Below, one piece after another: positions 1-64,000 of a stretch of 64,000 bases of DNA. The notes under the pieces were generated by a model. That model was not told the origin of the DNA. It ran no database searches and was given only the letters and a program-made list of their open reading frames with translations. Source of the stretch: an uncultured Holophagaceae bacterium (GTDB taxonomy: Bacteria > Acidobacteriota > Holophagae > Holophagales > Holophagaceae); assembly GCA_903937385.1 (NCBI GenBank), contig CAIZZF010000030.1:62001-126000 (forward strand), given 5' to 3'. A program made the translations under genes and the position numbers. Each line of letters opens with the position of its first letter. Positions within the stretch are counted from its first letter, which is position 1.

Positions 1-39
1 GTCGGGGCAGGGGGCAGGGCAAGTCGAAATTCCGACAGG

Positions 40-459
40 TTACTGGACTCGGAGGATGTCGAGGGCGGAAGTGGCCATGGCTTTGGCGGCTTTGACCACG
101 GCGATGTTGGCCTCGTAGGCCCGGCTGGCCTCGGTGAGGTTCACCATCTCCTCGACCGGGTTGACGTTGGGGTAGCTCACCACACCGTCGGGGTCGGCAT
201 CGGGGTGACCGGGCTCGTAGCGGGTCAGAAAGGGCTCCTGGCTGGTCTTGACCCCCGCGATGCGAACGCCGGCGTTGGCCAGGGCCCCCGCGAAGCCCAG
301 GTCCTGGGAGGCGAAGACCGCATCCTTGCGGCGGTAGGGGCCGCCTTCCTTGGTGTGGGTGGTCTCGCTGTTGGCGATGTTGGCGGCGATGAGCTGCACC
401 CGGAGCCGCTGGGCGGCCATTCCCGTGCTGGCGATGTCGAGGATCTGACTGATGCTCAT
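40..459 (-). CDS. flgC: Flagellar basal-body rod protein FlgC
   Basis: A 139-aa proximal-rod subunit of the flagellar basal body, secreted by the flagellar export apparatus into the periplasmic rod. The N-terminus has the conserved rod/hook helix with the LIAANIANSET signature (ANxANxxT type). The C-terminus has the matching EEMVNLTEASRAYEANIAVVKAAK helix region that packs against it. Length is normal for FlgC. Its start codon overlaps the flgB stop by one base (TGATG), so the two genes are translationally coupled. fliE is commonly the next gene, but that would lie outside the window. Confidence 0.95.
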   Translation of the reverse strand: MSISQILDIASTGMAAQRLRVQLIAANIANSETTHTKEGGPYRRKDAVFASQDLGFAGALANAGVRIAGVKTSQEPFLTRYEPGHPDADPDGVVSYPNVNPVEEMVNLTEASRAYEANIAVVKAAKAMATSALDILRVQ

Positions 460-878
460 CAGTGTGCGCTCGCTTCCCGGATGAGGAGGTAGAGCTTCCG
501 AAGCTCGACTTGCATGAAGGTGGAGGCGGTCTGGTAGGCGGTCTGGGTGCGGGCCATGAGCATGTTCTCCCGGTCCAGGTTCACGTCATTGCCATCGTTG
601 CGTTCAGCGCTGGGCTTCAGGGCATCCGTGCTGGGAGGAAGGCTGCTGCTGGGGCTGCCCTGGAGGTGCATGGCGTGGGTGGCGGCCAGGGATGTGGGCG
701 ATTTTTGCCCTTCAATGGCCGATTTCAGGGCGCCCTCGAAGCTGAAGTCCTTGGTCCGGTAGCCCGGGGTATCGAGGTTGGCCAGGTTGGAAGCAATGAA
801 CGCCTGCCGCTTGGAAGCCAGCGTCAGGGCCTGGTCCATGGTCTGGATCATCCTGTTGCCGCTGGTCAGATCGAACAT
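459..878 (-). CDS. flgB: Flagellar basal-body rod protein FlgB
   Basis: A 139-aa proximal-rod protein. Key features are the N-terminal motif AFIASNLANLDTPGYRTKD, typical of FlgB/FlgC rod proteins, and a C-terminal helix with NMLMARTQTAYQTASTFM. The reading frame is open to about 929, but the ATG at 876-878 (MFDLTSGN) matches the normal FlgB N-terminus and has an AGGG element about eight bases upstream, so I chose it. It is the first gene of a minus-strand unit with flgC. The 154 bp upstream separate it from the divergent STAS gene and should hold promoters for both directions. Confidence 0.93.
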   Translation of the reverse strand: MFDLTSGNRMIQTMDQALTLASKRQAFIASNLANLDTPGYRTKDFSFEGALKSAIEGQKSPTSLAATHAMHLQGSPSSSLPPSTDALKPSAERNDGNDVNLDRENMLMARTQTAYQTASTFMQVELRKLYLLIREASAH

Positions 879-1032
879 GGTGCACCCTGCAGAATGGGCC
901 GGGTTGGTTCCGGCTGCTGCCTGATCCATGCAGCCTGCGTGCCGAATTCGGCGGGCGCATGGGATCCCTGTTCTGCCCCTTGCGCGGGACTGCGCCTCCC
1001 TTGATACACTGGCCCCTCACCCCGAGGCCTCT

Positions 1033-1368
1033 ATGAAAATGAGTACACGGCAGCACAACGATGTCCTGATCCTCTCCCCCGAGGGGAAAATCACGCTCGG
1101 GGATGGCGACCAGGAGCTGGGCGAGGCGGTTCGCACCTCCCTGCTGAACGGCGCCCGGAAGATCGTCATCAACTTCAGCAAGGTGAGCTACCTGGATTCG
1201 TCCGGCGTGGGCGAGCTGGTGGGCTGCTACACCTCCATCAAGGGCAAGGGCGGGGAGCTGCGCATCTGCGGCATGAGCTCCAAGATCTTCAGCCTCATCA
1301 AGATGACCAGCCTCCACTCGGTCTTTGAAGTGAAGGACACCGAGGAAGAAGCCCTCGCCGGTTTCTAG
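1033..1368 (+). CDS. STAS-domain anti-sigma-factor antagonist
   Basis: A 111-aa single STAS domain protein of the SpoIIAA/RsbV class. Proteins of this family bind an anti-sigma factor or related partner, and binding is switched off by serine phosphorylation. The sequence VSYLDSSGVGELVG contains the conserved phosphorylatable DSSG serine loop, followed by the usual LRICGMSSKIFSLIKMT segment. The start at 1033 has GAGG nine bases upstream; a longer open frame from 928 lacks family similarity. No anti-sigma kinase or phosphatase partner is visible nearby. It ends four bases before the Omp85 gene, so the two may share a transcript. Confidence 0.9.
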   Translation: MKMSTRQHNDVLILSPEGKITLGDGDQELGEAVRTSLLNGARKIVINFSKVSYLDSSGVGELVGCYTSIKGKGGELRICGMSSKIFSLIKMTSLHSVFEVKDTEEEALAGF

Positions 1369-1372
1369 GTCG

Positions 1373-4300
1373 GTGCCTCCCCGCGCCGGTCTGCTCCTTC
1401 TGCTCCTGGCGCTGGCTCCCGTCAGCGCCCAGGGTGCCGAGGGCGTCAGGCCTCTGACAGCCCTCCGCATCGAAGGCGGCGACCTGGACGACCGCCGCTT
1501 CGCCGCTGCGGCCCTGGGTCTGAAGACCGGCATGCCGGTGGATGAGGCGGCCCTCCAACTGGCCCTGGAGGCCGTGCGTCTGGTGGACCGCTACCGCACC
1601 GTGGAGGGCCGCCTGCAGGCTGATGGGTCGGTGTCGCTGGTCCTCGAGCCGCTGCGCCCCGTGGCCTCCTGGACCTGGGAGGGTGACCCGGTCCCGAAGC
1701 GCCTTCAGAAGACCCTGCTGCCTGAGCTTCGCCACGGTCAGCGCGTAGGGGCCCAGCGCCGGGCAGTTCTTTCCGGCCTCATCGAGCAGCGCCTCCGGGA
1801 GGCCGGCTACCCCCAGGCCCGGGCTGTGCTGGCCGAGGCGGACCAGGGGCGGCAGCTCCGGCTCCGCGTGAGCCTTGGAGCACCCCTCCTGGTCCGCGCA
1901 GTCCGTCTGGAGGGTGATCCCGCCCCCTACACTCGGGAGGGCCTCCTCAAGGCTGCGGGCCTCGTGGAGGGGGTCTCCATCTGGACGCCGACCATGCTCC
2001 GCGAGGCCCAGCGGAAGCTCCGCCAGCGCTTCGTGAAAGATGACCGCCTCGAGGGCTCGGTGCGTCTCAGCCCGGCGGAGGGCGCCCAGGATGTCCTCGT
2101 CATGGAGGTGCACCCGGGTCCGCTGGTGAAGCTGGAGGCCGGTGGCCTGAGTTTCTTCGCCGCCCTTCTGGGCCAGCCCTCTCTCTCGGACTTCGTGCCC
2201 CTGGCCCGCGCTGAGCGCTACTCCCCCAGCCTCCTGGAGGAAGGGGCCGGCCGCATCACCACCAGCTTCCGCGACCAGGGCTACCCCGAAGTGAAGGTCT
2301 CCTACACTCGGAAGGTGACGGCGGGCAGTCCGGACCGGCCCGAGGCGGTCGCTCTGGTCTACACCGTCGAGCCGGGTCCCCAGCGGACCCTGGGGCAGGT
2401 GCACTTCGAGGGCAACAAGGAGGTGTCTGAGCGGGAGCTCCAGGCGGCGGTGGTCCTGCCCCGGCGGAACCTCATCCAAGCCCCCTTCGCCAAGACGGAG
2501 GCGGTGAAGGGTCTTGAGGAGCGCGTCACCGCCCTCTACCTGCAGCGGGGGTTCCCCGAGGTCCGGGTCCGCCGTCGGGTGGATCAGGCCAAGGACGGCT
2601 CGGTGGAAGTGCGTTTCATCATCCGGGAAGGCCGCCGGCGCTTCCTGGATGCCCTCATCCTGGAACTGCCGGGCGAGCCTGGGTTCCCCCGAGAGCGGCT
2701 TGCCCAGGGGCTGCTGCAGGTCTTCTCGGACCGGCCCGTGGCGGTTCCCGGGACCCATCGCTACCCGTCGGATCGCCGTCACCTGCAAGGGTTTGAGGGA
2801 ACCCTCGAGGCCACGGAGCAGGGCGCGCGCCTGACCTTCAAGCCGCCGCTGCCCCTGGTCCGCAACGACCTCGCGCTGGTGGTGGCAGACCTCCGCCAGC
2901 GCCTGTCCTCCGCCGGGGCCGAGACCCCCCAGGTCAAGCTGGCCCTGGAGGAGGGCGACCTCCAGTCCGTCGTGCGCATCCAGATCCCCTCCCAGCCCCT
3001 GGACGCGATTCGCCGCCTGGTCGTGCAGGGCAGCGACCGGACGCGGGCCGAAGCAGTGCTGCGCGAGTTCCCTGCCATTCCGGGCGCGACCTTGGATCCC
3101 GTGGGGCTCGATGGGAGTCAGATCCAGCTAGGGGGGCTCGGGGCCTTCCAGCGGGTGGACCTCCTCACGCTGAAGAACCTGCCAGGTCAGGAGACGCAGC
3201 TTTGGCAGCGGGGAGACCTCGCCCTCCGCCTGGAGGAGCGCAGCCCCTGGGTGTTCTCCGAAGGCTTCGGCTACGACAAGACCCAGGGCTACTTCTTTGG
3301 GCTCAATGCCCAGCGTCTGAATGTGGGCGGCATGGGCCGCACGCTGGACTTCGGCCTGCGGGCGGGGGACCAGAGCCTGGACAGCAAGACCCTCCGACGC
3401 GCCTTTCCCACGGGCGAGATCAAGCGGTCCCTGGACAGCTACAGCATCGGCTATACGGATCCCTGGTTCCTGCCCAGCGCTCTGGATGGCTGGCTGGCCA
3501 CTCGCACCCGGTTCCACATGGAGGGTGCCTACCTCGAGGAGGCCCAGGCTGCCTACCTGGCGCGCCGCCGGCGCTTCATCCCCAGCCTGGAGTGGAAGCT
3601 CGGCCCGGTGCAGTCGGTCCAGCTGGGCTACCGCTACGAGCGGGTGGAGGTCGCCTCCAACACCGATAGCCATGGCGTGCCCCTCATCTCTGACACGGAC
3701 CTCTTCCTGATCGCCCGCACGCCGGGCCGGAGCGTCATCTCCGCGCCCTACCTCCAGGTGGTGGTGGATCGTCGGGACCGCGCCTACGATCCCACCCAGG
3801 GCTCCTATTTCCAGGGGCGGCTGGAGCTGGCCAACCAGGCCTTCGGCACCTCCGCCAACAGCAGCTTCGTGAAGCTGGACCTTCGCCAGCAGTGGAACTG
3901 GCCCGTGGGGTTCCATGCGGAGTATGGCGTGGTCATGGCCAACTTCCGGCTGGGCCTGGCCCGGCCCACGGCCCACTCCGCCGAGGATCTGCCCCTCTCC
4001 GAGCGCTTCTTCGGTGGCGGCTCCTTCACCGTGCGCGGCGTGGAACCGGACATGCTGGGAGACATCCAGCGCACCGACTCCAGTGGCAAGACGCTGGCTC
4101 AGCCCCTCCCACTCGGCGGTCAGGGCCTCGCCGTGGTGAACCTGGAATACCGGTTCCCGCTGCTCGGGTGGCAGAGCGTCTGGGGCGAAGTCTTCGTCGA
4201 TTCGGGCCAGGTCTACCGCAGCCTCCACCCGGATCCCGGCACGGTGGCACCCTTCCCGGCCTTGCGCACCACCCTGGGAGTGGGCCTCATCCTCAAGCTG

Positions 4301-4423
4301 GGGTTCCCCCTCAAGCTCGAATATGCCTCGGACTGGAAGCGCATCCTGGGCCGCCCCCGGACCCAGGGCGAGCGGGACACGCAGCTGAAGAGCCTGCTGA
4401 TCTCCACGGGCTACCAGTTCTGA
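1373..4423 (+). CDS. BamA/TamA-family (Omp85) outer-membrane protein with many POTRA domains
   Basis: A 1016-aa outer-membrane protein of the Omp85 superfamily, which inserts or exports beta-barrel proteins. The GTG start gives a signal peptide (hydrophobic LLLLLLALAPVSA, cleaved near SAQG). Residues about 25-620 form a long periplasmic part with repeated POTRA-like segments, for example VRAVRLEGDP near 180 and GQVHFEGNKEVSEREL near 345. The last 400 residues are the barrel, with the family's FFGGGSFTVRGVEPD motif (VRGx of strand-6 loop) and terminal STGYQF ending in Phe. It is longer than a standard BamA (about 800 aa). No skp, lpxD or fabZ neighbours are present, so it may be a second paralogue or a TamA-like protein. 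The start lies four bases after the STAS stop. Confidence 0.88.
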   Translation: MPPRAGLLLLLLALAPVSAQGAEGVRPLTALRIEGGDLDDRRFAAAALGLKTGMPVDEAALQLALEAVRLVDRYRTVEGRLQADGSVSLVLEPLRPVASWTWEGDPVPKRLQKTLLPELRHGQRVGAQRRAVLSGLIEQRLREAGYPQARAVLAEADQGRQLRLRVSLGAPLLVRAVRLEGDPAPYTREGLLKAAGLVEGVSIWTPTMLREAQRKLRQRFVKDDRLEGSVRLSPAEGAQDVLVMEVHPGPLVKLEAGGLSFFAALLGQPSLSDFVPLARAERYSPSLLEEGAGRITTSFRDQGYPEVKVSYTRKVTAGSPDRPEAVALVYTVEPGPQRTLGQVHFEGNKEVSERELQAAVVLPRRNLIQAPFAKTEAVKGLEERVTALYLQRGFPEVRVRRRVDQAKDGSVEVRFIIREGRRRFLDALILELPGEPGFPRERLAQGLLQVFSDRPVAVPGTHRYPSDRRHLQGFEGTLEATEQGARLTFKPPLPLVRNDLALVVADLRQRLSSAGAETPQVKLALEEGDLQSVVRIQIPSQPLDAIRRLVVQGSDRTRAEAVLREFPAIPGATLDPVGLDGSQIQLGGLGAFQRVDLLTLKNLPGQETQLWQRGDLALRLEERSPWVFSEGFGYDKTQGYFFGLNAQRLNVGGMGRTLDFGLRAGDQSLDSKTLRRAFPTGEIKRSLDSYSIGYTDPWFLPSALDGWLATRTRFHMEGAYLEEAQAAYLARRRRFIPSLEWKLGPVQSVQLGYRYERVEVASNTDSHGVPLISDTDLFLIARTPGRSVISAPYLQVVVDRRDRAYDPTQGSYFQGRLELANQAFGTSANSSFVKLDLRQQWNWPVGFHAEYGVVMANFRLGLARPTAHSAEDLPLSERFFGGGSFTVRGVEPDMLGDIQRTDSSGKTLAQPLPLGGQGLAVVNLEYRFPLLGWQSVWGEVFVDSGQVYRSLHPDPGTVAPFPALRTTLGVGLILKLGFPLKLEYASDWKRILGRPRTQGERDTQLKSLLISTGYQF

Positions 4424-4430
4424 GCGGACT

Positions 4431-5609
4431 TCAGGCCGGCTGGTGGGGCCAGGAGTCGGGCTCAGCCACGGGCAGGTGGATGTGGAAGGTGGAGCCTTCG
4501 CTTGGTCGGGATTCGGCGCTGATGGTGCCCTGGTGCGCCCGGATGATGGACTCGCAGAGGGCGAGGCCCAGCCCTGTGCCTCGCTTGCTGCCCCGCTCCT
4601 TGGTGGAGTAGTAGGGCTCGAAGATCATGGGCAGGCTCTCCGCCGGGATGCCCATGCCGGAGTCGTGGAGCTGGATGTGGAGATAGGACCCGGGGGCGAG
4701 GTTCTTGTCGTCCTGCTCCGTGACCTCACAGAGCTCGGTCGAGATCGCGAACCTGCCGCCGGAAGGCAGGGCCTCACGGGCATTCTGAGCGAGGGCCTCG
4801 AAGGCCTTCATGAGGTTGGCCTCGTTGTGCCGGATGAGCACCTCGCCGGCCCGGAAATCGAACTCCGGGCGGATGGAGGAACCCGCCAGGGTGGCGAGGA
4901 CGGACCTGCGGAGCAGGGCATTCAGCGGACTCACCTGGTTGTGGTGATTGGAGGGATTGGCGAGCATCAGCAGGCGCCGCCCCAGCTGGCGAACCTGATC
5001 GGAACTCTGCTCACTCTTCGCGAGGATCTTGTAGGCCTCGCTGGCTGGGTCCAGCTTGATCTGGGCGAGGCTTACGGCGGTCAAGATGGCCTGGAGCAGG
5101 TTGTTGTAGTCGTGGGCGATGCCTCCGAGCAGGACGCTCAGCGCGGCATGGTGCCGCAGGCGGTTGGCCTCGGCCTCCAGCTTCTGCTTCTGCCGGAGCT
5201 GCTCCTCTGCGGAGAGCCGGTGGGCGATGGTCATGAGGGCCGATTCAAAGCGCTGCCCCTGAATGGGCTTCAGCACGTATTGGTCGATACCGATCTCCAT
5301 GGACCGCATCAGGTAGTCGGTCTGCTCGAAGGCGGTGGTGACCATGATGGGTACATTGCGATCCAGGCTGCGGATCTCCCGGGCCATGGTGAGGCCGTCC
5401 ATGTTCGGCATCTGGATGTCGGTGACCACGAGGTCCGTGGGCTTCTTCCGGAAGGCTGCCAGGCCCTCGGCGCCATCTTTGGCCACCACGAGGTGGCCGG
5501 CCCGTCGCCGGAGGAATACGCCGATCTCTTCCCGTGCGCTGGGGTCATCCTCGACGTAGAGGATGGTCAAGGTCTTCAGGAAGGCGGCATCCAGGCTGTC
5601 GTTGGTCAT
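4431..5609 (-). CDS. Receiver-histidine kinase hybrid (REC-HisKA-HATPase)
   Basis: A 392-aa cytosolic signalling protein without membrane segments. Residues 14-125 are a CheY-like receiver (acidic pocket EDD at 20-22, phospho-acceptor Asp64 in VTDIQMPNMDG, Lys114 in KPI). A short helix leads to a HisKA-like segment with GGIAHDYNNLL (His166). The C-terminal ATPase domain has the N-box AQNAREA, G1 HDSGMGIP, F-box FEPYYSTK and G2 GTGLGLAL. The GIAHDYNN H-box is typical of kinases that also sit next to receivers. The start overlaps the stop of the CHASE kinase upstream by four bases (ATGA), so the two form one operon and probably one phosphorelay. The input is presumably phosphoryl transfer from that kinase. 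Confidence 0.9.
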   Translation of the reverse strand: MTNDSLDAAFLKTLTILYVEDDPSAREEIGVFLRRRAGHLVVAKDGAEGLAAFRKKPTDLVVTDIQMPNMDGLTMAREIRSLDRNVPIMVTTAFEQTDYLMRSMEIGIDQYVLKPIQGQRFESALMTIAHRLSAEEQLRQKQKLEAEANRLRHHAALSVLLGGIAHDYNNLLQAILTAVSLAQIKLDPASEAYKILAKSEQSSDQVRQLGRRLLMLANPSNHHNQVSPLNALLRRSVLATLAGSSIRPEFDFRAGEVLIRHNEANLMKAFEALAQNAREALPSGGRFAISTELCEVTEQDDKNLAPGSYLHIQLHDSGMGIPAESLPMIFEPYYSTKERGSKRGTGLGLALCESIIRAHQGTISAESRPSEGSTFHIHLPVAEPDSWPHQPA

Positions 5610-8227
5610 GACTGGGCGCCGCTGACGGGCACCAGAAGGGCGAACTCCGCTCCCTGCGGTAGGTTCCTGGCGGTGATACGGCCTCCCATGTTGCGCTCGA
5701 TGATCTGCTTCGACATATAGAGTCCGATGCCGGTGCCCGATTCGTGGGTCGAGAAGTAGGGCTCAAAAATCCTATCCAGTAAGGCCTCTGGAATGCCACC
5801 TCCATTGTCCTGGAGCGTGAGGCGGCCCTGGCCCTGGGCCTGCGCCAGATGGATGCTGATCCGTCCGCTGGTGGCTTTGGCATCCAGGATAGACCTCTTC
5901 GCGTTGGTGAGCAGGTTCAGCAGCACCTGGGAGTACTCGTTGGGGTGACCAAACAGGATGACGTCCTCGGGGGCATCGATGGTGATGGCGATGCCCATGG
6001 CCTCGAAGTTCACGTCCACCAGGGCCAGGGCGGCGCGGACCTGCTCCAGGGCGGAGAAGCTGACCATGGCTTTGTCGGGCCGGAAGAAGTTCCTGAAGTC
6101 GTTGATGGTCGAGGACATCTTCTGGATCAGGAGCTCCCCCTTCGCCAGGGACTGTTCTAGGGAGGCCTTGTCCAGCTCCCCGTAGTGGAAGGCGTCCCTC
6201 ACGTTTGCGATCACCATGCTCAGGGCGTTCAGCGGCTGTCGCCACTGGTGGGCGATGTTGCCGATCATCTCGCCCATGGCGGCCTGTCGGCTCTGGTTGA
6301 TGAGCATCTGATCCTTCTGGCGCAGCTGGGTGACAGCCTCTCCGACGCGGGCCTCCAGGGAGCGGTTGAGCTCCTCGAGCTGGGTCTGCCGCAGCTGGAG
6401 TTCGTCTTCGATGCGCTTGCGTTCGCTGATGTCTGCAAAGGTCCAGATGCTGCCGGCGGAGGGGTCGTGAGGGTCGATGGCGTTCCCTTGCAGGCTGGCC
6501 CAGAAGATCGATCCGTCCTTGCGCGCCAGGGCCAGCTCAGTCCGGAAGACGTCTCCCCGCCAGAGCACGGGATAGGCTTCGCGGCCAAGCTGCGCGTAGG
6601 CCTCCTCGGAGGGGTAGAGGAACCGCGTGGGTCGATCCGCCATCTCCTCCTGGGTGTAGCCGCAGATCTCACTCATCCCCGGATTGCACCAGATCTGCTG
6701 GCGGTCTTTCACGAAGGTGATGCCAATGCTGGCGTTGTCGAGGATGGCCCGCTGCTGCCGGGTGAGCTGGCCGAGCTCCTCGCGGAGGGCCTTCTGCTCG
6801 GTGACGTCGTGGATGATGCAGAAGGCGAGCCGCCCGCGGCCGAAGTCCACGCGGCGGGCGCTCACTTCGGAATCCACCGAATCACCCCCCTTGCGGCGGT
6901 GGACTGTTTCGAAGCGGGCTGAGCCGCGGGCCCAGACGGCCCCCAGGTTCCGCTTCAGGGCCGGAATGCCCTCGGGGTTATTGAGGTCGTCGAGGGTCAT
7001 GCCCCCCAGTTCCTCGGGCGAGTAGCCGAAGTGCTCCGTGGCCCGGTCGTTGGCCTCGAGGATCCGACCCTGGGGATCCACCAGGAGGATGCTGTTGTTG
7101 GCCGACTGCATCAGGGCCTTGAGGCGCTGCTCGCGGGCCCCGGCGAGGGCCACCGCGCGGTCCCGGCTGCGGACCAGGCTCCAGGTGAGCAGGGTCAGCA
7201 GCAGGCTGACCAGGATGCCGAAGTTCAGGATCGTCCCGGCCTTACCGGGGCCCAGACGGGTTGCAAACGCCGGCAGAGCCCGGATCTTCATGGTCCAGAG
7301 ATGGTGGCCGACCTCGATCTCCCGCCGGGCCTGGAAGGTGGCTGGAGATTGGTCCGACTGCGCCTCGACGAGGCTGTCGAACATGCGGTTCTCGGGCGAG
7401 GCTTGCAGCCCATCGAAGATCTCGATGTCCAGGTCCTGGCCCTGCTCGCCCAGCACTCCGGCCATGAGGTCGTTCATGCGGAAGGGGGCGTAGACCCAGG
7501 CCCGGAGCTCCGTGCCCCGCCGGCTGGCATCGTTCTGGGCGATCTCCTGACGGCCGGGGCCCAGGGCGTAGACCGGCAGGTACATCAGGAACCCGGCCTG
7601 GATGTCCTTGTCCGTTTCCTGGACCAGCTTGACCTTGCCCGAGATCGCGATGTCGGCGGTATCTCTCGCCATGTCCAGGGCGGCCCGGCGCACGGGCTCC
7701 GAGTACATGTCGTAGCCGAAGGCCCGGAGGTTGCGGCCCTCGAAAGGCTCAAGGTAGATGATCGAGGTATAGGGGTCCCGGTCGCCGGTGGGCCGGATGG
7801 CGTAGTTCGGGAAGCCCTCTGCGCGCACCGCGGCGACGTGCCTGGCCAGGTCCGCCCGGGGCACGACCACGGCAAAGCCGACGCCCTGGATGCCGGGGTA
7901 GTTCTTGCCAAGGTTCATGCCGGCAATCAGGCGACCGAACTCCTTTCGGCCCACCCGCGCCGTGTTGACGAAGCCGTGCACATCCCGCAGCACCTGCTCG
8001 TAGGTCTTCATGCGCTGCTCGATGCGAAGCTGGGCATCGCGGGTTCGGAACTCGAAGTAGGTCTGCAGCTCCCGCCGAGCCTCCACCTTGGCTTCCTTCC
8101 ACGAGAGCCAGGTCAGCCCCAGACCCCCCAGCAGGACCAGCAGGGGCAGCAGGATTCCCTTGGCCACGCCCTTGGCATCAAGCGGCCAGAAAGGCCGGGA
8201 GCCGTGCGGGGTTCCTGCGGGCATCAC
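5606..8227 (-). CDS. CHASE-domain membrane sensor histidine kinase with two PAS domains
   Basis: An 873-aa inner-membrane sensor kinase. One membrane helix near residues 24-44 (ILLPLLVLLGGLGLTWLSW) precedes a periplasmic CHASE domain with the hallmark NYPGIQGVGFA and the FGYDMYSEPVRR segment. A second helix follows near 330-350. Then come two PAS domains (about 365-480 and 490-610, the latter ending WTFADISERKRIE), a coiled coil, and a kinase core with IGNIAHQWRQPLNAL (His660), N-box NLLTNAKRS, DNGGGIP and GTGIGLYMSK. CHASE domains generally bind small extracellular ligands such as adenine-derivative cytokinins or peptides; the ligand here is unknown. It is the upstream partner of the overlapping receiver-kinase. 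Confidence 0.92.
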   Translation of the reverse strand: MMPAGTPHGSRPFWPLDAKGVAKGILLPLLVLLGGLGLTWLSWKEAKVEARRELQTYFEFRTRDAQLRIEQRMKTYEQVLRDVHGFVNTARVGRKEFGRLIAGMNLGKNYPGIQGVGFAVVVPRADLARHVAAVRAEGFPNYAIRPTGDRDPYTSIIYLEPFEGRNLRAFGYDMYSEPVRRAALDMARDTADIAISGKVKLVQETDKDIQAGFLMYLPVYALGPGRQEIAQNDASRRGTELRAWVYAPFRMNDLMAGVLGEQGQDLDIEIFDGLQASPENRMFDSLVEAQSDQSPATFQARREIEVGHHLWTMKIRALPAFATRLGPGKAGTILNFGILVSLLLTLLTWSLVRSRDRAVALAGAREQRLKALMQSANNSILLVDPQGRILEANDRATEHFGYSPEELGGMTLDDLNNPEGIPALKRNLGAVWARGSARFETVHRRKGGDSVDSEVSARRVDFGRGRLAFCIIHDVTEQKALREELGQLTRQQRAILDNASIGITFVKDRQQIWCNPGMSEICGYTQEEMADRPTRFLYPSEEAYAQLGREAYPVLWRGDVFRTELALARKDGSIFWASLQGNAIDPHDPSAGSIWTFADISERKRIEDELQLRQTQLEELNRSLEARVGEAVTQLRQKDQMLINQSRQAAMGEMIGNIAHQWRQPLNALSMVIANVRDAFHYGELDKASLEQSLAKGELLIQKMSSTINDFRNFFRPDKAMVSFSALEQVRAALALVDVNFEAMGIAITIDAPEDVILFGHPNEYSQVLLNLLTNAKRSILDAKATSGRISIHLAQAQGQGRLTLQDNGGGIPEALLDRIFEPYFSTHESGTGIGLYMSKQIIERNMGGRITARNLPQGAEFALLVPVSGAQS

Positions 8228-8340
8228 CTCTCCAACGCTAAATGGGTAAGAAGGGTCCGAACTCGACTCTCCCAGAGTAGCGAGCAGGAGGCCAGGGGCC
8301 GAGCACTCTCCGTGCTGCCATCCGAATGGTTGCGGGGTCT

Positions 8341-8588
8341 GCGCGCAGCGCGGAACCCCCGGAGAGTAGGAGAGCGAAGCGAGCGGAGGGCTTTGCCCGA
8401 CGCGAGCGCGGGGGTCCGGGGGGAGGCTCCAGCTCCGTCAGCCGAAGGCGTGCGGGAGCAACGCCTGGCGTTGCGATAGCTGGAGGCGCGCAGCGCGGAA
8501 CCCCCGGAGAGCAAAGCGAGCGGAGGGCTTTGCCCGACACGAGCGCGGGGGTCCGGGGGTGTGCGCGCAGCGCGGAACCCCCGGAGAG
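8341..8588. repeat. Cluster of GC-rich hairpin repeats (REP-like)
   Basis: The 367-bp gap between the CHASE kinase and tupA is mostly repeats. A 26-bp unit (GCGCGCAGCGCGGAACCC...) occurs exactly at 8341-8366, 8486-8511 and 8563-8588. A second unit of about 44 bp, containing GGAGGGCTTTGCCCGAC and a run of G, follows the first two copies at 8379-8422 and 8516-8559. The segment 8552-8560 (TCCGGGGGT) is a perfect reverse complement of 8577-8585, giving a 9-bp hairpin. A 21-nt core at 8553-8573 recurs exactly at 21201-21221 and 21295-21315. This suggests a dispersed extragenic palindrome family, and the end copy abuts the tupA stop. Confidence 0.8.
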
Positions 8589-8594
8589 TGCTAG

Positions 8595-9416
8595 CTAGTC
8601 CCGGGCATCCGGGAAGAACAACGCCTGGCCGTAGCGATCCTTGCCGAAGGCCGCGATCACCTTCTGGCCCTTGTCCCGGTGGACCAGCCAGGCCACGAAG
8701 GCCTGGGTCGAGGCAGCATCCGCATGGGGGAAGCGGGCGGGGTTCACGGGGATCAGCGAGATCCGGTTGAGCAGGACCTCGTCCCCCTCCACCAGGATCT
8801 GGAGCTGGATGCGCTCCCGGGCGCCCAGGTAGCTGGCCCGGTCGATGACGGTGTAGGCGCCCCGCTCACTGGCGGCCACCAGGGTCGCCACGTTGCCTTC
8901 GCTGCCCTTTTCGAACACCTGGTACCAGGCTCCCTGGGGCTTCAGGCCGGTCTTGTCCCAGAGCTCCAGCTCTGCCACATGGGTGCCGGACTTGTCACCC
9001 CGGGTGAGGAAGCGCGCGCCCTTGGCGGCCAGCTTCACCAGGGCCGCCGTGGCCGAGGTCATGCCCTTGAGGCCGGCGGGATCGGCAGCGGGGCCGACAA
9101 TGACGAAGTCGTTGTACATGAGGGGAATGCGCCGGGTGCCAAAGCCCTCGGCCACGAACTTCTCCTCCAGGCTTTTCGCGTGGACCAGCACCAGGTCGAA
9201 GCCGCCCCGGCGGGCCATCTCCAGGGCGGCGCCCGTGCCCGCGCCCGCATGGCGCACCGGAATGCCCGTCTCCTTCGTGAAGGCCGTCTCCAGCGCATCC
9301 ACGATGCCCGCATCGATGGGTCCGATGGTGCTGGCCAACATCACGTGGCCGCCCTGCTGCTGGGCTATCAGCACCGTACCCGCCAATAGCCAACCTAAGG
9401 CTGTACGCAGAACCAT
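8595..9416 (-). CDS. tupA: Tungstate/molybdate-type ABC transporter substrate-binding protein (TupA-like)
   Basis: A 273-aa periplasmic binding protein. After a signal peptide (LGWLLAGTVLIAQ) the mature part has the TupA landmarks: STIGPIDAG, GAGTGAALEMARRGGFDLVLVHAKS, EEKFVAEGFG, MYNDFVIVGP, RGDKSGTH and YTVIDRASYL, in the same order as characterised tungstate-binding proteins. The ATG at 9416 was chosen over an upstream one because GGGAGGA sits five bases before it. Tungstate feeds tungsto- or molybdo-enzymes such as aldehyde:ferredoxin oxidoreductases and formate dehydrogenases. No tupB permease or tupC ATPase gene lies nearby, so the transporter partners must be elsewhere. Strong for the family, moderate for oxyanion specificity. 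Confidence 0.85.
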   Translation of the reverse strand: MVLRTALGWLLAGTVLIAQQQGGHVMLASTIGPIDAGIVDALETAFTKETGIPVRHAGAGTGAALEMARRGGFDLVLVHAKSLEEKFVAEGFGTRRIPLMYNDFVIVGPAADPAGLKGMTSATAALVKLAAKGARFLTRGDKSGTHVAELELWDKTGLKPQGAWYQVFEKGSEGNVATLVAASERGAYTVIDRASYLGARERIQLQILVEGDEVLLNRISLIPVNPARFPHADAASTQAFVAWLVHRDKGQKVIAAFGKDRYGQALFFPDARD

Positions 9417-9502
9417 GGCGTCCTCCCGACCGCTCATCGTAGCGCACGATGACTCTGACGGGATACAACGGCCCTGCCGGCCACCAAGCCCTCGGGCTGA
9501 CC

Positions 9503-11089
9503 TCAGGCCAGCTTGAACCGGGCCGTCTGGAACTTCAGCTCGTTGGCGATGCGCGCCAGCGCCTCGATGGTCTGGGCCACCTCATGGATGGTGGCGGCCA
9601 GCTGGGTGGTCGCACTGGCATTCTGGTCGGTGATGTTGGCGGTGGTGCCCACGGCCGCGACCATCTCCTGGCTGGCCTTGAGCTGCTCCTCCATGGCCAG
9701 GGAGATCCCGCGGATGCGGTCCGTGCTGCCCTGGGTGGCCTCCTCGATGGCGTGGAGGCTGCGGCTGACACTCTCCACCGCACCCGTGCCGAGGCCGACG
9801 CGCTCACGGCTCTCCTCGATCTGGGCGGTGATCTCCTTGGCGGCGCTGCCGCTGCGCTCGGCGAGCTTGCGGACCTCCTCGGCCACCACGGCGAAGCCCT
9901 TGCCCTGGGCGCCGGCCTTGGCGGCCTCGATGGCGGCGTTCAGGGACAGCAGGTTGGTCTGCCGGGCGATATCCGCGATCACCAGGGTGATGCGGTTGAC
10001 CTTCTCGGAGGAGTCCTCGATGGCGTTCATGGCCTTGGTGCAGTCGCCGGCGGCACCGCTGCCCTGCGCGCTCATCTCCAGAGAGCCGGCGGCGATCTTT
10101 TCCGCATCCGCAGCGGAGGCCCGGACCTGGGAGATGGAAGCGGACATCTCCTCCAGGGCTGCCGAGGATTGGGTCATGGCCACCCGCTGCCGCTCTGCGC
10201 TCTGGCTCAGGTCCACGGTGGTTGTGTTCATCTGCTCGGCGGTGGCGCTGAGCTCGTGCGTGGCCGAGGCCACCTGCTCCGCGGTGCTGGCCACCTGGGA
10301 GATGGTGTCCCGAAGCTTGCCGACGAAGTGGTTGATCCCGGTGCAGATGGCGCCAAGCTCATCGCTGCCGCTGTAAGTCAGGGTCCGGCTCAGGTCGCCT
10401 TCGCCCTGGCCCATGTCCACCACCAGCGCCTCGATGTCGTCCAGGGGTTGGCGGATGGACTGGGTGATCAGGCGGGACAGCACCGCGACTCCGACCAGGG
10501 TGCAGCCGATGATTGTCAGCATCGCCATCTGGCTGCGGCGATTTCCGTCTTCCAGGTCCTTGCGGAGGCGCCCGATGTCCGTGTCCTGCTTGGCGGCGTA
10601 GGCGGTGATGGCTGCCTCTGCCTGATGGGTGCCTTCCTTGAACTCGGCGATGGCCTGATTGGCCTCCAAGGATGACCTGATCGCCCCGGTTCGCACCCGG
10701 CCCGCCACCTGGGCGAACCCTGCGGCGTAGGCCTCCAGGCTCTGCTCGATGGCGGTCAGGGTCTCCAGATCCTTGGGCTCGGACTCCAGCTTCTTGATCT
10801 GGACCATCCGTTCCCTGGCATGCTCCCGGGCCTCCTGCCACTGCTTCTCATACTTCGCCTGGGCTGCGGCCTCGCTGACGCTCAGAAAGAGATCCTTCTC
10901 GTAGCGCCGCATCATGTTGATGTTGGCCCGCATGCGCTGGGCGTGTTCCACCAGCTTCAGGTCCACCTCAATGATGCGCGAGGTCGTCTGGATGACCTGC
11001 TGCGTGGCAAAGTACCCAACCCCACCGATGAGGGCGACCGCCAGGGCGCATACGCCAAAACCCAGGTTGAGCTTTCTGCTGATTTTCAT
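9503..11089 (-). CDS. Methyl-accepting chemotaxis protein
   Basis: A 528-aa transmembrane chemoreceptor. TM1 is about residues 10-30, followed by a four-helix-bundle type periplasmic sensor to about 187, TM2 at 188-208, HAMP at 209-262 and a long helical signalling domain. The hairpin tip carries the invariant EVRKLAERS motif region ([24 protein letters not shown]). No CheR/CheB-tethering pentapeptide is present at the C-terminus (ends FQTARFKLA). The ATG at 11089 is preferred over an upstream ATG because it gives the normal short basic N-terminus. A sigma-28-like promoter and hairpin leader precede it, fitting co-expression with late flagellar genes. Confidence 0.95.
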
Positions 11090-11097
11090 CGGAGGAT

Positions 11098-11137
11098 CCT
11101 CGGACAAACGCTTCCTCAAAGGGGAAGCACATCCGAG
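11098..11137 (-). other. Hairpin in the chemoreceptor leader
   Basis: Just downstream of the -10 box the minus strand reads CTCGGA...GCTTCC...GGAAGC...TCCGAG, a two-tier hairpin. The inner GCTTCC/GGAAGC stem encloses seven bases. The predicted transcript start near 11131 would cut into the outer stem, so only the inner hairpin is certain to be in the RNA. The same sequence, with the inner hairpin kept, recurs at 15274-15332 without a gene behind it. Confidence 0.5.
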
Positions 11138-11165
11138 GCATCGGCGGATCAGGCGACCGATTTTA
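11138..11165 (-). promoter_or_regulatory. Sigma-28 (FliA)-type promoter of the chemoreceptor gene
   Basis: On the minus strand a TAAA box (11165-11162) lies 16 bases from GCCGATGC (11145-11138), close to the flagellar sigma-28 consensus TAAA-N15-GCCGATAA. It lies about 50 bases upstream of the chemoreceptor ATG, where a late flagellar promoter would be expected, and fliA is encoded in this window. The spacer is one base longer than consensus and the last two -10 bases differ. Confidence 0.65.
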
Positions 11166-11215
11166 TTTTTGACACATTGGTCGGTTAAGTGATCTGCCCG
11201 GAGCGCTCCAGGCTC

Positions 11216-12229
11216 CTAGGGTCGGGCCAGCCCTGCCAGCAGCGCCTTGTGAAAGGCGTCAGGGTCCTGGATCTGCGGGGCATGGCCCAGGGTCGGGAAC
11301 TCCACCAGCCGGGCGTGGGGGATGAGCTTTGCGGCCCTCCGGCCCAGCTCCGGGTAGTGGCCCAGGCGGGCGGCCACGGCGGGGGGCGCCACGTCCTTGC
11401 CGATGGCGGTGGTGTCGAGCTGGCCGATGAGCAGCAGAGTGGGCGGCTGCAGCTGGCTGAACTCTTGGACCACGGGCTGGGTGTAGATCATGTCGTAGAG
11501 CAGGGCCGAGTTCCACGCCACCAGCTCACGCCCCGGGCCCCGGAACAGGCCCGCAAGCATCCGCACGGGGACCTCGAACTCGGGCCGCCACTGGCCGCCA
11601 TAGTAGGTGGCCTGCTCGTAGGCGCGGATGCGCTGGGCCGTGACTCCCAGCTCCCGCTGGTACCACTGGTCCACGGTGAGGGAGGGCACGCCCTCGGCCT
11701 TCCAGTCCTCCAGGCCGATGGGGTTCACCAGGACCACCTGCTCCACCAGCTGGGGAAACATCAGGGCGTAGCGCACGGCCAGCATGCCGCCGGTCGAGTG
11801 GCCCACCAGCGCGGCCTGCTTGATCCCGAGGGACTCCAGCAGGGCCCGGGTGTTGTGGGCCAGCTGCTGGAAGGTGTACTGGTAGTGGGCAGGCTTGGTG
11901 GACTTGCCGAACCCGATCTGGTCCGGGGCCACCACGCGGTAGCCCGCGCCCGTGAGCACCTGGAGGCTGCGCTCCCAGGTGGCAGCGGTAAAGTTCTTGC
12001 CATGCAGCAGCACCACCGTATGGCCGTTAGGCGTCTTTGGTGCGACATCCTGGTAGGCCATCTGCAGTTTCACGCCCTGGGACGTGAAGGCGAACCGCTG
12101 GACCGGGAACGGGTAGTCGAAGCCCTCCAGCTCAGGTCCGTAGACCACCTCGGGAGGGGGCGGCTGGAGCACCGGCGGGGCCGTCATGGCGGGGAAGGTG
12201 AGCGCGAGGACGAGGATGAGGCTCTTCAT
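11216..12229 (-). CDS. Secreted alpha/beta-fold hydrolase
   Basis: A 337-aa alpha/beta hydrolase with a signal peptide (MKSLILVLALTFPAMTA, cleavage near 17-19), so it probably acts in the periplasm or outside. The oxyanion-hole motif is LLHGKNF near residue 75. The nucleophile elbow is GHSTGG with Ser145. The catalytic His is in TLGHAPQIQDP near the C-terminus, and the acid is probably in LLIGQLDTTA. This matches epoxide-hydrolase/haloperoxidase-like lipases and esterases of Pfam Abhydrolase_1; the substrate cannot be told. It is a single gene between the chemoreceptor promoter and an AT-rich spacer. Confidence 0.85.
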   Translation of the reverse strand: MKSLILVLALTFPAMTAPPVLQPPPPEVVYGPELEGFDYPFPVQRFAFTSQGVKLQMAYQDVAPKTPNGHTVVLLHGKNFTAATWERSLQVLTGAGYRVVAPDQIGFGKSTKPAHYQYTFQQLAHNTRALLESLGIKQAALVGHSTGGMLAVRYALMFPQLVEQVVLVNPIGLEDWKAEGVPSLTVDQWYQRELGVTAQRIRAYEQATYYGGQWRPEFEVPVRMLAGLFRGPGRELVAWNSALLYDMIYTQPVVQEFSQLQPPTLLLIGQLDTTAIGKDVAPPAVAARLGHYPELGRRAAKLIPHARLVEFPTLGHAPQIQDPDAFHKALLAGLARP

Positions 12230-12285
12230 GGGGGTGCTCCTCAGCCAGGGTAGTCCCTGGAATCAACACCTGACCCCAGAGGCTT

Positions 12286-12600
12286 GCTTCAAGGGAAACG
12301 GCAAATGCGAAGTCTCGCTCCGGCCGGGGCTGCCGAGAGTTGAGTCATTGAATAGGTTAATTAAATCAATTAATTTGAATATTAATTGAACAGTACGGCA
12401 GATGAAAAGGATGTGATCAATTTAACAATTTATTTATTGTTAAGTAATCATTAACAATAAATATAAAAACAATATTATTATTTTATATTACTGAAAACAA
12501 AGAGGATGGAGAGTGAATTGATGGGTTAAATATGAAAAATATTTATAATTATTATAATTGCATACGTAGCTTAGCTTATATTATTTTTCTTGCGAGATGT
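12286..12600. other. AT-rich intergenic island
   Basis: The 409-bp gap upstream of the lipoprotein gene contains about 270 bases of very AT-rich DNA in an otherwise GC-rich region. The 8-mer TTAACAAT occurs at 12422-12429 and 12451-12458, and its reverse complement ATTGTTAA at 12436-12443. The first and third of these form a perfect inverted repeat with a six-base loop. Further ATTAATT-type palindromes lie at 12355-12390. I see no ORF. It may hold the promoter and regulator or nucleoid-protein sites for the downstream gene, or mark foreign DNA. Confidence 0.6.
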
Positions 12601-12638
12601 GAAAAACTCCTGTGGCGTTCATCACTCCAGGAGCAAGC

Positions 12639-15170
12639 ATGATGTTCCTCCATCGGGTTTCACTCGTGATTGGAATGGGCCTTCTCTTCATTTCCTGCGG
12701 TGGAGGTGGCGGCGGCGCAAGTGCGCCCGTGATCCAGGCCCCGACGGCACTTGCCTACACCACCCTTTCCGCTGTCTATACCAAAGGCATCGCCATCCCG
12801 CCGAATACTCCCAGCAGTGGTGGTGGGGCGGTGGCTTCCTACAGCGTCAGCCCGACGCTTCCCGCCGGATTGAGTCTGAGCGCCAGCACCGGCGTCATCA
12901 GTGGAACGCCGACGACGGTGATGGCCCAGTCCAGTTACCTGGTGACCGCCACGAACAGTGGTGGCAGCGCCCTGGTCGGCCTGATCCTCACCATCAACGA
13001 TGCCCTACCCGCATCCCTGACCTATGCGGTCAATCCCGCGTTCTACCTCAAGGGCACCGCCATCACCCCCAACCTTCCCAGCAACCTGGGTGGGGTTGTG
13101 CAGGCCTATTCCGTTATTCCCGCCCTGCCGCTCGGGTTGGCGCTCAACGGCACCACAGGGGCCATCACGGGTGTTCCAACCGTCGCCACCGCCGAGACCA
13201 CCTTCCGGGTCATGGCCACCAACCTGTTCGGTAGCACCAGCGAAGAGTTGGTCCTTACGGTTGCGGACCCTGCCGCCATTCCTCCCGCGGTCACCAGCCT
13301 CTCCCCCACTCAGGGGCCGGTGGGGACATCGGTGATCATCACGGGTACCAACCTGGGCTTCCCTGGCACGAGCCTATCGCTCAACGGGTTGGTGATCCCG
13401 ACCTTCGTACAGTCGAGCACCCAGATCCTCTTCACGGTGCCCACCGGTGCCAGCACCGGCAACCTGGTGCTCACCACACCCGGGGGGACGGTCGCCAAGG
13501 CGTTCACCGTCAATACGGCCAACACCACCGTGGATCTACGCATCGAAAAAGTGCAGCTTACCCAGAGCTCTCAGACCCTGGACAACGCCCTGCCGATCGT
13601 GGCCGGAAAGGCTGGTCTGATCAGAGTCTTTGTCTTGGCCAATCAGGCTAATACGGCCAAGCCCTCGGTCCAGGTCACCCTGCAGAACAACGGAGTGGCG
13701 GTCCCCGGCTACCCGAAGACCATTGTCTGGACTGGTTCGGGCGTCCCCACGCTCTTGGACGAGTCCCTTCTTACGCAGAGCTGGAACCTTGTGGTTCCGG
13801 GCACGGACCTCACCACGCCCGTGGGTTCTGGCTACAGCGTCAAGGCTGTGGTGGATGCCGCCGGCACCCTGCCGGAAGCCGACAAGACGAACGATACGGT
13901 CACCGTGAAACTGTCTGGGACCACGGTCCCTGTCTTCCGGGTGACCATCTTTCCCGTGGTCCTCTCTAGCGGGACGGGGAACATCTCTGCAGCCAACAAG
14001 GATGCCTGGGCGGCTTGGCTTGCGAATGCCTATCCGGTGGCCAACCTCGATGTTGCAGTTGGCAGTACCTTCACGGGATCCGTGGCCACCCTCCTGTCTG
14101 ATGGGACGAACTGGGAAACACTCCTCAACGACCTCGCGACCAAGCATGCGGCGGATGGTGCCTCGAATCGCTACTACTACGGCGCCCTGAAAGTCAGCTT
14201 CAAGGAAGGCGCTATGGGCTTAGCGTATGCTCCAGACAGTCCTTCGGATTCCTTCTCCCGGCGCACAGCCATCGGCTGGGACAGGACCGATTGGGCGGAT
14301 GGGGCGGGTAACAACTTCCCTGAGGTCTTTGCCCATGAGGTTGGCCACAACATGGGTCGCCTTCATACTCCTTGCGGTGGCGCGGCGCGCCCCGATCCCA
14401 GCTATCCCTACACGGGTGGCCTGATTGGGAAATGGGGCTACGACAGCGTCAACAACCTGTTGATGTCGCCCATGAGCACCCACGACATCATGGGCTACTG
14501 CGAAAACAACTGGGTCAGCGACTATGTGTACAAAAAGATCATGGATTTTCGAGGTGCCACGGGTGGATTCCTCCATGCAGGAGCCGAGGATGATCCGTTG
14601 CCTGCGGACCAGTCCGTCATGCGCGAGTGTCTCATCGTCCGCGGGCTGGTCCACTCAGATGGAACGGTGGAGTTCCTGCCCTCCTTCCGCACCCAGGCTC
14701 TTCCCTCCGCGCCGGTGAAAAAGGGTGAGTACCTCCTAGACTGCCTGGATGCCAAGGGCACCTCCGTATTCACCAGCCCCCTGGAATTGGTGGAGTTCGG
14801 TTGCTGGCCGAAGGGTCGGGAACAGAGCTTCATCGTGGCGTTGCCTCTTGATGCAGCGGTGTTGGACACCCTGGTGGGGCTCAACGTCAGCAAAGAAGGG
14901 ACCGTCCTGGCCAGCCTGAGATCCGTCCTGCCCAGTGCGCGAGCCACCGCAGCCCCGCCCAAGCTCATCCGCCTGTCGGAGGATCAGGTGCAGATCAGCT
15001 GGGACGCCAGCCTCTACCGTGCGGTCATGGTCCGAGATGCGGACTCCGGCGAAGTGGTCGCAATCCTATCCGGGGGAAAGCAGACGATAACCAATAACTC
15101 CAAGCGGTTCGATCTGGTCTTCAGCGATGGTGTCCAGGGCTACACCCTTCGAACTCAGCCCAGCAATTAG
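12639..15170 (+). CDS. Putative metzincin-type metalloprotease lipoprotein with Ig-like domains
   Basis: An 843-aa envelope protein. The start at 12639 has AGGAG five bases upstream and yields a lipoprotein signal peptide with lipobox LFISC (Cys20) followed by a glycine run. Two putative-Ig (He_PIG-like) repeats follow (about 35-120 and 125-210, each ending in TGxIxGxPT). Then an IPT/TIG domain (AVTSLSPTQGPVGTSVIITGTNL, about 217-290), and a CARDB-like segment (about 300-425). The protease part has HEVGHNMGRLH (His566, Glu567, His570, His576) and a Met-turn candidate HDIMGYC (Met618), the metzincin signature. The C-terminal 200 residues are of unknown fold. Function is probably degradation or processing of extracellular protein. 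It is isolated, with an AT-rich leader. Confidence 0.8.
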   Translation: MMFLHRVSLVIGMGLLFISCGGGGGGASAPVIQAPTALAYTTLSAVYTKGIAIPPNTPSSGGGAVASYSVSPTLPAGLSLSASTGVISGTPTTVMAQSSYLVTATNSGGSALVGLILTINDALPASLTYAVNPAFYLKGTAITPNLPSNLGGVVQAYSVIPALPLGLALNGTTGAITGVPTVATAETTFRVMATNLFGSTSEELVLTVADPAAIPPAVTSLSPTQGPVGTSVIITGTNLGFPGTSLSLNGLVIPTFVQSSTQILFTVPTGASTGNLVLTTPGGTVAKAFTVNTANTTVDLRIEKVQLTQSSQTLDNALPIVAGKAGLIRVFVLANQANTAKPSVQVTLQNNGVAVPGYPKTIVWTGSGVPTLLDESLLTQSWNLVVPGTDLTTPVGSGYSVKAVVDAAGTLPEADKTNDTVTVKLSGTTVPVFRVTIFPVVLSSGTGNISAANKDAWAAWLANAYPVANLDVAVGSTFTGSVATLLSDGTNWETLLNDLATKHAADGASNRYYYGALKVSFKEGAMGLAYAPDSPSDSFSRRTAIGWDRTDWADGAGNNFPEVFAHEVGHNMGRLHTPCGGAARPDPSYPYTGGLIGKWGYDSVNNLLMSPMSTHDIMGYCENNWVSDYVYKKIMDFRGATGGFLHAGAEDDPLPADQSVMRECLIVRGLVHSDGTVEFLPSFRTQALPSAPVKKGEYLLDCLDAKGTSVFTSPLELVEFGCWPKGREQSFIVALPLDAAVLDTLVGLNVSKEGTVLASLRSVLPSARATAAPPKLIRLSEDQVQISWDASLYRAVMVRDADSGEVVAILSGGKQTITNNSKRFDLVFSDGVQGYTLRTQPSN

Positions 15171-15228
15171 AGAGAGCGGTTCGGGCGTCAGCCGGTCTCA
15201 GCGCTCGCCTGGTCAGGCGGTCCTCTCA

Positions 15229-15258
15229 GGCTCCTCCTTTCAAACCAAAGGGGGAGCC
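15229..15258. terminator. 12-bp hairpin downstream of the metalloprotease
   Basis: GGCTCCTCCTTT (15229-15240) pairs with AAAGGGGGAGCC (15247-15258) over 12 bp with one G-T pair and a six-base loop. It lies 59 bp after the metalloprotease stop. No T-run follows, so termination is plausible but not certain. Confidence 0.4.
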
Positions 15259-15273
15259 CAGGAGGTGCTCTGG

Positions 15274-15332
15274 GGTGATTCTCGGGGCAGGCGCTTCCTC
15301 AGGGGAAGGACATTCGGAGCATCGGCGGAAAG
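15274..15332 (-). repeat. Second copy of the chemoreceptor promoter/leader element
   Basis: This segment aligns with 11093-11150 at most positions, including CGCTTCCTCA, GGGGAAG and GCATCGGCGGA. The minus strand thus keeps GCCGATGC (15326-15319) and the CTTCC/GGAAG hairpin. The start codon and reading frame that follow in the chemoreceptor copy are lost here, and the TAAA box is weak. It could be a relic of a duplicated chemoreceptor or a promoter for an untranslated RNA. The remainder of 15333-15690 shows nothing I recognise. Confidence 0.5.
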
Positions 15333-15692
15333 GGATCCTGATCCTAATTTCGATGAATTGTTCGCTAAGCGGGCTGGCCCTGCGGGGCGGTGATCCCTGC
15401 CACCCTGAGCGCGATGGGCAGGAGCCGGTGCGTCGTTATGGTCTCCAGCGGCGACCTTCGAGCCTCGGCCGGGAGTGGGCCCGCGGGTCGGGACTTCCTG
15501 TGGGCCGGGTGGGTCTTCCGGATCGTTGGGCAGGACGTCGCGCACCCCTGGCTGTTTCGTTGGCCAGGCTTCGACGCGCCTTGAGGTGGGCCCCTTCGCC
15601 GAACGGCTCAACCTCAACAAGGGCCTTTCAGAGGACTTATTCGCCCTGCGAAAGGGCTTAGTTCGAAATGTCTATATCATTATTTGATTGAT

Positions 15693-15857
15693 GTTAAACC
15701 AAAAATTGTGGCGGCACCAAAGCCCGGAACCTAGCATCTAGTTGATCACCGGGTCCCCTCACTCCGGTCGCCGTCGGGGAGGCGGCAAAGCCCAACTCTT
15801 CCATCCACCTTTGAGTTGGCCGGCCTGCCGTCGGCCCCTTTTTGCAGGAGGTGCGAG
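15693..15857 (+). promoter_or_regulatory. Structured leader upstream of the 82-aa protein
   Basis: The leader contains nested pairings: CCCGG (15723-15727) with CCGGG (15749-15753) enclosing a CTAG/CTAG stem; CCAACTC (15792-15798) with GAGTTGG (15813-15819); and GGCCG (15818-15822) with CGGCC (15832-15836), followed directly by CCTTTTT. The last is terminator-like and sits just before the ribosome binding site. The second and third stems share two bases and so cannot fully form together. GCCGTCGG occurs twice. It does not match a riboswitch class I can name. Confidence 0.45.
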
Positions 15858-16106
15858 GTGACACTCGTGGAAACCCTTGCGGCCCTGACTGCCCGAACCC
15901 CCAGTGGTGGTGGGTTCTGGCTCGGCAACAACTATCTCGTGGTCCGCTACAGCTCGGATCTCTGGGAGTGGGAGTATCGGGGCAACAGCTTCTACGACCT
16001 GCAGGACCTTGCGGAGGAGATCCTGCGGCGCAGCGGTCCGACCTCCCGGTTGGGGCGCTACTTCAATCAGATCATCCCGGACCAGCGGCGAGAGCACCGG
16101 GCCTGA
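15858..16106 (+). CDS. Small aromatic-rich protein of unknown function (82 aa)
   Basis: Begins at GTG 15858, preceded by the very strong AGGAGGTG (15846-15853). The product is an acidic/basic mix rich in Trp and Tyr (FWLGNNYLVVRYSSDLWEWEYRG) followed by a helix (DLQDLAEEILRRSG) and a basic tail. It has no signal peptide, membrane segment or cysteine, so it is presumably a cytosolic globular protein. I do not recognise a family. An upstream ATG at 15816 is in frame but falls inside the terminator-like stem. The gene ends 59 bp before the convergent tRNA-Val. Confidence 0.7.
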   Translation: MTLVETLAALTARTPSGGGFWLGNNYLVVRYSSDLWEWEYRGNSFYDLQDLAEEILRRSGPTSRLGRYFNQIIPDQRREHRA

Positions 16107-16139
16107 GGCCCGAATCAGCATGTGGCCCTGAGACATGAA

Positions 16140-16162
16140 AAAGGCCGCTGATAGCGGCCTTT
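16140..16162 (-). terminator. Intrinsic terminator of tRNA-Val
   Basis: AAAGGCCGCT (16140-16149) pairs with AGCGGCCTTT (16153-16162) around a three-base loop. On the minus strand the stem is followed by TTTTT (complement of 16138-16142), right after the tRNA 3' end. It could also stop transcripts from the plus-strand 82-aa gene. Confidence 0.85.
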
Positions 16163-16164
16163 GT

Positions 16165-16239
<75 letters not shown>

Positions 16240-16251
16240 ATGCGAGGTTCC

Positions 16252-16279
16252 ATTCTAGCGGAACCGGCGCGGCTGTCGA
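16252..16279 (-). promoter_or_regulatory. Sigma-70 promoter of tRNA-Val
   Basis: On the minus strand TCGACA (-35, 16279-16274) and TAGAAT (-10, 16257-16252) are separated by 16 bp; each matches the consensus at five of six positions. The predicted start near 16245 is about six bases before the mature tRNA 5' end. Confidence 0.75.
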
Positions 16280-16325
16280 GGGTGGGTTGCTGGGGGGCCA
16301 GGGGGCTGCCCTCAGCGTCACCTGA

Positions 16326-16466
16326 CTAGGAATTCAGGAGCCACATCACCAGGGCTGCCAGGGTGATGAACGCCAGCAGGAGCCAGCTGTCCGCCTGGGG
16401 GTGGTCGATGGCAAACCGCAGGAAGGGATGGTCCTGATGGGGGTGGTGGGGAAGGTGGGTGCGCAT
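16326..16466 (-). CDS. Small single-pass membrane protein (46 aa)
   Basis: A 46-aa protein starting at ATG 16466, with GGAAG six bases upstream. It has a His/Pro-rich N-terminus (HLPHHPHQDHP) and one C-terminal membrane helix (SWLLLAFITLAALVMWLL). It resembles the 38-aa protein encoded just upstream (HP-D-F pattern, then hydrophobic helix ending W-LL), suggesting a small tandem family. No function is known to me. Confidence 0.55.
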   Translation of the reverse strand: MRTHLPHHPHQDHPFLRFAIDHPQADSWLLLAFITLAALVMWLLNS

Positions 16467-16544
16467 GGCAGCTTCCGTTCCGGGGGGTGGACCCCTCCTA
16501 AAAGATGGGTCGTTCTGCCGGCTGCGCCCGGGAAAAGCCCCCAA

Positions 16545-16661
16545 TCAGGACGAAAGTCCCGGCCAGAGCAGCCAGGCCAACAGGGCTCCCACCAGCATCA
16601 GCAGGAAGTCGAAGGCAGGGCCGCGATCCAGATCCGGGTGCCGGGCGAAGAGGGTGGCCAT
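16545..16661 (-). CDS. Small single-pass membrane protein (38 aa)
   Basis: A 38-aa protein starting at ATG 16661 with a strong GGGAGGA four to five bases upstream. A short charged N-terminus (ATLFARHPDLDRG) is followed by one membrane helix (FDFLLMLVGALLAWLLWPG). The ribosome site makes it a real gene candidate despite its size. It lies 100 bp after glmS and 78 bp before the related 46-aa protein. Function unknown. Confidence 0.6.
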   Translation of the reverse strand: MATLFARHPDLDRGPAFDFLLMLVGALLAWLLWPGLSS

Positions 16662-16761
16662 GGTGTCCTCCCGTGAGCCTGCCTGTCCGATTCCAGCATC
16701 GGCACGGGGGCGGGAGGGCGCCGTCACTTTTCTGGAACTTGCGGGTTACCTGATCGGTGAC

Positions 16762-18594
16762 CTACTCCACCGTGACGCTCTTGGCCAGGTTGCGGGGCTG
16801 GTCCACGTCGCAGCCACGCAGGACGGCTATGTGGTAGGCCAGCAGCTGCAGGGGCACGGCATAGACGATGGGCGTCAGCCAGGGGTGGACCGGCGGCAGC
16901 TCCAGCACATCCTCGGCGATGCCTGCCAGGCCCGTGTCCCCTTCCGTGACCAGGGCGAGGATGCGCCCGTCCCGGGCGGCGGCCTCCTGCAGGTTGCTGA
17001 GGGTCTTGTCCCGGTGGGCATCCCGGGGCATCAGGGCCACCACGGGCAGAGTCTTGTCGATAAGGGCGATGGGACCGTGCTTCATCTCGCCCGCAGGGTA
17101 GCCCTCGGCGTGGATGTAGGAGATCTCCTTCAGCTTGAGCGCGCCTTCCAGGGCGATGGGGTAGCAGGGGCCGCGGCCCAGGTACAGGAAATCCGTGGCG
17201 CCCTGCCAGCGCTGGGCCCACTGCATGATCTTGGGCTCCAGGCCATTGAGGCGTTCCAGGTGGGCCGGCAGCTCGCGGAGTCCCTGCAGCAGCTCGGCCT
17301 TCAAGTCGGGGTCCACGGTGCCCTTGGCCTCGCCGAGCTTCAGGGCCAGCAGGGTGAGCACCGCCAGCTGGGTGGTGAAGGCCTTGGTGGAGGCCACCCC
17401 GATCTCAGGGCCCGCGTGGGTGAGGATCGTCGCCTCGGACTGGCGCGTGGCGGTGGAGCCCAGGACGTTGCAGATGGCCAGGGTGCGCGCCCCCCGGGCG
17501 GCGGCCTCCTTCATGGCGGCCAGGGTGTCGGCGGTCTCCCCGCTCTGGGTGATGCCGATGATGAGCGTGCCGGGCTGGATCACGGGCTCGCGGTAGCGGT
17601 ACTCGCTGGCGTAGTCCACCTCGACGGCCACCCGGCTCAGCTGCTCGATGAGGAACTTGCCCACCAGGCCCGCGTGCCAGCTGGTGCCGCAGGCGACGAT
17701 GTGGATGCGGGTGAGGGCGCTGAGTTCCTCGGTGGTGAAGGGCAGGTCCAGGGGAATGGGCTCGCTGTCCAGGGGCAGCCGGTTCAGCAGCGTGTTGGAG
17801 AGGGCCTGGGGCTGCTCGAAGATCTCCTTCTGCATGAAGTGCTTGTAGCCGCGCTTCTCGGCGGAGACGGGGTCGTAGGGGATCGTCACCACCGGCCGCT
17901 GCACGTCACTGCCGTCCTGCCGGAAGATGCGGGCGCCACTGCGGGTCAGCTCGGCGAAATCGCCATCCTCCAGGAAGATCACCTGGCGGGTGTGGGGCAG
18001 GAGGGGCACCACATCCGAGGCCAGGAAGGTCTCGCCCTCGCCCAGGCCCAGCACCATGGGCGGGCCGCTGCGGGCGGCCAGGATGCGATCGGGGTCCAAG
18101 GCATGCAGGCAGGCCAGGGCGTAGATGCCCTTCATGCGGCCCACGGCTTCGCGGAAGGCCTCCGGGAAGGTTCGCCCCTGCTTCATCAGGTGGGACACCA
18201 TCACCGGGAAGCACTCCGTGTCCGTCTCGGAGGTGAAGACCTCGCCGGCGGCGGTCAGCTCGGCGCGCAGCTCCAGGAAGTTCTCGAAGATGCCGTTGTG
18301 GACCGCCACCACCTGGCCGTCTGCGCTGCGGTGCGGGTGGGCGTTCTCCTCCGTGGGCCGGCCGTGGGTGGCCCACCGGGTGTGGCCGATGCCCAGGGGG
18401 GTGGGGTCTGCCATATCGACCTTCCCCGCGAGGTTCACCAGCTTGCCCGAGGCCCGGGTGATGTGGAACGTGCCGGAGCCCGTGGCCAGGGCCACACCGG
18501 CGCTGTCATAGCCGCGATACTCCAGGCTGCGCAGGCCGTTCACCAGGATGCCAACGGCGCTCTGGTTGCCGATGTAGCCGACGATTCCACACAT
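16762..18594 (-). CDS. glmS: Glutamine-fructose-6-phosphate aminotransferase (isomerizing)
   Basis: A 610-aa cytosolic enzyme that converts fructose-6-phosphate and glutamine to glucosamine-6-phosphate, the first step of UDP-GlcNAc synthesis for peptidoglycan and LPS. It begins MCGIVGYIG, so the catalytic Cys becomes the N-terminus after Met removal; this fixes the start at 18594 rather than the longer frame. The class-II glutaminase domain spans 1 to about 240. Two SIS sugar-isomerase domains follow (VACGTSWHAG and GRGPCYPIALEGALKLKEISY). It ends with the canonical DQPRNLAKSVTVE. Length matches E. coli GlmS. I see no glmS ribozyme in the 100 bp upstream. Confidence 0.97.
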   Translation of the reverse strand: MCGIVGYIGNQSAVGILVNGLRSLEYRGYDSAGVALATGSGTFHITRASGKLVNLAGKVDMADPTPLGIGHTRWATHGRPTEENAHPHRSADGQVVAVHNGIFENFLELRAELTAAGEVFTSETDTECFPVMVSHLMKQGRTFPEAFREAVGRMKGIYALACLHALDPDRILAARSGPPMVLGLGEGETFLASDVVPLLPHTRQVIFLEDGDFAELTRSGARIFRQDGSDVQRPVVTIPYDPVSAEKRGYKHFMQKEIFEQPQALSNTLLNRLPLDSEPIPLDLPFTTEELSALTRIHIVACGTSWHAGLVGKFLIEQLSRVAVEVDYASEYRYREPVIQPGTLIIGITQSGETADTLAAMKEAAARGARTLAICNVLGSTATRQSEATILTHAGPEIGVASTKAFTTQLAVLTLLALKLGEAKGTVDPDLKAELLQGLRELPAHLERLNGLEPKIMQWAQRWQGATDFLYLGRGPCYPIALEGALKLKEISYIHAEGYPAGEMKHGPIALIDKTLPVVALMPRDAHRDKTLSNLQEAAARDGRILALVTEGDTGLAGIAEDVLELPPVHPWLTPIVYAVPLQLLAYHIAVLRGCDVDQPRNLAKSVTVE

Positions 18595-18699
18595 GGGAGC
18601 TCCCAGTTCTTCCTTCAAGGTAGCGGGGTGGTCCTGCGGATCCAATGTAGTCCCTGCCACCCGGTCTGCGGCAGGGCAACCCCCACACCCTGTGGCAGT

Positions 18700-19881
18700 T
18701 CAGCCGCGCTTGCCTGTAAAAAAGCGCAACACCTGCTTCTTCAGGCGGCTGGTGAGGAAGGGGCCTAGGCGCTTCTTCTCCCGGAGGATCTGGATGAAGA
18801 GATCGCGCTTCTTCCGGGGCGGCACGGTCCGGTTGGCCGCAGGCACCAGGCGCAGGGCCCCCTTTTCACAGGCAGAGATGCAGGCCCCGCAGCCGAGGCA
18901 GACCCGCTCCTTCACGGCGGCGAAGCGGTCCGCCGGGGTCTCGAAGACGGGCCCCTTGGCGAGGCCGATGGCCTTGACGTTGCAGGTGCTGAAGCAGGTG
19001 CCGCAGTAGTCGCAGGCCTCGGGATCGATGACAGCGGTGAAGCCGGTCTTGGCGATGCCGTCGTGGTGGCCCATCTGGACGCCGGCCATGAGCTCGCAGC
19101 AGCATCGGCAGCAGTTGCAGATGAAGGAGGGCTGCTCGCGGATGTTGTCCGTGACGTGGGTGAGGCGCAGGTCCCGGGCCCGGTCGATGACCTCCAGCAG
19201 CTCCGCCTCGGTCTTCAGTTCCGCGAAGCCGCGCCGGGACAGGAACTTCGCCGCGCTGCCCAGGGAGATGCAGATGCCTTCCACCGGCGCGCCCTTGGCG
19301 CAGGTCTTCCCCTGGTGTTCCTTCTTGTGTCGGCAGTAGCAGAGGCCCACGGCGCCGGTCCCGGCCCGGCGGATGAGCTCCCGGGCCTGCTCGTAGGTGG
19401 CGATCTCGGACGTGACGGGGATGTGCTCTTCGTAGGCCAGGGTGCGGGTGAGCTGGGTCTTGCTGCCGAAGAACTCCTTGGCCTGGCTCTCCTCCAGATA
19501 CTCCCGCATGAGCCGCGCCACCCGCTCCATGGGCAGGTCCGTGCGCCGCTTCATGAAGGTGAACTCGAAAAACCCGATGAGCCCCGGCATGAGCAGGTAG
19601 TAGGTCGTGCCGGCATAGGGCATGTCCATGACCAGGCCCTTGTCTGCCATGGTCTCCAGCAGCGGCTGCAGCTCCGCCCCGGGCAGGCCCGTGGCGCGGA
19701 CCAGCTCCGCCAGGGTGGCTTCCTCCAGGGGGAACCGCGAGGCCACGAAGGCCTCCCGCTCGTCGAAGAGCAGGCTGAGAATCTCGCGGAGCTTGTCGCT
19801 GTCCACCAGGCCGATGGGGTACTTGTTCAGCCGGTCGATGAGCGGAATCAGGCTGTCCTTGGTGCCGAGGTGGTGTCCCAT
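18700..19881 (-). CDS. Winged-helix protein with two [4Fe-4S] ferredoxin motifs and extra cysteine clusters
   Basis: A 393-aa protein of the 4Fe-4S dicluster-binding class seen in anaerobes. Residues about 30-110 look like a winged-helix segment (TLAELVRATGLPGAELQPLLETMADKGLV). Cysteines 181, 183, 194 and 204 form one group. FICNCCRCCCELM (255-262) is an unusual cluster of six cysteines in eight residues. Two classical CxxCxxCxxxC motifs follow at 290-300 (CDYCGTCFSTC) and 328-338 (CLGCGACISAC). The tail is basic. Likely an electron-transfer or redox-sensing protein; the partner is unknown. It is divergent from the glycosyltransferase gene. Confidence 0.8.
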   Translation of the reverse strand: MGHHLGTKDSLIPLIDRLNKYPIGLVDSDKLREILSLLFDEREAFVASRFPLEEATLAELVRATGLPGAELQPLLETMADKGLVMDMPYAGTTYYLLMPGLIGFFEFTFMKRRTDLPMERVARLMREYLEESQAKEFFGSKTQLTRTLAYEEHIPVTSEIATYEQARELIRRAGTGAVGLCYCRHKKEHQGKTCAKGAPVEGICISLGSAAKFLSRRGFAELKTEAELLEVIDRARDLRLTHVTDNIREQPSFICNCCRCCCELMAGVQMGHHDGIAKTGFTAVIDPEACDYCGTCFSTCNVKAIGLAKGPVFETPADRFAAVKERVCLGCGACISACEKGALRLVPAANRTVPPRKKRDLFIQILREKKRLGPFLTSRLKKQVLRFFTGKRG

Positions 19882-19993
19882 CAGCGGAGTCTAGGGCCCC
19901 CTTGCCATGACCGGGAGCACATGCCAGCGGGGCGGGGGTTGGTTAAAATGGTGCTGGAAACCGGCCGGCCCAGGCACCCTCGACGGATTCGCG

Positions 19994-21115
19994 ATGACCA
20001 CCATCTGCCTCAACATGATCGTGAAGAACGAAGCCCACGTGATCCGGCGCGCCCTGGACTCCGTAAGGCCCCTCATCACCAGCTGGTGCATCCTGGATAC
20101 CGGCTCCACGGACGGGACCCAGGACCTCATCCGGGAGCACCTGAAGGATCTTCCCGGGGAGCTCCATGAAGCTCCCTGGAAGGGCTTTGGCGCCTCCCGT
20201 ACCGAGGCCATCGAGCTGGCCCGGGGTCACGCGGACTACCTCCTGTTCATCGATGCCGACGATGAGCTGCTGCTCCCCAAGGGCTTCAAGCTGCCCAGCC
20301 TCAAGGCCGATGCCTACCACCTCTACCACCGGCTCGTGAACCTGGGGTTCCTGCGCATGGACCTGGTCGCCACGCGCTGTCCCTGGCGCTACGTGGGTGT
20401 CCTGCACGAATACCTGGAATCGGACCAGCCGCGGTCGAGCGAGATCCTGAAGGGGCCGGTGATCCAGGAGCGCCGGGAAGGCGCCCGGAGCCAGGACCCC
20501 CGGAAGTATGAGCGGGATGCGGAGGTCCTCGAGCAGGCCCTTCTGGCAGAGCCGGAGAACGCCCGCTACGCGTTCTACCTGGCCCAAAGCCGGAAGGATG
20601 CTGGACAGCTCGAAGCAGCGATCGCCGCCTATCGCCGACGCGTGGCCATGGGAGGGTGGGATGAGGAGGTCTACGTCTCCCTGCTCCGGGTGGCCCAGCT
20701 GCTGGAGGGCCTCGGTCGACCGGAGGCCGAGGTCGTCCAGGCCTTCCTGGAGGCCTATCAATTCCGCCCCCGGCGCGTGGAGAGCCTCGTCTGGCTCGCG
20801 GTCTACTACCGGAAGCTGGAGAAGTACCAGCTTGCGCTGCTCTTCGCCGAGCGGGGCCTCAAGGTCAACCGGCCCGGGGACATCCTCCTCGTCGAGGAGG
20901 ACTGCTACACCTGGCGCTGCCTGGATGAGTTCGCCGTCGCGGCCAGCTGGACCGGGCGGCACCGGGATGCCCTCCAGGCCTGCGATCGCCTCCTCACCGA
21001 GGGCTTCCTGCCCCCTGGAGAGGTGAATCGGGTTCGGGCCAACCGGGATCAGGAGGCCCGGGCCGTTCCCGGAGCCATGCCCCTCCGCCCCGGGAAAAAG
21101 ACCCAGCGGCGCTGA
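19994..21115 (+). CDS. Family 2 glycosyltransferase with C-terminal TPR-like repeats
   Basis: A 373-aa cytosolic protein. The N-terminal GT-A domain begins TTICLNMIVKNEAHVI, with LDTGSTDGTQD near 35 and the metal-binding FIDADDE near 88, a pattern shared with tetratricopeptide glycosyltransferases of the SunS/waaE-like type. From about residue 165 the sequence is helical with TPR-like repeats (ARYAFYLAQSRKDAGQLEAAIAAY). The ATG at 19994 starts exactly at the conserved domain; a longer frame from 19907 has no similarity. Shine-Dalgarno is weak. The acceptor is unknown; modification of envelope or flagellar components is possible but not shown by neighbours. Confidence 0.85.
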   Translation: MTTICLNMIVKNEAHVIRRALDSVRPLITSWCILDTGSTDGTQDLIREHLKDLPGELHEAPWKGFGASRTEAIELARGHADYLLFIDADDELLLPKGFKLPSLKADAYHLYHRLVNLGFLRMDLVATRCPWRYVGVLHEYLESDQPRSSEILKGPVIQERREGARSQDPRKYERDAEVLEQALLAEPENARYAFYLAQSRKDAGQLEAAIAAYRRRVAMGGWDEEVYVSLLRVAQLLEGLGRPEAEVVQAFLEAYQFRPRRVESLVWLAVYYRKLEKYQLALLFAERGLKVNRPGDILLVEEDCYTWRCLDEFAVAASWTGRHRDALQACDRLLTEGFLPPGEVNRVRANRDQEARAVPGAMPLRPGKKTQRR

Positions 21116-21163
21116 GCGCCCCTGGAGAACCTAGGGTCATCCGGACGCCGGAGGTTGAGACAA

Positions 21164-21192
21164 GAGAAAGCCCGGCTGCGCCGGGCTTTCTC
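21164..21192. terminator. Bidirectional terminator between glycosyltransferase and fliY/N
   Basis: GAGAAAGCCCGG (21164-21175) and CCGGGCTTTCTC (21181-21192) form a perfect 12-bp stem with loop CTGCG. It lies between two convergent genes. A second, weaker hairpin (AAAGCCAGG with CCTGGTTTT) is at 21263-21284. Confidence 0.7.
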
Positions 21193-21340
21193 GCGGGGGC
21201 CCGGGGGTGTGCGCGCAGCGCAGCGGAGGTCGTGCCCCCCCCCCTCCCGGAGAGTCAAAGCAAAGCCAGGCTCCGCCTGGTTTTGCGCGGGGGCCCGGGG
21301 GTGTGCGCGCAGCGCAGCGGAGCGTGGAACCCCCGGATAA
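21193..21340. repeat. Two further copies of the GC-rich hairpin repeat
   Basis: A 36-bp unit (GCGGGGGCCCGGGGGTGTGC...) is present identically at 21193-21228 and 21287-21322. Its 21-nt core matches the 8553-8573 repeat exactly. At the second copy CCGGGGGT (21295-21302) pairs with ACCCCCGG (21329-21336), keeping the hairpin with a different loop. As at 8.5 kb, the array ends within a few bases of the stop codon of a minus-strand gene (fliY/N at 21347). Confidence 0.8.
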
Positions 21341-21346
21341 TAAGGG

Positions 21347-22297
21347 CTAGGCCAGGCTGCGGATCCGGGCGGCGCGCGTGTCGATCTCCGTGATGCGGAA
21401 GGCGAAGTTGCCGTCCACCACCACGACCTCGCCCTTGGCGATGAGCTTGCCGTTCACCAGCAGCTCCACGGGGGCGTCGGCGCTGCGGTTCAGCTCCAGG
21501 ATCGAGCCCGGCGTGAGCTTCAGCAGCTCACCCATCTGCATCTCCGTCTGGCCCATGCGCACAACCACCGGCAGCTGGATGTCCAGCAGCAGCTCAAGGT
21601 TGCCGGAGTCGGGCATGGGACCGGAGGCCACCGGAGCCTGGCGGGTCTGGGCTGGCGACGCGGCTCCTGACGGGGCCTGGGCGGCACTGGCGGCCGGGGC
21701 TTCGGCCGGTGGCGGCGCGGCCTGGAGCTCGCCGAAGCCCAGCTTGCGCTTGAGCTGCTGCAGCAGCAGATCCGGGAGCAGCAGGTGGATGGTGGTGCTG
21801 AGGGCGTCCTGGGTGGTGGCCAGGGCGATGTCCTGGAAGGCGCCCTGACCCAGCTGCTCTTCGTAGGCAGCGGCCTCGGGGGCCATGGCCAGGATCTCCA
21901 CGTTCGAGATGGCGAAGGTCTCGCCTGCCAGGTCCGAAAGGGTCTGGTTGGCGCTGCCCATGACCTGGTTGAAGGTCTCCGCCAGGGCGTCCTTGGAGTC
22001 GCCCACCAGCTCCTCGCTGGAAGCGCCGTCGCCGCCCAGCATGAGGTCCACCAGGATGGTGCCCTCCTTGAGGGGGAGGCTGAAGATGAGCGTGCCGCTG
22101 AGGCCCTTCTGGTAGTTCGCCTTCACGAGGACCGCAGTGCCCTCCTGCAGGGCCGCGGTGCCTGCAGCGTCCACCAGTTCGCCCGGGGCAGCCTTGAGCT
22201 GGAACTCCCGGCCGGTGAGCATCGAGAACACCGAGGCCATGCTCTCGGCGAAGGCGCTGCCGGTTTTCTGGAAGAACTCCGTATCACGGGCATCCAT
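21347..22297 (-). CDS. fliY: Flagellar switch protein FliY/FliN with CheC-like N-terminal domain
   Basis: A 316-aa component of the flagellar C-ring. Residues 1-190 resemble the CheC/FliY phosphatase fold (for example LSGTLIFSLPLKEGTILVDLMLGG and DALAETFNQVMGSANQTLSDLAG, a D/E-x3-N like active-site helix). A Pro/Ala-rich linker of about 45 residues follows. The last 85 residues are a FliN-type SPOA domain (LLLDIQLPVVVRMGQTEMQMGELLKLTPGSILEL). The fusion of CheC-like and FliN domains defines FliY, which in other bacteria dephosphorylates CheY-P at the motor. It starts three bases after fliM. Confidence 0.88.
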   Translation of the reverse strand: MDARDTEFFQKTGSAFAESMASVFSMLTGREFQLKAAPGELVDAAGTAALQEGTAVLVKANYQKGLSGTLIFSLPLKEGTILVDLMLGGDGASSEELVGDSKDALAETFNQVMGSANQTLSDLAGETFAISNVEILAMAPEAAAYEEQLGQGAFQDIALATTQDALSTTIHLLLPDLLLQQLKRKLGFGELQAAPPPAEAPAASAAQAPSGAASPAQTRQAPVASGPMPDSGNLELLLDIQLPVVVRMGQTEMQMGELLKLTPGSILELNRSADAPVELLVNGKLIAKGEVVVVDGNFAFRITEIDTRAARIRSLA

Positions 22298-22300
22298 GGC

Positions 22301-23317
22301 TCATCCTTCCGACCGGCTGCCGGTCACTTGGAACACGCGTTTTCCATTGGGGTTCAGGGCCACCAGGCCCCGGTAGCGCGGAATGCCGTCCACGCAGAGG
22401 TCGAGCTCGGCATCGAAGCGCTTGGTCAGTGGGATGAGGTCGCCGGCCTTGAGCTGGAGGACCTCCTCCATGCTCAGGCTGGTGCCGTGGATCTCCGCCG
22501 CGGCCTCCATGGGGCACTTCTTGAGGCTGGCCATGAGCAGGCGGGCCTCCTCGAAGGACGAGGACTTCTTGTAGCCCGTGAACATCTCCTGGTCGAACTT
22601 GTTGGAGATGGGCTCCAGGATGATGCTCGGGATGGCCAGGTTGATCATCCCCGAGACCGGGCCCATCTTCACCTCGAAGACCACCAGCAGGACCACCTCG
22701 TTGGGCGCCACGATCTGGATGAGCTGGGGGCTGGTCTCCCGGGCCTGGATGCGGAAGTCCAGGTCCACGATGCCGCGCCAGGATTCCCGGATGTCCTCGA
22801 GCAGCAGCTTGAGGATGCCGTCGAAGATGCTCTGCTCGATGTCGGTCATGGTCCGGAGCTGCTTCAGGGGCTCCCCGGGTCCGCCCAGCATCTTGTCGAT
22901 GATGGGGAAGACCAGCGTGGGATTGACCTCCAGGGCCAAGGCGCCCTCCAGCGGCTTGATGGAGATGGCGTTGAAGCAGGTGGGGTCAGGCACGGAGAGC
23001 AGGAACTCCTGGTAGCTGAGCTGCTCGACGCTGACCAGGTTCACTTCGGTGATGGTGCGGAGGTAGGCGCTCAGGGAGCTGGAGAAGTTCCGGGCGAAGC
23101 GGTCGTGCATGAAGTGCAGCGACCGCATCTGCTCCCGGCTCACCCGGTCCGGTCGGCGGAAGTTGTAGAGAGAGACTTTGCGCTGGGCCTGGGCTTTTTT
23201 TGCCTGGGCCGTCGCCGCGGGCCGCTCCCCGCCACCCCCGCCCGAAGCCTTCCCGGCCGGCTTGGTGTGCGACTTAAGTAGAGCGTCTACTTCCTCTTGG
23301 CTCAGGATCTTGGCCAT
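22301..23317 (-). CDS. fliM: Flagellar motor switch protein FliM
   Basis: A 338-aa C-ring protein. The N-terminus MAKILSQEEVDALL is the conserved CheY-P-binding EIDALL-type peptide. A Gly/Ala linker follows, then the middle domain (RPDRVSREQMRSLHFMHDRFARNFSSSLSAYLRT) and the C-terminal SPOA domain (VDLDFRIQ... and LKAGDLIPLTKRFDAELDLCVDGIPRYRG). It is directly between fliA and fliY/N in one minus-strand operon. Confidence 0.97.
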   Translation of the reverse strand: MAKILSQEEVDALLKSHTKPAGKASGGGGGERPAATAQAKKAQAQRKVSLYNFRRPDRVSREQMRSLHFMHDRFARNFSSSLSAYLRTITEVNLVSVEQLSYQEFLLSVPDPTCFNAISIKPLEGALALEVNPTLVFPIIDKMLGGPGEPLKQLRTMTDIEQSIFDGILKLLLEDIRESWRGIVDLDFRIQARETSPQLIQIVAPNEVVLLVVFEVKMGPVSGMINLAIPSIILEPISNKFDQEMFTGYKKSSSFEEARLLMASLKKCPMEAAAEIHGTSLSMEEVLQLKAGDLIPLTKRFDAELDLCVDGIPRYRGLVALNPNGKRVFQVTGSRSEG

Positions 23318-23320
23318 GGA

Positions 23321-24256
23321 TTACCCTTCGATGTGCTTCTCCAGGAGCTTGCCCCGGAGTCGCAGCATGGCCTTCGTATGCAATTGGGATACCCGGGACT
23401 CGGTGATGTTGAGCAGCGTCCCGATTTCTTTCATGGTCAGCTCGTCGAAGTAGTAGAGCTGGACGACGAACTTCTCCTTCTTCGGCAGGACCTCCATGGC
23501 GTCCCGGAGGATCTCCTTGATCTCGGAGGCCTGGAAGGTCTGGTGGGGGTCCTCCGCATCGGGGTCCGGCACGAAGCTGATGATGCTCTCGCCCTCGCCG
23601 TCCTCGCCCACCTCCACGAAGGTGCCCAGGGTGACGCCCTTGAGCTCATCGAGGTTCTTGTGCAGCTCCTCCAGGGGGATGCCCAGGTGGACCGCGACTT
23701 CCTCATCCGTGGCGGCCCGACCCATCTGCTGCTCGAGCATGTGGTAGGAGCTCTCGATGTCCTTCTTCTTGCGGCGCAGGCTGCGGGGCACCCAGTCCAG
23801 GTCCCGCAGACCGTCCAGGATGGCGCCCTTGACCCGCAGCTCGGCGTAGGTCTTGAACTTGATGTTCCGGGCGGGCTCGAACTTCTCGATGGCGTCCATG
23901 AGGCCCAGGATGCCGCTGTTGATCAGGTCATCCAGCTCCACGTGCGAGGGCAGCCGTGCGGCGATGCGGTGGGCCACGAACTTCACCAGGGGCACGTAGT
24001 CCTTGATGATCTGCTCGCGGTTGTTGCGGTCGAAGGGTTCGGGCGCCTCAGCCTCCGGGGTCTCGGCCGCGGGCTGCGGCGCCACCGGCGGCGGCGCAGG
24101 CTGGGGCAGGGCGCAAGGCATCCCCCTCCCATAGGCCTTGGCAGCGGCCAGTGCCGCCCAGGGACGCAGCGCCGCCGGAGCCGCTTCCACAGCCTTCAGG
24201 GCCTCGCCGCTGAGGGGCTGGCCAGGAGCGGTGGGTTGGTCCGGAGTCGGGGGCAT
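23321..24256 (-). CDS. fliA: Flagellar sigma factor FliA (sigma-28)
   Basis: A 311-aa RNA polymerase sigma factor for late flagellar and chemotaxis genes. After a Pro/Ala-rich extension of about 85 residues come region 2 (KDYVPLVKFVAHRIAARLPSHVELDDLINSGILGLMDAIEKFEP), region 3 (VPRSLRRKKKDIESSYHML) and region 4 (LPKKEKFVVQLYYFDELTMKEIGTLLNITESRVSQLHTKA). The extension is longer than in enteric FliA, so the true start may be further in. No flgM anti-sigma gene is in the window. The chemoreceptor at 9.5 kb has a matching promoter. Confidence 0.95.
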   Translation of the reverse strand: MPPTPDQPTAPGQPLSGEALKAVEAAPAALRPWAALAAAKAYGRGMPCALPQPAPPPVAPQPAAETPEAEAPEPFDRNNREQIIKDYVPLVKFVAHRIAARLPSHVELDDLINSGILGLMDAIEKFEPARNIKFKTYAELRVKGAILDGLRDLDWVPRSLRRKKKDIESSYHMLEQQMGRAATDEEVAVHLGIPLEELHKNLDELKGVTLGTFVEVGEDGEGESIISFVPDPDAEDPHQTFQASEIKEILRDAMEVLPKKEKFVVQLYYFDELTMKEIGTLLNITESRVSQLHTKAMLRLRGKLLEKHIEG

Positions 24257-24264
24257 CCAGGGTC

Positions 24265-25134
24265 CTAGGTGGAATCGTCGGAGGAGAGCTGTCTCCAGAA
24301 TGACGCAAAGCCGTTCGGTTGCAAGGATACCCGTCCGAGCAGCTGCTGGGCGAGGGCCTGGAAGGCCTGGGAGGCCGCGCAGCGCGGGAAGAGGTCGACC
24401 ACCCCCCGCTGCTGGCGCACGGCCTGCAGCAGGTGCGCATCGTGGGGCACCATGCCCAGCACCTTGAGCTGCTTGCCGAGGAAGCGCTCAGTGGCGGCCT
24501 GGAGCTGGTCCACGGTCTCCTGGGCCTCGTCGGCGCTCTGGCCGTTGTTCACCAGGAGCCAGAGCGGCTTGGTGGCCTCCCGCAGGTGCAGGACTTTTAC
24601 CATGGCGTAGGCGTCCACAAGGCTCGTGGGCTCCGGCGTGGTGACCAGGATGACCTCCTGCGCGGCCATGAGCAGCTTGAGGACCGAGTCGTGGATGCCC
24701 GCGGCCGTATCGATGAGCAGCCAGTCCGCGGTCTCGGCCACCCGCTGCAGTCCCTGCACCAGGCGCAGCTCGCTGACGGTGTCCAGGCGGGTCAGCTCCT
24801 GGATGCCGCTGCTGGCGGGGATGATGCGGATGCCCATGGGGCCGTCCACAAGGATCTCCTCCAGCACCTTCTCGCCGCGCAGCACATGCTCCAGGGTGAA
24901 CTCCGGGGACAGGCCCAGCAGGATGTCGATGTTCGCGAGGCCGAAGTCCGCGTCCATGACCACCACCCGCTGGCCCTGCTGGGCCAGGGCGATGGCGAGG
25001 CCTGCCACGACGTTGGTCTTGCCCACCCCGCCCTTGCCGGACGTGATCGCGAGCACCCGGGCCGCGAAGAGCGGGACATCCGGGCGCAGTCCCTGGGCCA
25101 TGCTGCGCAGACGGGAGGCCTGATCGTGGCTCAT
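24265..25134 (-). CDS. flhG: Flagellar number regulator FlhG (MinD-like ATPase)
   Basis: A 289-aa ParA/MinD-family ATPase that, with FlhF, sets flagellar number and position. The deviant Walker A is SGKGGVGKT (32-40), followed by VVVMDADFGLANIDILLGL and the switch segment DWLLIDTAAGIHDSVL. The start overlaps the flhF stop by four bases (ATGA). The C-terminus lacks an obvious membrane-targeting helix stronger than FQALAQQLLGRV. Order flhA-flhF-flhG-fliA is the standard polar-flagellum arrangement. Confidence 0.95.
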   Translation of the reverse strand: MSHDQASRLRSMAQGLRPDVPLFAARVLAITSGKGGVGKTNVVAGLAIALAQQGQRVVVMDADFGLANIDILLGLSPEFTLEHVLRGEKVLEEILVDGPMGIRIIPASSGIQELTRLDTVSELRLVQGLQRVAETADWLLIDTAAGIHDSVLKLLMAAQEVILVTTPEPTSLVDAYAMVKVLHLREATKPLWLLVNNGQSADEAQETVDQLQAATERFLGKQLKVLGMVPHDAHLLQAVRQQRGVVDLFPRCAASQAFQALAQQLLGRVSLQPNGFASFWRQLSSDDST

Positions 25135-26414
25135 TCGACGTCCTTCGCAGTGGCGGGGAGGATGAGGTCCGCCACCCGGCGGCTGGTGGCCAGCTCCAGG
25201 GCGTCCGGCACTTCCTGGCCCGTGCCCAGGTAGCTGAGGGGGCGCTTGACCCGCACCAGCGTGCTCAGGATGGGGCCGTAGGTGGAGGTCTCGTCCAGCT
25301 TGGTGAAGAGGAGACGCGTGGGGTGCAGGGGCTCGTAGCGCGCGGCGATCTCAGTCAGGTCCCGGGGCTTGGTGGTGGCGGACAGCACCAGGTGGGTCTC
25401 CACGTCCGGCAGCTCCTCGAGCAGGCCCCGCAGCTGGTTCAGGGTCTCCGTGTCCTTGGGGCTGTGGCCGGGGGTGTCGATGAGTACGAGGGCGCGGTCC
25501 TGGTAGAAGCGCAGGGCACCGCGCATGTCCTCCACGGTGAGGGCCACGTGCATGGGCACCTGCAGGATCTGGGCGTACTGCTGAAGCTGGTCCACGGCTC
25601 CCATGCGGTAGGTGTCGAGGGTAAGCAGGGCCACCTTCTGCTTGAGGTGGAGCTGGGCGTAGGCCGCGAGCTTGGCCACGGTGGTGGTCTTGCCCACGCC
25701 CGTGGGGCCCACCAGCGCCGCCACCCGCATCTTCCCGGGCTCCACCTGGATGGGGGGCGCCACCGGGATGAAGTCGGCGATGACCCGGCGCAGGAAGAGG
25801 CGCGCCCGCTCGGCGTTCACGGCGCCCGTGGCCGAGTCGCCCTCCTGGTCCGTGAGGGCGCGCTGGGCATGCTCGCAGAGGCGCAGCGCGATGACGGGTT
25901 CCACGTCGTTGGCGACGAGGTCGCCGTAGAGCTCCAGCAGGCTCGAGGGCAGGTGGAGCTGGGCCGGGGGCATGCCCTGGCGCTGGATGCGGCTGAGCAG
26001 CGCCTTCATCTGGTCCAGCTCTTTCAGGATCGAGCCGTTGCGCTGCTCGTTGTCCTTGAGGGCTGCCACGGCGCCCTTGATCTCCAGCAGCTCGCGGCGC
26101 AGGGGCTGCAAGTCCATGGGCGGCGCGGGGGGGGCCGGGGGTGGGACTTGCCGGGTAGCGCGGGTGGGGGGGGTGGCCAGGGGTGCCCGCAGGCCGTAGG
26201 TGAGCGCGGGGGGGGCGGAGGCCGCCGGGGGAACCCCCGCCTGGGCTTCGTCCACGGCCGCCGTGACCTCGATGATCGACTCTTCCCCGGTGCCCGAGGC
26301 CGCCGGGCGCCGCCGGGTGCGGGTGGAGAGGATGAAGGCCTCTTCGCCCATGTCCTTCTTCACGACGTCGAGGGCGTCCTGCATCGAGCCGGCTTCAAAG
26401 GTCTTCACGCGCAT
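25131..26414 (-). CDS. flhF: Flagellar biosynthesis GTPase FlhF
   Basis: A 427-aa SRP-type GTPase that recruits the early flagellar base to its cellular site. The basic N-terminal B domain begins MRVKTFEAGSMQDALDVVKKDMGEEAFILSTR. A proline-rich linker follows at about 60-105. The G domain has G1 GPTGVGKT (236-243), LLTLDTYRMGAVDQL, G3 DTPGHSPKD and FTKLDE. An AAGGG element precedes the ATG. It is co-transcribed between flhA and flhG. Confidence 0.96.
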   Translation of the reverse strand: MRVKTFEAGSMQDALDVVKKDMGEEAFILSTRTRRRPAASGTGEESIIEVTAAVDEAQAGVPPAASAPPALTYGLRAPLATPPTRATRQVPPPAPPAPPMDLQPLRRELLEIKGAVAALKDNEQRNGSILKELDQMKALLSRIQRQGMPPAQLHLPSSLLELYGDLVANDVEPVIALRLCEHAQRALTDQEGDSATGAVNAERARLFLRRVIADFIPVAPPIQVEPGKMRVAALVGPTGVGKTTTVAKLAAYAQLHLKQKVALLTLDTYRMGAVDQLQQYAQILQVPMHVALTVEDMRGALRFYQDRALVLIDTPGHSPKDTETLNQLRGLLEELPDVETHLVLSATTKPRDLTEIAARYEPLHPTRLLFTKLDETSTYGPILSTLVRVKRPLSYLGTGQEVPDALELATSRRVADLILPATAKDVE

Positions 26415-26424
26415 GGGCGGCCCT

Positions 26425-28527
26425 TCATGACACAGTTCCCAGGTTCACGACGCGGACATCCATGGGCACTTCGCTGTGGCTCAGCACCACCAGCTGGGGC
26501 AGAGCCCGCTCCAGGAGCCGTCGCAGGTGGGGGCGTACCACGGGGTTGGTGAGCAGCACCGGCTGGGCCCCGGGCAGCAGGGCGGCGATGCCGTTGGCGA
26601 TGCGGTTCAGCAGCTCCTGGGTGCGGCCGGGCTCGAGGGCCAGGAAGCTGCCCCGGTCCGTCTGCTCGATGCCGCCCTGGAGGGTCTGCTCCAGGTTCGG
26701 ATCCAGGACCAGGACACCCAGCTCCCCCGTCTCGGACAGGTGGGGGCTGGTCAGCACCCGGCCCATGGCCTGGCGGACGTATTCGGTGATGAAGCCGACA
26801 TCCTTGGTCATGGCCGCGGCGTCGGCGGTGGCCTCCAGGATGCGGCCCAGATCCCGCACAGGGACCCGCTCGCGCAGCAGGTTGTGCATCACCTTCTGCA
26901 GAGTGGTCACGGTGATCACGTTGGGGATGAGGTCGTCCACCAGGCGGGGGCTCGACTCCTTGAGGTTGTCCAGCAGGTGCTGGACCTCGGGCCGCCCCAG
27001 CATCTCCGGTGCGTGCTGCTTGATCAGCTCGGAGAGGTGGGTGGTCAAGACGGTGGCAGGTTCTACCACGGTGTAGCCCAGCAGCTGGGCCCGGTCCCGG
27101 AGGTTGTCGGGGATCCAGTAGGCGGGCAGGCCGAAGGCGGGCTCGGAGGTGGGAGTGCCCGCGAGCTCCTCCGTGGCGGTGCCGGGATTCATGGCCAGGA
27201 ACTGGGCCGGCTGCAGCTCCGCCCGGGCGATCTCCTCGCCCCGCAGCAGGATGCGATAGGCGTGGGGGGCCAGCTGCAGGTTGTCCCGGATGCGCACGGG
27301 CGGCACCACGATGCCCAGCTCCTGGGCCATCTGGCGCCGGACGCCCTTGATGCGCTCGAGCACGGTGCCACCCTGGTTCACGTCGAGCAGGGGGATCAGG
27401 CTGTAGCCCACTTCCAGTCCCAGGGGATCGACCTTGAGGAGGCCCTCCACCTTGTCCGCGGACTCAGCCGCGGCAACCTTGGCCCTTTCGGCGGCGGCCA
27501 CCTGGTCTGCCTCGGTGGCCGGAGCCCCCTGGGGCAGCTTCCAGGCCGCGTAGGCCATGACGCCGAAGATGGAACCCATGACCCAGAAGGGGAAGAGGGG
27601 CAGGCCCGGCACGGCGCCGAAGAGGAAGAGCACCGCCGTGGCGATGGCCAGCGGCCGGTGGTCCGCGCCCATCTGGCCCAGGACCTGGCTGCCCAGGCCC
27701 GTGGCATCGCTGCCGCTGCGGGTGGTCAGGATGGCGCCGCCTACGCTGATGAGCAGGCTGGGGATCACTGTCACCAGGCCATCGCCCACGGTCAGCAGGG
27801 TATAGACCTCAAGGGCCTGCATCACGGGCAGGTTGTAGCGGACCACCCCCAGGATGATGCCCGCCACGATGTTGACCGCCAGGATGATCAGGGCCGCCAC
27901 AGAGTCCCGCTGCGTGAACTTCACGGCGCCGTCCATGGCTCCGTAGAAGCCGGCCTCCTCCTGGAGGTCCTTGCGGCGCTTGCGGGCTTCCTGCTCGTCG
28001 ATGTAGCCCGCGTTCAGGTCGGCGTCGATGGCCATCTGCTTGCCGGGCAGGGCATCCAGGGTGAAGCGGGCGGTGACCTCGGCGATGCGGCCCGCGCCAT
28101 GGTTGATGACCAGGAACTGGATGGCCAGCAGGATGAGGAAGACCACCAGGCCGATGACATAGCTGCCACCCACCACGAACTGGCCGAAGGCCTTGACCAT
28201 GTGACCGGCGGCGTCGGCGCCCTGGTCGCCTGCATAGAGCAGAATTCGCCGGGTGGTGGCCACGTTGATGGCCAGACGGAAAAGTGTCACCACCAGCAGC
28301 ACGGACGGGTAGGAGCTGAACTCCTTGGGGCGGGGCACATACATGCCCACCATGAGGATCACGAGGCTCAGGGTGATGTTCAGGACGATCAGCAGATCGA
28401 GCATGAACGCCGGCAGGGGCAGCACCATCACCACCAGCACGATCATGACGAAAATGGGCGCAGCCAAGTCCGACCGCCGGCCGAGGCGGCCCATGAATGG
28501 AAGCAGACGGTCTAGAAAGGTCAACAT
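26425..28527 (-). CDS. flhA: Flagellar type III export protein FlhA
   Basis: A 700-aa inner-membrane export-gate component. The N-terminal half has about eight membrane helices, with the conserved FHIPEP-family stretch FSSYPSVLLVVTLFRLAINVATTRRILL and the cytosolic loop DALPGKQMAIDADLNAGYIDEQEARKRRKD. The C-terminal cytosolic domain includes PPVRIRDNLQLAPHAYRILLRGEEI. Length is normal. It is the first gene of the run; flhB is not visible upstream, where a repeat-bearing spacer begins. Confidence 0.97.
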   Translation of the reverse strand: MLTFLDRLLPFMGRLGRRSDLAAPIFVMIVLVVMVLPLPAFMLDLLIVLNITLSLVILMVGMYVPRPKEFSSYPSVLLVVTLFRLAINVATTRRILLYAGDQGADAAGHMVKAFGQFVVGGSYVIGLVVFLILLAIQFLVINHGAGRIAEVTARFTLDALPGKQMAIDADLNAGYIDEQEARKRRKDLQEEAGFYGAMDGAVKFTQRDSVAALIILAVNIVAGIILGVVRYNLPVMQALEVYTLLTVGDGLVTVIPSLLISVGGAILTTRSGSDATGLGSQVLGQMGADHRPLAIATAVLFLFGAVPGLPLFPFWVMGSIFGVMAYAAWKLPQGAPATEADQVAAAERAKVAAAESADKVEGLLKVDPLGLEVGYSLIPLLDVNQGGTVLERIKGVRRQMAQELGIVVPPVRIRDNLQLAPHAYRILLRGEEIARAELQPAQFLAMNPGTATEELAGTPTSEPAFGLPAYWIPDNLRDRAQLLGYTVVEPATVLTTHLSELIKQHAPEMLGRPEVQHLLDNLKESSPRLVDDLIPNVITVTTLQKVMHNLLRERVPVRDLGRILEATADAAAMTKDVGFITEYVRQAMGRVLTSPHLSETGELGVLVLDPNLEQTLQGGIEQTDRGSFLALEPGRTQELLNRIANGIAALLPGAQPVLLTNPVVRPHLRRLLERALPQLVVLSHSEVPMDVRVVNLGTVS

Positions 28528-28575
28528 ACCGACACCCGCAGGGTCAGGGGCGAGGGGCGTGCCAAGGGGGATTGG

Positions 28576-28685
28576 GGCTGTCGGCTATCGGCAGTCAGCT
28601 GTCAGCTCAAGAAGGGGCCGACCCACCGGGGCCCGGGGGGCGCCGTCACCATAAGCTGATAGCTGATAGCTGATAGCCGACAGCC
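28576..28685. repeat. Imperfect 32-bp inverted repeat
   Basis: 28576-28607 (GGCTGTCGGCTATCGGCAGT...) is an imperfect reverse complement of 28654-28685, which consists of AGCTGAT tandem units followed by AGCCGACAGCC. Fourteen outer bases match perfectly; the inner ones differ by a few substitutions. The two arms are separated by 46 GC-rich bases. A similar AGCTGATAGCTGAT style of spacer repeat occurs between genes in other bacteria. It lies between flhA and yraN-like genes. Confidence 0.6.
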
Positions 28686-28693
28686 AGCGCTGC

Positions 28694-29074
28694 TCAGCGC
28701 TGGATCTTCAGCCCATCCCAGCGCTCGGGCGGGTGACACCGGCACCGCCAGCCGGCCCAACTCACCCGCTGGAAGCTCACGGCTCCGGGCCAGGGCACCC
28801 GATCCAGCCAGGTCTGCAGGGCCCGCTGGAGGCGCAGGCGCTGCTCGGGCTCCAGGGCCGTGTCCGCCCCCACCCAGGCCCCCGCCCGGCGGGCCTTCAC
28901 CTCCAGCAGCCGCAGCTCAGAGCCCCGGCTGAGCAGCAGGTCCAGCTCCCAGCGACCCAGCTTCTGCCGCCAGGCCACCAGGTCCCAGCCGCGCAGCCAG
29001 AACAGCCAGAGCGTCAGCCGCTCCGACCACACCCCCAGGCGCCGCGCCGCCTCACCCCGCCGGGAACGGGTCAT
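28694..29074 (-). CDS. YraN/UPF0102-like nuclease-fold protein
   Basis: A 126-aa protein with the YraN pattern: RRGEAARRLGVWSERL (helix with Gly-Glu), GWDLVAWRQKLGRWELDLLLSRGSELRLLEVKARR. The E-L-D...E-V-K arrangement (Glu43, Asp45, Glu58, Lys60) matches the PD-(D/E)xK nuclease-like core of UPF0102. The C-terminal part after 100 (FQRVSWAGWRCRCHPPERW) is divergent. The start at 29074 lacks a clear Shine-Dalgarno, and the sequence just upstream is a repeat element, so the native 5' region may have been disrupted. Function in this family is not settled. Confidence 0.65.
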   Translation of the reverse strand: MTRSRRGEAARRLGVWSERLTLWLFWLRGWDLVAWRQKLGRWELDLLLSRGSELRLLEVKARRAGAWVGADTALEPEQRLRLQRALQTWLDRVPWPGAVSFQRVSWAGWRCRCHPPERWDGLKIQR

Positions 29075-29091
29075 AACAAGGGCCAAAAGGG

Positions 29092-29217
29092 GGAAAGCAA
29101 CAAACTCTCGCAGAGGGGCCCGGAGAAAGCAGAGGCTGCGGAGATTCGTGCCTGTGCGTTCATTCCTCAGCGCCCTCCGCCCTCTCCGCGCCCCTCTGGG
29201 TGAGTGGTTTTCTTTTC
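29092..29217. mobile_element. Degenerate copy of the GCAACC...CTCTGCGAG terminal-inverted-repeat element
   Basis: The left part (AAAGCAACAAACTCTCGCAGAGG) and right part (CCCCTCTGGGTGAGTGGTTTTC) resemble the two ends of the better kept copies at 39305-39419 and 49067-49171, and the middle shares CTCAGCGCCC and GCGGAGA-type motifs. It is the most diverged of the three and occupies nearly all of the spacer between two minus-strand genes. It has no coding capacity. Confidence 0.6.
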
Positions 29218-29226
29218 GTACTGTCC

Positions 29227-29796
29227 CTACTCGTCCCGCCGGGGCAGCAGCAGGCTGCGCTGGACGCGCTCGAGGTTGCCGTGGATGCGGACGATCTTCC
29301 AGGCCAGGACCATGGCGTAGCCCAGCCAGACCCAGAGGAGCCGGGGGTCCACCGGGGTGCGCTTGAGGGCGTCGGTGCCCAGGTCCAGCCGGAGGCCCTG
29401 GAGATACCAGACCACGACGCCAAAGGCGATGATCAGGTAGCCCCAGCGAATCCAGTAGGGCCGGAGGCCTTCCTTGACCTTCCAGCGCAGCAGCAGCCAG
29501 CGGTCGAAGCGGTCGCTCTTCTCCTCCGTGAAGTGGAGGGCCAGCAGCTGGTCCACGAGGGGGGCGTAGCGGTGCGCCTTCAGCTCCTGGATCTCCTCCT
29601 CGCCGTTCACCTTGCGCAGGAAGGCCGAGCGGATCTTGCCGATGCACTCTTCCCAGGGGGCCTCCTCCCGCTGCAGCGAGAGATGCAGGCGCACCAGCCC
29701 GACCCAGAGCAGAGCCTGGGCCAGGAGCACCGCCCAGAGGGACATGCCCTGCCAGCCCTGGGTGCGGACGAGATCGAGGAAACGGGAGAGATCCAT
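29227..29796 (-). CDS. Membrane protein of unknown function (189 aa)
   Basis: A 189-aa protein with three likely membrane helices: MSLWAVLLAQALLWVGLVRLHL (18-39), WIRWGYLIIAFGVVVWYLQ (about 114-132) and LLWVWLGYAMVLAWKIVRI (about 153-171). A charged central region (EEEIQELKAHRYAPLVDQLLALHFTEEKSDR) lies between the first two. No family is recognised. It ends with a basic tail (RSLLLPRRDE). It is divergent from the 57-aa gene with about 87 bp between. Confidence 0.6.
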   Translation of the reverse strand: MDLSRFLDLVRTQGWQGMSLWAVLLAQALLWVGLVRLHLSLQREEAPWEECIGKIRSAFLRKVNGEEEIQELKAHRYAPLVDQLLALHFTEEKSDRFDRWLLLRWKVKEGLRPYWIRWGYLIIAFGVVVWYLQGLRLDLGTDALKRTPVDPRLLWVWLGYAMVLAWKIVRIHGNLERVQRSLLLPRRDE

Positions 29797-29883
29797 CCCG
29801 GCAGTTTAGCCGAGGGGCCAAAGCGGGGCCGGGAACCATGTAGCCTGGATGGGGCCGGACGCGAGCCGACCCAGGAGGATGGC

Positions 29884-30057
29884 ATGGGCACCGAAGAACT
29901 GAAGTCAGCGACGAACTGGGCCAAGGAACTGGGCGTGTCGGAGAAGAAGCTCAAGGATGCCCTCAAGGCCGCCGGCATCGAGCCCGACGCCAAGAAGGGC
30001 GTCTGCGCCTTCTACTCCAAGGCCTCCGCCGAGAAGGCCAAGAAGGCGATCAAGTAG
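29884..30057 (+). CDS. Small basic protein with IF2_N-like fold signature (57 aa)
   Basis: Starts at ATG 29884 with a near-perfect AGGAGG five bases upstream. The 57-aa product is Lys-rich: NWAKELGVSEKKLKDALKAAG resembles the helical N-terminal module of translation initiation factor IF-2 (AKELGVS-KE-LK-AG), followed by a basic Ala/Lys helix (KASAEKAKKAIK). It may bind nucleic acid, but this is inference from composition and the short similarity. It is a standalone gene followed by a repeat region. Confidence 0.65.
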   Translation: MGTEELKSATNWAKELGVSEKKLKDALKAAGIEPDAKKGVCAFYSKASAEKAKKAIK

Positions 30058-30201
30058 GCGCCTGGCACAGCCCCAGCCATTCGAGCGCAAAAGCGGAACC
30101 ACCGATTCCGCAGATGACACAGATGGGCGCCGACCCAGCAGGGCGAGCCACGACCTATCCCTGCAATCACCGGCCGAGATTTTCAAGCAAAAGCCAAATC
30201 A

Positions 30202-30297
30202 GCCACCGATGAACACCGATAAAGACATGATAAAAACCATTAAATAGATCCATTTAGTTATTTCTTTATCAGCTTTTAATCGGTGTTCATCGGTGGC
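30202..30297. mobile_element. Palindromic MITE-like element
   Basis: A 19-bp perfect terminal inverted repeat (GCCACCGATGAACACCGAT at 30202-30220 and its complement at 30279-30297) encloses 58 AT-rich bases with no ORF. The spacer before it (30093-30125) contains ACCACCGATTCCGCAGATGACACAGA-like sequence, another repeat style with a related start. The element ends exactly where the transposase remnant begins. Confidence 0.65.
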
Positions 30298-30539
30298 AAA
30301 AAAGCATTTCTAGCTTATCGGCTAGCCTCAGCCTGAAAAGCCGTCCGCAGACCCGCAACGGCAGAACCAGCCGGCACCGCTGGGTGCCCTGGGCGCAGTT
30401 CCTGCTCAAGGTGTTCTCGGTGGTCGTCCTGGTCTGCCCTTGCTGCGGCATTCGCATGCGACGTATCGCCGTCACCCAGCAGCCTCGTGTCATCGCCGCG
30501 ATCCTCGATTGCCTCACCCAGAAGGAACAACGGCCTTGA
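30298..30539 (+). pseudogene. C-terminal remnant of an IS91-like transposase
   Basis: An open frame with no start codon ends at TGA 30537-30539. Its translation includes HRWVPWAQFLLKVFSVVVLVCPCCGIRMRRI, followed by a helix RVIAAILDCL. The pattern W-A-LL-VF then CPxCG and IAxIL matches the C-terminal zinc-binding end of IS91-type (Y2/HUH) transposases. The catalytic region is missing. The following 30540-30766 shows no gene I can support and may be further decayed mobile DNA. Confidence 0.5.
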
Positions 30540-30766
30540 TGGGGTGCCTTCTCCCCTGGCAGAAGGGATAGAGCACGAATACCCATGTTCGACAGGCATC
30601 CCTTCCAAGGTCGCGCCGCGAGGCGTTCTCGTATGCGACCCCGAAGATCAAAGCATCCTCCAGTCACGAAGCCCCTCTCTGACCAAGCCACATGGTTAGG
30701 CCGGGTGCGGTTCGATTCACGCCGAAGCCTGCGTCGGAAGCGCTCCTTGAGGGGGCGAGGTGGACC

Positions 30767-33367
30767 TCACCCCAGCCCAATGCTCTCAAGGTGCGCCTGG
30801 AACTCCCGCAGGCTGAAGGGCTTGGGCAGTAGGGTGACACCCGGATGGGCCGAGGCTAGGGTGAGCGCGGCCTGGTCTGTCCGGCCTGTAGAGAGAAGGA
30901 CGGGGACCTTTGGGTGCAACATTCGAAGGCGAGGCAGGGTCCCGGTCCCGCCCAGTCCGGGCATATTCATGTCCAGGATGACCAGGTCAGGCTCAAGGCC
31001 GGCTTCGAGCACGTCCAGGGCCTCCTCGCCACTCCGGGCTATGTCGACCGCGGTGTGGCCCAGCGCCTCCAGGCTCGCCTGGCAGGAGATCTGGATCAGT
31101 TCGTCGTCATCCACCAGAAGGACCTTGAGGGATCTAGGGGAGGGCCGCGGGTCCTGGGACTTTGCCGGTTCTGTGGGCTGGACAGCGGGTTCTTGCTCGC
31201 AGGTGGGGAAGCGAAGAATCACAAGGGTGCCCTGGCCGGGCTCACTCTGGATCGTCATCTGCCCGCGGTGGGCCTTCACGGTGCTGAAGACCATGGACAG
31301 GCCAAGCCCTGTGCCCCGGCCGGTTTCCTTGGTGGTGAAGAACGGGTCCATCGCCTTCTCCAGCACCGCCTTGGGCATCCCAATCCCATTGTCTTCAACC
31401 ATGACTTCGACCCAGTCCTGGTCGATATTCCGGGTGTGCAGGGTGAGGATGCCATTTTCGGGCATGGCATCCACTGCATTGACGCACAGGTTCATGAAGG
31501 CATGGGCCAGGGCGCTGGCATCGCCCAGGATGGGGCGAAGCTCACCCTCCAAGTCCATATCCAGCCGGACCTTGGACAGGGTCGTCCGCTCCAGAAGCGC
31601 AACTTCCTCCCTGAGAATCGCATTCAGGTCGAGCTTGTTGTTCTTAGCGGGGCTATGCCGGGCAAAGTTCAGAAGGCTCTTGACCATCTTGCCGCCTCTT
31701 TCAGTGGCTTTGCAGATGGTGCCAAGGGCCTGGTAAAGGGGACTGCCGGGAGGTTGGCTCTCGATGTGGGCCGATGCCAGACCGAGGATGGCTCCCAGGA
31801 CATTGTTCATGTCGTGGGCGACGCCCCCGGCCAAGGTGCCGAGGCTCTCCATTTTTTGGGATTGCAGCAGTTGGGCTTGGAGCTTGGACTTCTCCGCCTC
31901 AGCTTGGCGGGCTTCGGTGACGTCCCGGTTGATGCCGACCATTCGAACCGGAGTGCCTTCCTGGTCTCTCAGCACCTTGGCATTGGCCTTGATCCAGCGG
32001 ACCGTCCCGTCCCGGTGCCGGACCCGGAATTCCGTGTCGAATGGAGCTTCGCCCCTGATGGTGGCCTCGCACTCCCGAATCGCCCTCTCCAAGTCCTCCG
32101 GATGCAGGCCGTCCTTCCAGTCCTGCAGGGTGCCATTGCTTTCCTGGCGGGTTGTTCCGTAGAACTCAAACATCTGGTCATCCCAGATCATGGTTCCCGA
32201 CAGGAGGTCCCAGTCCCATACGGCTAAATGGGCGGAGTCCGTCGCAAGCTGCATACGCTGATTGCTCTCCCGAAGGGCCTCCTCCTTCCGCTCCAGCGCG
32301 GTGATGTCGTGCCCAATCCCCAGCACGCCGACGATCCTTCCCTCTTCATCGAGCATCGGCGTTTTGATCGTATCCAGCAGTGCGCGATGGCCATCATCCG
32401 CAAAGACAATCCATTCCTCGTTCCTGCAGGGTCTACCAGCGGCCATGGCCTTGCGGTCATGCTCCCGGAACGAGTCTGCCGTTTCCTTGTCCACAAAATC
32501 GTAGTCCGTCTTGCCACAGATGTCTGATTCGCTAGCCCCGATGAAGCGCTCGAACATCTTGTTGCAGGACAGGTAGACGCCGTCAGAGTCCTTCAGCCAG
32601 ATCATGTCAGGGATCGTGTTGACCAGGGTGCGATAGCGCTTCTCACTCTCATAGAATCGTTTGGCCTCCCCCTTCAGCTCGGTGTAGCGAGAGTCGAGCA
32701 GGGACACCATGGTTCCCAAGGACAGGCGCAGTACGTCCAACTCCCCTCTGAATACATAGTCATCAAGGGGAGCGGGTTGCCTCTCTCCGCTGCTAACCGA
32801 GACGGCGTATCTTTCAAGGTTTTTGAGTGGCCTCAGCACGCTCCTGTTCAAAATATAGTAAAGGCAGTAGATAAGCAGGAAGTCCAGCAGCAGGATGCTG
32901 ACCAGGAGATAGAGACTGTTGGTCGCGATCTGCTGTCTCAAGAAGTTTGTGGTTGCTGTCAGCGTGATGGTTCCAAGCTGCTCACCATCGAAAAGGATTG
33001 GTAACTCCTTGGTGAGACTTCCTGACTGGATTCTTGCCGGCTCGCCCGTGACAGGCCTCCATCTGTCATCCCGGCTTCGGGCATAGACACTGTCATTCGT
33101 TTTGACAACGACTGCGGTGAGCACTCTGTCCTTCATCGCCGCATCGAGCACCCTCTCGACCTGGGGCTTGTCGATGGTCCAGAGGGCTGCGGCAATGGAG
33201 GTCTGAAGCTGTTCTGTCGTTAAGGTCAGCCGAGTGTTTAGCCTATCAATTTCATTATTTCGGTTGATGACAGCATTCAGCAGAGCGTAAATCAATAAAA
33301 AAACCGTTGCTACCGCCACGAATGACGAGATCAGGAGCGTTGATAGAGAGCGACTTCTCGCCAGCAT
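30767..33367 (-). CDS. Membrane hybrid histidine kinase (two PAS, HisKA, HATPase, receiver)
   Basis: An 866-aa sensor kinase. TM1 is about 10-32 and TM2 151-173, with a periplasmic domain of about 115 residues between them. Two PAS domains follow (about 240-360 and 370-490; the second has the PAC-type GTVRWIKANAKVL). The kinase core has LAGGVAHDMNNVL (His518), N-box NLCVNAVDA, EDNGIGMP, FFTTKE and GTGLGLSMV. A C-terminal receiver has DDD near its start and phospho-acceptor Asp799 (ILDMNMPG). It is 48 bp downstream of a periplasmic binding protein gene, suggesting the pair senses that protein's ligand. No DNA-binding output regulator is adjacent. Confidence 0.92.
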   Translation of the reverse strand: MLARSRSLSTLLISSFVAVATVFLLIYALLNAVINRNNEIDRLNTRLTLTTEQLQTSIAAALWTIDKPQVERVLDAAMKDRVLTAVVVKTNDSVYARSRDDRWRPVTGEPARIQSGSLTKELPILFDGEQLGTITLTATTNFLRQQIATNSLYLLVSILLLDFLLIYCLYYILNRSVLRPLKNLERYAVSVSSGERQPAPLDDYVFRGELDVLRLSLGTMVSLLDSRYTELKGEAKRFYESEKRYRTLVNTIPDMIWLKDSDGVYLSCNKMFERFIGASESDICGKTDYDFVDKETADSFREHDRKAMAAGRPCRNEEWIVFADDGHRALLDTIKTPMLDEEGRIVGVLGIGHDITALERKEEALRESNQRMQLATDSAHLAVWDWDLLSGTMIWDDQMFEFYGTTRQESNGTLQDWKDGLHPEDLERAIRECEATIRGEAPFDTEFRVRHRDGTVRWIKANAKVLRDQEGTPVRMVGINRDVTEARQAEAEKSKLQAQLLQSQKMESLGTLAGGVAHDMNNVLGAILGLASAHIESQPPGSPLYQALGTICKATERGGKMVKSLLNFARHSPAKNNKLDLNAILREEVALLERTTLSKVRLDMDLEGELRPILGDASALAHAFMNLCVNAVDAMPENGILTLHTRNIDQDWVEVMVEDNGIGMPKAVLEKAMDPFFTTKETGRGTGLGLSMVFSTVKAHRGQMTIQSEPGQGTLVILRFPTCEQEPAVQPTEPAKSQDPRPSPRSLKVLLVDDDELIQISCQASLEALGHTAVDIARSGEEALDVLEAGLEPDLVILDMNMPGLGGTGTLPRLRMLHPKVPVLLSTGRTDQAALTLASAHPGVTLLPKPFSLREFQAHLESIGLG

Positions 33368-33415
33368 CCATCATCCTAAAAAGAAAGCGAGTGACAAAAC
33401 CAAGCAGGACATTCT

Positions 33416-34180
33416 CTATTTCTGGAGTTGGTGGTTGGGACTGGAATCCAGATGATTCGCTTCGATGCTCTTGGTCAGAGAGGCCAGCTCTCCGCTGGCA
33501 AACATGGACTTGATGACCTTGGAGATTCGTGGGGCCAGGTCCGCCTTGGATGGGATCAGGGCATTGTAGAGATCTCTCTTGGCCAGCTTGGCAACCGGTT
33601 TGATGTCCTTCAAGTTCAGCTGCTTCAATGTATCCATGCCATTGATATAAGCGTCGACAGCGATATCTATTCGATCAAGACTGAGCATCTTGAACAGCTG
33701 CTCCACGGAATTCACGACCACAAGATTGGGCACTCCCTCGGTCACAGTCTGGGCATGAGCGACGCCCCGGATGATGCCAACCCGATACTGATGCAGATCA
33801 GCCGGCGAGTTCACCACGATCGTCCGACCACTTTTCGCAAAGGCAGTGGTCACAAGAAAGTAGTAAGCGGGCTCAACCTTGATTAGGCCCGGGTTCTTTT
33901 CAAAATAGGCACCGACCCGCGCGACTTCACCATCAATCTGGTTGTTGAGAACCCGGTTGTTGTTCCGGGCTGGGGGAGATGGCTCCACCTTGGCATTCAA
34001 TCCGGCGCGTCTATAGATTTCAGTCAGCAGCTCGCCGGCCACATGTTGCAGGACCTCGCCCTGATTCAAACTCAGGACCACCGTCTGGGCCTGAACCTGC
34101 GAAGGGGATGCGGTCACCAACAGTGCCACCCAGGCCAGGAAGGCACAACAGAACGGCTGGAGACCTGTCTTCCTTCTCAT
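33416..34180 (-). CDS. Periplasmic substrate-binding protein, SBP_bac_3-like
   Basis: A 254-aa secreted protein; the signal peptide is MRRKTGLQPFCCAFLAWVALLVTASPSQVQA. The mature part is like family-3 amino-acid-type binding proteins: LLTEIYRRAGLNAKVEPSPPARNNNRVLNNQIDGEVARVGAY, then YYFLVTTAFAKSG, LHQYRVGIIRGVAHAQ and VEQLFKMLSLDRIDIAVDAY. No ABC permease or ATPase is adjacent; the next gene is a hybrid kinase. This arrangement suggests a sensing role rather than uptake. Base composition is lower in GC than the flagellar operon. Confidence 0.8.
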   Translation of the reverse strand: MRRKTGLQPFCCAFLAWVALLVTASPSQVQAQTVVLSLNQGEVLQHVAGELLTEIYRRAGLNAKVEPSPPARNNNRVLNNQIDGEVARVGAYFEKNPGLIKVEPAYYFLVTTAFAKSGRTIVVNSPADLHQYRVGIIRGVAHAQTVTEGVPNLVVVNSVEQLFKMLSLDRIDIAVDAYINGMDTLKQLNLKDIKPVAKLAKRDLYNALIPSKADLAPRISKVIKSMFASGELASLTKSIEANHLDSSPNHQLQK

Positions 34181-34634
34181 CCGAAACCCCGGTGCGCTGG
34201 CAATGGACTACCGCTCATGTTCGGGGTTGGCAGACGAGGGACGCGCCTCCAGCACCCCTTGGTTCAGGCTCAATTCCTAATCCGAACAGCAATACTTCCT
34301 TACCTATCGGACAGGATGGAGAGCCAGCTAATTCCTAACCGAATTCACGGAGACCCTCTCTGCATCGGTATTAAATTCATTTTATCAAGTTATTAAAAGG
34401 CCAAATATAACAACAAAAAGATCATGTTATTGGGACCTTCGGTGAGCACCTCGGGTGCGGTAAGCGTGCCAGGGGGTATCCCGTTGCCCGCATTCGCCTG
34501 ATGGGTAGCCGGTGGTTCCTGAAAAAATTCCTTGTACACGGCCACACAATGCCAAAAACCGTCCAAACCCAGCGGAGCAGGCGCTGTCAGCTGGCTGGGT
34601 GGGCTCTTCTGCCCCGCTTCAAGCCTGCGCCTGC
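34181..34634. other. Intergenic region without recognised gene
   Basis: 454 bp between the binding-protein start and the exonuclease stop, both minus-strand. A 14-15-base motif AATTCCTAA(T)CCGAA is repeated at 34272-34286 and 34330-34343. An AT-rich patch is at 34366-34430. The promoter of the sensing operon is presumably near 34200-34400. I see no ORF or RNA gene I can support. Confidence 0.5.
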
Positions 34635-35273
34635 CTACACCTTGCTCCAGGGCACTTCGCCCGCGGCAAGGAAGGCCTCGCCGTCCAGGCCCTGGTCTTC
34701 GGCGCGCTTGATCAGGTGCTGGAGGGCCTCGGCGGTGGCTTCGGCGTCCTGCAGGGCGCGGTGGGCGCGGGTGTTGGTGATGCCCAGGAACTCGCAGAGC
34801 TCGCCGAGGCTGCGCCGGGGCAGCTCGGGAATCAGCCGCTTGGCCAGCAGCCGGGTGCAGATGAGGCGGTGGCGGCGCCAGACCCCCTCCGGCAGCCAGG
34901 CCTTGAGGAAGCTGCCGTCGTAGGGGGCATGGTGGGCCACCCAGACGCGGCCTTCGAGCTGGGGCATGAGCTTCAGGGCGACTTGCTCCCAGGGAGGGGC
35001 GCCCGCCAGCATGGGCAGGGAGATGCCGGTGAGGCGCTGGATCTCTTCCGGCAGGAACCCCTGGATGGAGGCCAGGCTGGAGTAGCGGTCCTCGACCACC
35101 AGGCCCGAGAGCCGCACCAGGCCCACCTCCGTGATCTCCGAGGGCTGGATGAACCGCCCGTCCTTGCCCCAGCGGGCCTTGGGGCTGCCGCCCGTGGTCT
35201 CCAGGTCGATCACCGCGAAGCTCAGCTCCCGTAGGACGGGGGAGCTGGATTCGAGGAGGGGTTGCTGGGTCAT
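34635..35273 (-). CDS. DEDDh 3'-5' exonuclease (DnaQ/PolC epsilon-like)
   Basis: A 212-aa exonuclease. Exo I is FAVIDLETTGG (Asp23, Glu25), Exo II is WVAHHAPYDGSFL and Exo III is HRALQDAEATAEAL, which provides the His and Asp of the DEDDh class. It resembles the epsilon proofreading family but carries an insertion after Exo I (SPKARWGKDGRFIQP). It overlaps the upstream zinc-ribbon gene by four bases. It may be a standalone DNA or RNA exonuclease rather than the replicative epsilon subunit. Confidence 0.85.
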   Translation of the reverse strand: MTQQPLLESSSPVLRELSFAVIDLETTGGSPKARWGKDGRFIQPSEITEVGLVRLSGLVVEDRYSSLASIQGFLPEEIQRLTGISLPMLAGAPPWEQVALKLMPQLEGRVWVAHHAPYDGSFLKAWLPEGVWRRHRLICTRLLAKRLIPELPRRSLGELCEFLGITNTRAHRALQDAEATAEALQHLIKRAEDQGLDGEAFLAAGEVPWSKV

Positions 35274-35698
35274 GCGCTGACCAGGGTCTTCAAGCCGGAC
35301 TGGAACAGCACATCCACCTTCTTGCCGAGGCGCCGTTGCACGCGGCCCAGGCCAAAGGTGGGGTGGTCCATCCAGGCGCCTTCCTCCCAGACCTCGGAGA
35401 CGCGGTAGGGCCGGGCCGAGGCGCCACCCTGTTCCCGGATCAGGGTCTCCTGGAACTGGGCGGACAGGGAGTTGGGTCGAGAGCCGCCGGTTTTTGCTGC
35501 GGCCGGAAGGCGCGGGACGCGGGGGCTGCGGACGAGGGGCTCGGGCTTGGCCGCGCGGTACTTGTGCACAGACCGGCAGTTGCCGCAGATGAGCCGGTCG
35601 GGCACGCCATCGGAGGCGGTCAGCACCTGATGACGGGTCTCCCCACCGCAGCGGCCGCAGGGGGCATCCACATCCTGGCCAGCATAGTAGATCTTCAT
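35270..35698 (-). CDS. Zinc-ribbon protein of unknown function
   Basis: A 142-aa protein. The N-terminus has two CxxC pairs (CGRCGG near 14-17 and CGNCRS near 38-41), a treble-clef or ribbon-type zinc site. A Pro/Ala-rich linker follows. The C-terminus has WMDHPTFGLGRVQRRLGKKVDVLFQSGLKTLVS, resembling the small barrel (HPxFGxGxV) found at the ends of some helicase- and CarD-associated proteins. It is coupled to the exonuclease gene by an ATGA overlap, suggesting a nucleic-acid role. Function is inferred only. Confidence 0.7.
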   Translation of the reverse strand: MKIYYAGQDVDAPCGRCGGETRHQVLTASDGVPDRLICGNCRSVHKYRAAKPEPLVRSPRVPRLPAAAKTGGSRPNSLSAQFQETLIREQGGASARPYRVSEVWEEGAWMDHPTFGLGRVQRRLGKKVDVLFQSGLKTLVSA

Positions 35699-35770
35699 GG
35701 CGTGAGACTCCCTGGGCCCTGGCCCGCAGGCTTCGCCAGCGTTTCAGACTCTTTGTTCATGCCCACCAGA

Positions 35771-38386
<2,616 letters not shown>

Positions 38387-38583
38387 GGGAATCCTTGGGG
38401 GCCGGGCCGGGCTCTGGGTCGGGAAGGCCGACCCGGAAGACAGAAGACACCAAGGAACCCGGTCAACCGGCGAGCTCTTGGTCCCGAAGCTACCAGTCTA
38501 CCTGTGGAGTCAGGCCGCTTCCAGCGGGGGGCGCCCGGCGGACCCGGAAGCTGAGACGATGGAGGGGTCCCTGAGGAGCCCCC

Positions 38584-39294
38584 ATGACCTTCCGAGCCCT
38601 CCCCCTTGCCTCGCTGCTGCTGGCCTGGCCGATGGCGGCGGGCCCCATTGAGGGCCTGATCCTACCCATCCGCCAGTCCGAGGTCTGCGCCCCCGTGGCC
38701 AGCCGCATCCTGGCTCTGAAGGTGGGGGAGGGGCAGGCGGTCAAGGCCGGGGAGACCCTGGCCCTGCTCGACGGCAGGCTGGAAGAGCTGGAGATGAAGC
38801 GGGCCAAGCTGTTGTTGGAGCGGCGGGAGTTCGAGGCCAAGAGCACCCAGCGCCTCTACGACAGCCGGATCCTCCCCGAGGCCAAGGCTCTGGAGTCGCG
38901 CATCGAGCTGGAGCTGGCCCGGCTGCACTACGAGACGGCCCTGGAGCAGGTCCGGCTGCGCACGGTCCTGGCCCCCCTGGATGGCGTGGTGGTGGTCCGC
39001 AGCCGGGAGGTGGGGGAGTCGGTCTCCACTGCCCAGCCCCTGTTCCGCATCCAGGACCTCAGCCGGGTGCTGGTGCTGTGCGCCGTGGCGCCGGAGGCCC
39101 TGGGCGCCCTGAAGCCCGGGCAGAAGCTCAAGGTACAGCTGCTGCCCCTGGCGCCCGAGGGAGCCTTCGAGGGCGAGGTGGTCCTTGTCGCCGCCTGCGC
39201 GGATGCCGAGGGCAAGGTGCAGGTGAAGGTGGTGGTGGAGAACCCCGAGCGCCGCATCCGCCCGGGCCTGCGGGCCCAAGTGGAGCTGCCTTAG
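38584..39294 (+). CDS. Orphan HlyD/RND-type periplasmic adaptor (membrane fusion protein)
   Basis: A 236-aa secreted adaptor: signal peptide MTFRALPLASLLLAWPMAAG, a lipoyl-like half motif (VASRILALKVGEGQAVKAGETLALLD), a short alpha-hairpin (about 60-120), the second lipoyl half (VRLRTVLAPLDGVVVVRSREVGESVS) and a beta-barrel domain (LKPGQKLKVQLLPL). It is shorter than most MFPs because the hairpin is short. GAGGAG precedes the ATG. No pump or outer-membrane partner is adjacent; another complete MFP-RND set is at 51.7 kb. Confidence 0.82.
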   Translation: MTFRALPLASLLLAWPMAAGPIEGLILPIRQSEVCAPVASRILALKVGEGQAVKAGETLALLDGRLEELEMKRAKLLLERREFEAKSTQRLYDSRILPEAKALESRIELELARLHYETALEQVRLRTVLAPLDGVVVVRSREVGESVSTAQPLFRIQDLSRVLVLCAVAPEALGALKPGQKLKVQLLPLAPEGAFEGEVVLVAACADAEGKVQVKVVVENPERRIRPGLRAQVELP

Positions 39295-39304
39295 GCGGCA
39301 ACGG

Positions 39305-39419
39305 GCAACCACTCTCGCAGAGGATGCGGAGATGGCTGAGGTTCGCAGAGAACAGCGGGTAACCCCCAGCCCTCAGCGCCCCTCCGCCCCCATCGTCCCT
39401 TCTCTGCGAGCGTGGTTGC
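39305..39419. mobile_element. GCAACC...CTCTGCGAG terminal-inverted-repeat element, copy 2
   Basis: Left end GCAACCACTCTCGCAGAG (39305-39322) and right end CTCTGCGAGCGTGGTTGC (39402-39419) are reverse complements at 17 of 18 positions. The 79-bp interior has GATGCGGAGA, GGTTCGCAGAGAACAGCGGG and CCCTCAGCGCCCCT, all shared with the copy at 49 kb. It begins ten bases after the adaptor stop. Non-coding, MITE-like in architecture. Confidence 0.75.
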
Positions 39420-39515
39420 TTTCCCCTGAGCGTGCGGAGAATACACAGGAAGTGGGGTTGGCGTGTCTTGGCTCCTTCCCTGCATTCCCGGATGATCCTT
39501 ATTTCTTTCCGGCGC

Positions 39516-40178
39516 CTAATCCCCGTCGCTGCGCTCCCAGACCTCTTCCCACTCCAGGTCGGTCCACCACTCCATCTCGAGGCCGTCGCAGGTCTTGCCG
39601 TAGGAGGGGCAGGCGATGCAGCCGTCGCCCCGGTGGACCTCGGCGTCATGTTCGGGAGGGTAGCGAACGATCAGGTCCAGGCCCGCTTCCCGGGCCGCCG
39701 CCTCGGTGTCGGTCATGGGCCGGCTGGGCAGGTCCAGGACGTGGAAGCGCCGCAGCCGCTCCCGGCTCTCGGGGAACATGACGGAGTTCTCGGCGTCGAT
39801 GTGCCGCCAGAGCGAGCGGCTGTAAGCCACGGCCAGCTCCTGCAGGCGCAGCCGATCGGCCTCGGCGGCCAGGGGGCTGTCCAGCAGCTCGGCCAGCCCG
39901 TCCAGCAGGCCACCCATGCGGTGGTGCTCGCCGGTGAGGGCCGGGATGGGACCGCGCTCGGCGGGCAGCTCGGCCCGCTCCACCAGGGCCCGGAAGAGGA
40001 CGGCCTCTTCCTTGTCGTGGTGGAAGGTGCCGGCGTAGTGGCGGAAGAAGGCCAGGAACCGTGCGCCATCTGCGGGATCGCCGCCGCCGGCCAGGCGGGC
40101 AGTCACGAAGGCGCGCAGCGAGCCCAGCACCTGCTCGATGAGGTCGTGTTCGGCGTGGAGGTCGGCGATCAGCTGCAT
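39516..40178 (-). CDS. Hemerythrin-like (HHE) domain protein
   Basis: A 220-aa cytosolic protein. The HHE-type metal ligands are seen in HAEHDLIEQVLGSL (near 9-22), RHYAGTFHHDKEEAVLF (near 50-66), LTGEHHRMGGLL (near 83) and RSLWRHIDAENSVMFPE (near 125), the pattern of di-iron hemerythrin-like proteins involved in oxygen, nitric oxide or iron handling. A C-terminal Cys-bearing tail (GCIACPSYGKTCDG) is an addition. The ATG at 40178 lies two bases past the bioB stop, so it is probably co-transcribed with bioB. A longer frame through bioB in this phase is a shadow. Confidence 0.82.
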   Translation of the reverse strand: MQLIADLHAEHDLIEQVLGSLRAFVTARLAGGGDPADGARFLAFFRHYAGTFHHDKEEAVLFRALVERAELPAERGPIPALTGEHHRMGGLLDGLAELLDSPLAAEADRLRLQELAVAYSRSLWRHIDAENSVMFPESRERLRRFHVLDLPSRPMTDTEAAAREAGLDLIVRYPPEHDAEVHRGDGCIACPSYGKTCDGLEMEWWTDLEWEEVWERSDGD

Positions 40179-40180
40179 GC

Positions 40181-41131
40181 TCAGGCCCGGACCGCGGCGC
40201 CTTCCACCCGCATCCCCAGAGACTGGAGCAGCCACTGGTCGTGGTCCAGGCCGGGGCCGGGGGTGGTGAGCAGCTTCTCGCCGGTGAAGATGCTGTTGGC
40301 GCCCGCGAAGAAGCAGAGGGCCTGCAGCTCGTCGCTCATCTGGGCGCGGCCTGCGCTGAGCCGGATGCGGCTCTTGGGGAAGAGGATCCGTGCCGTGGCG
40401 ATCATGCGCACCAGCTCGAGGGGGGGCAGGGGATCCACGTCCGCCAGGGGGGTGCCGTCCACGGCCACGAACTGGTTGATGGGGATGCTCTCGGGCGCGG
40501 GCTCCAGCTCTGTGAGCTCCTGCAGGAAGTGGATGCGCTGATCGATGGTCTCGCCCATGCCGACGATACCCCCGGAGCAGACCTCCAGGCCCGCGGCGCG
40601 CACGGCGGCGATGGTCTCCAGGCGCTCGTCGAACTTGCGGGTGGAGATGATGGTCTCGTAGAAGTCGCGGCTGCTGTCGATGTTGTGGTTGTAGACCTGG
40701 CAGCCGGCGGCCTTGAGCCGCTTGGCCTGGGGCTCGTTGAGCATGCCGAGGGTCACACAGACCTCCATGCCCAGGCCCGAGACGCCCTGCACCATCTCCA
40801 GCACCGCCTCGAAGTTGGCGTCGTCCTTCACCTCGCGCCAGGCCGCGCCCATGCAGTAGCGGGTGGAGCCCGCGGCCTTGGCCTCGGCGGCGCCGGCCAG
40901 CACCTTGGCGACGTCCTTGAGGGGCTCGACCTTGAGGGCGGTCTGGTAGCGGGCACTCTGGGGGCAGTAGGCACAGTCCTCGGGGCAGGCGCCGGTCTTG
41001 ATGGAGTCCAGGGTGCAGAACTGGATCTCCTCCGCGTTCCAGTGCTGCCGGTGGGCCGTGGCCGCCCGGTAGAGGAGCTCCGGCACGGGCAGGTCGTGGA
41101 TGGATCGGATGGCAGCAGCGGTCGGGGGCAT
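40181..41131 (-). CDS. bioB: Biotin synthase
   Basis: A 316-aa radical-SAM enzyme inserting sulfur into dethiobiotin. The SAM cluster motif is CPEDCAYC (Cys49, Cys53, Cys56), preceded by FCTLDSIKTG. Further landmarks are STRYCMGAAWR, VCVTLGMLNEPQAKRLKAAG, YNHNIDSS, CSGGIVGMGE and the FFAGANSIFTGEKLLT segment. Length is normal. No other bio genes are nearby; the start lies 23 bp after the kdpE-like stop on the same strand's upstream side. Confidence 0.97.
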   Translation of the reverse strand: MPPTAAAIRSIHDLPVPELLYRAATAHRQHWNAEEIQFCTLDSIKTGACPEDCAYCPQSARYQTALKVEPLKDVAKVLAGAAEAKAAGSTRYCMGAAWREVKDDANFEAVLEMVQGVSGLGMEVCVTLGMLNEPQAKRLKAAGCQVYNHNIDSSRDFYETIISTRKFDERLETIAAVRAAGLEVCSGGIVGMGETIDQRIHFLQELTELEPAPESIPINQFVAVDGTPLADVDPLPPLELVRMIATARILFPKSRIRLSAGRAQMSDELQALCFFAGANSIFTGEKLLTTPGPGLDHDQWLLQSLGMRVEGAAVRA

Positions 41132-41154
41132 GGGGCGCTCGCAAAGGGCCTATT

Positions 41155-41862
41155 CTACCCCGGGTCCGGCCCCTCTCGATCCAGGTTGAGCCGGTAGCCT
41201 ACGTTGGGCTCGGTGAGCAGGTGGCAGGGCCGGGCGGAGTCCGGCTCGACCTTGCGGCGCAGCATGCCCATGTAGATGCGCAGGTAGTGGGTGTTGCCCT
41301 CGCCGCCCGGTCCCCACACCTCAGCCAGCAGCTGGGCGTGGGTGGCCACCTTGCCGTTCCGCCGGGCCAGGGCCTCCAGCAGCCGGTATTCCATGGCGGA
41401 GAGCTTCACCGGCACGCCAGCCTGGGTCACCTCCCGGCTCTCCAGGTCCACGCGCAGGCTGCCGCTGGTCAGGACGGGCCGGGGAACCTCGGCGGGAATG
41501 GTGTGGCGGAGGGCCACCCGCAGGCGGGCCAGGAGCTCCGCGGCGCCGAAGGGCTTGGCCAGATAGTCGTCGGCACCCAGGTCCAGGGCGCGCACCTTGT
41601 CCTTTTCCTGGTTGCGGGCGCTGAGGATCACCACCGGCTTGCGGCTCCAGGCCCGCAGCTCGCGCAGCACCGCCATGCCGTCGAGGTCGGGCAGGCCCAG
41701 GTCCAGCAGCACCAGGTCCGGGTTGTGGCTGCGCGCCAGGGCCAGGCCCTCTGTGGCCGTGGCGGCGCAGAGCACCTGGTAGGACTGGCCCGTGAGGGTG
41801 GGGACGAGAAAGCGGCGCAGGGGCTCCTCGTCCTCGATGATCAGGATCAGCGGGTGGTTCAC
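41155..41862 (-). CDS. kdpE: KdpE-like OmpR-family response regulator
   Basis: A 235-aa DNA-binding regulator. The receiver has EDEEP (10-14) and phospho-acceptor Asp54 in LLDLGLPDLDG, with Lys in YLAKPFG. The winged helix (about 130-228) includes LSAMEYRLLEALARRNGKVATHAQLLAEVWG and HYLRIYMGMLRRKVEPDSARP, the latter closely KdpE-like. The start overlaps the kdpD-like kinase stop by four bases, giving a kinase-regulator operon. No kdpFABC genes are in the window, so its targets lie elsewhere. Confidence 0.88.
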   Translation of the reverse strand: MNHPLILIIEDEEPLRRFLVPTLTGQSYQVLCAATATEGLALARSHNPDLVLLDLGLPDLDGMAVLRELRAWSRKPVVILSARNQEKDKVRALDLGADDYLAKPFGAAELLARLRVALRHTIPAEVPRPVLTSGSLRVDLESREVTQAGVPVKLSAMEYRLLEALARRNGKVATHAQLLAEVWGPGGEGNTHYLRIYMGMLRRKVEPDSARPCHLLTEPNVGYRLNLDREGPDPG

Positions 41863-43772
41863 GCGGCCCCCTCGGGAGCGACGGGAGGGGTGCCATCCAT
41901 AGGCAGCGCCAGGCAGAAGGTCGTGCCTCCGCCCGGCCGGTCCTGCGCCTGGATGGTGCCTCCGTGGGCCTGCATGATGGCCTTGCAGATGGCCAGCCCC
42001 AGGCCTACGCCGCCCTCGCCGGCGCCGGGCAGCCGGAAAAACTTGTCGAAGATCCGCTCCCGGAAGGCCTCGGGTATGCCGGGACCGCGATCCGCGACTT
42101 CCACGTGCAGCCAGGCGGGCTCACTCCAGGCCCGCAGGCTCACGGCCTCGCCCGGCGCGTGGCGCTGGGCGTTGGCCAGCAGGTTGAGGAGCACCTGCTC
42201 CAGCAGGGCCGCGTCGAAGGGAGCCAGGGCCAGCTGCTCCGGCAGGTCCACCTCCACGGGCAGGGCCCCAAGGCGGCGCTCCAGGCGGCCCAGGGCCGAG
42301 CCCAGGACTTCCTCCAGGGGCTGCCACTCCTTCTGCACCTGCACCGCGCCGCTCTCCAGCCGGGTGAGGTCCAGCAGGTTCCCCAGCAGGTGGGCCAGGC
42401 GCTCGCTCTCCTCCTGGATCATGGCCAGCAGGTCGCGGCGGGTGGCCTCCGGCACCTCGCCCGGCAGCAGCAGGCTGCTGGCCGCGCCGTGGATGGCGGC
42501 CAGCGGGGTCCGCAGGTCGTGGCCGATGGCTCCGAGCAGGGTGCTGCGCATGCGCTCAGTCTCGCTCTGCACCTGGGCGCGCCGGGCCTCCTCCAGCCAG
42601 CGCAGGCGCTCCAGGGCCAGGGCGATCTGGACGGCGAAGGCCTTCAGCAGCTCCCAGGTCCGGGGCGGCAGGCCCTGGACGGCCTCAGTGAGGATGCGGA
42701 GGACACCCTCGCTGCGGTCGGTACCCGTCAGTGAGAGGCAGGTGGCGTCCCCCACGGGCAGCGGCTCGAGGGGATCTCCCAGGCGCTCGCCCTCGGCCAG
42801 CCGGGCGAGCAGCTCCGGCGGAGAGGGCAGCTCCGTGATGGCCAGCGGGCCCGGCAGTACCGCCCAGCCTTCGCCCTCGGGGAACAGCAGCCAGGCCTGG
42901 GCCTTGAAGACGCGCCGGATGTGCTCGGCGGCGGTCTGGGCGATCTCCTCGCGGGTGAGGCTGCGTGCCAGGGCCCGGCCCAGCAGGTAGAGAGAGGCCG
43001 CGTGCAGCTCCCGGCGCTTCACGACCTGGGCCTGCTGCCGGAGCCGGCGCAGGAGGCCGACCACGACCTGGGCCGCCAACAGCATCAGCAGGAAGAAGAG
43101 CAGGTTCGGCCAGTGGTTCGCGGCCAGCTGGAAGCGCGGGGTCTCCAGCAGGAAGTTGTAGAGCAGCACGCTCATGACTGCGGAGAGCACACCCAGGCGG
43201 GCGCCCCAGCGGTGGCCGATGAAGATCACACCCAGCAGGTAGACGGGCAGGACCAGGGAGAGGCTGCCCTCGCGTGGCACCAGCCAGGCCAGGCCCGTGG
43301 CGGCGGCCAGCACCAGCAGGGCGCCCACCATGGCGCTGAAGTCGATGCTGCCGCCATCCTGGGTGGAGAGCTCGTGCCGGTCTTCGAGCACCACGAGCTC
43401 GGTGTCGAGGCCCCGCCGCTGCAGCTCGTCCGCCGTCGAGTGTCCCAGCCGCGCCCAGGGCCAGCGGTCCCGGGAGCGGCCCAGCACCAGGGCCTGCGCC
43501 CGGTTCCGGCGGCAGAGCTCCGCGAGGCCCTGGGCGAGGGTGGGCGCCTCCACCTGCTGCAGGTCAGCCCCCAGCCTCTGGGCCTCCTGCTGCCAGACCT
43601 GGATCTGCTCGGCGTCCTCGGCGGCGGTGCCGGGACCCCGGTCCACGAAGGCCGCGATCCAGGGCGCCGAGCGCTCGCGCGCCATCAGGAAACCCGCCTG
43701 GATGAGGCGCAGCGCATGGGCCTCCGAGCCGAGGGCCACAAGGATGGGGCGGGTGCCGGAGGGCGTTTCCAT
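41859..43772 (-). CDS. kdpD: KdpD-like sensor kinase lacking the N-terminal KdpD domain
   Basis: A 637-aa membrane kinase. Starting at ATG 43772 it opens with a USP-like domain (PILVALGSEAHALRLIQAGFLMARE ... RRNRAQALVLGRSRD), then a four-helix DUF4118 membrane domain (about 140-245; FSAMVGALLVLAAATGLAWL, SLVLPVYLLGVIFIGHRWGARLGVLSAV), a GAF-like domain, and the kinase core GAIGHDLRTPLAAIHG (His418), DRGPGIP and GGVGLGLAI. The roughly 250-residue Walker-A-containing KdpD domain that begins full-length KdpD (about 890 aa) is absent. The Shine-Dalgarno is weak, and a palindromic element lies 17 bp upstream, so truncation by insertion is possible, though such short forms also occur naturally. Confidence 0.85.
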   Translation of the reverse strand: METPSGTRPILVALGSEAHALRLIQAGFLMARERSAPWIAAFVDRGPGTAAEDAEQIQVWQQEAQRLGADLQQVEAPTLAQGLAELCRRNRAQALVLGRSRDRWPWARLGHSTADELQRRGLDTELVVLEDRHELSTQDGGSIDFSAMVGALLVLAAATGLAWLVPREGSLSLVLPVYLLGVIFIGHRWGARLGVLSAVMSVLLYNFLLETPRFQLAANHWPNLLFFLLMLLAAQVVVGLLRRLRQQAQVVKRRELHAASLYLLGRALARSLTREEIAQTAAEHIRRVFKAQAWLLFPEGEGWAVLPGPLAITELPSPPELLARLAEGERLGDPLEPLPVGDATCLSLTGTDRSEGVLRILTEAVQGLPPRTWELLKAFAVQIALALERLRWLEEARRAQVQSETERMRSTLLGAIGHDLRTPLAAIHGAASSLLLPGEVPEATRRDLLAMIQEESERLAHLLGNLLDLTRLESGAVQVQKEWQPLEEVLGSALGRLERRLGALPVEVDLPEQLALAPFDAALLEQVLLNLLANAQRHAPGEAVSLRAWSEPAWLHVEVADRGPGIPEAFRERIFDKFFRLPGAGEGGVGLGLAICKAIMQAHGGTIQAQDRPGGGTTFCLALPMDGTPPVAPEGAA

Positions 43773-43788
43773 GAAGGGTCCAGAGTTA

Positions 43789-44056
43789 GAGTGCCTAACA
43801 AAACCCCACGGAGCCGCGCGAGGGGTGCCGGGCGAGCGAGGCAAGGAAGGCGAGTCGAAGCGTAGCAGGGACTACGGGAGACGAGCCTGACGAGGCCTCG
43901 GGAAGCCCGCCACCCCACGCCCGGAGGGAGGAAGCCAGGCAGGCGCCCCGCGGTGTCAGGTCCCTGGAACGATGTCTCGCATCGCCCTGCGGGCCCTTCC
44001 TTGCGGTGCATCCTGCCTGGCTTCCTCGCGGCACCGCGGGTTGTTGTTAGGCACTC
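43789..44056. mobile_element. 268-bp palindromic element with attC-like ends
   Basis: It begins GAGTGCCTAACAAAACCCC and ends with TTGTTGTTAGGCACTC, an inverted repeat whose outer 13 bases match perfectly. GCCTAAC (43793-43799) and GTTAGGC (44046-44052) equal the usual outer core sites of integron attC sites. An inner 16-bp perfect inverted repeat (GAGGAAGCCAGGCAGG at 43928-43943, complement at 44012-44027) and a CGATG/CATCG hairpin lie inside. There is no ORF of its own. It fills most of the gap between the divergent kdpD-like and amt genes. At 268 bp it is longer than known attC sites, so it may be a MITE instead. Confidence 0.6.
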
Positions 44057-44167
44057 CAAAGGCCGCGCATAAAAAGCGCATAAAAAGTCCGGGGGGCGGC
44101 CCCGGATCACCCCCACAGTTCTGCATACTTCCACCCGGGAAGCTATTCACGATTCGGAGGTAGCCTG

Positions 44168-45406
44168 ATGACACCCATGCCGCTCAACGTTGGTAACACC
44201 GCGTTCATCCTGCTCTGCGCCAGCCTGGTGATGCTGATGACGCCGGGTCTGGCCTTCTTCTACGGCGGCCTGGTGGGCCGGAAGAACGTGCTGACCATCA
44301 TGACCCAGAGCTTCGTCTCCCTGGGCTGGACCACGGTGCTGTGGTTCGCCTTCGGGTACTCCATGTGCTTTGGCCCCACCTGGCACGGCATCGTGGGTGA
44401 TCCCACCCACTACGCGTTCCTCAAGGGCATCACGTTGCACACCATGTACACGGGCAACGACGCGGGCATCCCGCTGATCGTGCACGTGTCCTACCAGATG
44501 ATGTTCGCGATCATCACCCCGGCCCTCATCACCGGCGCCTTCGCCAACCGCGTGACCTTCAAGGCCTACTTCCTGTTCCTCACGGGCTGGCTGGTCTTCG
44601 TCTACTTCCCCTTCGTGCACATGGTGTGGAGCCCGGACGGCATCCTGGCCAAGTGGGGCGTCCTGGACTTCGCGGGCGGCATCGTGGTGCACAACACCGC
44701 GGGCGTGGCGGCCCTGGCCTCGATCCTCTACGTGGGCCGCCGCAAGGTGGTGGAGAACACCCCCCACAACGTGCCCCTCATCGCGCTCGGCACCGGGCTC
44801 CTCTGGTTCGGCTGGTACGGCTTCAACGCCGGCTCCGAGCTGAAGGTGGACGAGATCACCGCCAGCGCCTACCTGAACACGGACATCGCCGCCTCCTTCG
44901 CCGCCGCCACCTGGATGCTGGTGGAGTGGATGAACGCCCACCAGCCCAAGTTCGTGGGCCTGCTCACCGGGGCCGTCGCCGGCCTGGCCACCATCACCCC
45001 CGCCGCGGGCTACGTCTCCCTCAGCACGGCCGCTCTCATCGGCATCCTGTCGGGCGTGATCTGCTACTACGCCGTGGCGCTGAAGAACCGCCTGGGCTGG
45101 GACGATGCGCTGGATGTCTGGGGCGTCCACGGCGTGGGCGGCTTCATCGGCGTCATCTTCCTGGGTATCTTCGCCTCCAAGGCCTGGAACCCGGCGGGCT
45201 CCGATGGCCTCCTCCTGGGCAACGTGGGCTTCTTCGGCAAGCAGTGCGCGGCCGTGGCCATCTCCTCGGTGTGGGCCTTCGTCTTCACCTACGGCTGGCT
45301 CTGGATCATCGACCGGATCACCCCAGTGCGGGTGAGCTCCGCCGCCGAGGTGACGGGTCTGGACGAGGTCCTGCAGGGCGAAGAGGCCTATCCACAGGGG
45401 CTGTAA
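44168..45406 (+). CDS. amtB: Ammonium transporter
   Basis: A 412-aa inner-membrane ammonium channel with eleven predicted helices. Amt landmarks are LVMLMTPGLAFFYGGLVGRKNVL near the N-terminus, VYFPFVHMVWSPDG, DFAGGIVVHNTAGVAALA (first pore His) and DVWGVHGVGGFIGVIFLG (second pore His). The start has GGAGG seven bases upstream. No glnK/PII gene follows, which is unusual since amtB is often paired with glnK. The C-terminal tail is short (VTGLDEVLQGEEAYPQGL) and keeps the GLDE motif seen in PII-regulated Amt proteins. Confidence 0.96.
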   Translation: MTPMPLNVGNTAFILLCASLVMLMTPGLAFFYGGLVGRKNVLTIMTQSFVSLGWTTVLWFAFGYSMCFGPTWHGIVGDPTHYAFLKGITLHTMYTGNDAGIPLIVHVSYQMMFAIITPALITGAFANRVTFKAYFLFLTGWLVFVYFPFVHMVWSPDGILAKWGVLDFAGGIVVHNTAGVAALASILYVGRRKVVENTPHNVPLIALGTGLLWFGWYGFNAGSELKVDEITASAYLNTDIAASFAAATWMLVEWMNAHQPKFVGLLTGAVAGLATITPAAGYVSLSTAALIGILSGVICYYAVALKNRLGWDDALDVWGVHGVGGFIGVIFLGIFASKAWNPAGSDGLLLGNVGFFGKQCAAVAISSVWAFVFTYGWLWIIDRITPVRVSSAAEVTGLDEVLQGEEAYPQGL

Positions 45407-45594
45407 TAACGCCCCACGGCGGGTCGTAAGTAGGCGACCTGGGCATCGTAATTCATCTGCAGCGGTCTGTGGGGTGATCGGGCAAACCGGCGTTCCTGGG
45501 CTTGGTCTGTGCTATTGGATGGGGGTAGCCAGAAGGTGGACTCTTGCGTGCTAGATTGGGATTCTTCCGCACGCAGACCCAGCCAGGAGTGCCT

Positions 45595-47727
45595 TTGGCC
45601 GTCAGTCCCGACCACTCAGCGCCCGTCACCGCCTTGTCCCGCGAGCAGCGGATCAGGCTGTATCGGAACATCTACGCCGCCCGCCGGATCGACGACAAGG
45701 AGATCCTCGGGAAGCGCCAGAACAAGGTCTTCTTCCAGATCAATGGCGTGGGCCACGAGGCCGTGCAGGCCGCGGCGGCCATGGTGTTCCGTCCGGGACA
45801 CGACTGGTTCTTCTTCTACTACCGGGACCGCGCCCTGGCCTATGGACTTGGCTACACGGCCCGGGAGATGTTCCTGGGTTCCGTTGGTGCGGGGGCAGAT
45901 CCCGCCAGCGGCGGCCGCCAGATGCCCAGCCACTGGGGGCATAAGGACCTGAACATCTTCACCACCTCCAGCCCCACCGGCAGCCAGCTGCTCCAGGCCG
46001 TGGGCGCGGCGGAGGCCGTGCTGCGGGCCGAGCGGATCGGTCTGCTCGAGCGCCTCGGCATCCACTCGGACGAGGTGGTGCTGACCAGCACCGGGGACGG
46101 CACCTGCAGCCAGGGTGAGTTCTGGGAGGCCGTCAGCAACGCCGTGAACCTGAAGGCGCCGGTGATCTTCCTGGTGGAGGACAACGGCTACGCCATCAGC
46201 ACCCCCACCGAAGTGCAATACTCCGGCGGCAACGTCGCCGCCCTGCTGCAGGGCTACGCGGCCCAGGGCCTGCTCATCCTGGATGAGGTCGACGGCTGCG
46301 ATCCCCTGGCCAGCTACGCGGCGCTGCAGGCCGCTGCGGACTACGCCCGCGCCCGCCGGGGCCCGGCCCTGGTGCGGGCCAAGACGATCCGCCCTTACAG
46401 CCACTCGCTCTCCGATGACGAACAGGCCTACAAGTCCAAGGCGCTGCGGGAGGCCGAGGCCCTCCGCGATCCGGTGACCAACTACGCCCAGCAGCTGGTG
46501 GCCTGGGGGGACCTCACCGAGGCGGAACTGGCTGCCCTCAAGGAGGAGGTCCAGGCCGAGATCAACACCGCCTGGGAGGGCGCCGAGACCGCGCCGGGCC
46601 CCGCGTCCGGCAGCTATTACCGGCACCTCTACAGCGAGGTGGTGGACCCAACAAGCCCGTCCTTCGACACCGAGGCCGCCGCCGGGGACCAGACCACGGG
46701 CGCCAAGACCATGATCGATCTCATCAACGCCACGCTGAAACACGAGATGGCGCGGGATCCCCGCATCCTGGTGTTTGGCGAAGACGTGGCCGATGTCAGC
46801 GCCAGCCATGACGACAACGCCGACGAGCTCAAGGGCAAGGGGGGCGTCTTCAAGGCGACCCACGGCCTGCAGAAGCGGTTCGGCCAGGACCGCGTCTTCA
46901 ACACGCCCCTGGCCGAGGCCACCATCGTGGGCCGGGCCATCGGCCTCGCCGTGCGCGGGTTCAAGCCCGTGGTGGAGATCCAGTTCTTCGACTACATCTG
47001 GCCCGCCATGCAGCAGCTGCGCGACGAGCTGGCCAACATCCGCTGGCGCTCCAACGGCGCCTTCGCGTCGCCCATGGTGGTCCGGGTGCCCATCGCCGGC
47101 TACCTCATGGGGGGCGGCACCTACCACAGCCAGTGCGGAGAGAGCATCTTCACCCACATCCCGGGCCTGCGGGTGATCTGCCCCAGCTCCGCGCTGGACG
47201 CGGCCGGCCTGCTGCGGACCGCGATCCGCTGCGAGGACCCCGTCCTGTTTCTCGAGCCCAAGCACCTTTACCGGCAGACCCACAACAAGGGCAATGACCC
47301 CGGGCCAGACTTCATGATCCCCTTTGGCAAGGCCCGCACCGTGCGCGAGGGCTCGGACCTGTCGGTCATTACCTTCGGAAACACGGTCCACCGGGCCGTC
47401 CAGGCCGCCCGCGAGGCCGAGAAGGAGGGCCTCTCCGTGGAGATCATCGACCTCCGCTCCCTCAATCCCTACGACTGGGAGGCCATCGAGCGCACGGTGA
47501 AGAAGACGAACCGCGTGCTGGTGGCCCATGAGGACACCCTGGCCTGGGGCTATGGCGCTGAACTGGCCGCGCGCATCGCTGACGAGCTGTTCTTCCACCT
47601 GGACGTCCCCGTGCGGCGCCTGGCGGCCAAGGACACCTGGGTGGCCTACAACCCCGCCCTGGAAGACGAGATCCTGCCCCAGCCCAAGGACTTCCTGGAG
47701 GCCTACCGCCGGCTGGCGATTGTCTAG
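45595..47727 (+). CDS. Fused alpha-beta E1 component of a 2-oxoacid dehydrogenase
   Basis: A 710-aa thiamine-diphosphate enzyme, decarboxylating a 2-oxo acid (branched-chain type or related). The alpha-like half (about 1-340) has [14 protein letters not shown], and the TPP motif [31 protein letters not shown]. The beta-like half starts near 375 ([28 protein letters not shown]) and includes [21 protein letters not shown] and the transketolase C-domain ([13 protein letters not shown]). The probable start is TTG 45595, with AGGAG five bases upstream; a GTG six bases earlier and a TTG at 45544 are in frame but worse placed. No E2 or E3 genes are adjacent. Confidence 0.87.
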
Positions 47728-47786
47728 AAAATTTACTAGAAACTCTGTCTCGACCGATATCCTCCGTATCAACACCCGGAGGTGTC

Positions 47787-48593
47787 ATGAGAGTCGTATC
47801 GATCGCCCTTTTCCTAGCCGCCAGCACTGCCTTCGCCCAGCTGGGCGCTCCCTACAGCGCCCCGGCGGGACCTGAGCGGACCTGGACCCTGGGGGCCCAG
47901 ACCTTCGGACCCACGCTGACAGGCCACTTCCAGGGTAAGCAGGACGGCCAGCCCATCCTGGTGGACCTGGACGCGGATCTCGGCCTGGGCAAGGACAAGG
48001 CCACGGCGGGTTTCTTTGTGGACTACCAGGGACCCCGCTTCGCCTTGCAGGTCTCCAGCGGCACCACCGAGTATCTGGGTGACCGGGTGGTGAACCGGGT
48101 GGTGACGATCAACGGGACCACGTATTCGGCTGGCAGCCGGGTCCAGTCCCACGTCAAGCTCGCCGCCGTGGATGGCATCTGGACCATCAAGTTCGTCAGC
48201 GACCCCACGGGCTGGCTGGGTGTGGACCTCGGGGTCAAGTCCTGGACCCTCGACATGGACGCGGCGGGCACCCTGCCACTGCCTGCACCCCAGACCCCCA
48301 CCCGGGCCAGCACCCGCGTGACGGTGCCCATCCCGCAGATCGGCCTGTCAGGCGGCGCCCGCGGGTACAACGGCGCGGTGGAAGCCAAGGCCTACGTGCA
48401 CTACCTGGCCTACAAACAGGCCAAGTACACGCTGCTGGGCGCGGATGTCCGGGTGTTCCCGGTCAAGTGGTTCGGGCTGCGGGCCTTCTACGAGGGCGGC
48501 AAGTTCGATGTGCCCAAGGGCTCCGTGAAGGATGACCTGGAGTTCGTGCTGGAGTGCAAGGGCGTCGGCCTGGGCGCCGTGGTCCGGTTTTAA
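47787..48593 (+). CDS. Secreted outer-membrane beta-barrel-like protein
   Basis: A 268-aa protein with a signal peptide (MRVVSIALFLAASTAFAQ). Alternating hydrophobic residues, Gly/Tyr-rich strands (FFVDYQGPRFALQVSSG, WLGVDLGVKSWTLDMD, GLRAFYEGGKFDVPKG) and the C-terminal GLGAVVRF ending in Phe suggest an eight- to twelve-strand outer-membrane barrel. GGAGGTGTC precedes the ATG. It follows the E1 gene by 59 bp but probably has its own promoter in the AT-rich gap. No family is named with confidence. Confidence 0.7.
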   Translation: MRVVSIALFLAASTAFAQLGAPYSAPAGPERTWTLGAQTFGPTLTGHFQGKQDGQPILVDLDADLGLGKDKATAGFFVDYQGPRFALQVSSGTTEYLGDRVVNRVVTINGTTYSAGSRVQSHVKLAAVDGIWTIKFVSDPTGWLGVDLGVKSWTLDMDAAGTLPLPAPQTPTRASTRVTVPIPQIGLSGGARGYNGAVEAKAYVHYLAYKQAKYTLLGADVRVFPVKWFGLRAFYEGGKFDVPKGSVKDDLEFVLECKGVGLGAVVRF

Positions 48594-48752
48594 AAAGTCT
48601 GAACTTCCCGAAAAAAAGAGATAGACGAAGCCAATTCTGTCATGCTGATCCCCGTGACCCGTCAAGGGCGGACCTCACATATACGCTTTGACGGCCTTGT
48701 CTGGGGAAAGTCATCGCATCATCATCACCAGACTATCTGCAGGAATACCGTC

Positions 48753-48956
48753 ATGGCTCAAGGCACCGTCAAGTGGTTCAACGCCGAGAAGGGCTTTGGT
48801 TTCATCACCCCCGATGAGGGCGGCGCTGATCTCTTTGTCCACCACACTGCTATCCAGGGCGGCGGCTTCCGCACGCTGGACGAGAACCAGCGCGTCAGCT
48901 TCGAAGTCGCCCAGGGCCAGAAGGGCCCCCAGGCCACCAACGTCCAGAAGCTCTAG
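48753..48956 (+). CDS. cspA: Cold-shock-domain protein
   Basis: A 67-aa CspA-family RNA chaperone. It has RNP1 KGFGFITPD and RNP2 LFVHHTAI, and starts [14 protein letters not shown]. The 159-bp leader from the preceding gene is long, as is common for csp mRNAs with thermoresponsive structure. AGGA is eight bases before the ATG. A strong terminator follows at 48976. Confidence 0.96.
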
Positions 48957-48975
48957 AGCCTCTGCCATCCCATTG

Positions 48976-49003
48976 AAAAGGCGGCCTTCGGGCCGCCTTT
49001 TTT
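48976..49003 (+). terminator. Intrinsic terminator of the cold-shock gene
   Basis: AAAAGGCGGCC-TTCG-GGCCGCCTTTTTT: an 11-bp stem with the very stable TTCG tetraloop, followed by a T-run, 20 bp after the stop codon. Confidence 0.93.
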
Positions 49004-49066
49004 GGGTTCTTCCGGGATATCTGGGATGCCCACGCTCCCTGGATTCATCCAGCTCGTGGGGGAAGG

Positions 49067-49171
49067 GCAACCACGCTCGCAGAGGATGCGGAGAGGGCTG
49101 AGGTTCGCAGAGAACAGCGGGCAACCCGGAGCCCTCAGCGCCCCTCGTCTTTTCTCTGCGAGAGTGCTTGC
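49067..49171. mobile_element. GCAACC...CTCTGCGAG terminal-inverted-repeat element, copy 3
   Basis: Left end GCAACCACGCTCGCAGAG (49067-49084) and right end CTCTGCGAGAGTGCTTGC (49154-49171). The interior shares GGATGCGGAGA, GGCTGAGGTTCGCAGAGAAC and GCCCTCAGCGCCCCT with the 39-kb copy but is about ten bases shorter. It sits between the csp terminator and a convergent membrane-protein gene. Confidence 0.75.
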
Positions 49172-49198
49172 TTTTCCCTGAGTGCGCCGGGCTGAAGG

Positions 49199-49543
49199 CT
49201 AGTGGTGCCCGTGGTTGTCCACTGGGGCGGCCTTGCCGATGAACTCGGCCTTCCGGCCCAGGAAGATGACCCAGAGACCGTAGGCGGCCAGGCTGGCCAC
49301 ACCGATGGCGAAGAAGCCGGGCAGGGCCTTCGCCAGGCCCGGGTTCCGGAAGCTGAGCAGACCCAGGGCCGCGCCGAAGAGTCCCACCAGGATCAGCAGC
49401 AGGCCCCAGCGGCTCGCGGCCACGGGATTCTGGGCGATCTCCTCGGGTAGGGTGCCGAGGGGGTTCTTTACTTCCCCAGCCACGTGAGTGCCCTGGAAGA
49501 GGAGGACGGCAGAGAGGATGAAGTAGAACACCAGGAAGATCAT
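49199..49543 (-). CDS. Three-helix membrane protein of unknown function (114 aa)
   Basis: A 114-aa protein from ATG 49543 (GGAGA upstream). Three predicted membrane helices: IFLVFYFILSAVLLFQG (2-18), WGLLLILVGLFGAALGLL (about 46-63) and FFAIGVASLAAYGLWVIFLG (about 76-95). The C-terminus ends DNHGHH, a possible metal-binding His tail. It is divergent from the TetR gene, whose operator-like repeats lie between the two, so it may belong to the same regulon. No family recognised. Confidence 0.65.
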   Translation of the reverse strand: MIFLVFYFILSAVLLFQGTHVAGEVKNPLGTLPEEIAQNPVAASRWGLLLILVGLFGAALGLLSFRNPGLAKALPGFFAIGVASLAAYGLWVIFLGRKAEFIGKAAPVDNHGHH

Positions 49544-49625
49544 GGGCGGTCTCCAGAAGCTCCAGGATCGCATGAATGCTGGATCCATGGGATTGGAAGC
49601 AGGTTCTGAAATCCGGGGCTTGACT

Positions 49626-49680
49626 GTTTCAAACGATCGATTAACACTTGAAAACGGATTGATCACTCGATTGATTATTA
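49626..49680. promoter_or_regulatory. Candidate TetR operator/promoter region
   Basis: The intergenic region before the tetR gene has an inverted repeat TTTCAA (49627-49632)/TTGAAA (49648-49653) and two direct CGATxGATTA motifs (49634-49643 and 49668-49677) 34 bp apart. The patch is much richer in AT than its surroundings. TTGAAA could also serve as a -35 box for tetR. Autoregulation by the TetR protein is the natural expectation. Confidence 0.5.
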
Positions 49681-49694
49681 CCCTTAAGGTCCTC

Positions 49695-50369
49695 ATGGCT
49701 CCCTGCCCACCCCACCAAGACACCCGCTCCCGGCTCATCGAATCCGCCATCCTCCACTTCGCCGCCAAGGGCTACGACGGGACAGGCATCCGCGAGATCG
49801 CCAAGGGGGCCAATGCCAACTCGGCCCTGGTGACCTACCACTTCTGCGGCAAGGAGGGCCTTTTCCTGGAAGCCCTCAAGGCCGTGTTCTCCCGCAAGAC
49901 CTCGCCCCTGGCCGGTCTGCAGCCCCCCCTCCCGGCGGGCGCTCCGGGGGCCAGGCAGGCGGCCCTGGAAGGGCTGCGAGCCTACCTCCGGGCCTTCATC
50001 ACCGAGCTGATGTTCTGCGATGCCAGGGATCCCGTGGATGAGGCCGCCATGGTACTCATGGCCCGGGAGATGCAGTCCCCCAGCGAGGCTTCGGCGCCGG
50101 TGCTCATGGCCCACGTTGAGCCCTACGTGACCTACCTCATGGCCTGCCTGTTCCTGCTGCGCCCGGACCTGGACGAGGAGGCGCTCTTCCTCATGGGGAC
50201 CAGCATCCAGGGGCAGGTCCTGCACTTCCGGAACTCCCTTGGGATCATCCGCCTGCTCCGCGGCAACCCGGCCTTTCCAGAGGACCTGGAGAAGCTCATC
50301 CAGCACTTCATTGATTTCAGCCTGCGGGGACTCGGCGTCCCTGAGGCCTTCCCGCAGCCGAGGAACTGA
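49695..50369 (+). CDS. TetR-family transcriptional repressor
   Basis: A 224-aa regulator. The N-terminal HTH spans about 10-55: TRSRLIESAILHFAAKGYDGTGIREIAKGANANSALVTYHFCGKEGLFLEAL, with the family's YxHF-type recognition helix. The C-terminal domain resembles TetR_C of CerR/efflux regulators. The start at 49695 was chosen at the domain boundary. It is first in an operon with OMF, MFP and RND genes, and most likely represses them until a ligand binds. Confidence 0.92.
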   Translation: MAPCPPHQDTRSRLIESAILHFAAKGYDGTGIREIAKGANANSALVTYHFCGKEGLFLEALKAVFSRKTSPLAGLQPPLPAGAPGARQAALEGLRAYLRAFITELMFCDARDPVDEAAMVLMAREMQSPSEASAPVLMAHVEPYVTYLMACLFLLRPDLDEEALFLMGTSIQGQVLHFRNSLGIIRLLRGNPAFPEDLEKLIQHFIDFSLRGLGVPEAFPQPRN

Positions 50370-50370
50370 C

Positions 50371-51666
50371 ATGCTCCTGCTCTCCCCACCCACCCTTCAG
50401 GCGCCGCCGCCCGCGACCGCCCCGTCAGTCACCCTGGACCTGTCCGCCGCCCTCAGTCGCGCCCGGGCCGAGAATCCCCTGCTCCGCGCCGCCAAGGCCC
50501 GGGTGGAAGAGCGCCGGGGCCTCATCACCACCACCCGCGCCGACGCCCTGCCGCAGCTGTCACTCATCGGAGACTTCACCCGGACCCGGGACGTCTCCAT
50601 GCTCAACAGCAGCTTCGCGGACCTGGCGCCCCAGTTCGGCTTCCCCGTCTCGAGCCTGGTGGGCGCCCGCAGCGTCTACACCAGCCAGGCCAGCCTGACG
50701 CAGCCCCTCTTCTACTGGGGCAAGCTGGGCACCGCGGTGGACATCGCCCGCATGGGCGAGACCGAAGCGACCCTGGCCTACACGACCTCGGAGCTGGACG
50801 TGCTGCACGGCGTGGCCAAGGCCTACCTGGGCGTGCTGGTGGCCCGGGCCGAGCGCGAGGTCATCGCGAGCCGCCGCCGCACCGCGGCGCAGTTCGTTGC
50901 GGACGTGAAGGCCAAGCTGGAGGCCCAGACCGCCACGGAGCTGGACCGCATCCGCGCTGAGAGTGAGTTCCTGGCCGTGATTCCCGAGGCTCTCCAGGCC
51001 GACGCCAACCTGCAGCGGGCCCTGGAAGTGTTGAACGGCCAGCTGGGCCTGGATCCCAAGGCTCCCCTCACGCTGGCCGAGCTGGGCCGACCCGAGGCCG
51101 CCGCCCGGCCCGCGGGCGCCGAGCGCAGTGAGCTGGCCCAGCTCAAGCAGCAGGAGGCGATGTACCGCGCCAACGAGAAGATCATCACCTCGGACCTGCG
51201 GCCGAAGTTCGACCTCAACGCCACCTACGGCTACCAGGCCGCCAAGACCGACAACCTGTTCAAGGAGCCCTACGACACCTGGCGGGTGAGCGTCACCATG
51301 AAGTTCCCGGTCTTCGACGGGCTGCGCAGCTCCGGCAAGCGGGCCCAGAACTCGGCCCAGCTCGAGCAGGTGAAGCAGGTCCGCATCGACCGGGAGCGGA
51401 GCATCGCCATCGAGCAGAGCAGCGCCGACCGCGAGCTGGAGAAGGCCACAGCCATGGACGAGGCCGCCGGCCGCGCCCACGACGCCACGGTGGAGGCCCT
51501 GCGCATGAGCCGCGAGTCCTTCGACCAGGGCCTCATCACCTCACTCGATCTCCTCCAGGCAGAACGCGCGGAGCGCCAGGCCGAGAGCCAGCGCCGCCGC
51601 GCCGAGCTGGGCCTCTGGTCTGCCCGCTTCGACCAGCGCCGGGCCCTCGGCCTCCCCCCGCTCTGA
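50371..51666 (+). CDS. TolC/OprM-like outer-membrane efflux protein
   Basis: A 431-aa outer-membrane factor with two OEP repeats. The first has LSRARAENPLLRAAKARVEERRGLITTTRADALPQLSLIGDFT; the second starts near 245 (EMYRANEKIITSDLRPKFDLNATYGY). Long coiled-coil helices are rich in Ala, Glu and Arg. The start at ATG 50371 follows GAGGAA and is one base after the tetR stop. The predicted N-terminus (MLLLSPPTLQAPPPATA) is a poor signal peptide without positive charge, which is odd for an exported protein. Confidence 0.88.
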   Translation: MLLLSPPTLQAPPPATAPSVTLDLSAALSRARAENPLLRAAKARVEERRGLITTTRADALPQLSLIGDFTRTRDVSMLNSSFADLAPQFGFPVSSLVGARSVYTSQASLTQPLFYWGKLGTAVDIARMGETEATLAYTTSELDVLHGVAKAYLGVLVARAEREVIASRRRTAAQFVADVKAKLEAQTATELDRIRAESEFLAVIPEALQADANLQRALEVLNGQLGLDPKAPLTLAELGRPEAAARPAGAERSELAQLKQQEAMYRANEKIITSDLRPKFDLNATYGYQAAKTDNLFKEPYDTWRVSVTMKFPVFDGLRSSGKRAQNSAQLEQVKQVRIDRERSIAIEQSSADRELEKATAMDEAAGRAHDATVEALRMSRESFDQGLITSLDLLQAERAERQAESQRRRAELGLWSARFDQRRALGLPPL

Positions 51667-51710
51667 TCTCTGACCATCGCTGCCAAAGACTCTGAATAAG
51701 GAACCGCCCT

Positions 51711-52823
51711 ATGCGCCCCAATACCCTCCTCTACGTCCTGATCCCGGTGGTCCTCATCGCCGGCGCCGCCACCTACCACCGCACCCAGCGCAACACCGAG
51801 CTGAACCACCAGACCAAGGTCAAGGCCGAGGGCCTGCTGGCGGTGACGCTGGTGCCGGTGGAGGAACGTACCTTCCGTCCCGCCGTGCCCTTCACTGGCA
51901 ACCTGCTGGCTGTGAACCGCGCCGAGCTCAAGGGCGAGGTCACGGGCCGCATGACCCGCGTGGCCGTCCAGGAAGGCGACACGGTGGCCGCCGGCGCCCT
52001 GCTGGGCGCCCAGGACGAGGACGACTACCTGCTGGGTGTGCAGGCCGCCGAGGCCCAGCTGGCCCAGGCCAGGGCCCAGGCCCTCCAGGCCCAGCGGGAC
52101 AATGACCGCGCCATCTCCCTGCTGGAGAAGCGCAGCATCACCAAGCAGTCTGCCCAGCAGGCCGAGACCGCCTACAACGCCACCCGGGCCGCCGTCCAGG
52201 CCGCGGAGAGCAACCTGGGCCTCGCCCGGCTCCGCCTGAAAAAGGCCCGCATCGTGGCACCCTTCGCGGGCCAGGTGGCTCGGCGGCTGGTCCAGCCCGG
52301 CGAGATGCTCAACCCCGGCCAGGCCGCCTTCGAGGTGGTGGACAACCGCAAGCTGGAGATCCAGGCCAACCTGTCGGCCGAGGTCATGGGCCTCGTGAAG
52401 CCCGGGCTCTCAGTCACCTTCCGCACGGCTGGCATCAGCCACCCGGTGGCGGGGACGCTCACCCAGGTGAGCCCCTCTCTGTCGGCGGATGGGCGCACCC
52501 TGCGCGTCCGCATCGAAGTGCCGAACCCCGATGGCCAGCTGAAGGGCGGCCTCTTCGTGGAGGGCGTGATCCTCGGCGTGGGCGAGGTGAAGCTGCCTGC
52601 CCTGCCGGCCACCCTCCTCAAGGCCGAGAGCGGCGACGCTGACCTGTTTGTAGCCCAGGAGGGCGTGGCCCATCGCCGCAAGGTGGCTCTGGGGCTCGAG
52701 CAGAACGGCTTCCGCCCCGTTCAGGGCCTGGGCCTGAAGGACATGGTCATCGACGGCGGCAAGGACCTGGTGGGCGAAGGCACCCGCCTGCAGGTCATGA
52801 CCCCAGCTGTCGGAGGGAAGTGA
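51711..52823 (+). CDS. RND efflux periplasmic adaptor (membrane fusion protein)
   Basis: A 370-aa MFP anchored by an N-terminal membrane helix (TLLYVLIPVVLIAGAATY). The lipoyl halves are GRMTRVAVQEGDTVAAGALLGAQD and RIVAPFAGQVARRLVQPGEMLNPGQ, flanking a coiled-coil hairpin (about 108-175). Barrel and proximal domains follow. It links the RND pump to the outer-membrane factor. AAGGAA precedes the ATG; the gene ends one base before the pump start. Confidence 0.95.
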   Translation: MRPNTLLYVLIPVVLIAGAATYHRTQRNTELNHQTKVKAEGLLAVTLVPVEERTFRPAVPFTGNLLAVNRAELKGEVTGRMTRVAVQEGDTVAAGALLGAQDEDDYLLGVQAAEAQLAQARAQALQAQRDNDRAISLLEKRSITKQSAQQAETAYNATRAAVQAAESNLGLARLRLKKARIVAPFAGQVARRLVQPGEMLNPGQAAFEVVDNRKLEIQANLSAEVMGLVKPGLSVTFRTAGISHPVAGTLTQVSPSLSADGRTLRVRIEVPNPDGQLKGGLFVEGVILGVGEVKLPALPATLLKAESGDADLFVAQEGVAHRRKVALGLEQNGFRPVQGLGLKDMVIDGGKDLVGEGTRLQVMTPAVGGK

Positions 52824-52824
52824 G

Positions 52825-55800
52825 ATGTTCCTTTCCGATTTCTCCATCCGACGGCCCGTCTTCACGGTCTGCATCATGCTGGCCCTGGTGGTGCTCGGCC
52901 TCTTCTCGGTGAAGGGCCTGGGCATCGAGCAGTTCCCCAACACCGACCTCCCCATCGTCACGGTCTCCATCATCTATCCCGGCGCCAGCCCCGAGTCCGT
53001 CAAGCAGGACGTGGTCAAGCGGGTCGAAGAAGCGGTCAACCCCCTGGAGGCGATCAAGGAGATCAGCTCCACCAGCCAGGAGGGTCTGGGGACGCTCCTG
53101 ATCCAGTTCCAGCTCGGCCGCGACATCGACAAGGCTCTGGAGGACGTGCGCACCAAGATCGGCCAGATCCGTCGCACCCTCCCGAACAACATCGAAGAGC
53201 CCGTCATCTCCAAGTTCGATCCGGCCCAGCTGCCCGTGCTCTCGCTGGTGCTGAAGCCGGACGCCAAGCACACGGGCATGAATGACCGGGAACTGACCCG
53301 CATCGCCGAAGACTTCCTGAAGCGCCGCCTTGAGAACGTGAATGGGGTCGGCAAGGTGGAACTCGCTGGCGGCAGCACCCGGGAGATCCTCATTCAGGTG
53401 GATCCCCAGGCGCTGGAATCCCGGGGCCTCTCGCTGAACGCGGTCATGAACACCCTGGGCAATGACACCACGGCCATCCCCAGCGGGAGCCTGCTCCAGG
53501 GTCGGCGCGAGGTGTCCGTGAAGGTGGATGCCAAGGCCAGGTCCGTGGATGAGTTCCGCCACGTGGTGGTGGGCAACAAGCTGGGCCGGCCGATCGAGCT
53601 GCAGGAGGTGGCCACGGTGGTCGACGGCGTGAAGGAGCGCCGCAGCCTGGCCCGGCTGGATGGCCGGGACGTGGTGGCCCTGGAGCTGCAGCGGCAGACG
53701 GGCGGCAACACGGTGGCCATGGTGACCGCGGTCCGGAAGACCCTCGCAACCCTGCAGCCGGAGCTGGAAAAGCAGGGCGTGGAGGTGGTGACCGCCCGCG
53801 ACAACGCCCGCTTCATCTCCGACAGCGTGGATGACGTGAAGATGTCCATCTACCTGGGCGGCCTGCTGACGGTGATCATCGTCTTCTACTTCCTGAAGAG
53901 CTGGCGCTCCACCCTCATCACCAGCCTCACCCTGCCGGTGTCCGTGATCTCCACCTTCATCATCATGAAGGCCCTGAACTTCACCCTGAACACCATGACC
54001 TTGATGGGCCTCAGCCTGGCCATCGGCATCCTCATCGATGACGCCATCGTGGTCCGGGAGAACATCACCCGGCACGCGGAGATGGGCAAGGACCATGTCT
54101 CCGCCGCCCGGGACGGCACGGCCGAGATCGGCCCCGCGGTCATCGCCACCACCCTGTCGATTCTGGCGGTGTTCGTGCCCGTGGCCTTCATGGGCGGCAT
54201 CGTGGGCAAGTTCTTCTTCCCCTTCGGCATCGTGGTGGCCTTCGCCGTGGCGATCTCGCTCTTCGTGAGCTTCACCCTGGATCCCATGCTCAGCGCCGTC
54301 TGGCCTGATCCCGAGCACGAGAAGAGCGCGGATGCCCATGTGCACTACAAGGGCAGGAACCTGATCATGCGCAGCGTGGAAGCTTTCAGCCGCATGCTGG
54401 ACCGCTGGGAGGCGTACTACAAGGTCGCCATCGAGTGGGCCCTCGGGCACCGGTGGTCCGTCATGGGGATCGGCTTCGGCAGCTGGGTGCTGGCCATGTC
54501 CCTCATCGGGCTGCTCGGCAACAACTTCATGCCCGACTACGACCGCGGCGACCTGGCGGTGACCTTCAAGGCCGAGCCAGGCTCCAGCCTCCAGACCACC
54601 CGAGAAAAAGCCGAGGCCATTGAGGCCATCATCAAGGCCACCCCCGGCGTGGAGCTGGCCTACACCACCATCGGCACGGGCCTCAATGGGACCATCAACT
54701 CCGGCAACATCTACGTGAAGCTGAAGGATGGCCGCCGCCCCCACCACATTCCGATCCGGCGCCAGCTCCGGGAGGCCTTCCGGGGCCTGCCCGGGGTCGA
54801 GACCACCGTGGGCACCGTCAACGACTTCGGCCAGCAGTCCCCCATCATGATCGCCGTGCAGGCCCCGGACCGGGAGTCCGTGATCCGCGCGGTGCCCCTG
54901 GTGAAGGAGGCCCTGCGGTCCGTGCCCGGGGCCGTGGACATCGCCACGAGCCTGGACAGCGGCAAGCCTGAACTGAGGCTGGTGGTGGATCGCAAGGCCG
55001 CCTCGGACCTGGGCGTGAGCCCCTCCGCCGTGGCCCGGATGGTGCGCCCCCTCGTGGATGGCGAGAAGGTGGCCAAGTACGAGGACGAGACCGGCGAGCA
55101 ACGGGACGTGCGCGTGCGCCTCGCCGACCAGGAGCGGCGCCTCTCGACCCAGCTGGCGAACCTGACCGTGGAGAGCACCAAGGACCTGGGCGGCGGGAAG
55201 CATCCCCTCATCCGCCTGAACCAGGTGGTGCGCTTCGAGGAGGGCATCGCCCCCGCCAAGCTGCAGCGGCACGACCTCATGGAAGAGGTGGAGGTCAACG
55301 CCAACTTCGAGGGGGCCACCCTCGGCGAAGTGAGCGCCGGCGCCGCCAAGAAGGTCGAGGCCCTCAAGGCCAGCGGCAAGCTGCCTGAGGGCCTGCGGGT
55401 CGAGTTCCTGGGCCAGACCCGGGACAGCAAGGAGACCGCCGGCTACATGGGCCAGTCCCTGCTCCTCGCCGTGTTCTTCATCTACTTCGTGCTGGCCAGC
55501 CAGTTCGAGAGCTTCAAGCTGCCCATCACCATCATGCTCAGCCTGCCCCTGTCCATGGTGGGCATGGTCATGATGCTGCTGGTCACCGGCGACAACATGT
55601 CCATGATGACAAGCATCGGCATGATCCTGCTCATGGGCCTGGTGACCAAGAACGCGATCCTGCTGGTGGACCACGCCCTGCACCTGGAGCGCGAAGAGGG
55701 CATCTCCCGGCGCCAGGCCATCATTCGGGCGGGCACCGTCCGACTGCGGCCTATCCTCATGACCAGCTTCGCCATGATCGGCGGCATGTTGCCCCTGTTC

Positions 55801-56022
55801 CTGGCCCTGGGCGCCGGCGCCGAGATGCGCGCCCCCATGGCCCGGGCGGTGGTGGGCGGGCTCATCACCTCCACCATGCTGACCCTCATCGTGGTGCCGG
55901 TCTTCTTCGAGATCCTGGAGGACATGAGCCTGGCCAAGGGCCTGACCTGGGCTCGCAAGCGCCTGGGTCTGACCGAGCCCCCGGCCATCGCGGCTCCCCT
56001 GGCGGAGGCACCCGATGTCTGA
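52825..56022 (+). CDS. RND multidrug efflux pump (AcrB/MexF family)
   Basis: A 1065-aa proton-driven inner-membrane pump with twelve membrane helices and two large periplasmic loops. It begins FLSDFSIRRPVFTVCIMLALVVLGLFS. TM4 carries the proton-relay pair in GLSLAIGILIDDAIVVRENI (Asp-Asp), and the second half contains GLVTKNAILLVDHA (Lys). The porter motif PGASPESVKQDVVKRVEEAVN is present. It is more like the MdtB/CusA-distant multidrug class than metal exporters; no metal-binding Met triad was seen. Adaptor and pump form a compact operon. Confidence 0.95.
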   Translation: MFLSDFSIRRPVFTVCIMLALVVLGLFSVKGLGIEQFPNTDLPIVTVSIIYPGASPESVKQDVVKRVEEAVNPLEAIKEISSTSQEGLGTLLIQFQLGRDIDKALEDVRTKIGQIRRTLPNNIEEPVISKFDPAQLPVLSLVLKPDAKHTGMNDRELTRIAEDFLKRRLENVNGVGKVELAGGSTREILIQVDPQALESRGLSLNAVMNTLGNDTTAIPSGSLLQGRREVSVKVDAKARSVDEFRHVVVGNKLGRPIELQEVATVVDGVKERRSLARLDGRDVVALELQRQTGGNTVAMVTAVRKTLATLQPELEKQGVEVVTARDNARFISDSVDDVKMSIYLGGLLTVIIVFYFLKSWRSTLITSLTLPVSVISTFIIMKALNFTLNTMTLMGLSLAIGILIDDAIVVRENITRHAEMGKDHVSAARDGTAEIGPAVIATTLSILAVFVPVAFMGGIVGKFFFPFGIVVAFAVAISLFVSFTLDPMLSAVWPDPEHEKSADAHVHYKGRNLIMRSVEAFSRMLDRWEAYYKVAIEWALGHRWSVMGIGFGSWVLAMSLIGLLGNNFMPDYDRGDLAVTFKAEPGSSLQTTREKAEAIEAIIKATPGVELAYTTIGTGLNGTINSGNIYVKLKDGRRPHHIPIRRQLREAFRGLPGVETTVGTVNDFGQQSPIMIAVQAPDRESVIRAVPLVKEALRSVPGAVDIATSLDSGKPELRLVVDRKAASDLGVSPSAVARMVRPLVDGEKVAKYEDETGEQRDVRVRLADQERRLSTQLANLTVESTKDLGGGKHPLIRLNQVVRFEEGIAPAKLQRHDLMEEVEVNANFEGATLGEVSAGAAKKVEALKASGKLPEGLRVEFLGQTRDSKETAGYMGQSLLLAVFFIYFVLASQFESFKLPITIMLSLPLSMVGMVMMLLVTGDNMSMMTSIGMILLMGLVTKNAILLVDHALHLEREEGISRRQAIIRAGTVRLRPILMTSFAMIGGMLPLFLALGAGAEMRAPMARAVVGGLITSTMLTLIVVPVFFEILEDMSLAKGLTWARKRLGLTEPPAIAAPLAEAPDV

Positions 56023-56719
56023 GGCGGCCTTCTACGCCACCGTGGAGGCCCGGCGCACCGTCCGTAGCTTCCTGCCGGATCCGGTGCCCCAGGACGTGCT
56101 GGACCGGGCCCTGGACGCCGCCCGTCTCGCACCCAGCTCCAGCAACCTCCAGCCCTGGGAGTTCGTGATCCTCCGAGATCCCAGGGTCCGCGAGGCGGCC
56201 AACGCGATCTGCCTGGACCAGCTCCCGGCCAAGACCGCGCCGCTGCTCATCGCCCTGATCAGCCATCGGGAGACCTGGCGGCGGAACCGGGACGAGATCC
56301 TGCGCGTCTTCGAGGCGCGGGGGGGGCTGCGGCCGAGCCAGGTGAGCTACTACCGGAAGCTCATCCCCACCATCTACACCACCGGCCCCTTCGGCCTCCT
56401 GGGGCCACTGAAGCGGGGGCTCTCGCGGGTGCTCTCGTTGTTCCGGGCCGTGCCCAGCTTCGGTTCGCGCACGGACCTGCGGCTCGTGGCCCACAAGAGC
56501 ACCGCCCTGGCCGCCGCCACCTTCATGCTCGCCCTGCGGGCCGAGGGCTACGACAGCTGCCCCATGGAGGGCTTCGATCCCTGGCGGGCCAAGGCCCTCC
56601 TGGGCCTGCCCCGGGGCGCGGAGGTCTGCATGTTCCTCGCGGTGGGCAAGCGTGGCGAACATGGCGTGTGGTGGGACCGGGTGCTCATGCCCCGGGACTG
56701 GGCCGTGCGCGAGATCTGA
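56015..56719 (+). CDS. Nitroreductase-family flavoprotein
   Basis: A 234-aa FMN-dependent reductase. The family N-terminus is VEARRTVRSFLPDPVPQDVLDRALDAARLAPSSSNLQPWEFVI (Arg-Arg and Ser-Ser-Asn FMN contacts). A C-terminal GYDSCPMEGFDPWRAKALLGLPRGAEVCMFLAVGKRGEHG provides the second FMN part. A loop (about 85-150) with RKLIPTIYTTGPFGLLGPLKRG is longer than usual. It overlaps the pump stop by eight bases, so it belongs to the TetR efflux operon, suggesting joint reduction and export of a nitro- or quinone-type toxicant. Confidence 0.88.
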   Translation: MSEAAFYATVEARRTVRSFLPDPVPQDVLDRALDAARLAPSSSNLQPWEFVILRDPRVREAANAICLDQLPAKTAPLLIALISHRETWRRNRDEILRVFEARGGLRPSQVSYYRKLIPTIYTTGPFGLLGPLKRGLSRVLSLFRAVPSFGSRTDLRLVAHKSTALAAATFMLALRAEGYDSCPMEGFDPWRAKALLGLPRGAEVCMFLAVGKRGEHGVWWDRVLMPRDWAVREI

Positions 56720-56761
56720 GCGCTCGTCTCCAGGCGCTGATTGAGGCACTCTGGAAGGTCC

Positions 56762-59700
56762 ATGACTGCTGCGCCCCAAGACCTGAAGGAACTCCTGCGC
56801 CTGGCGGACTCGCCTGCTGAAGGGTTCACTGCGTCTGGAGCCCGCCTCCGCTGGGCCACACCGCCGGCCCTGGCGCTGGTGCTGGCGCGGTGGATCAGCC
56901 GCGAGGGCCGCGTCCAGTCCCTCTGGGTGGATGCGCCCTCCGAGGCCGAGGCCCGGAGCCTGGCCCAGGACCTGCAAGCCCTTCTGCCGGGGGTCGGTGT
57001 CGCCCACTTTCCGGGCTTTGCGGCCTACGCGGGCGGCGAGAGCAGCCCCCCGGGCATGGTGCTGCGGGAGCGCCTCTCGGCCCTGGTGGGCCTGCTGGAG
57101 CGCCGGGTGCAGGTGCTGGTCACCGGGCCCCTCACGGCCTGCGAGCGGCTGCCGCACCCCACGTGGTTCCAGAAGCAGCGCCTGGAGCTGCGCAAGGGCG
57201 CCGAGGTGCCCCGGGAGCTGCTGCTGGAGACCCTGGTGGCCCTGGGCTACCGCCGTGCGGAGCTGGCCTCAGCCCCCGGGGAGTTCAGCTCCCGGGGCAT
57301 GGTCGTGGACCTGTGGCCCGACCACCTGGACCAGCCCCTGCGCCTGGAGACCTTCGGCGATGAGCTGGAGCGCCTCAGCCCCTTCGATCCCGACACTCAG
57401 CGCCGCACCGGGGAGGCCCTGGAGGCGCTGATGCTCTATCCGCGCTTCGAGGGGGACCGCGGCGACGGCCCGGCGTTGCTGGCGGCGGTGGCCTCCCGCG
57501 CGGACCTTACGCCGGAGCCTGAGGATGACCTCGCCTTCCGCCGGGCGCGCCTGGCGACCCACGGCCACTTCCCCGGCGAGGAGCTGTTCCACCCCCTGCT
57601 GCCGCAGCCCAAGGGGCAGCTCACCCACTGGATGCCCCCCTGCCTGCGGATCCGGCTGGACGCGGCCTGGGAGGAGGCCCTGAGGGACGCCGAGCGGGCC
57701 CGCATCCAGGAGGGCCTGGCGGTGCTCCGTCGCGGCGGGGTGGTCTGCCCGGACTTCGAGGACCGCTTCCTGGACGCCGATCCCAGCCGGGCCACGCTGC
57801 ACCTCACGGAGTGGCAGAGCGAGGCCACGGTGCCCCTGGTGGCCCTGCCGCCCCGGGAGTTCCAGGGCCGCCTGGCGGAGCTGGCCGAGCACCTCCAGGA
57901 GCTGTCCCTCACGGGCCACCGGGTCTTCCTGGCGGGCTCCACCTCCGGCATGCGGGACCGCTTCCAGGAGTTCCTCCGCGAGCACGAGCTGCCCCAGGCC
58001 TACGGCACCGAGGCCGGCTGCCGCGCGCTCCATCTGGCCCTGAGCGCGGGCCTCCACCTGCGGGAACCGGGCATCGTCGTCTTCACTGAGCGGGAGATCT
58101 TCGGGCGCAAGGTGGCTCAGTCCGCTCCCAAGAAGTCCCGCAGCGCCGCCTTCCTGTCGGACTTCCGCGACCTCAAGCCCGGGGACCGCGTGGTGCACAT
58201 GGACCACGGCATCGGCGAGTTCATCGGCTTCGCCACCCTCACGGCGGGAGGCGAGGAGCAGGAGGTCCTGCAGCTGCGCTACTCCGACGGCGGCCAGCTG
58301 AACGTCAGCCTCGAGCGGGCGGACCTCGTCCAGCGCTACACCGGCGCCGAGGGCCACCTGCCGCCCCTGGACAAGCTGGGCGGCGCCAGCTGGGCCAAGG
58401 TCAAGCGCAAGGCCAAGAAGGCGATCCGCGACATGGCCGACGAGCTGCTCAAGCTCTACGCCCAGCGCAAGCTCGAGAAGGGCCACGCCTACCCGCCGGA
58501 CGGGCCGGAGATGGCGGCCTTCGAAGCCAACTTCCCCTTCACGCCCACGCCGGACCAGATCGAGGCCAGCGAGGCCGTGAAGGCCGACCTGGAGTCGCCC
58601 CGGCCCATGGATCGCCTGCTGGTGGGCGACGTGGGCTTCGGCAAGACCGAAGTGGCCATGCGGGCCGCGGCCAAGGTGGCCCTGGAGTGCCGCCAGGTGG
58701 CGGTGCTGTGCCCGACCACGGTGCTCTGCTTCCAGCACTTCCGGACTTTCAAGGAGCGCTTCGCCGGCTTCCCCCTCCGCATCGAGATGCTCAACCGCTT
58801 CGTGGATCCCGTGGAGCAGAAGCAGATCCTGCAGGACCTCGGCGACGGCAAGGTGGACATCGTCATCGGCACCCACCAGCTGCTGGGCGCCCGAGTGAAG
58901 TTCGGGGACCTGGGCCTCGTGATCATCGACGAGGAGCAGCGCTTCGGCGTGGGCCACAAGGAGAAGCTGAAGAAGCTGCGACTCAACGTGGACCAGCTCG
59001 CCCTCAGTGCCACCCCCATTCCTCGCACGCTCCACATGAGCCTCACGGGCCTGCGCGAGATCAGCCTCATCGAGACGCCGCCCAAGGACCGCCTTGCCAT
59101 CGAGACCGTGGTGGCGCCCTGGAGCGACGAGCTGGTGCAGACCGCCATCCAGTTCGAGCTGCGCCGCGGCGGCCAGGTCTACCTGGTGCACAACCGCGTG
59201 GAGTCCATTGTCGCCATCGCCGCGCGGGTCCGCGAGCTGGTGCCGGACGCCCGGGTGGCCGTGGGCCACGGGCAGCTCAGCGACGAGGGGCTGGAGCAGG
59301 TGATGCTGGCCTTCATGGAGGGCCGCGTGGACGTGCTGGTGGCCACCACCATCGTGGAGAACGGCCTCGACGTGCCCAATGCCAACACGCTCATCGTCCA
59401 CCGGGCCGACGCCTTCGGCCTCAGCCAGCTCTACCAGCTGCGGGGCCGCGTGGGCCGCAGCGACGTGCCGGCCTACGCCTACCTGCTGATCCCTCCCAAG
59501 CACGAGATCAGCGAGGATGCTCGCCGCCGGCTGCAGGCCCTGGAGGACTTCTCCGAGCTGGGCTCGGGCTTCCGCGTGGCGGCCATGGACCTGGAGCTGC
59601 GGGGCGCGGGCAACCTCCTGGGCGGCGAGCAGTCCGGCCACATCCACGACATTGGCTTCGAGCTCTACGTGAAGCTGCTGGAGGAGACGCTCCAGGAGCT

Positions 59701-60169
59701 GCAGGGCCAGCCCAGCGGCACCTTCGACGTGAAGCTCGACGGCCTGGCCCCTGGCGCGCAGCTGAGCCGCCGCTGGATCGATCAGGCCAGCGAGCGCCTG
59801 GTGGCCTACAAGCGCATCTCGCGGCTACGCGAGGAGCGCGACCTGGAGCTCTACAAGCTGGACCTCGAGGACCGCTTCGGCCGCATTACCGACGACGATG
59901 CGGACACCCTGCGCTTCTTCGAGCTGCTCAAGGTGAAGCTGCGGGCCCAGGCGCTGGCGGTTTCCGAGGTGGCCGTGGAGAAGGGCCAGCTCAAGCTGCG
60001 GCTGAGTCCCCAGACCCCGGTGGATCCCGTCAAGCTCATGGCCTGGGTGGGTGCTCAGAGGGGCGCGAGCCTGAGCCCCGACGGCGCCGTGCGGCTGCCC
60101 GTGACCGGCAGCCAGGAAGGACCCATCCTCCAGGCCCAGCGGGTGCTGGTGGTGTGGGCCGGACTCTAG
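56762..60169 (+). CDS. mfd: Transcription-repair coupling factor
   Basis: A 1135-aa ATP-dependent translocase that removes stalled RNA polymerase and recruits UvrA. The N-terminal UvrB-like part (1 to about 320) has HFPGFAAYAGGESSPP. The RNAP-interacting CarD-like domain follows (LKPGDRVVHMDHGIGEFIGFATL, about 470-540). The helicase core has Walker A GDVGFGKTEVAMRAA, DEEQ in IIDEEQRFGVGHKEKL, and SATPIPRTLHMSL. The TRG motif segment and TRCF C-terminal domain complete it. The start at 56762 has GGAAGG five bases upstream. Confidence 0.97.
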   Translation: MTAAPQDLKELLRLADSPAEGFTASGARLRWATPPALALVLARWISREGRVQSLWVDAPSEAEARSLAQDLQALLPGVGVAHFPGFAAYAGGESSPPGMVLRERLSALVGLLERRVQVLVTGPLTACERLPHPTWFQKQRLELRKGAEVPRELLLETLVALGYRRAELASAPGEFSSRGMVVDLWPDHLDQPLRLETFGDELERLSPFDPDTQRRTGEALEALMLYPRFEGDRGDGPALLAAVASRADLTPEPEDDLAFRRARLATHGHFPGEELFHPLLPQPKGQLTHWMPPCLRIRLDAAWEEALRDAERARIQEGLAVLRRGGVVCPDFEDRFLDADPSRATLHLTEWQSEATVPLVALPPREFQGRLAELAEHLQELSLTGHRVFLAGSTSGMRDRFQEFLREHELPQAYGTEAGCRALHLALSAGLHLREPGIVVFTEREIFGRKVAQSAPKKSRSAAFLSDFRDLKPGDRVVHMDHGIGEFIGFATLTAGGEEQEVLQLRYSDGGQLNVSLERADLVQRYTGAEGHLPPLDKLGGASWAKVKRKAKKAIRDMADELLKLYAQRKLEKGHAYPPDGPEMAAFEANFPFTPTPDQIEASEAVKADLESPRPMDRLLVGDVGFGKTEVAMRAAAKVALECRQVAVLCPTTVLCFQHFRTFKERFAGFPLRIEMLNRFVDPVEQKQILQDLGDGKVDIVIGTHQLLGARVKFGDLGLVIIDEEQRFGVGHKEKLKKLRLNVDQLALSATPIPRTLHMSLTGLREISLIETPPKDRLAIETVVAPWSDELVQTAIQFELRRGGQVYLVHNRVESIVAIAARVRELVPDARVAVGHGQLSDEGLEQVMLAFMEGRVDVLVATTIVENGLDVPNANTLIVHRADAFGLSQLYQLRGRVGRSDVPAYAYLLIPPKHEISEDARRRLQALEDFSELGSGFRVAAMDLELRGAGNLLGGEQSGHIHDIGFELYVKLLEETLQELQGQPSGTFDVKLDGLAPGAQLSRRWIDQASERLVAYKRISRLREERDLELYKLDLEDRFGRITDDDADTLRFFELLKVKLRAQALAVSEVAVEKGQLKLRLSPQTPVDPVKLMAWVGAQRGASLSPDGAVRLPVTGSQEGPILQAQRVLVVWAGL

Positions 60170-60226
60170 GCCGACCCCATCATTCGCATAAATCAGCCTG
60201 GGTCGATTCTGCGCCGAAAGAGCGGC

Positions 60227-61702
60227 ATGGCTCAGGGACGGATCGCAGGCATCTGGGGCACCCACCGGCCGGCGGTGGTGACTTCCGCGTGTTTCCTGGC
60301 GGCGGCGGGACTGGGCCTGGTCACGGCCCACTACGGCGGCACCCGGGACTTCGAGCCCATGGGCTTCGCCACCGCCAGCCGGACCCTGAACCAGATCATG
60401 GCCGTGGTGATGACCAGCATCGCCCTGATTCTGCCACTCACGTCGAACCTCTACACGCCGCGGCTGGTGAAACTCTACGTCACGCACCCCCTGATCGTGG
60501 GCGGGCTGTCGGTGTTCATTGTCGGCAACCTGCTGGTGATGGCCCTGCACTTCTTCCCGGCCGGGCACCCGTTTGCGCGCTTTGGCATCTGGGCCATCGC
60601 CGGCATCTACCTGGTGGTGCTGGCGGGCATCCTGCCCTACCTGTTTGGCATCAGCCGCTTCCTGCGTCCCAGCTATTTCATGCCGATGCTCACCCGAAAG
60701 GGACTCCGGGATCTCCGGGACCTGGCCAGGGGGAGGCGGGTCGAGACCCACAAGGCCAACCTTTTCGAGATCGTGGACGTGGTGACCAACGTGGCCCTGA
60801 CGGGCATGGCCCGGGGCGATCGGCAGCTGGTGCTGCTGGCTCTGGAGTCCCTCCACGCCATCCTGACCGGCCTCATTCAGTGCGACGGGCGGAGCTCCGC
60901 CGCCTGGCGGCGGACCCGGCCCTGGTTCGTGCCGGGTCTGGCCCGGGAAGGACAGGACTACCTGACGCGGGAGCAGGCCTGGCCTGAAGCCTACCTCCTG
61001 GCCCAGACCCTGAAGGTGGCGGAGGTGGCCACCCGGCGACAGCACGAGCTGCTCTCGGAGCTGGCGGGCCAGCTGGTGGATACCGCCCGGCAGGCCTGTG
61101 AGATGGGCCGGGATGCGGTCATCGATCTCCACGTCATGTCGCTCAACGCCCTCGTGCGGGAGGCCCTGGACGACCGGGACTTGCGGCGCTTCCAGAACCT
61201 CTCCTACCACTACCGCCTGCTCATCGAGACCTTCCACTCGACGCCGGAGCGGATGCACGACGCGGCGCGGCACCTCCTGCGCTACGCCCGGCTGGCCTCC
61301 CGCCAGGGCCTCCACTTCGCCTTCGAGACCGTGGTCTACGACCTCGGGGAGCTGGTGCTGAGCCTGGCTGGCGAGCACGAGGAGGAGGCTGCAGAGCTGA
61401 TCCAGGCCTGGGCTGGCCCCGTCTGGCAGGAGTGCATCGCCCAGGAGGGCGGGGCGAAGAAGGCTGGCTGGCGCGCCATCCTCCGCACCCACTGGGAGGC
61501 CCGGAGCCGGGGGCTCAAGGAGGTCTCGGACGCCATCTTCTGGCGCTTCCTGGTGGACGAGGCCATCCACCGCGAGCAGCTGGAGATGCTCCTGGAGGAC
61601 AACCGGGAGCTGCACTATGAATTCAACGACCGGCTCATGCGGTTTGCCCACCTGTCACCCCCGGCCGTGGCCGAAGCCCAGGCCTTCCTGGAGCAGTGGT
61701 AG
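60227..61702 (+). CDS. Membrane protein of unknown function (491 aa, DUF2254-like topology)
   Basis: A 491-aa protein. The first 150 residues hold about four membrane helices (VVTSACFLAAAGLGLVTAH; IMAVVMTSIALILPL; LIVGGLSVFIVGNLLVMALHF; FGIWAIAGIYLVVLAGILPYLFG). The rest is a long soluble helical domain with no Cys cluster (for example NLFEIVDVVTNVALTGMARGDRQLVLLALESLHAIL). The layout resembles DUF2254-type predicted membrane proteins, which is a tentative comparison. It is downstream of mfd by 57 bp on the same strand. Function unknown. Confidence 0.6.
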   Translation: MAQGRIAGIWGTHRPAVVTSACFLAAAGLGLVTAHYGGTRDFEPMGFATASRTLNQIMAVVMTSIALILPLTSNLYTPRLVKLYVTHPLIVGGLSVFIVGNLLVMALHFFPAGHPFARFGIWAIAGIYLVVLAGILPYLFGISRFLRPSYFMPMLTRKGLRDLRDLARGRRVETHKANLFEIVDVVTNVALTGMARGDRQLVLLALESLHAILTGLIQCDGRSSAAWRRTRPWFVPGLAREGQDYLTREQAWPEAYLLAQTLKVAEVATRRQHELLSELAGQLVDTARQACEMGRDAVIDLHVMSLNALVREALDDRDLRRFQNLSYHYRLLIETFHSTPERMHDAARHLLRYARLASRQGLHFAFETVVYDLGELVLSLAGEHEEEAAELIQAWAGPVWQECIAQEGGAKKAGWRAILRTHWEARSRGLKEVSDAIFWRFLVDEAIHREQLEMLLEDNRELHYEFNDRLMRFAHLSPPAVAEAQAFLEQW

Positions 61703-61803
61703 CACCGGCTGGGGCCGTTCGCCGGTGGGTGCCCGCCGCTCGCCGATCTGGTCCGGTAGGCTGGAACAGAAGTCCTAGCCTGGAAGCAGCCAAGGGGAGT
61801 TCC

Positions 61804-63204
61804 ATGCCGCTGTTCCTGAAATCCAAGGCCGCCGCCTGCTTCCTGGCGCTCCATGCCGTGCTCCTGTTCCTGGCCCTCGCTGCGGCCGGGTCGCCCCTGC
61901 GTGCCGAGGAACCGCGCTTCGTAGCGCTGCACGGCCTCGAGTTCGCAGAAGTGCGCAGCCAGGGCTTCACCCTGCCGCGGCCCATGAAGGTCCATGCCTA
62001 TGCCCGGGGCGCGGGGCTGCGACGGCTGGGGCACGACCGGGGGGAGAGCCCCCTCTTCGCCTACGGCTGGATTCTCAATGCCACCACCCGCGAGGTGGTC
62101 TGGCAGATGGACATGGTCAACTCCCGCCGGGATGGGGACTATCTCGTCGCGGACCACTACCTGGACCTGCCCGCGGGCAGCTACGAGGCCTACTACGCCA
62201 ACCCCGCCTTCGGCCAGGGCCTGTTCCTGGCCCAGTGGACCCGGAACCTCGACCGGCGCGACCTCGCCGCGAAGCTGTCGGAGCGGCCCAAGGGGTTCCT
62301 GGCGGCCTTCGGGGCAGATGAGGCCAGCCTGCTGCGCCAGTGGCGGAAGCAGGTGGGAAACTACGGCCTGGAGCTCTACCTGCCCGGGGGCGATCCGGGC
62401 GAGGTGGGCAACTTCGAGGCGCCGCTGCGCTGGGCCCGCGTGATGGTCTCGCTGGCGGCCACCCGGGACCAGGGTGAGTGGCAGCAGGCCTTCCACGTGC
62501 AGCGCCCGGTGGCCCTGCACATCTACGCCATGGGCGAGGGTTCCAAGCGGCGTATGAGCGACTATGGCTGGATCCTGGACGTCCGGACGCGGAAGCGGGT
62601 GTGGGAGATGACGCCCGACCTGGCCCAGTACGCCGGGGGCGCTTCGCGCAACCGGCGCCAGGTCGAGACGATCCAACTTCCGGCTGGCGACTACGTGGCC
62701 ACCTTTGTCACGGATGACAGCCACTCTCCCGCGGACTGGACCTCGGCGCCGCCCTGCGATCCCGGTCTCTACGGTTTGACCCTCTCGCTGCCGAAGCCCG
62801 GGGATGTGGGCGCCCTCACCCTGCGCGCCCTGCCGGAGCCGGGGCCCGTGCTGGCCGAGCTGGTGCGCGTGGGGAGCAACCAGGCCCGCAGTGCCCCCTT
62901 CAGTCTCGCCTCGGACCGCTCGGTGCGGGTCTATGCCCTCGGCGAAGCCGGAGACTCTGACATGGCGGATATGGCCTGGATCGAGGACGCGTCGGGCAAG
63001 CGGGTCTGGGAGATGGTCAAGGCCCAGACCCAGCCTGCGGGCGGCGCCGCCAAGAACCGTCTTGTGGACGAGCTGGTGACCCTGCCGAAGGGCACCTACA
63101 CCCTGCACGTGAAGACCGATGACAGCCATGCCTACGGTGACTGGAACAGCAGTCCCCCCAGGGATCCCGAGCACTACGGCGCGACGGTCTATGGGGTGAG
63201 GTGA
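61804..63204 (+). CDS. Secreted protein with three repeats of a DYGWIL...WEM...DDSH domain
   Basis: A 466-aa protein with signal peptide (FLALHAVLLFLALAAAGSPLRA). It has three homologous segments: about 55-150 (HAYARGAG ... AYGWILNATTREVVWQMDM), 225-330 (HIYAMGEGSKRRMSDYGWILDVRTRKRVWEM ... DDSHSPADWTSAPP) and 375-466 (VYALGEAGDSDMADMAWIEDASGKRVWEM ... DDSHAYGDWNSSPPRDPEHYG). Each looks like a beta-sandwich with a W-I core and a DDSH...DWxSxPP loop that could bind metal or sugar. The start at 61804 follows GGGGAG. No family is recognised. Confidence 0.7.
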   Translation: MPLFLKSKAAACFLALHAVLLFLALAAAGSPLRAEEPRFVALHGLEFAEVRSQGFTLPRPMKVHAYARGAGLRRLGHDRGESPLFAYGWILNATTREVVWQMDMVNSRRDGDYLVADHYLDLPAGSYEAYYANPAFGQGLFLAQWTRNLDRRDLAAKLSERPKGFLAAFGADEASLLRQWRKQVGNYGLELYLPGGDPGEVGNFEAPLRWARVMVSLAATRDQGEWQQAFHVQRPVALHIYAMGEGSKRRMSDYGWILDVRTRKRVWEMTPDLAQYAGGASRNRRQVETIQLPAGDYVATFVTDDSHSPADWTSAPPCDPGLYGLTLSLPKPGDVGALTLRALPEPGPVLAELVRVGSNQARSAPFSLASDRSVRVYALGEAGDSDMADMAWIEDASGKRVWEMVKAQTQPAGGAAKNRLVDELVTLPKGTYTLHVKTDDSHAYGDWNSSPPRDPEHYGATVYGVR

Positions 63205-63686
63205 GGCCTGAGCAGGCCGTTCCGCAGGGCCCGGAGGACTTCCTTCCCATCGGGGATCACCTCGAAGGCGGCGCGGAACGCGTCGGGAATGGCGCAGGCT
63301 CGGCCCGCCCCGGCCTCGACGAACACCCAGAGGGTCTGGGCCTGGGCCAGCACCTTCCGGTCCCGCTCCCGCCAGAGCAGGTAGTGGCGGGTCGAGGACC
63401 GCTCCTCGAAGTCGCCGATCCAGGTCACCAGGGTCAGTTCCTCACTCGCGTAGGCCGGTCGGAGGTAGTCGATGTGGTGGGAGCGGACCACCCAGCTGCT
63501 GCGGGTCGTTGCGTAGCGCTCGAGGGTCCAGCCCGCCGCGTCCGAGTGGGCCTGAGCCGCCGCCAGCATCCAGCGCAGGTATTCCAGATTGTTCACATGC
63601 CCGTTGCCATCGATGGCGGTCTCCGGGACCGTGAAGATCTGCTGGAAGAGTCCGCGCGGGGCAGCGTCCTCAGTGGTCTCAGGCAT
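63189..63686 (-). CDS. 4HBT-type acyl-CoA thioesterase
   Basis: A 165-aa hotdog-fold thioesterase. The conserved opening is FTVPETAIDGNGHVNNLEYLRWMLAAA (Asp and His of the YbgC/4-hydroxybenzoyl-CoA thioesterase class), followed by HHIDYLRPAYASEELTLVTWIGDFEERS. The C-terminus ends with a basic tail. Its stop overlaps the 3' end of the convergent repeat-protein gene by 16 bases, so transcripts run into each other. It is paired with the downstream-reading nucleotidase gene by an eight-base overlap. Confidence 0.88.
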   Translation of the reverse strand: MPETTEDAAPRGLFQQIFTVPETAIDGNGHVNNLEYLRWMLAAAQAHSDAAGWTLERYATTRSSWVVRSHHIDYLRPAYASEELTLVTWIGDFEERSSTRHYLLWRERDRKVLAQAQTLWVFVEAGAGRACAIPDAFRAAFEVIPDGKEVLRALRNGLLRPHLTP

Positions 63687-64000
63687 GGGTGCCGCCGGGA
63701 TCGTGGGGCAGGCGCCCCCGGGGCGAGCGGAAGTAGGCGTAGGGCGTGGCCTGGAGGAAGTTAGACACCCTGCTGGTGTAGATATCCGCGTAGCGTTCGA
63801 TCTGCCGGGTGAGGTGGCTCTTGTCGTTGCCGGCGCGGGTGAGCAGGCCCCAACGCGGGTTGGTCAGCTCGGTGCCCGCCTGGGCCAGGGGCGCGATTTC
63901 GGCATCCAGGGCCAGGAGCTGGCCGCGCAAGTCCTGAACCTGGGCATCCAGGGTGGGTCCGTCGGCCTCGGGGGCGGGGCCGTAGCCCGCGTGCAGGCGC
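63679..64000 (-). CDS. HAD-IG-type 5'-nucleotidase, 3' part (cut by window edge)
   Basis: The frame is open from the stop at 63679 to the window end, about 106 residues. The C-terminal region WGLLTRAGNDKSHLTRQIERYADIYTSRVSNFLQATPYAYFRSPRG resembles the end of HAD-superfamily IG-type 5'-nucleotidases (purine nucleotidase class, RxVERFADLYT-xNLL-Y pattern). The catalytic N-terminus is outside. It is in the same operon as the thioesterase, overlapping by eight bases. Strength is limited to the C-terminal motif. Confidence 0.6.
   Translation of the reverse strand, partial: RLHAGYGPAPEADGPTLDAQVQDLRGQLLALDAEIAPLAQAGTELTNPRWGLLTRAGNDKSHLTRQIERYADIYTSRVSNFLQATPYAYFRSPRGRLPHDPGGTHA

Follow-up and report, generated by a model that had tools for sequence, protein, structure and literature searches.

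A long nested palindrome next to amt as a probable MITE-like element of Geothrix

Short elements that form hairpins and are dispersed through bacterial genomes have been described in several groups. Elements of the IS1031 group of the IS5 family favour TNA targets and generate a 3-bp repeat, and the MITEs of this group have no coding capacity, terminal repeats starting with GA, and the same 3-bp TNA duplication (PMC12016507). ERIC, Correia/NEMIS, RUP, and YPAL are likewise short, dispersed, hairpin-forming, and limited to a genus, and most of them duplicate their target (PMC2229807). The element described here, located in a window of 64,000 nucleotides (the whole stretch of DNA that was analysed) from an uncultured member of the Holophagaceae, shares these properties. 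However, it differs from the IS1031-group MITEs in being almost wholly a nested palindrome, with no autonomous element of matching ends among the matches listed, and from ERIC and its like in its TNA rather than TA target, its high GC content, its modular sizes, and its excess at stop codons. A third comparison is with the 124-bp attC sites of Geothrix integrons, which also form hairpins and carry the same outer 7-bp boxes, GCCTAAC / GTTAGGC; in contrast to these sites, the element has neither R-L spacer, extrahelical base, cassette array, nor match to an attC model, and it does have target duplications.

The palindrome between the kinase gene and amt

A first-pass annotation had reported a nested palindrome with outer repeats, a perfect 16-bp inner repeat, and a further central hairpin, and every one of these parts was recovered in its place. 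The palindrome (43789-44056, 268 bp) is real by both its repeat coordinates and its folding relative to shuffles. Its outer repeat reads GAGTGCCTAACAA / TTGTTAGGCACTC, such that the left terminal inverted repeat (43789-43801, plus strand) and the right one (44044-44056, minus strand) both give GAGTGCCTAACAA. The arms of the inner repeat lie at 43928-43943 and 44012-44027 (both given on the plus strand), and extra hairpins are present within the element. On the left, the element is flanked by TTA (43786-43788), presumed from the direct TNA repeats of the family to be one copy of the target; on the right lies CAA (44057-44059), and the target duplication of this copy (TTA/CAA) is imperfect or mutated. 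Folding, which the annotation had proposed as a check, gave -87.3 kcal/mol for the 268 bases as single-stranded DNA versus -60.4 (sd 3.6) for shuffles (z = -7.5), and 0 of 200 shuffles folded as well. With up to one mismatch allowed, an 11-bp core of the end motif occurs in the 64-kb window just at the two ends of the element, and the 13-bp end has four matches in the 3.7-Mb genome, which are free of mismatches and together make up two elements; a reversed control pattern of the 13-bp end had no match in that genome.

The neighbouring kinase gene starts on the minus strand at an ATG (43770-43772) that is 16 bp from the element, rather than the 17 bp first given. It encodes a histidine kinase with DUF4118, GAF, HisKA, and HATPase domains, and the Pfam KdpD N-terminal domain is absent from it, as had been remarked. 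However, the start and N terminus are conserved in relatives without the element, and consequently the domain make-up of the kinase was not caused by the insertion. The missing domain is ancestral and unrelated to the palindrome, on which the remark has no bearing. In the same kinase-amt interval, a tandem GCATAAAAA-NN-GCRTAAAAA motif (44067-44086) is unique in the window and kept in 8/8 aligned relatives; it is possibly a candidate regulatory site for amt.

A dispersed family with a TNA target

Copies of the element were found in all 24 other Geothrix (Holophagaceae, Acidobacteriota) genomes searched and in 0/16 genomes searched from other genera in the class Holophagae. The nearest relative of the window copy (96%) lies in a genome of the same genus (G023), and for all 73 exact matches to a 19-bp end in GTDB-based contigs the record title names Geothrix, Holophagaceae, or Acidobacteria. 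Because the closest copy and all 73 matches point there, we regard the host of the window as a Geothrix species. Its own genome (3.68 Mb) contains two copies besides the full one: a mini copy of 50 bp on contig 1, flanked by a perfect TTA/TTA repeat, and, on contig 4, a divergent copy of 119 bp. Thus, the genome-wide search for the ends and the full element that the annotation had recommended did reveal further copies, both in this genome and in relatives. Pairing of ends on named contigs gave sizes of 48-80 bp (including the mini forms of 48-61 bp), 117 bp, 198-230 bp, 266-270 bp (the main form), and 310-469 bp (long forms, which contain additional hairpin modules in those copies that were read), with no end pair of insertion-sequence length among the pairs listed. 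A plasmid collection yielded no match to the element, and a single 19-bp match in viral contigs, in an unrelated region, was judged to be due to chance. Matches to GCGTGCCTAACA near contig ends resemble what we take to be the 5' region of 16S rRNA.

In eight relatives the same kinase-amt junction is present with the element absent, that is, as an empty site. Family-wide, 84 copies with flanks, representing 78 independent sites, were available for flank statistics. Identical trinucleotides in direct orientation flank 32 of the 84 copies, 31 of them TNA, whereas 2000 shuffles gave a mean of 13.1 and a maximum of 24; identical trinucleotides in inverted orientation were seen only twice. The 31 intact duplications mostly read Y-TNA-R (YTNAR). 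A perfect TNA duplication is absent in the other 53 of the 84, suggesting that most copies are old or altered. The element is a discrete insertion, dispersed, and present only in Geothrix among the genomes searched. It has the terminal inverted repeats of a MITE, carries no gene, and across the family, although not in the imperfect window copy, is associated with a target duplication of fixed length; TNA target and 3-bp duplication are both as in the IS1031 group. The palindrome is very probably a non-autonomous, MITE-like transposable element of Geothrix that consists nearly entirely of nested inverted repeats.

In two cases (L095:1153-1420 / L106:1142-1408 and L210:6135-6540 / L079:2295-2564), copies from different species share an insertion site but point in opposite directions. 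Either inversion in place or more than one independent insertion at a single stop codon could account for these pairs.

Paired changes in the arms and position at stop codons

Changes in the arms were counted on a tree of 60 copies, chosen for ends starting with GAG, for which the first three pairs are uninformative. Within the outer stem, 52 double changes kept Watson-Crick pairing versus 43 changes that were one-sided, and transversions made up 54 of the 106 double changes over the whole plus-strand fold. Paired cells in the outer stem numbered 1032, compared to a mean of 911 and a maximum of 925 when the 3' letters were shuffled. For base pairs that the plus-strand and minus-strand folds have in common, mismatches of the G-T and A-C kinds were similar in number (27 and 22), which argues that pairing is kept at the level of DNA. 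An apparent excess of G-T with the plus-strand fold (70:33) was an artefact of choosing the fold on one strand, and it reverses with the minus-strand fold (GT:AC 36:56). Template switching between inverted-repeat arms homogenises the arms and inverts spacers (PMC8604942), and a role for it in maintaining RNA hairpins has been put forward (PMC8794818). The paired, strand-symmetric changes seen here fit template switching of DNA rather than an RNA function.

Genes were called with a codon-usage model for which the window served as training data. On these calls, 20 of the 31 copies with intact duplications overlapped a stop codon, displaced from it by no more than one base, and one lay inside a gene. 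The overlap expected from a control matched for the exact 5-mer, which takes in some loci of other genera and some around the elements, was 2.4, or ~3.7 without loci that lack a gene call. The excess also holds against the remaining intergenic sites close to the 3' ends of genes (2 observed versus ~5 expected). Orthologues were compared at one site, where the position of the gene end differs among relatives by no more than a few codons. Two genomes have the element at this site, directly after TAA or TGA, whereas a third (L306; G006:C1, ~564700) has TAA-GAGTGCC-TACTTC there, apparently the remnant of a deleted element.

The excess at stop codons reflects either targeting or the survival of insertions. 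A bolder and still doubtful hypothesis is that the element seeks out stop codons in their own right, over and above YTNAR. By duplicating the stop triplet it would leave the host protein as it was, which would amount to a built-in safe-site strategy, and template switching during replication would keep the arms perfect.

Other readings of the palindrome and its mobilization

The annotation had left open whether the palindrome was an oversized attC-like site or a MITE using the same end sequence. In favour of an attC site, or the remnant of a cassette, that IntI would recombine in folded form, the outer boxes are identical to those of attC, and integron integrases do occur in Geothrix together with attC arrays that have the same boxes: integrases above the family cut-off are present in 12 of the 27 genomes examined, all 12 of them Geothrix. 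The suggested search for intI was thus productive in the genus, but the window's own genome has none over the cut-off. Furthermore, a covariance model built from 20 Geothrix integron sites, which assigns 127-153 bits to most array members, gave at most 6.7 bits in the 2 kb around the element, and at most 5.9 for stretches within it, and it matched none of the copies at 15 family loci significantly. In genuine Geothrix attC sites the fold leaves a spacer unpaired and one base extrahelical, whereas the stem of the element, like that of its mini copies, is continuous. In addition, the conserved GTT/AAC core, although present in the window copy, has been lost in others; in some, GTT is replaced by GTA with pairing kept (GAGTGCCTTACAA/TTGTAAGGCACTC), and other core-less copies have GAGCTCATAAC, GAGTGCCTAAAA, or GAGCTCATAACA at their ends. 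Finally, the palindrome has inserted alone and with direct 3-bp target duplications. Consequently, the resemblance to attC is limited to seven letters at each end and is a matter of coincidence or convergence. The attC half of the proposal is refuted, an origin by IntI being extremely improbable, and the MITE half is upheld by the dispersed copies, empty sites, and TNA duplications.

The same duplications bear on the idea of a REP/RAYT-type element moved in single-stranded form by a hairpin-recognising Y1 (IS200/IS605-like) transposase. Such an element would be palindromic, mostly extragenic, present in many copies per genome, and conserved in structure above sequence, as this one is; however, the REP/RAYT type is defined as lacking a target duplication, and Y1 transposition is not known to make one, so that this origin is very unlikely. 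It is also very unlikely that the family is primarily a structured RNA (a terminator, an mRNA stabiliser, or a small RNA) selected at gene 3' ends and dispersed only secondarily. The strong covariation of the arms and the location at or adjoining stop codons would be expected of such an RNA, but the near equality of A-C and G-T mismatches favours neither strand, copies have no evident bias in orientation to the gene (18 same, 14 opposite), Rfam has no match to the element, and most sites, 78 of 84 being independent, are not common between genomes.

Several of the Geothrix integrases (loci L267-L278) are adjoined by arrays, many at contig ends, in which the 124-bp attC sites are very uniform, and attC arrays are also present in the window's own genome (C3:39030-41164, C4:7695-8836, and C1:4830-5865).

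Taken together, these results have led to a model in which the MITE-like element is moved in trans by an IS1031-type DDE transposase (IS5 family), which would cut at the GAG... ends and join them to a TNA target. Many of the surviving insertions lie on stop codons, where the duplicated TNA preserves the stop of the host gene. Template switching between the arms at the DNA level would then keep the palindrome near perfect and may invert its interior, and deletions and added hairpins would give rise to the mini and long forms, respectively. That the mobilising enzyme is IS1031-like is about an even bet, given the two features that suggest it, the target duplication and the GAG ends. No autonomous relative with the same terminal repeats was among the matches listed in the genomes searched. 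In profile searches, genes for the IS5/IS4 transposases of PF01609, PF13340, and PF13586 were few in Geothrix and absent from the window's genome, and at the loci inspected their ends did not match, so the transposase with matching termini that the annotation had sought was not among them. In one Geothrix genome (G020; L292, L298, and L302), an insertion sequence with PF13586 gave seven matches; the copies that were compared are ~870 bp long, and their ends resemble GGGCCTGTTTTCAAAGTC and adjoin CTA. This multicopy element was rejected as a partner, its ends being GGG(C/T)(C/G)TGTTTTCAAAGTC or near, unlike those of the palindromic family.

The findings remove the false lead of a giant attC site and define a family of mobile elements in Geothrix, a metal-reducing genus. 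With paired changes that are about equal for the two strands in dozens of copies, the family is a ready-made data set for asking how bacterial genomes keep long palindromes perfect. If the excess at stop codons proves to be targeting rather than survival, it would be a clean case of a transposable element that lands without damage to genes.
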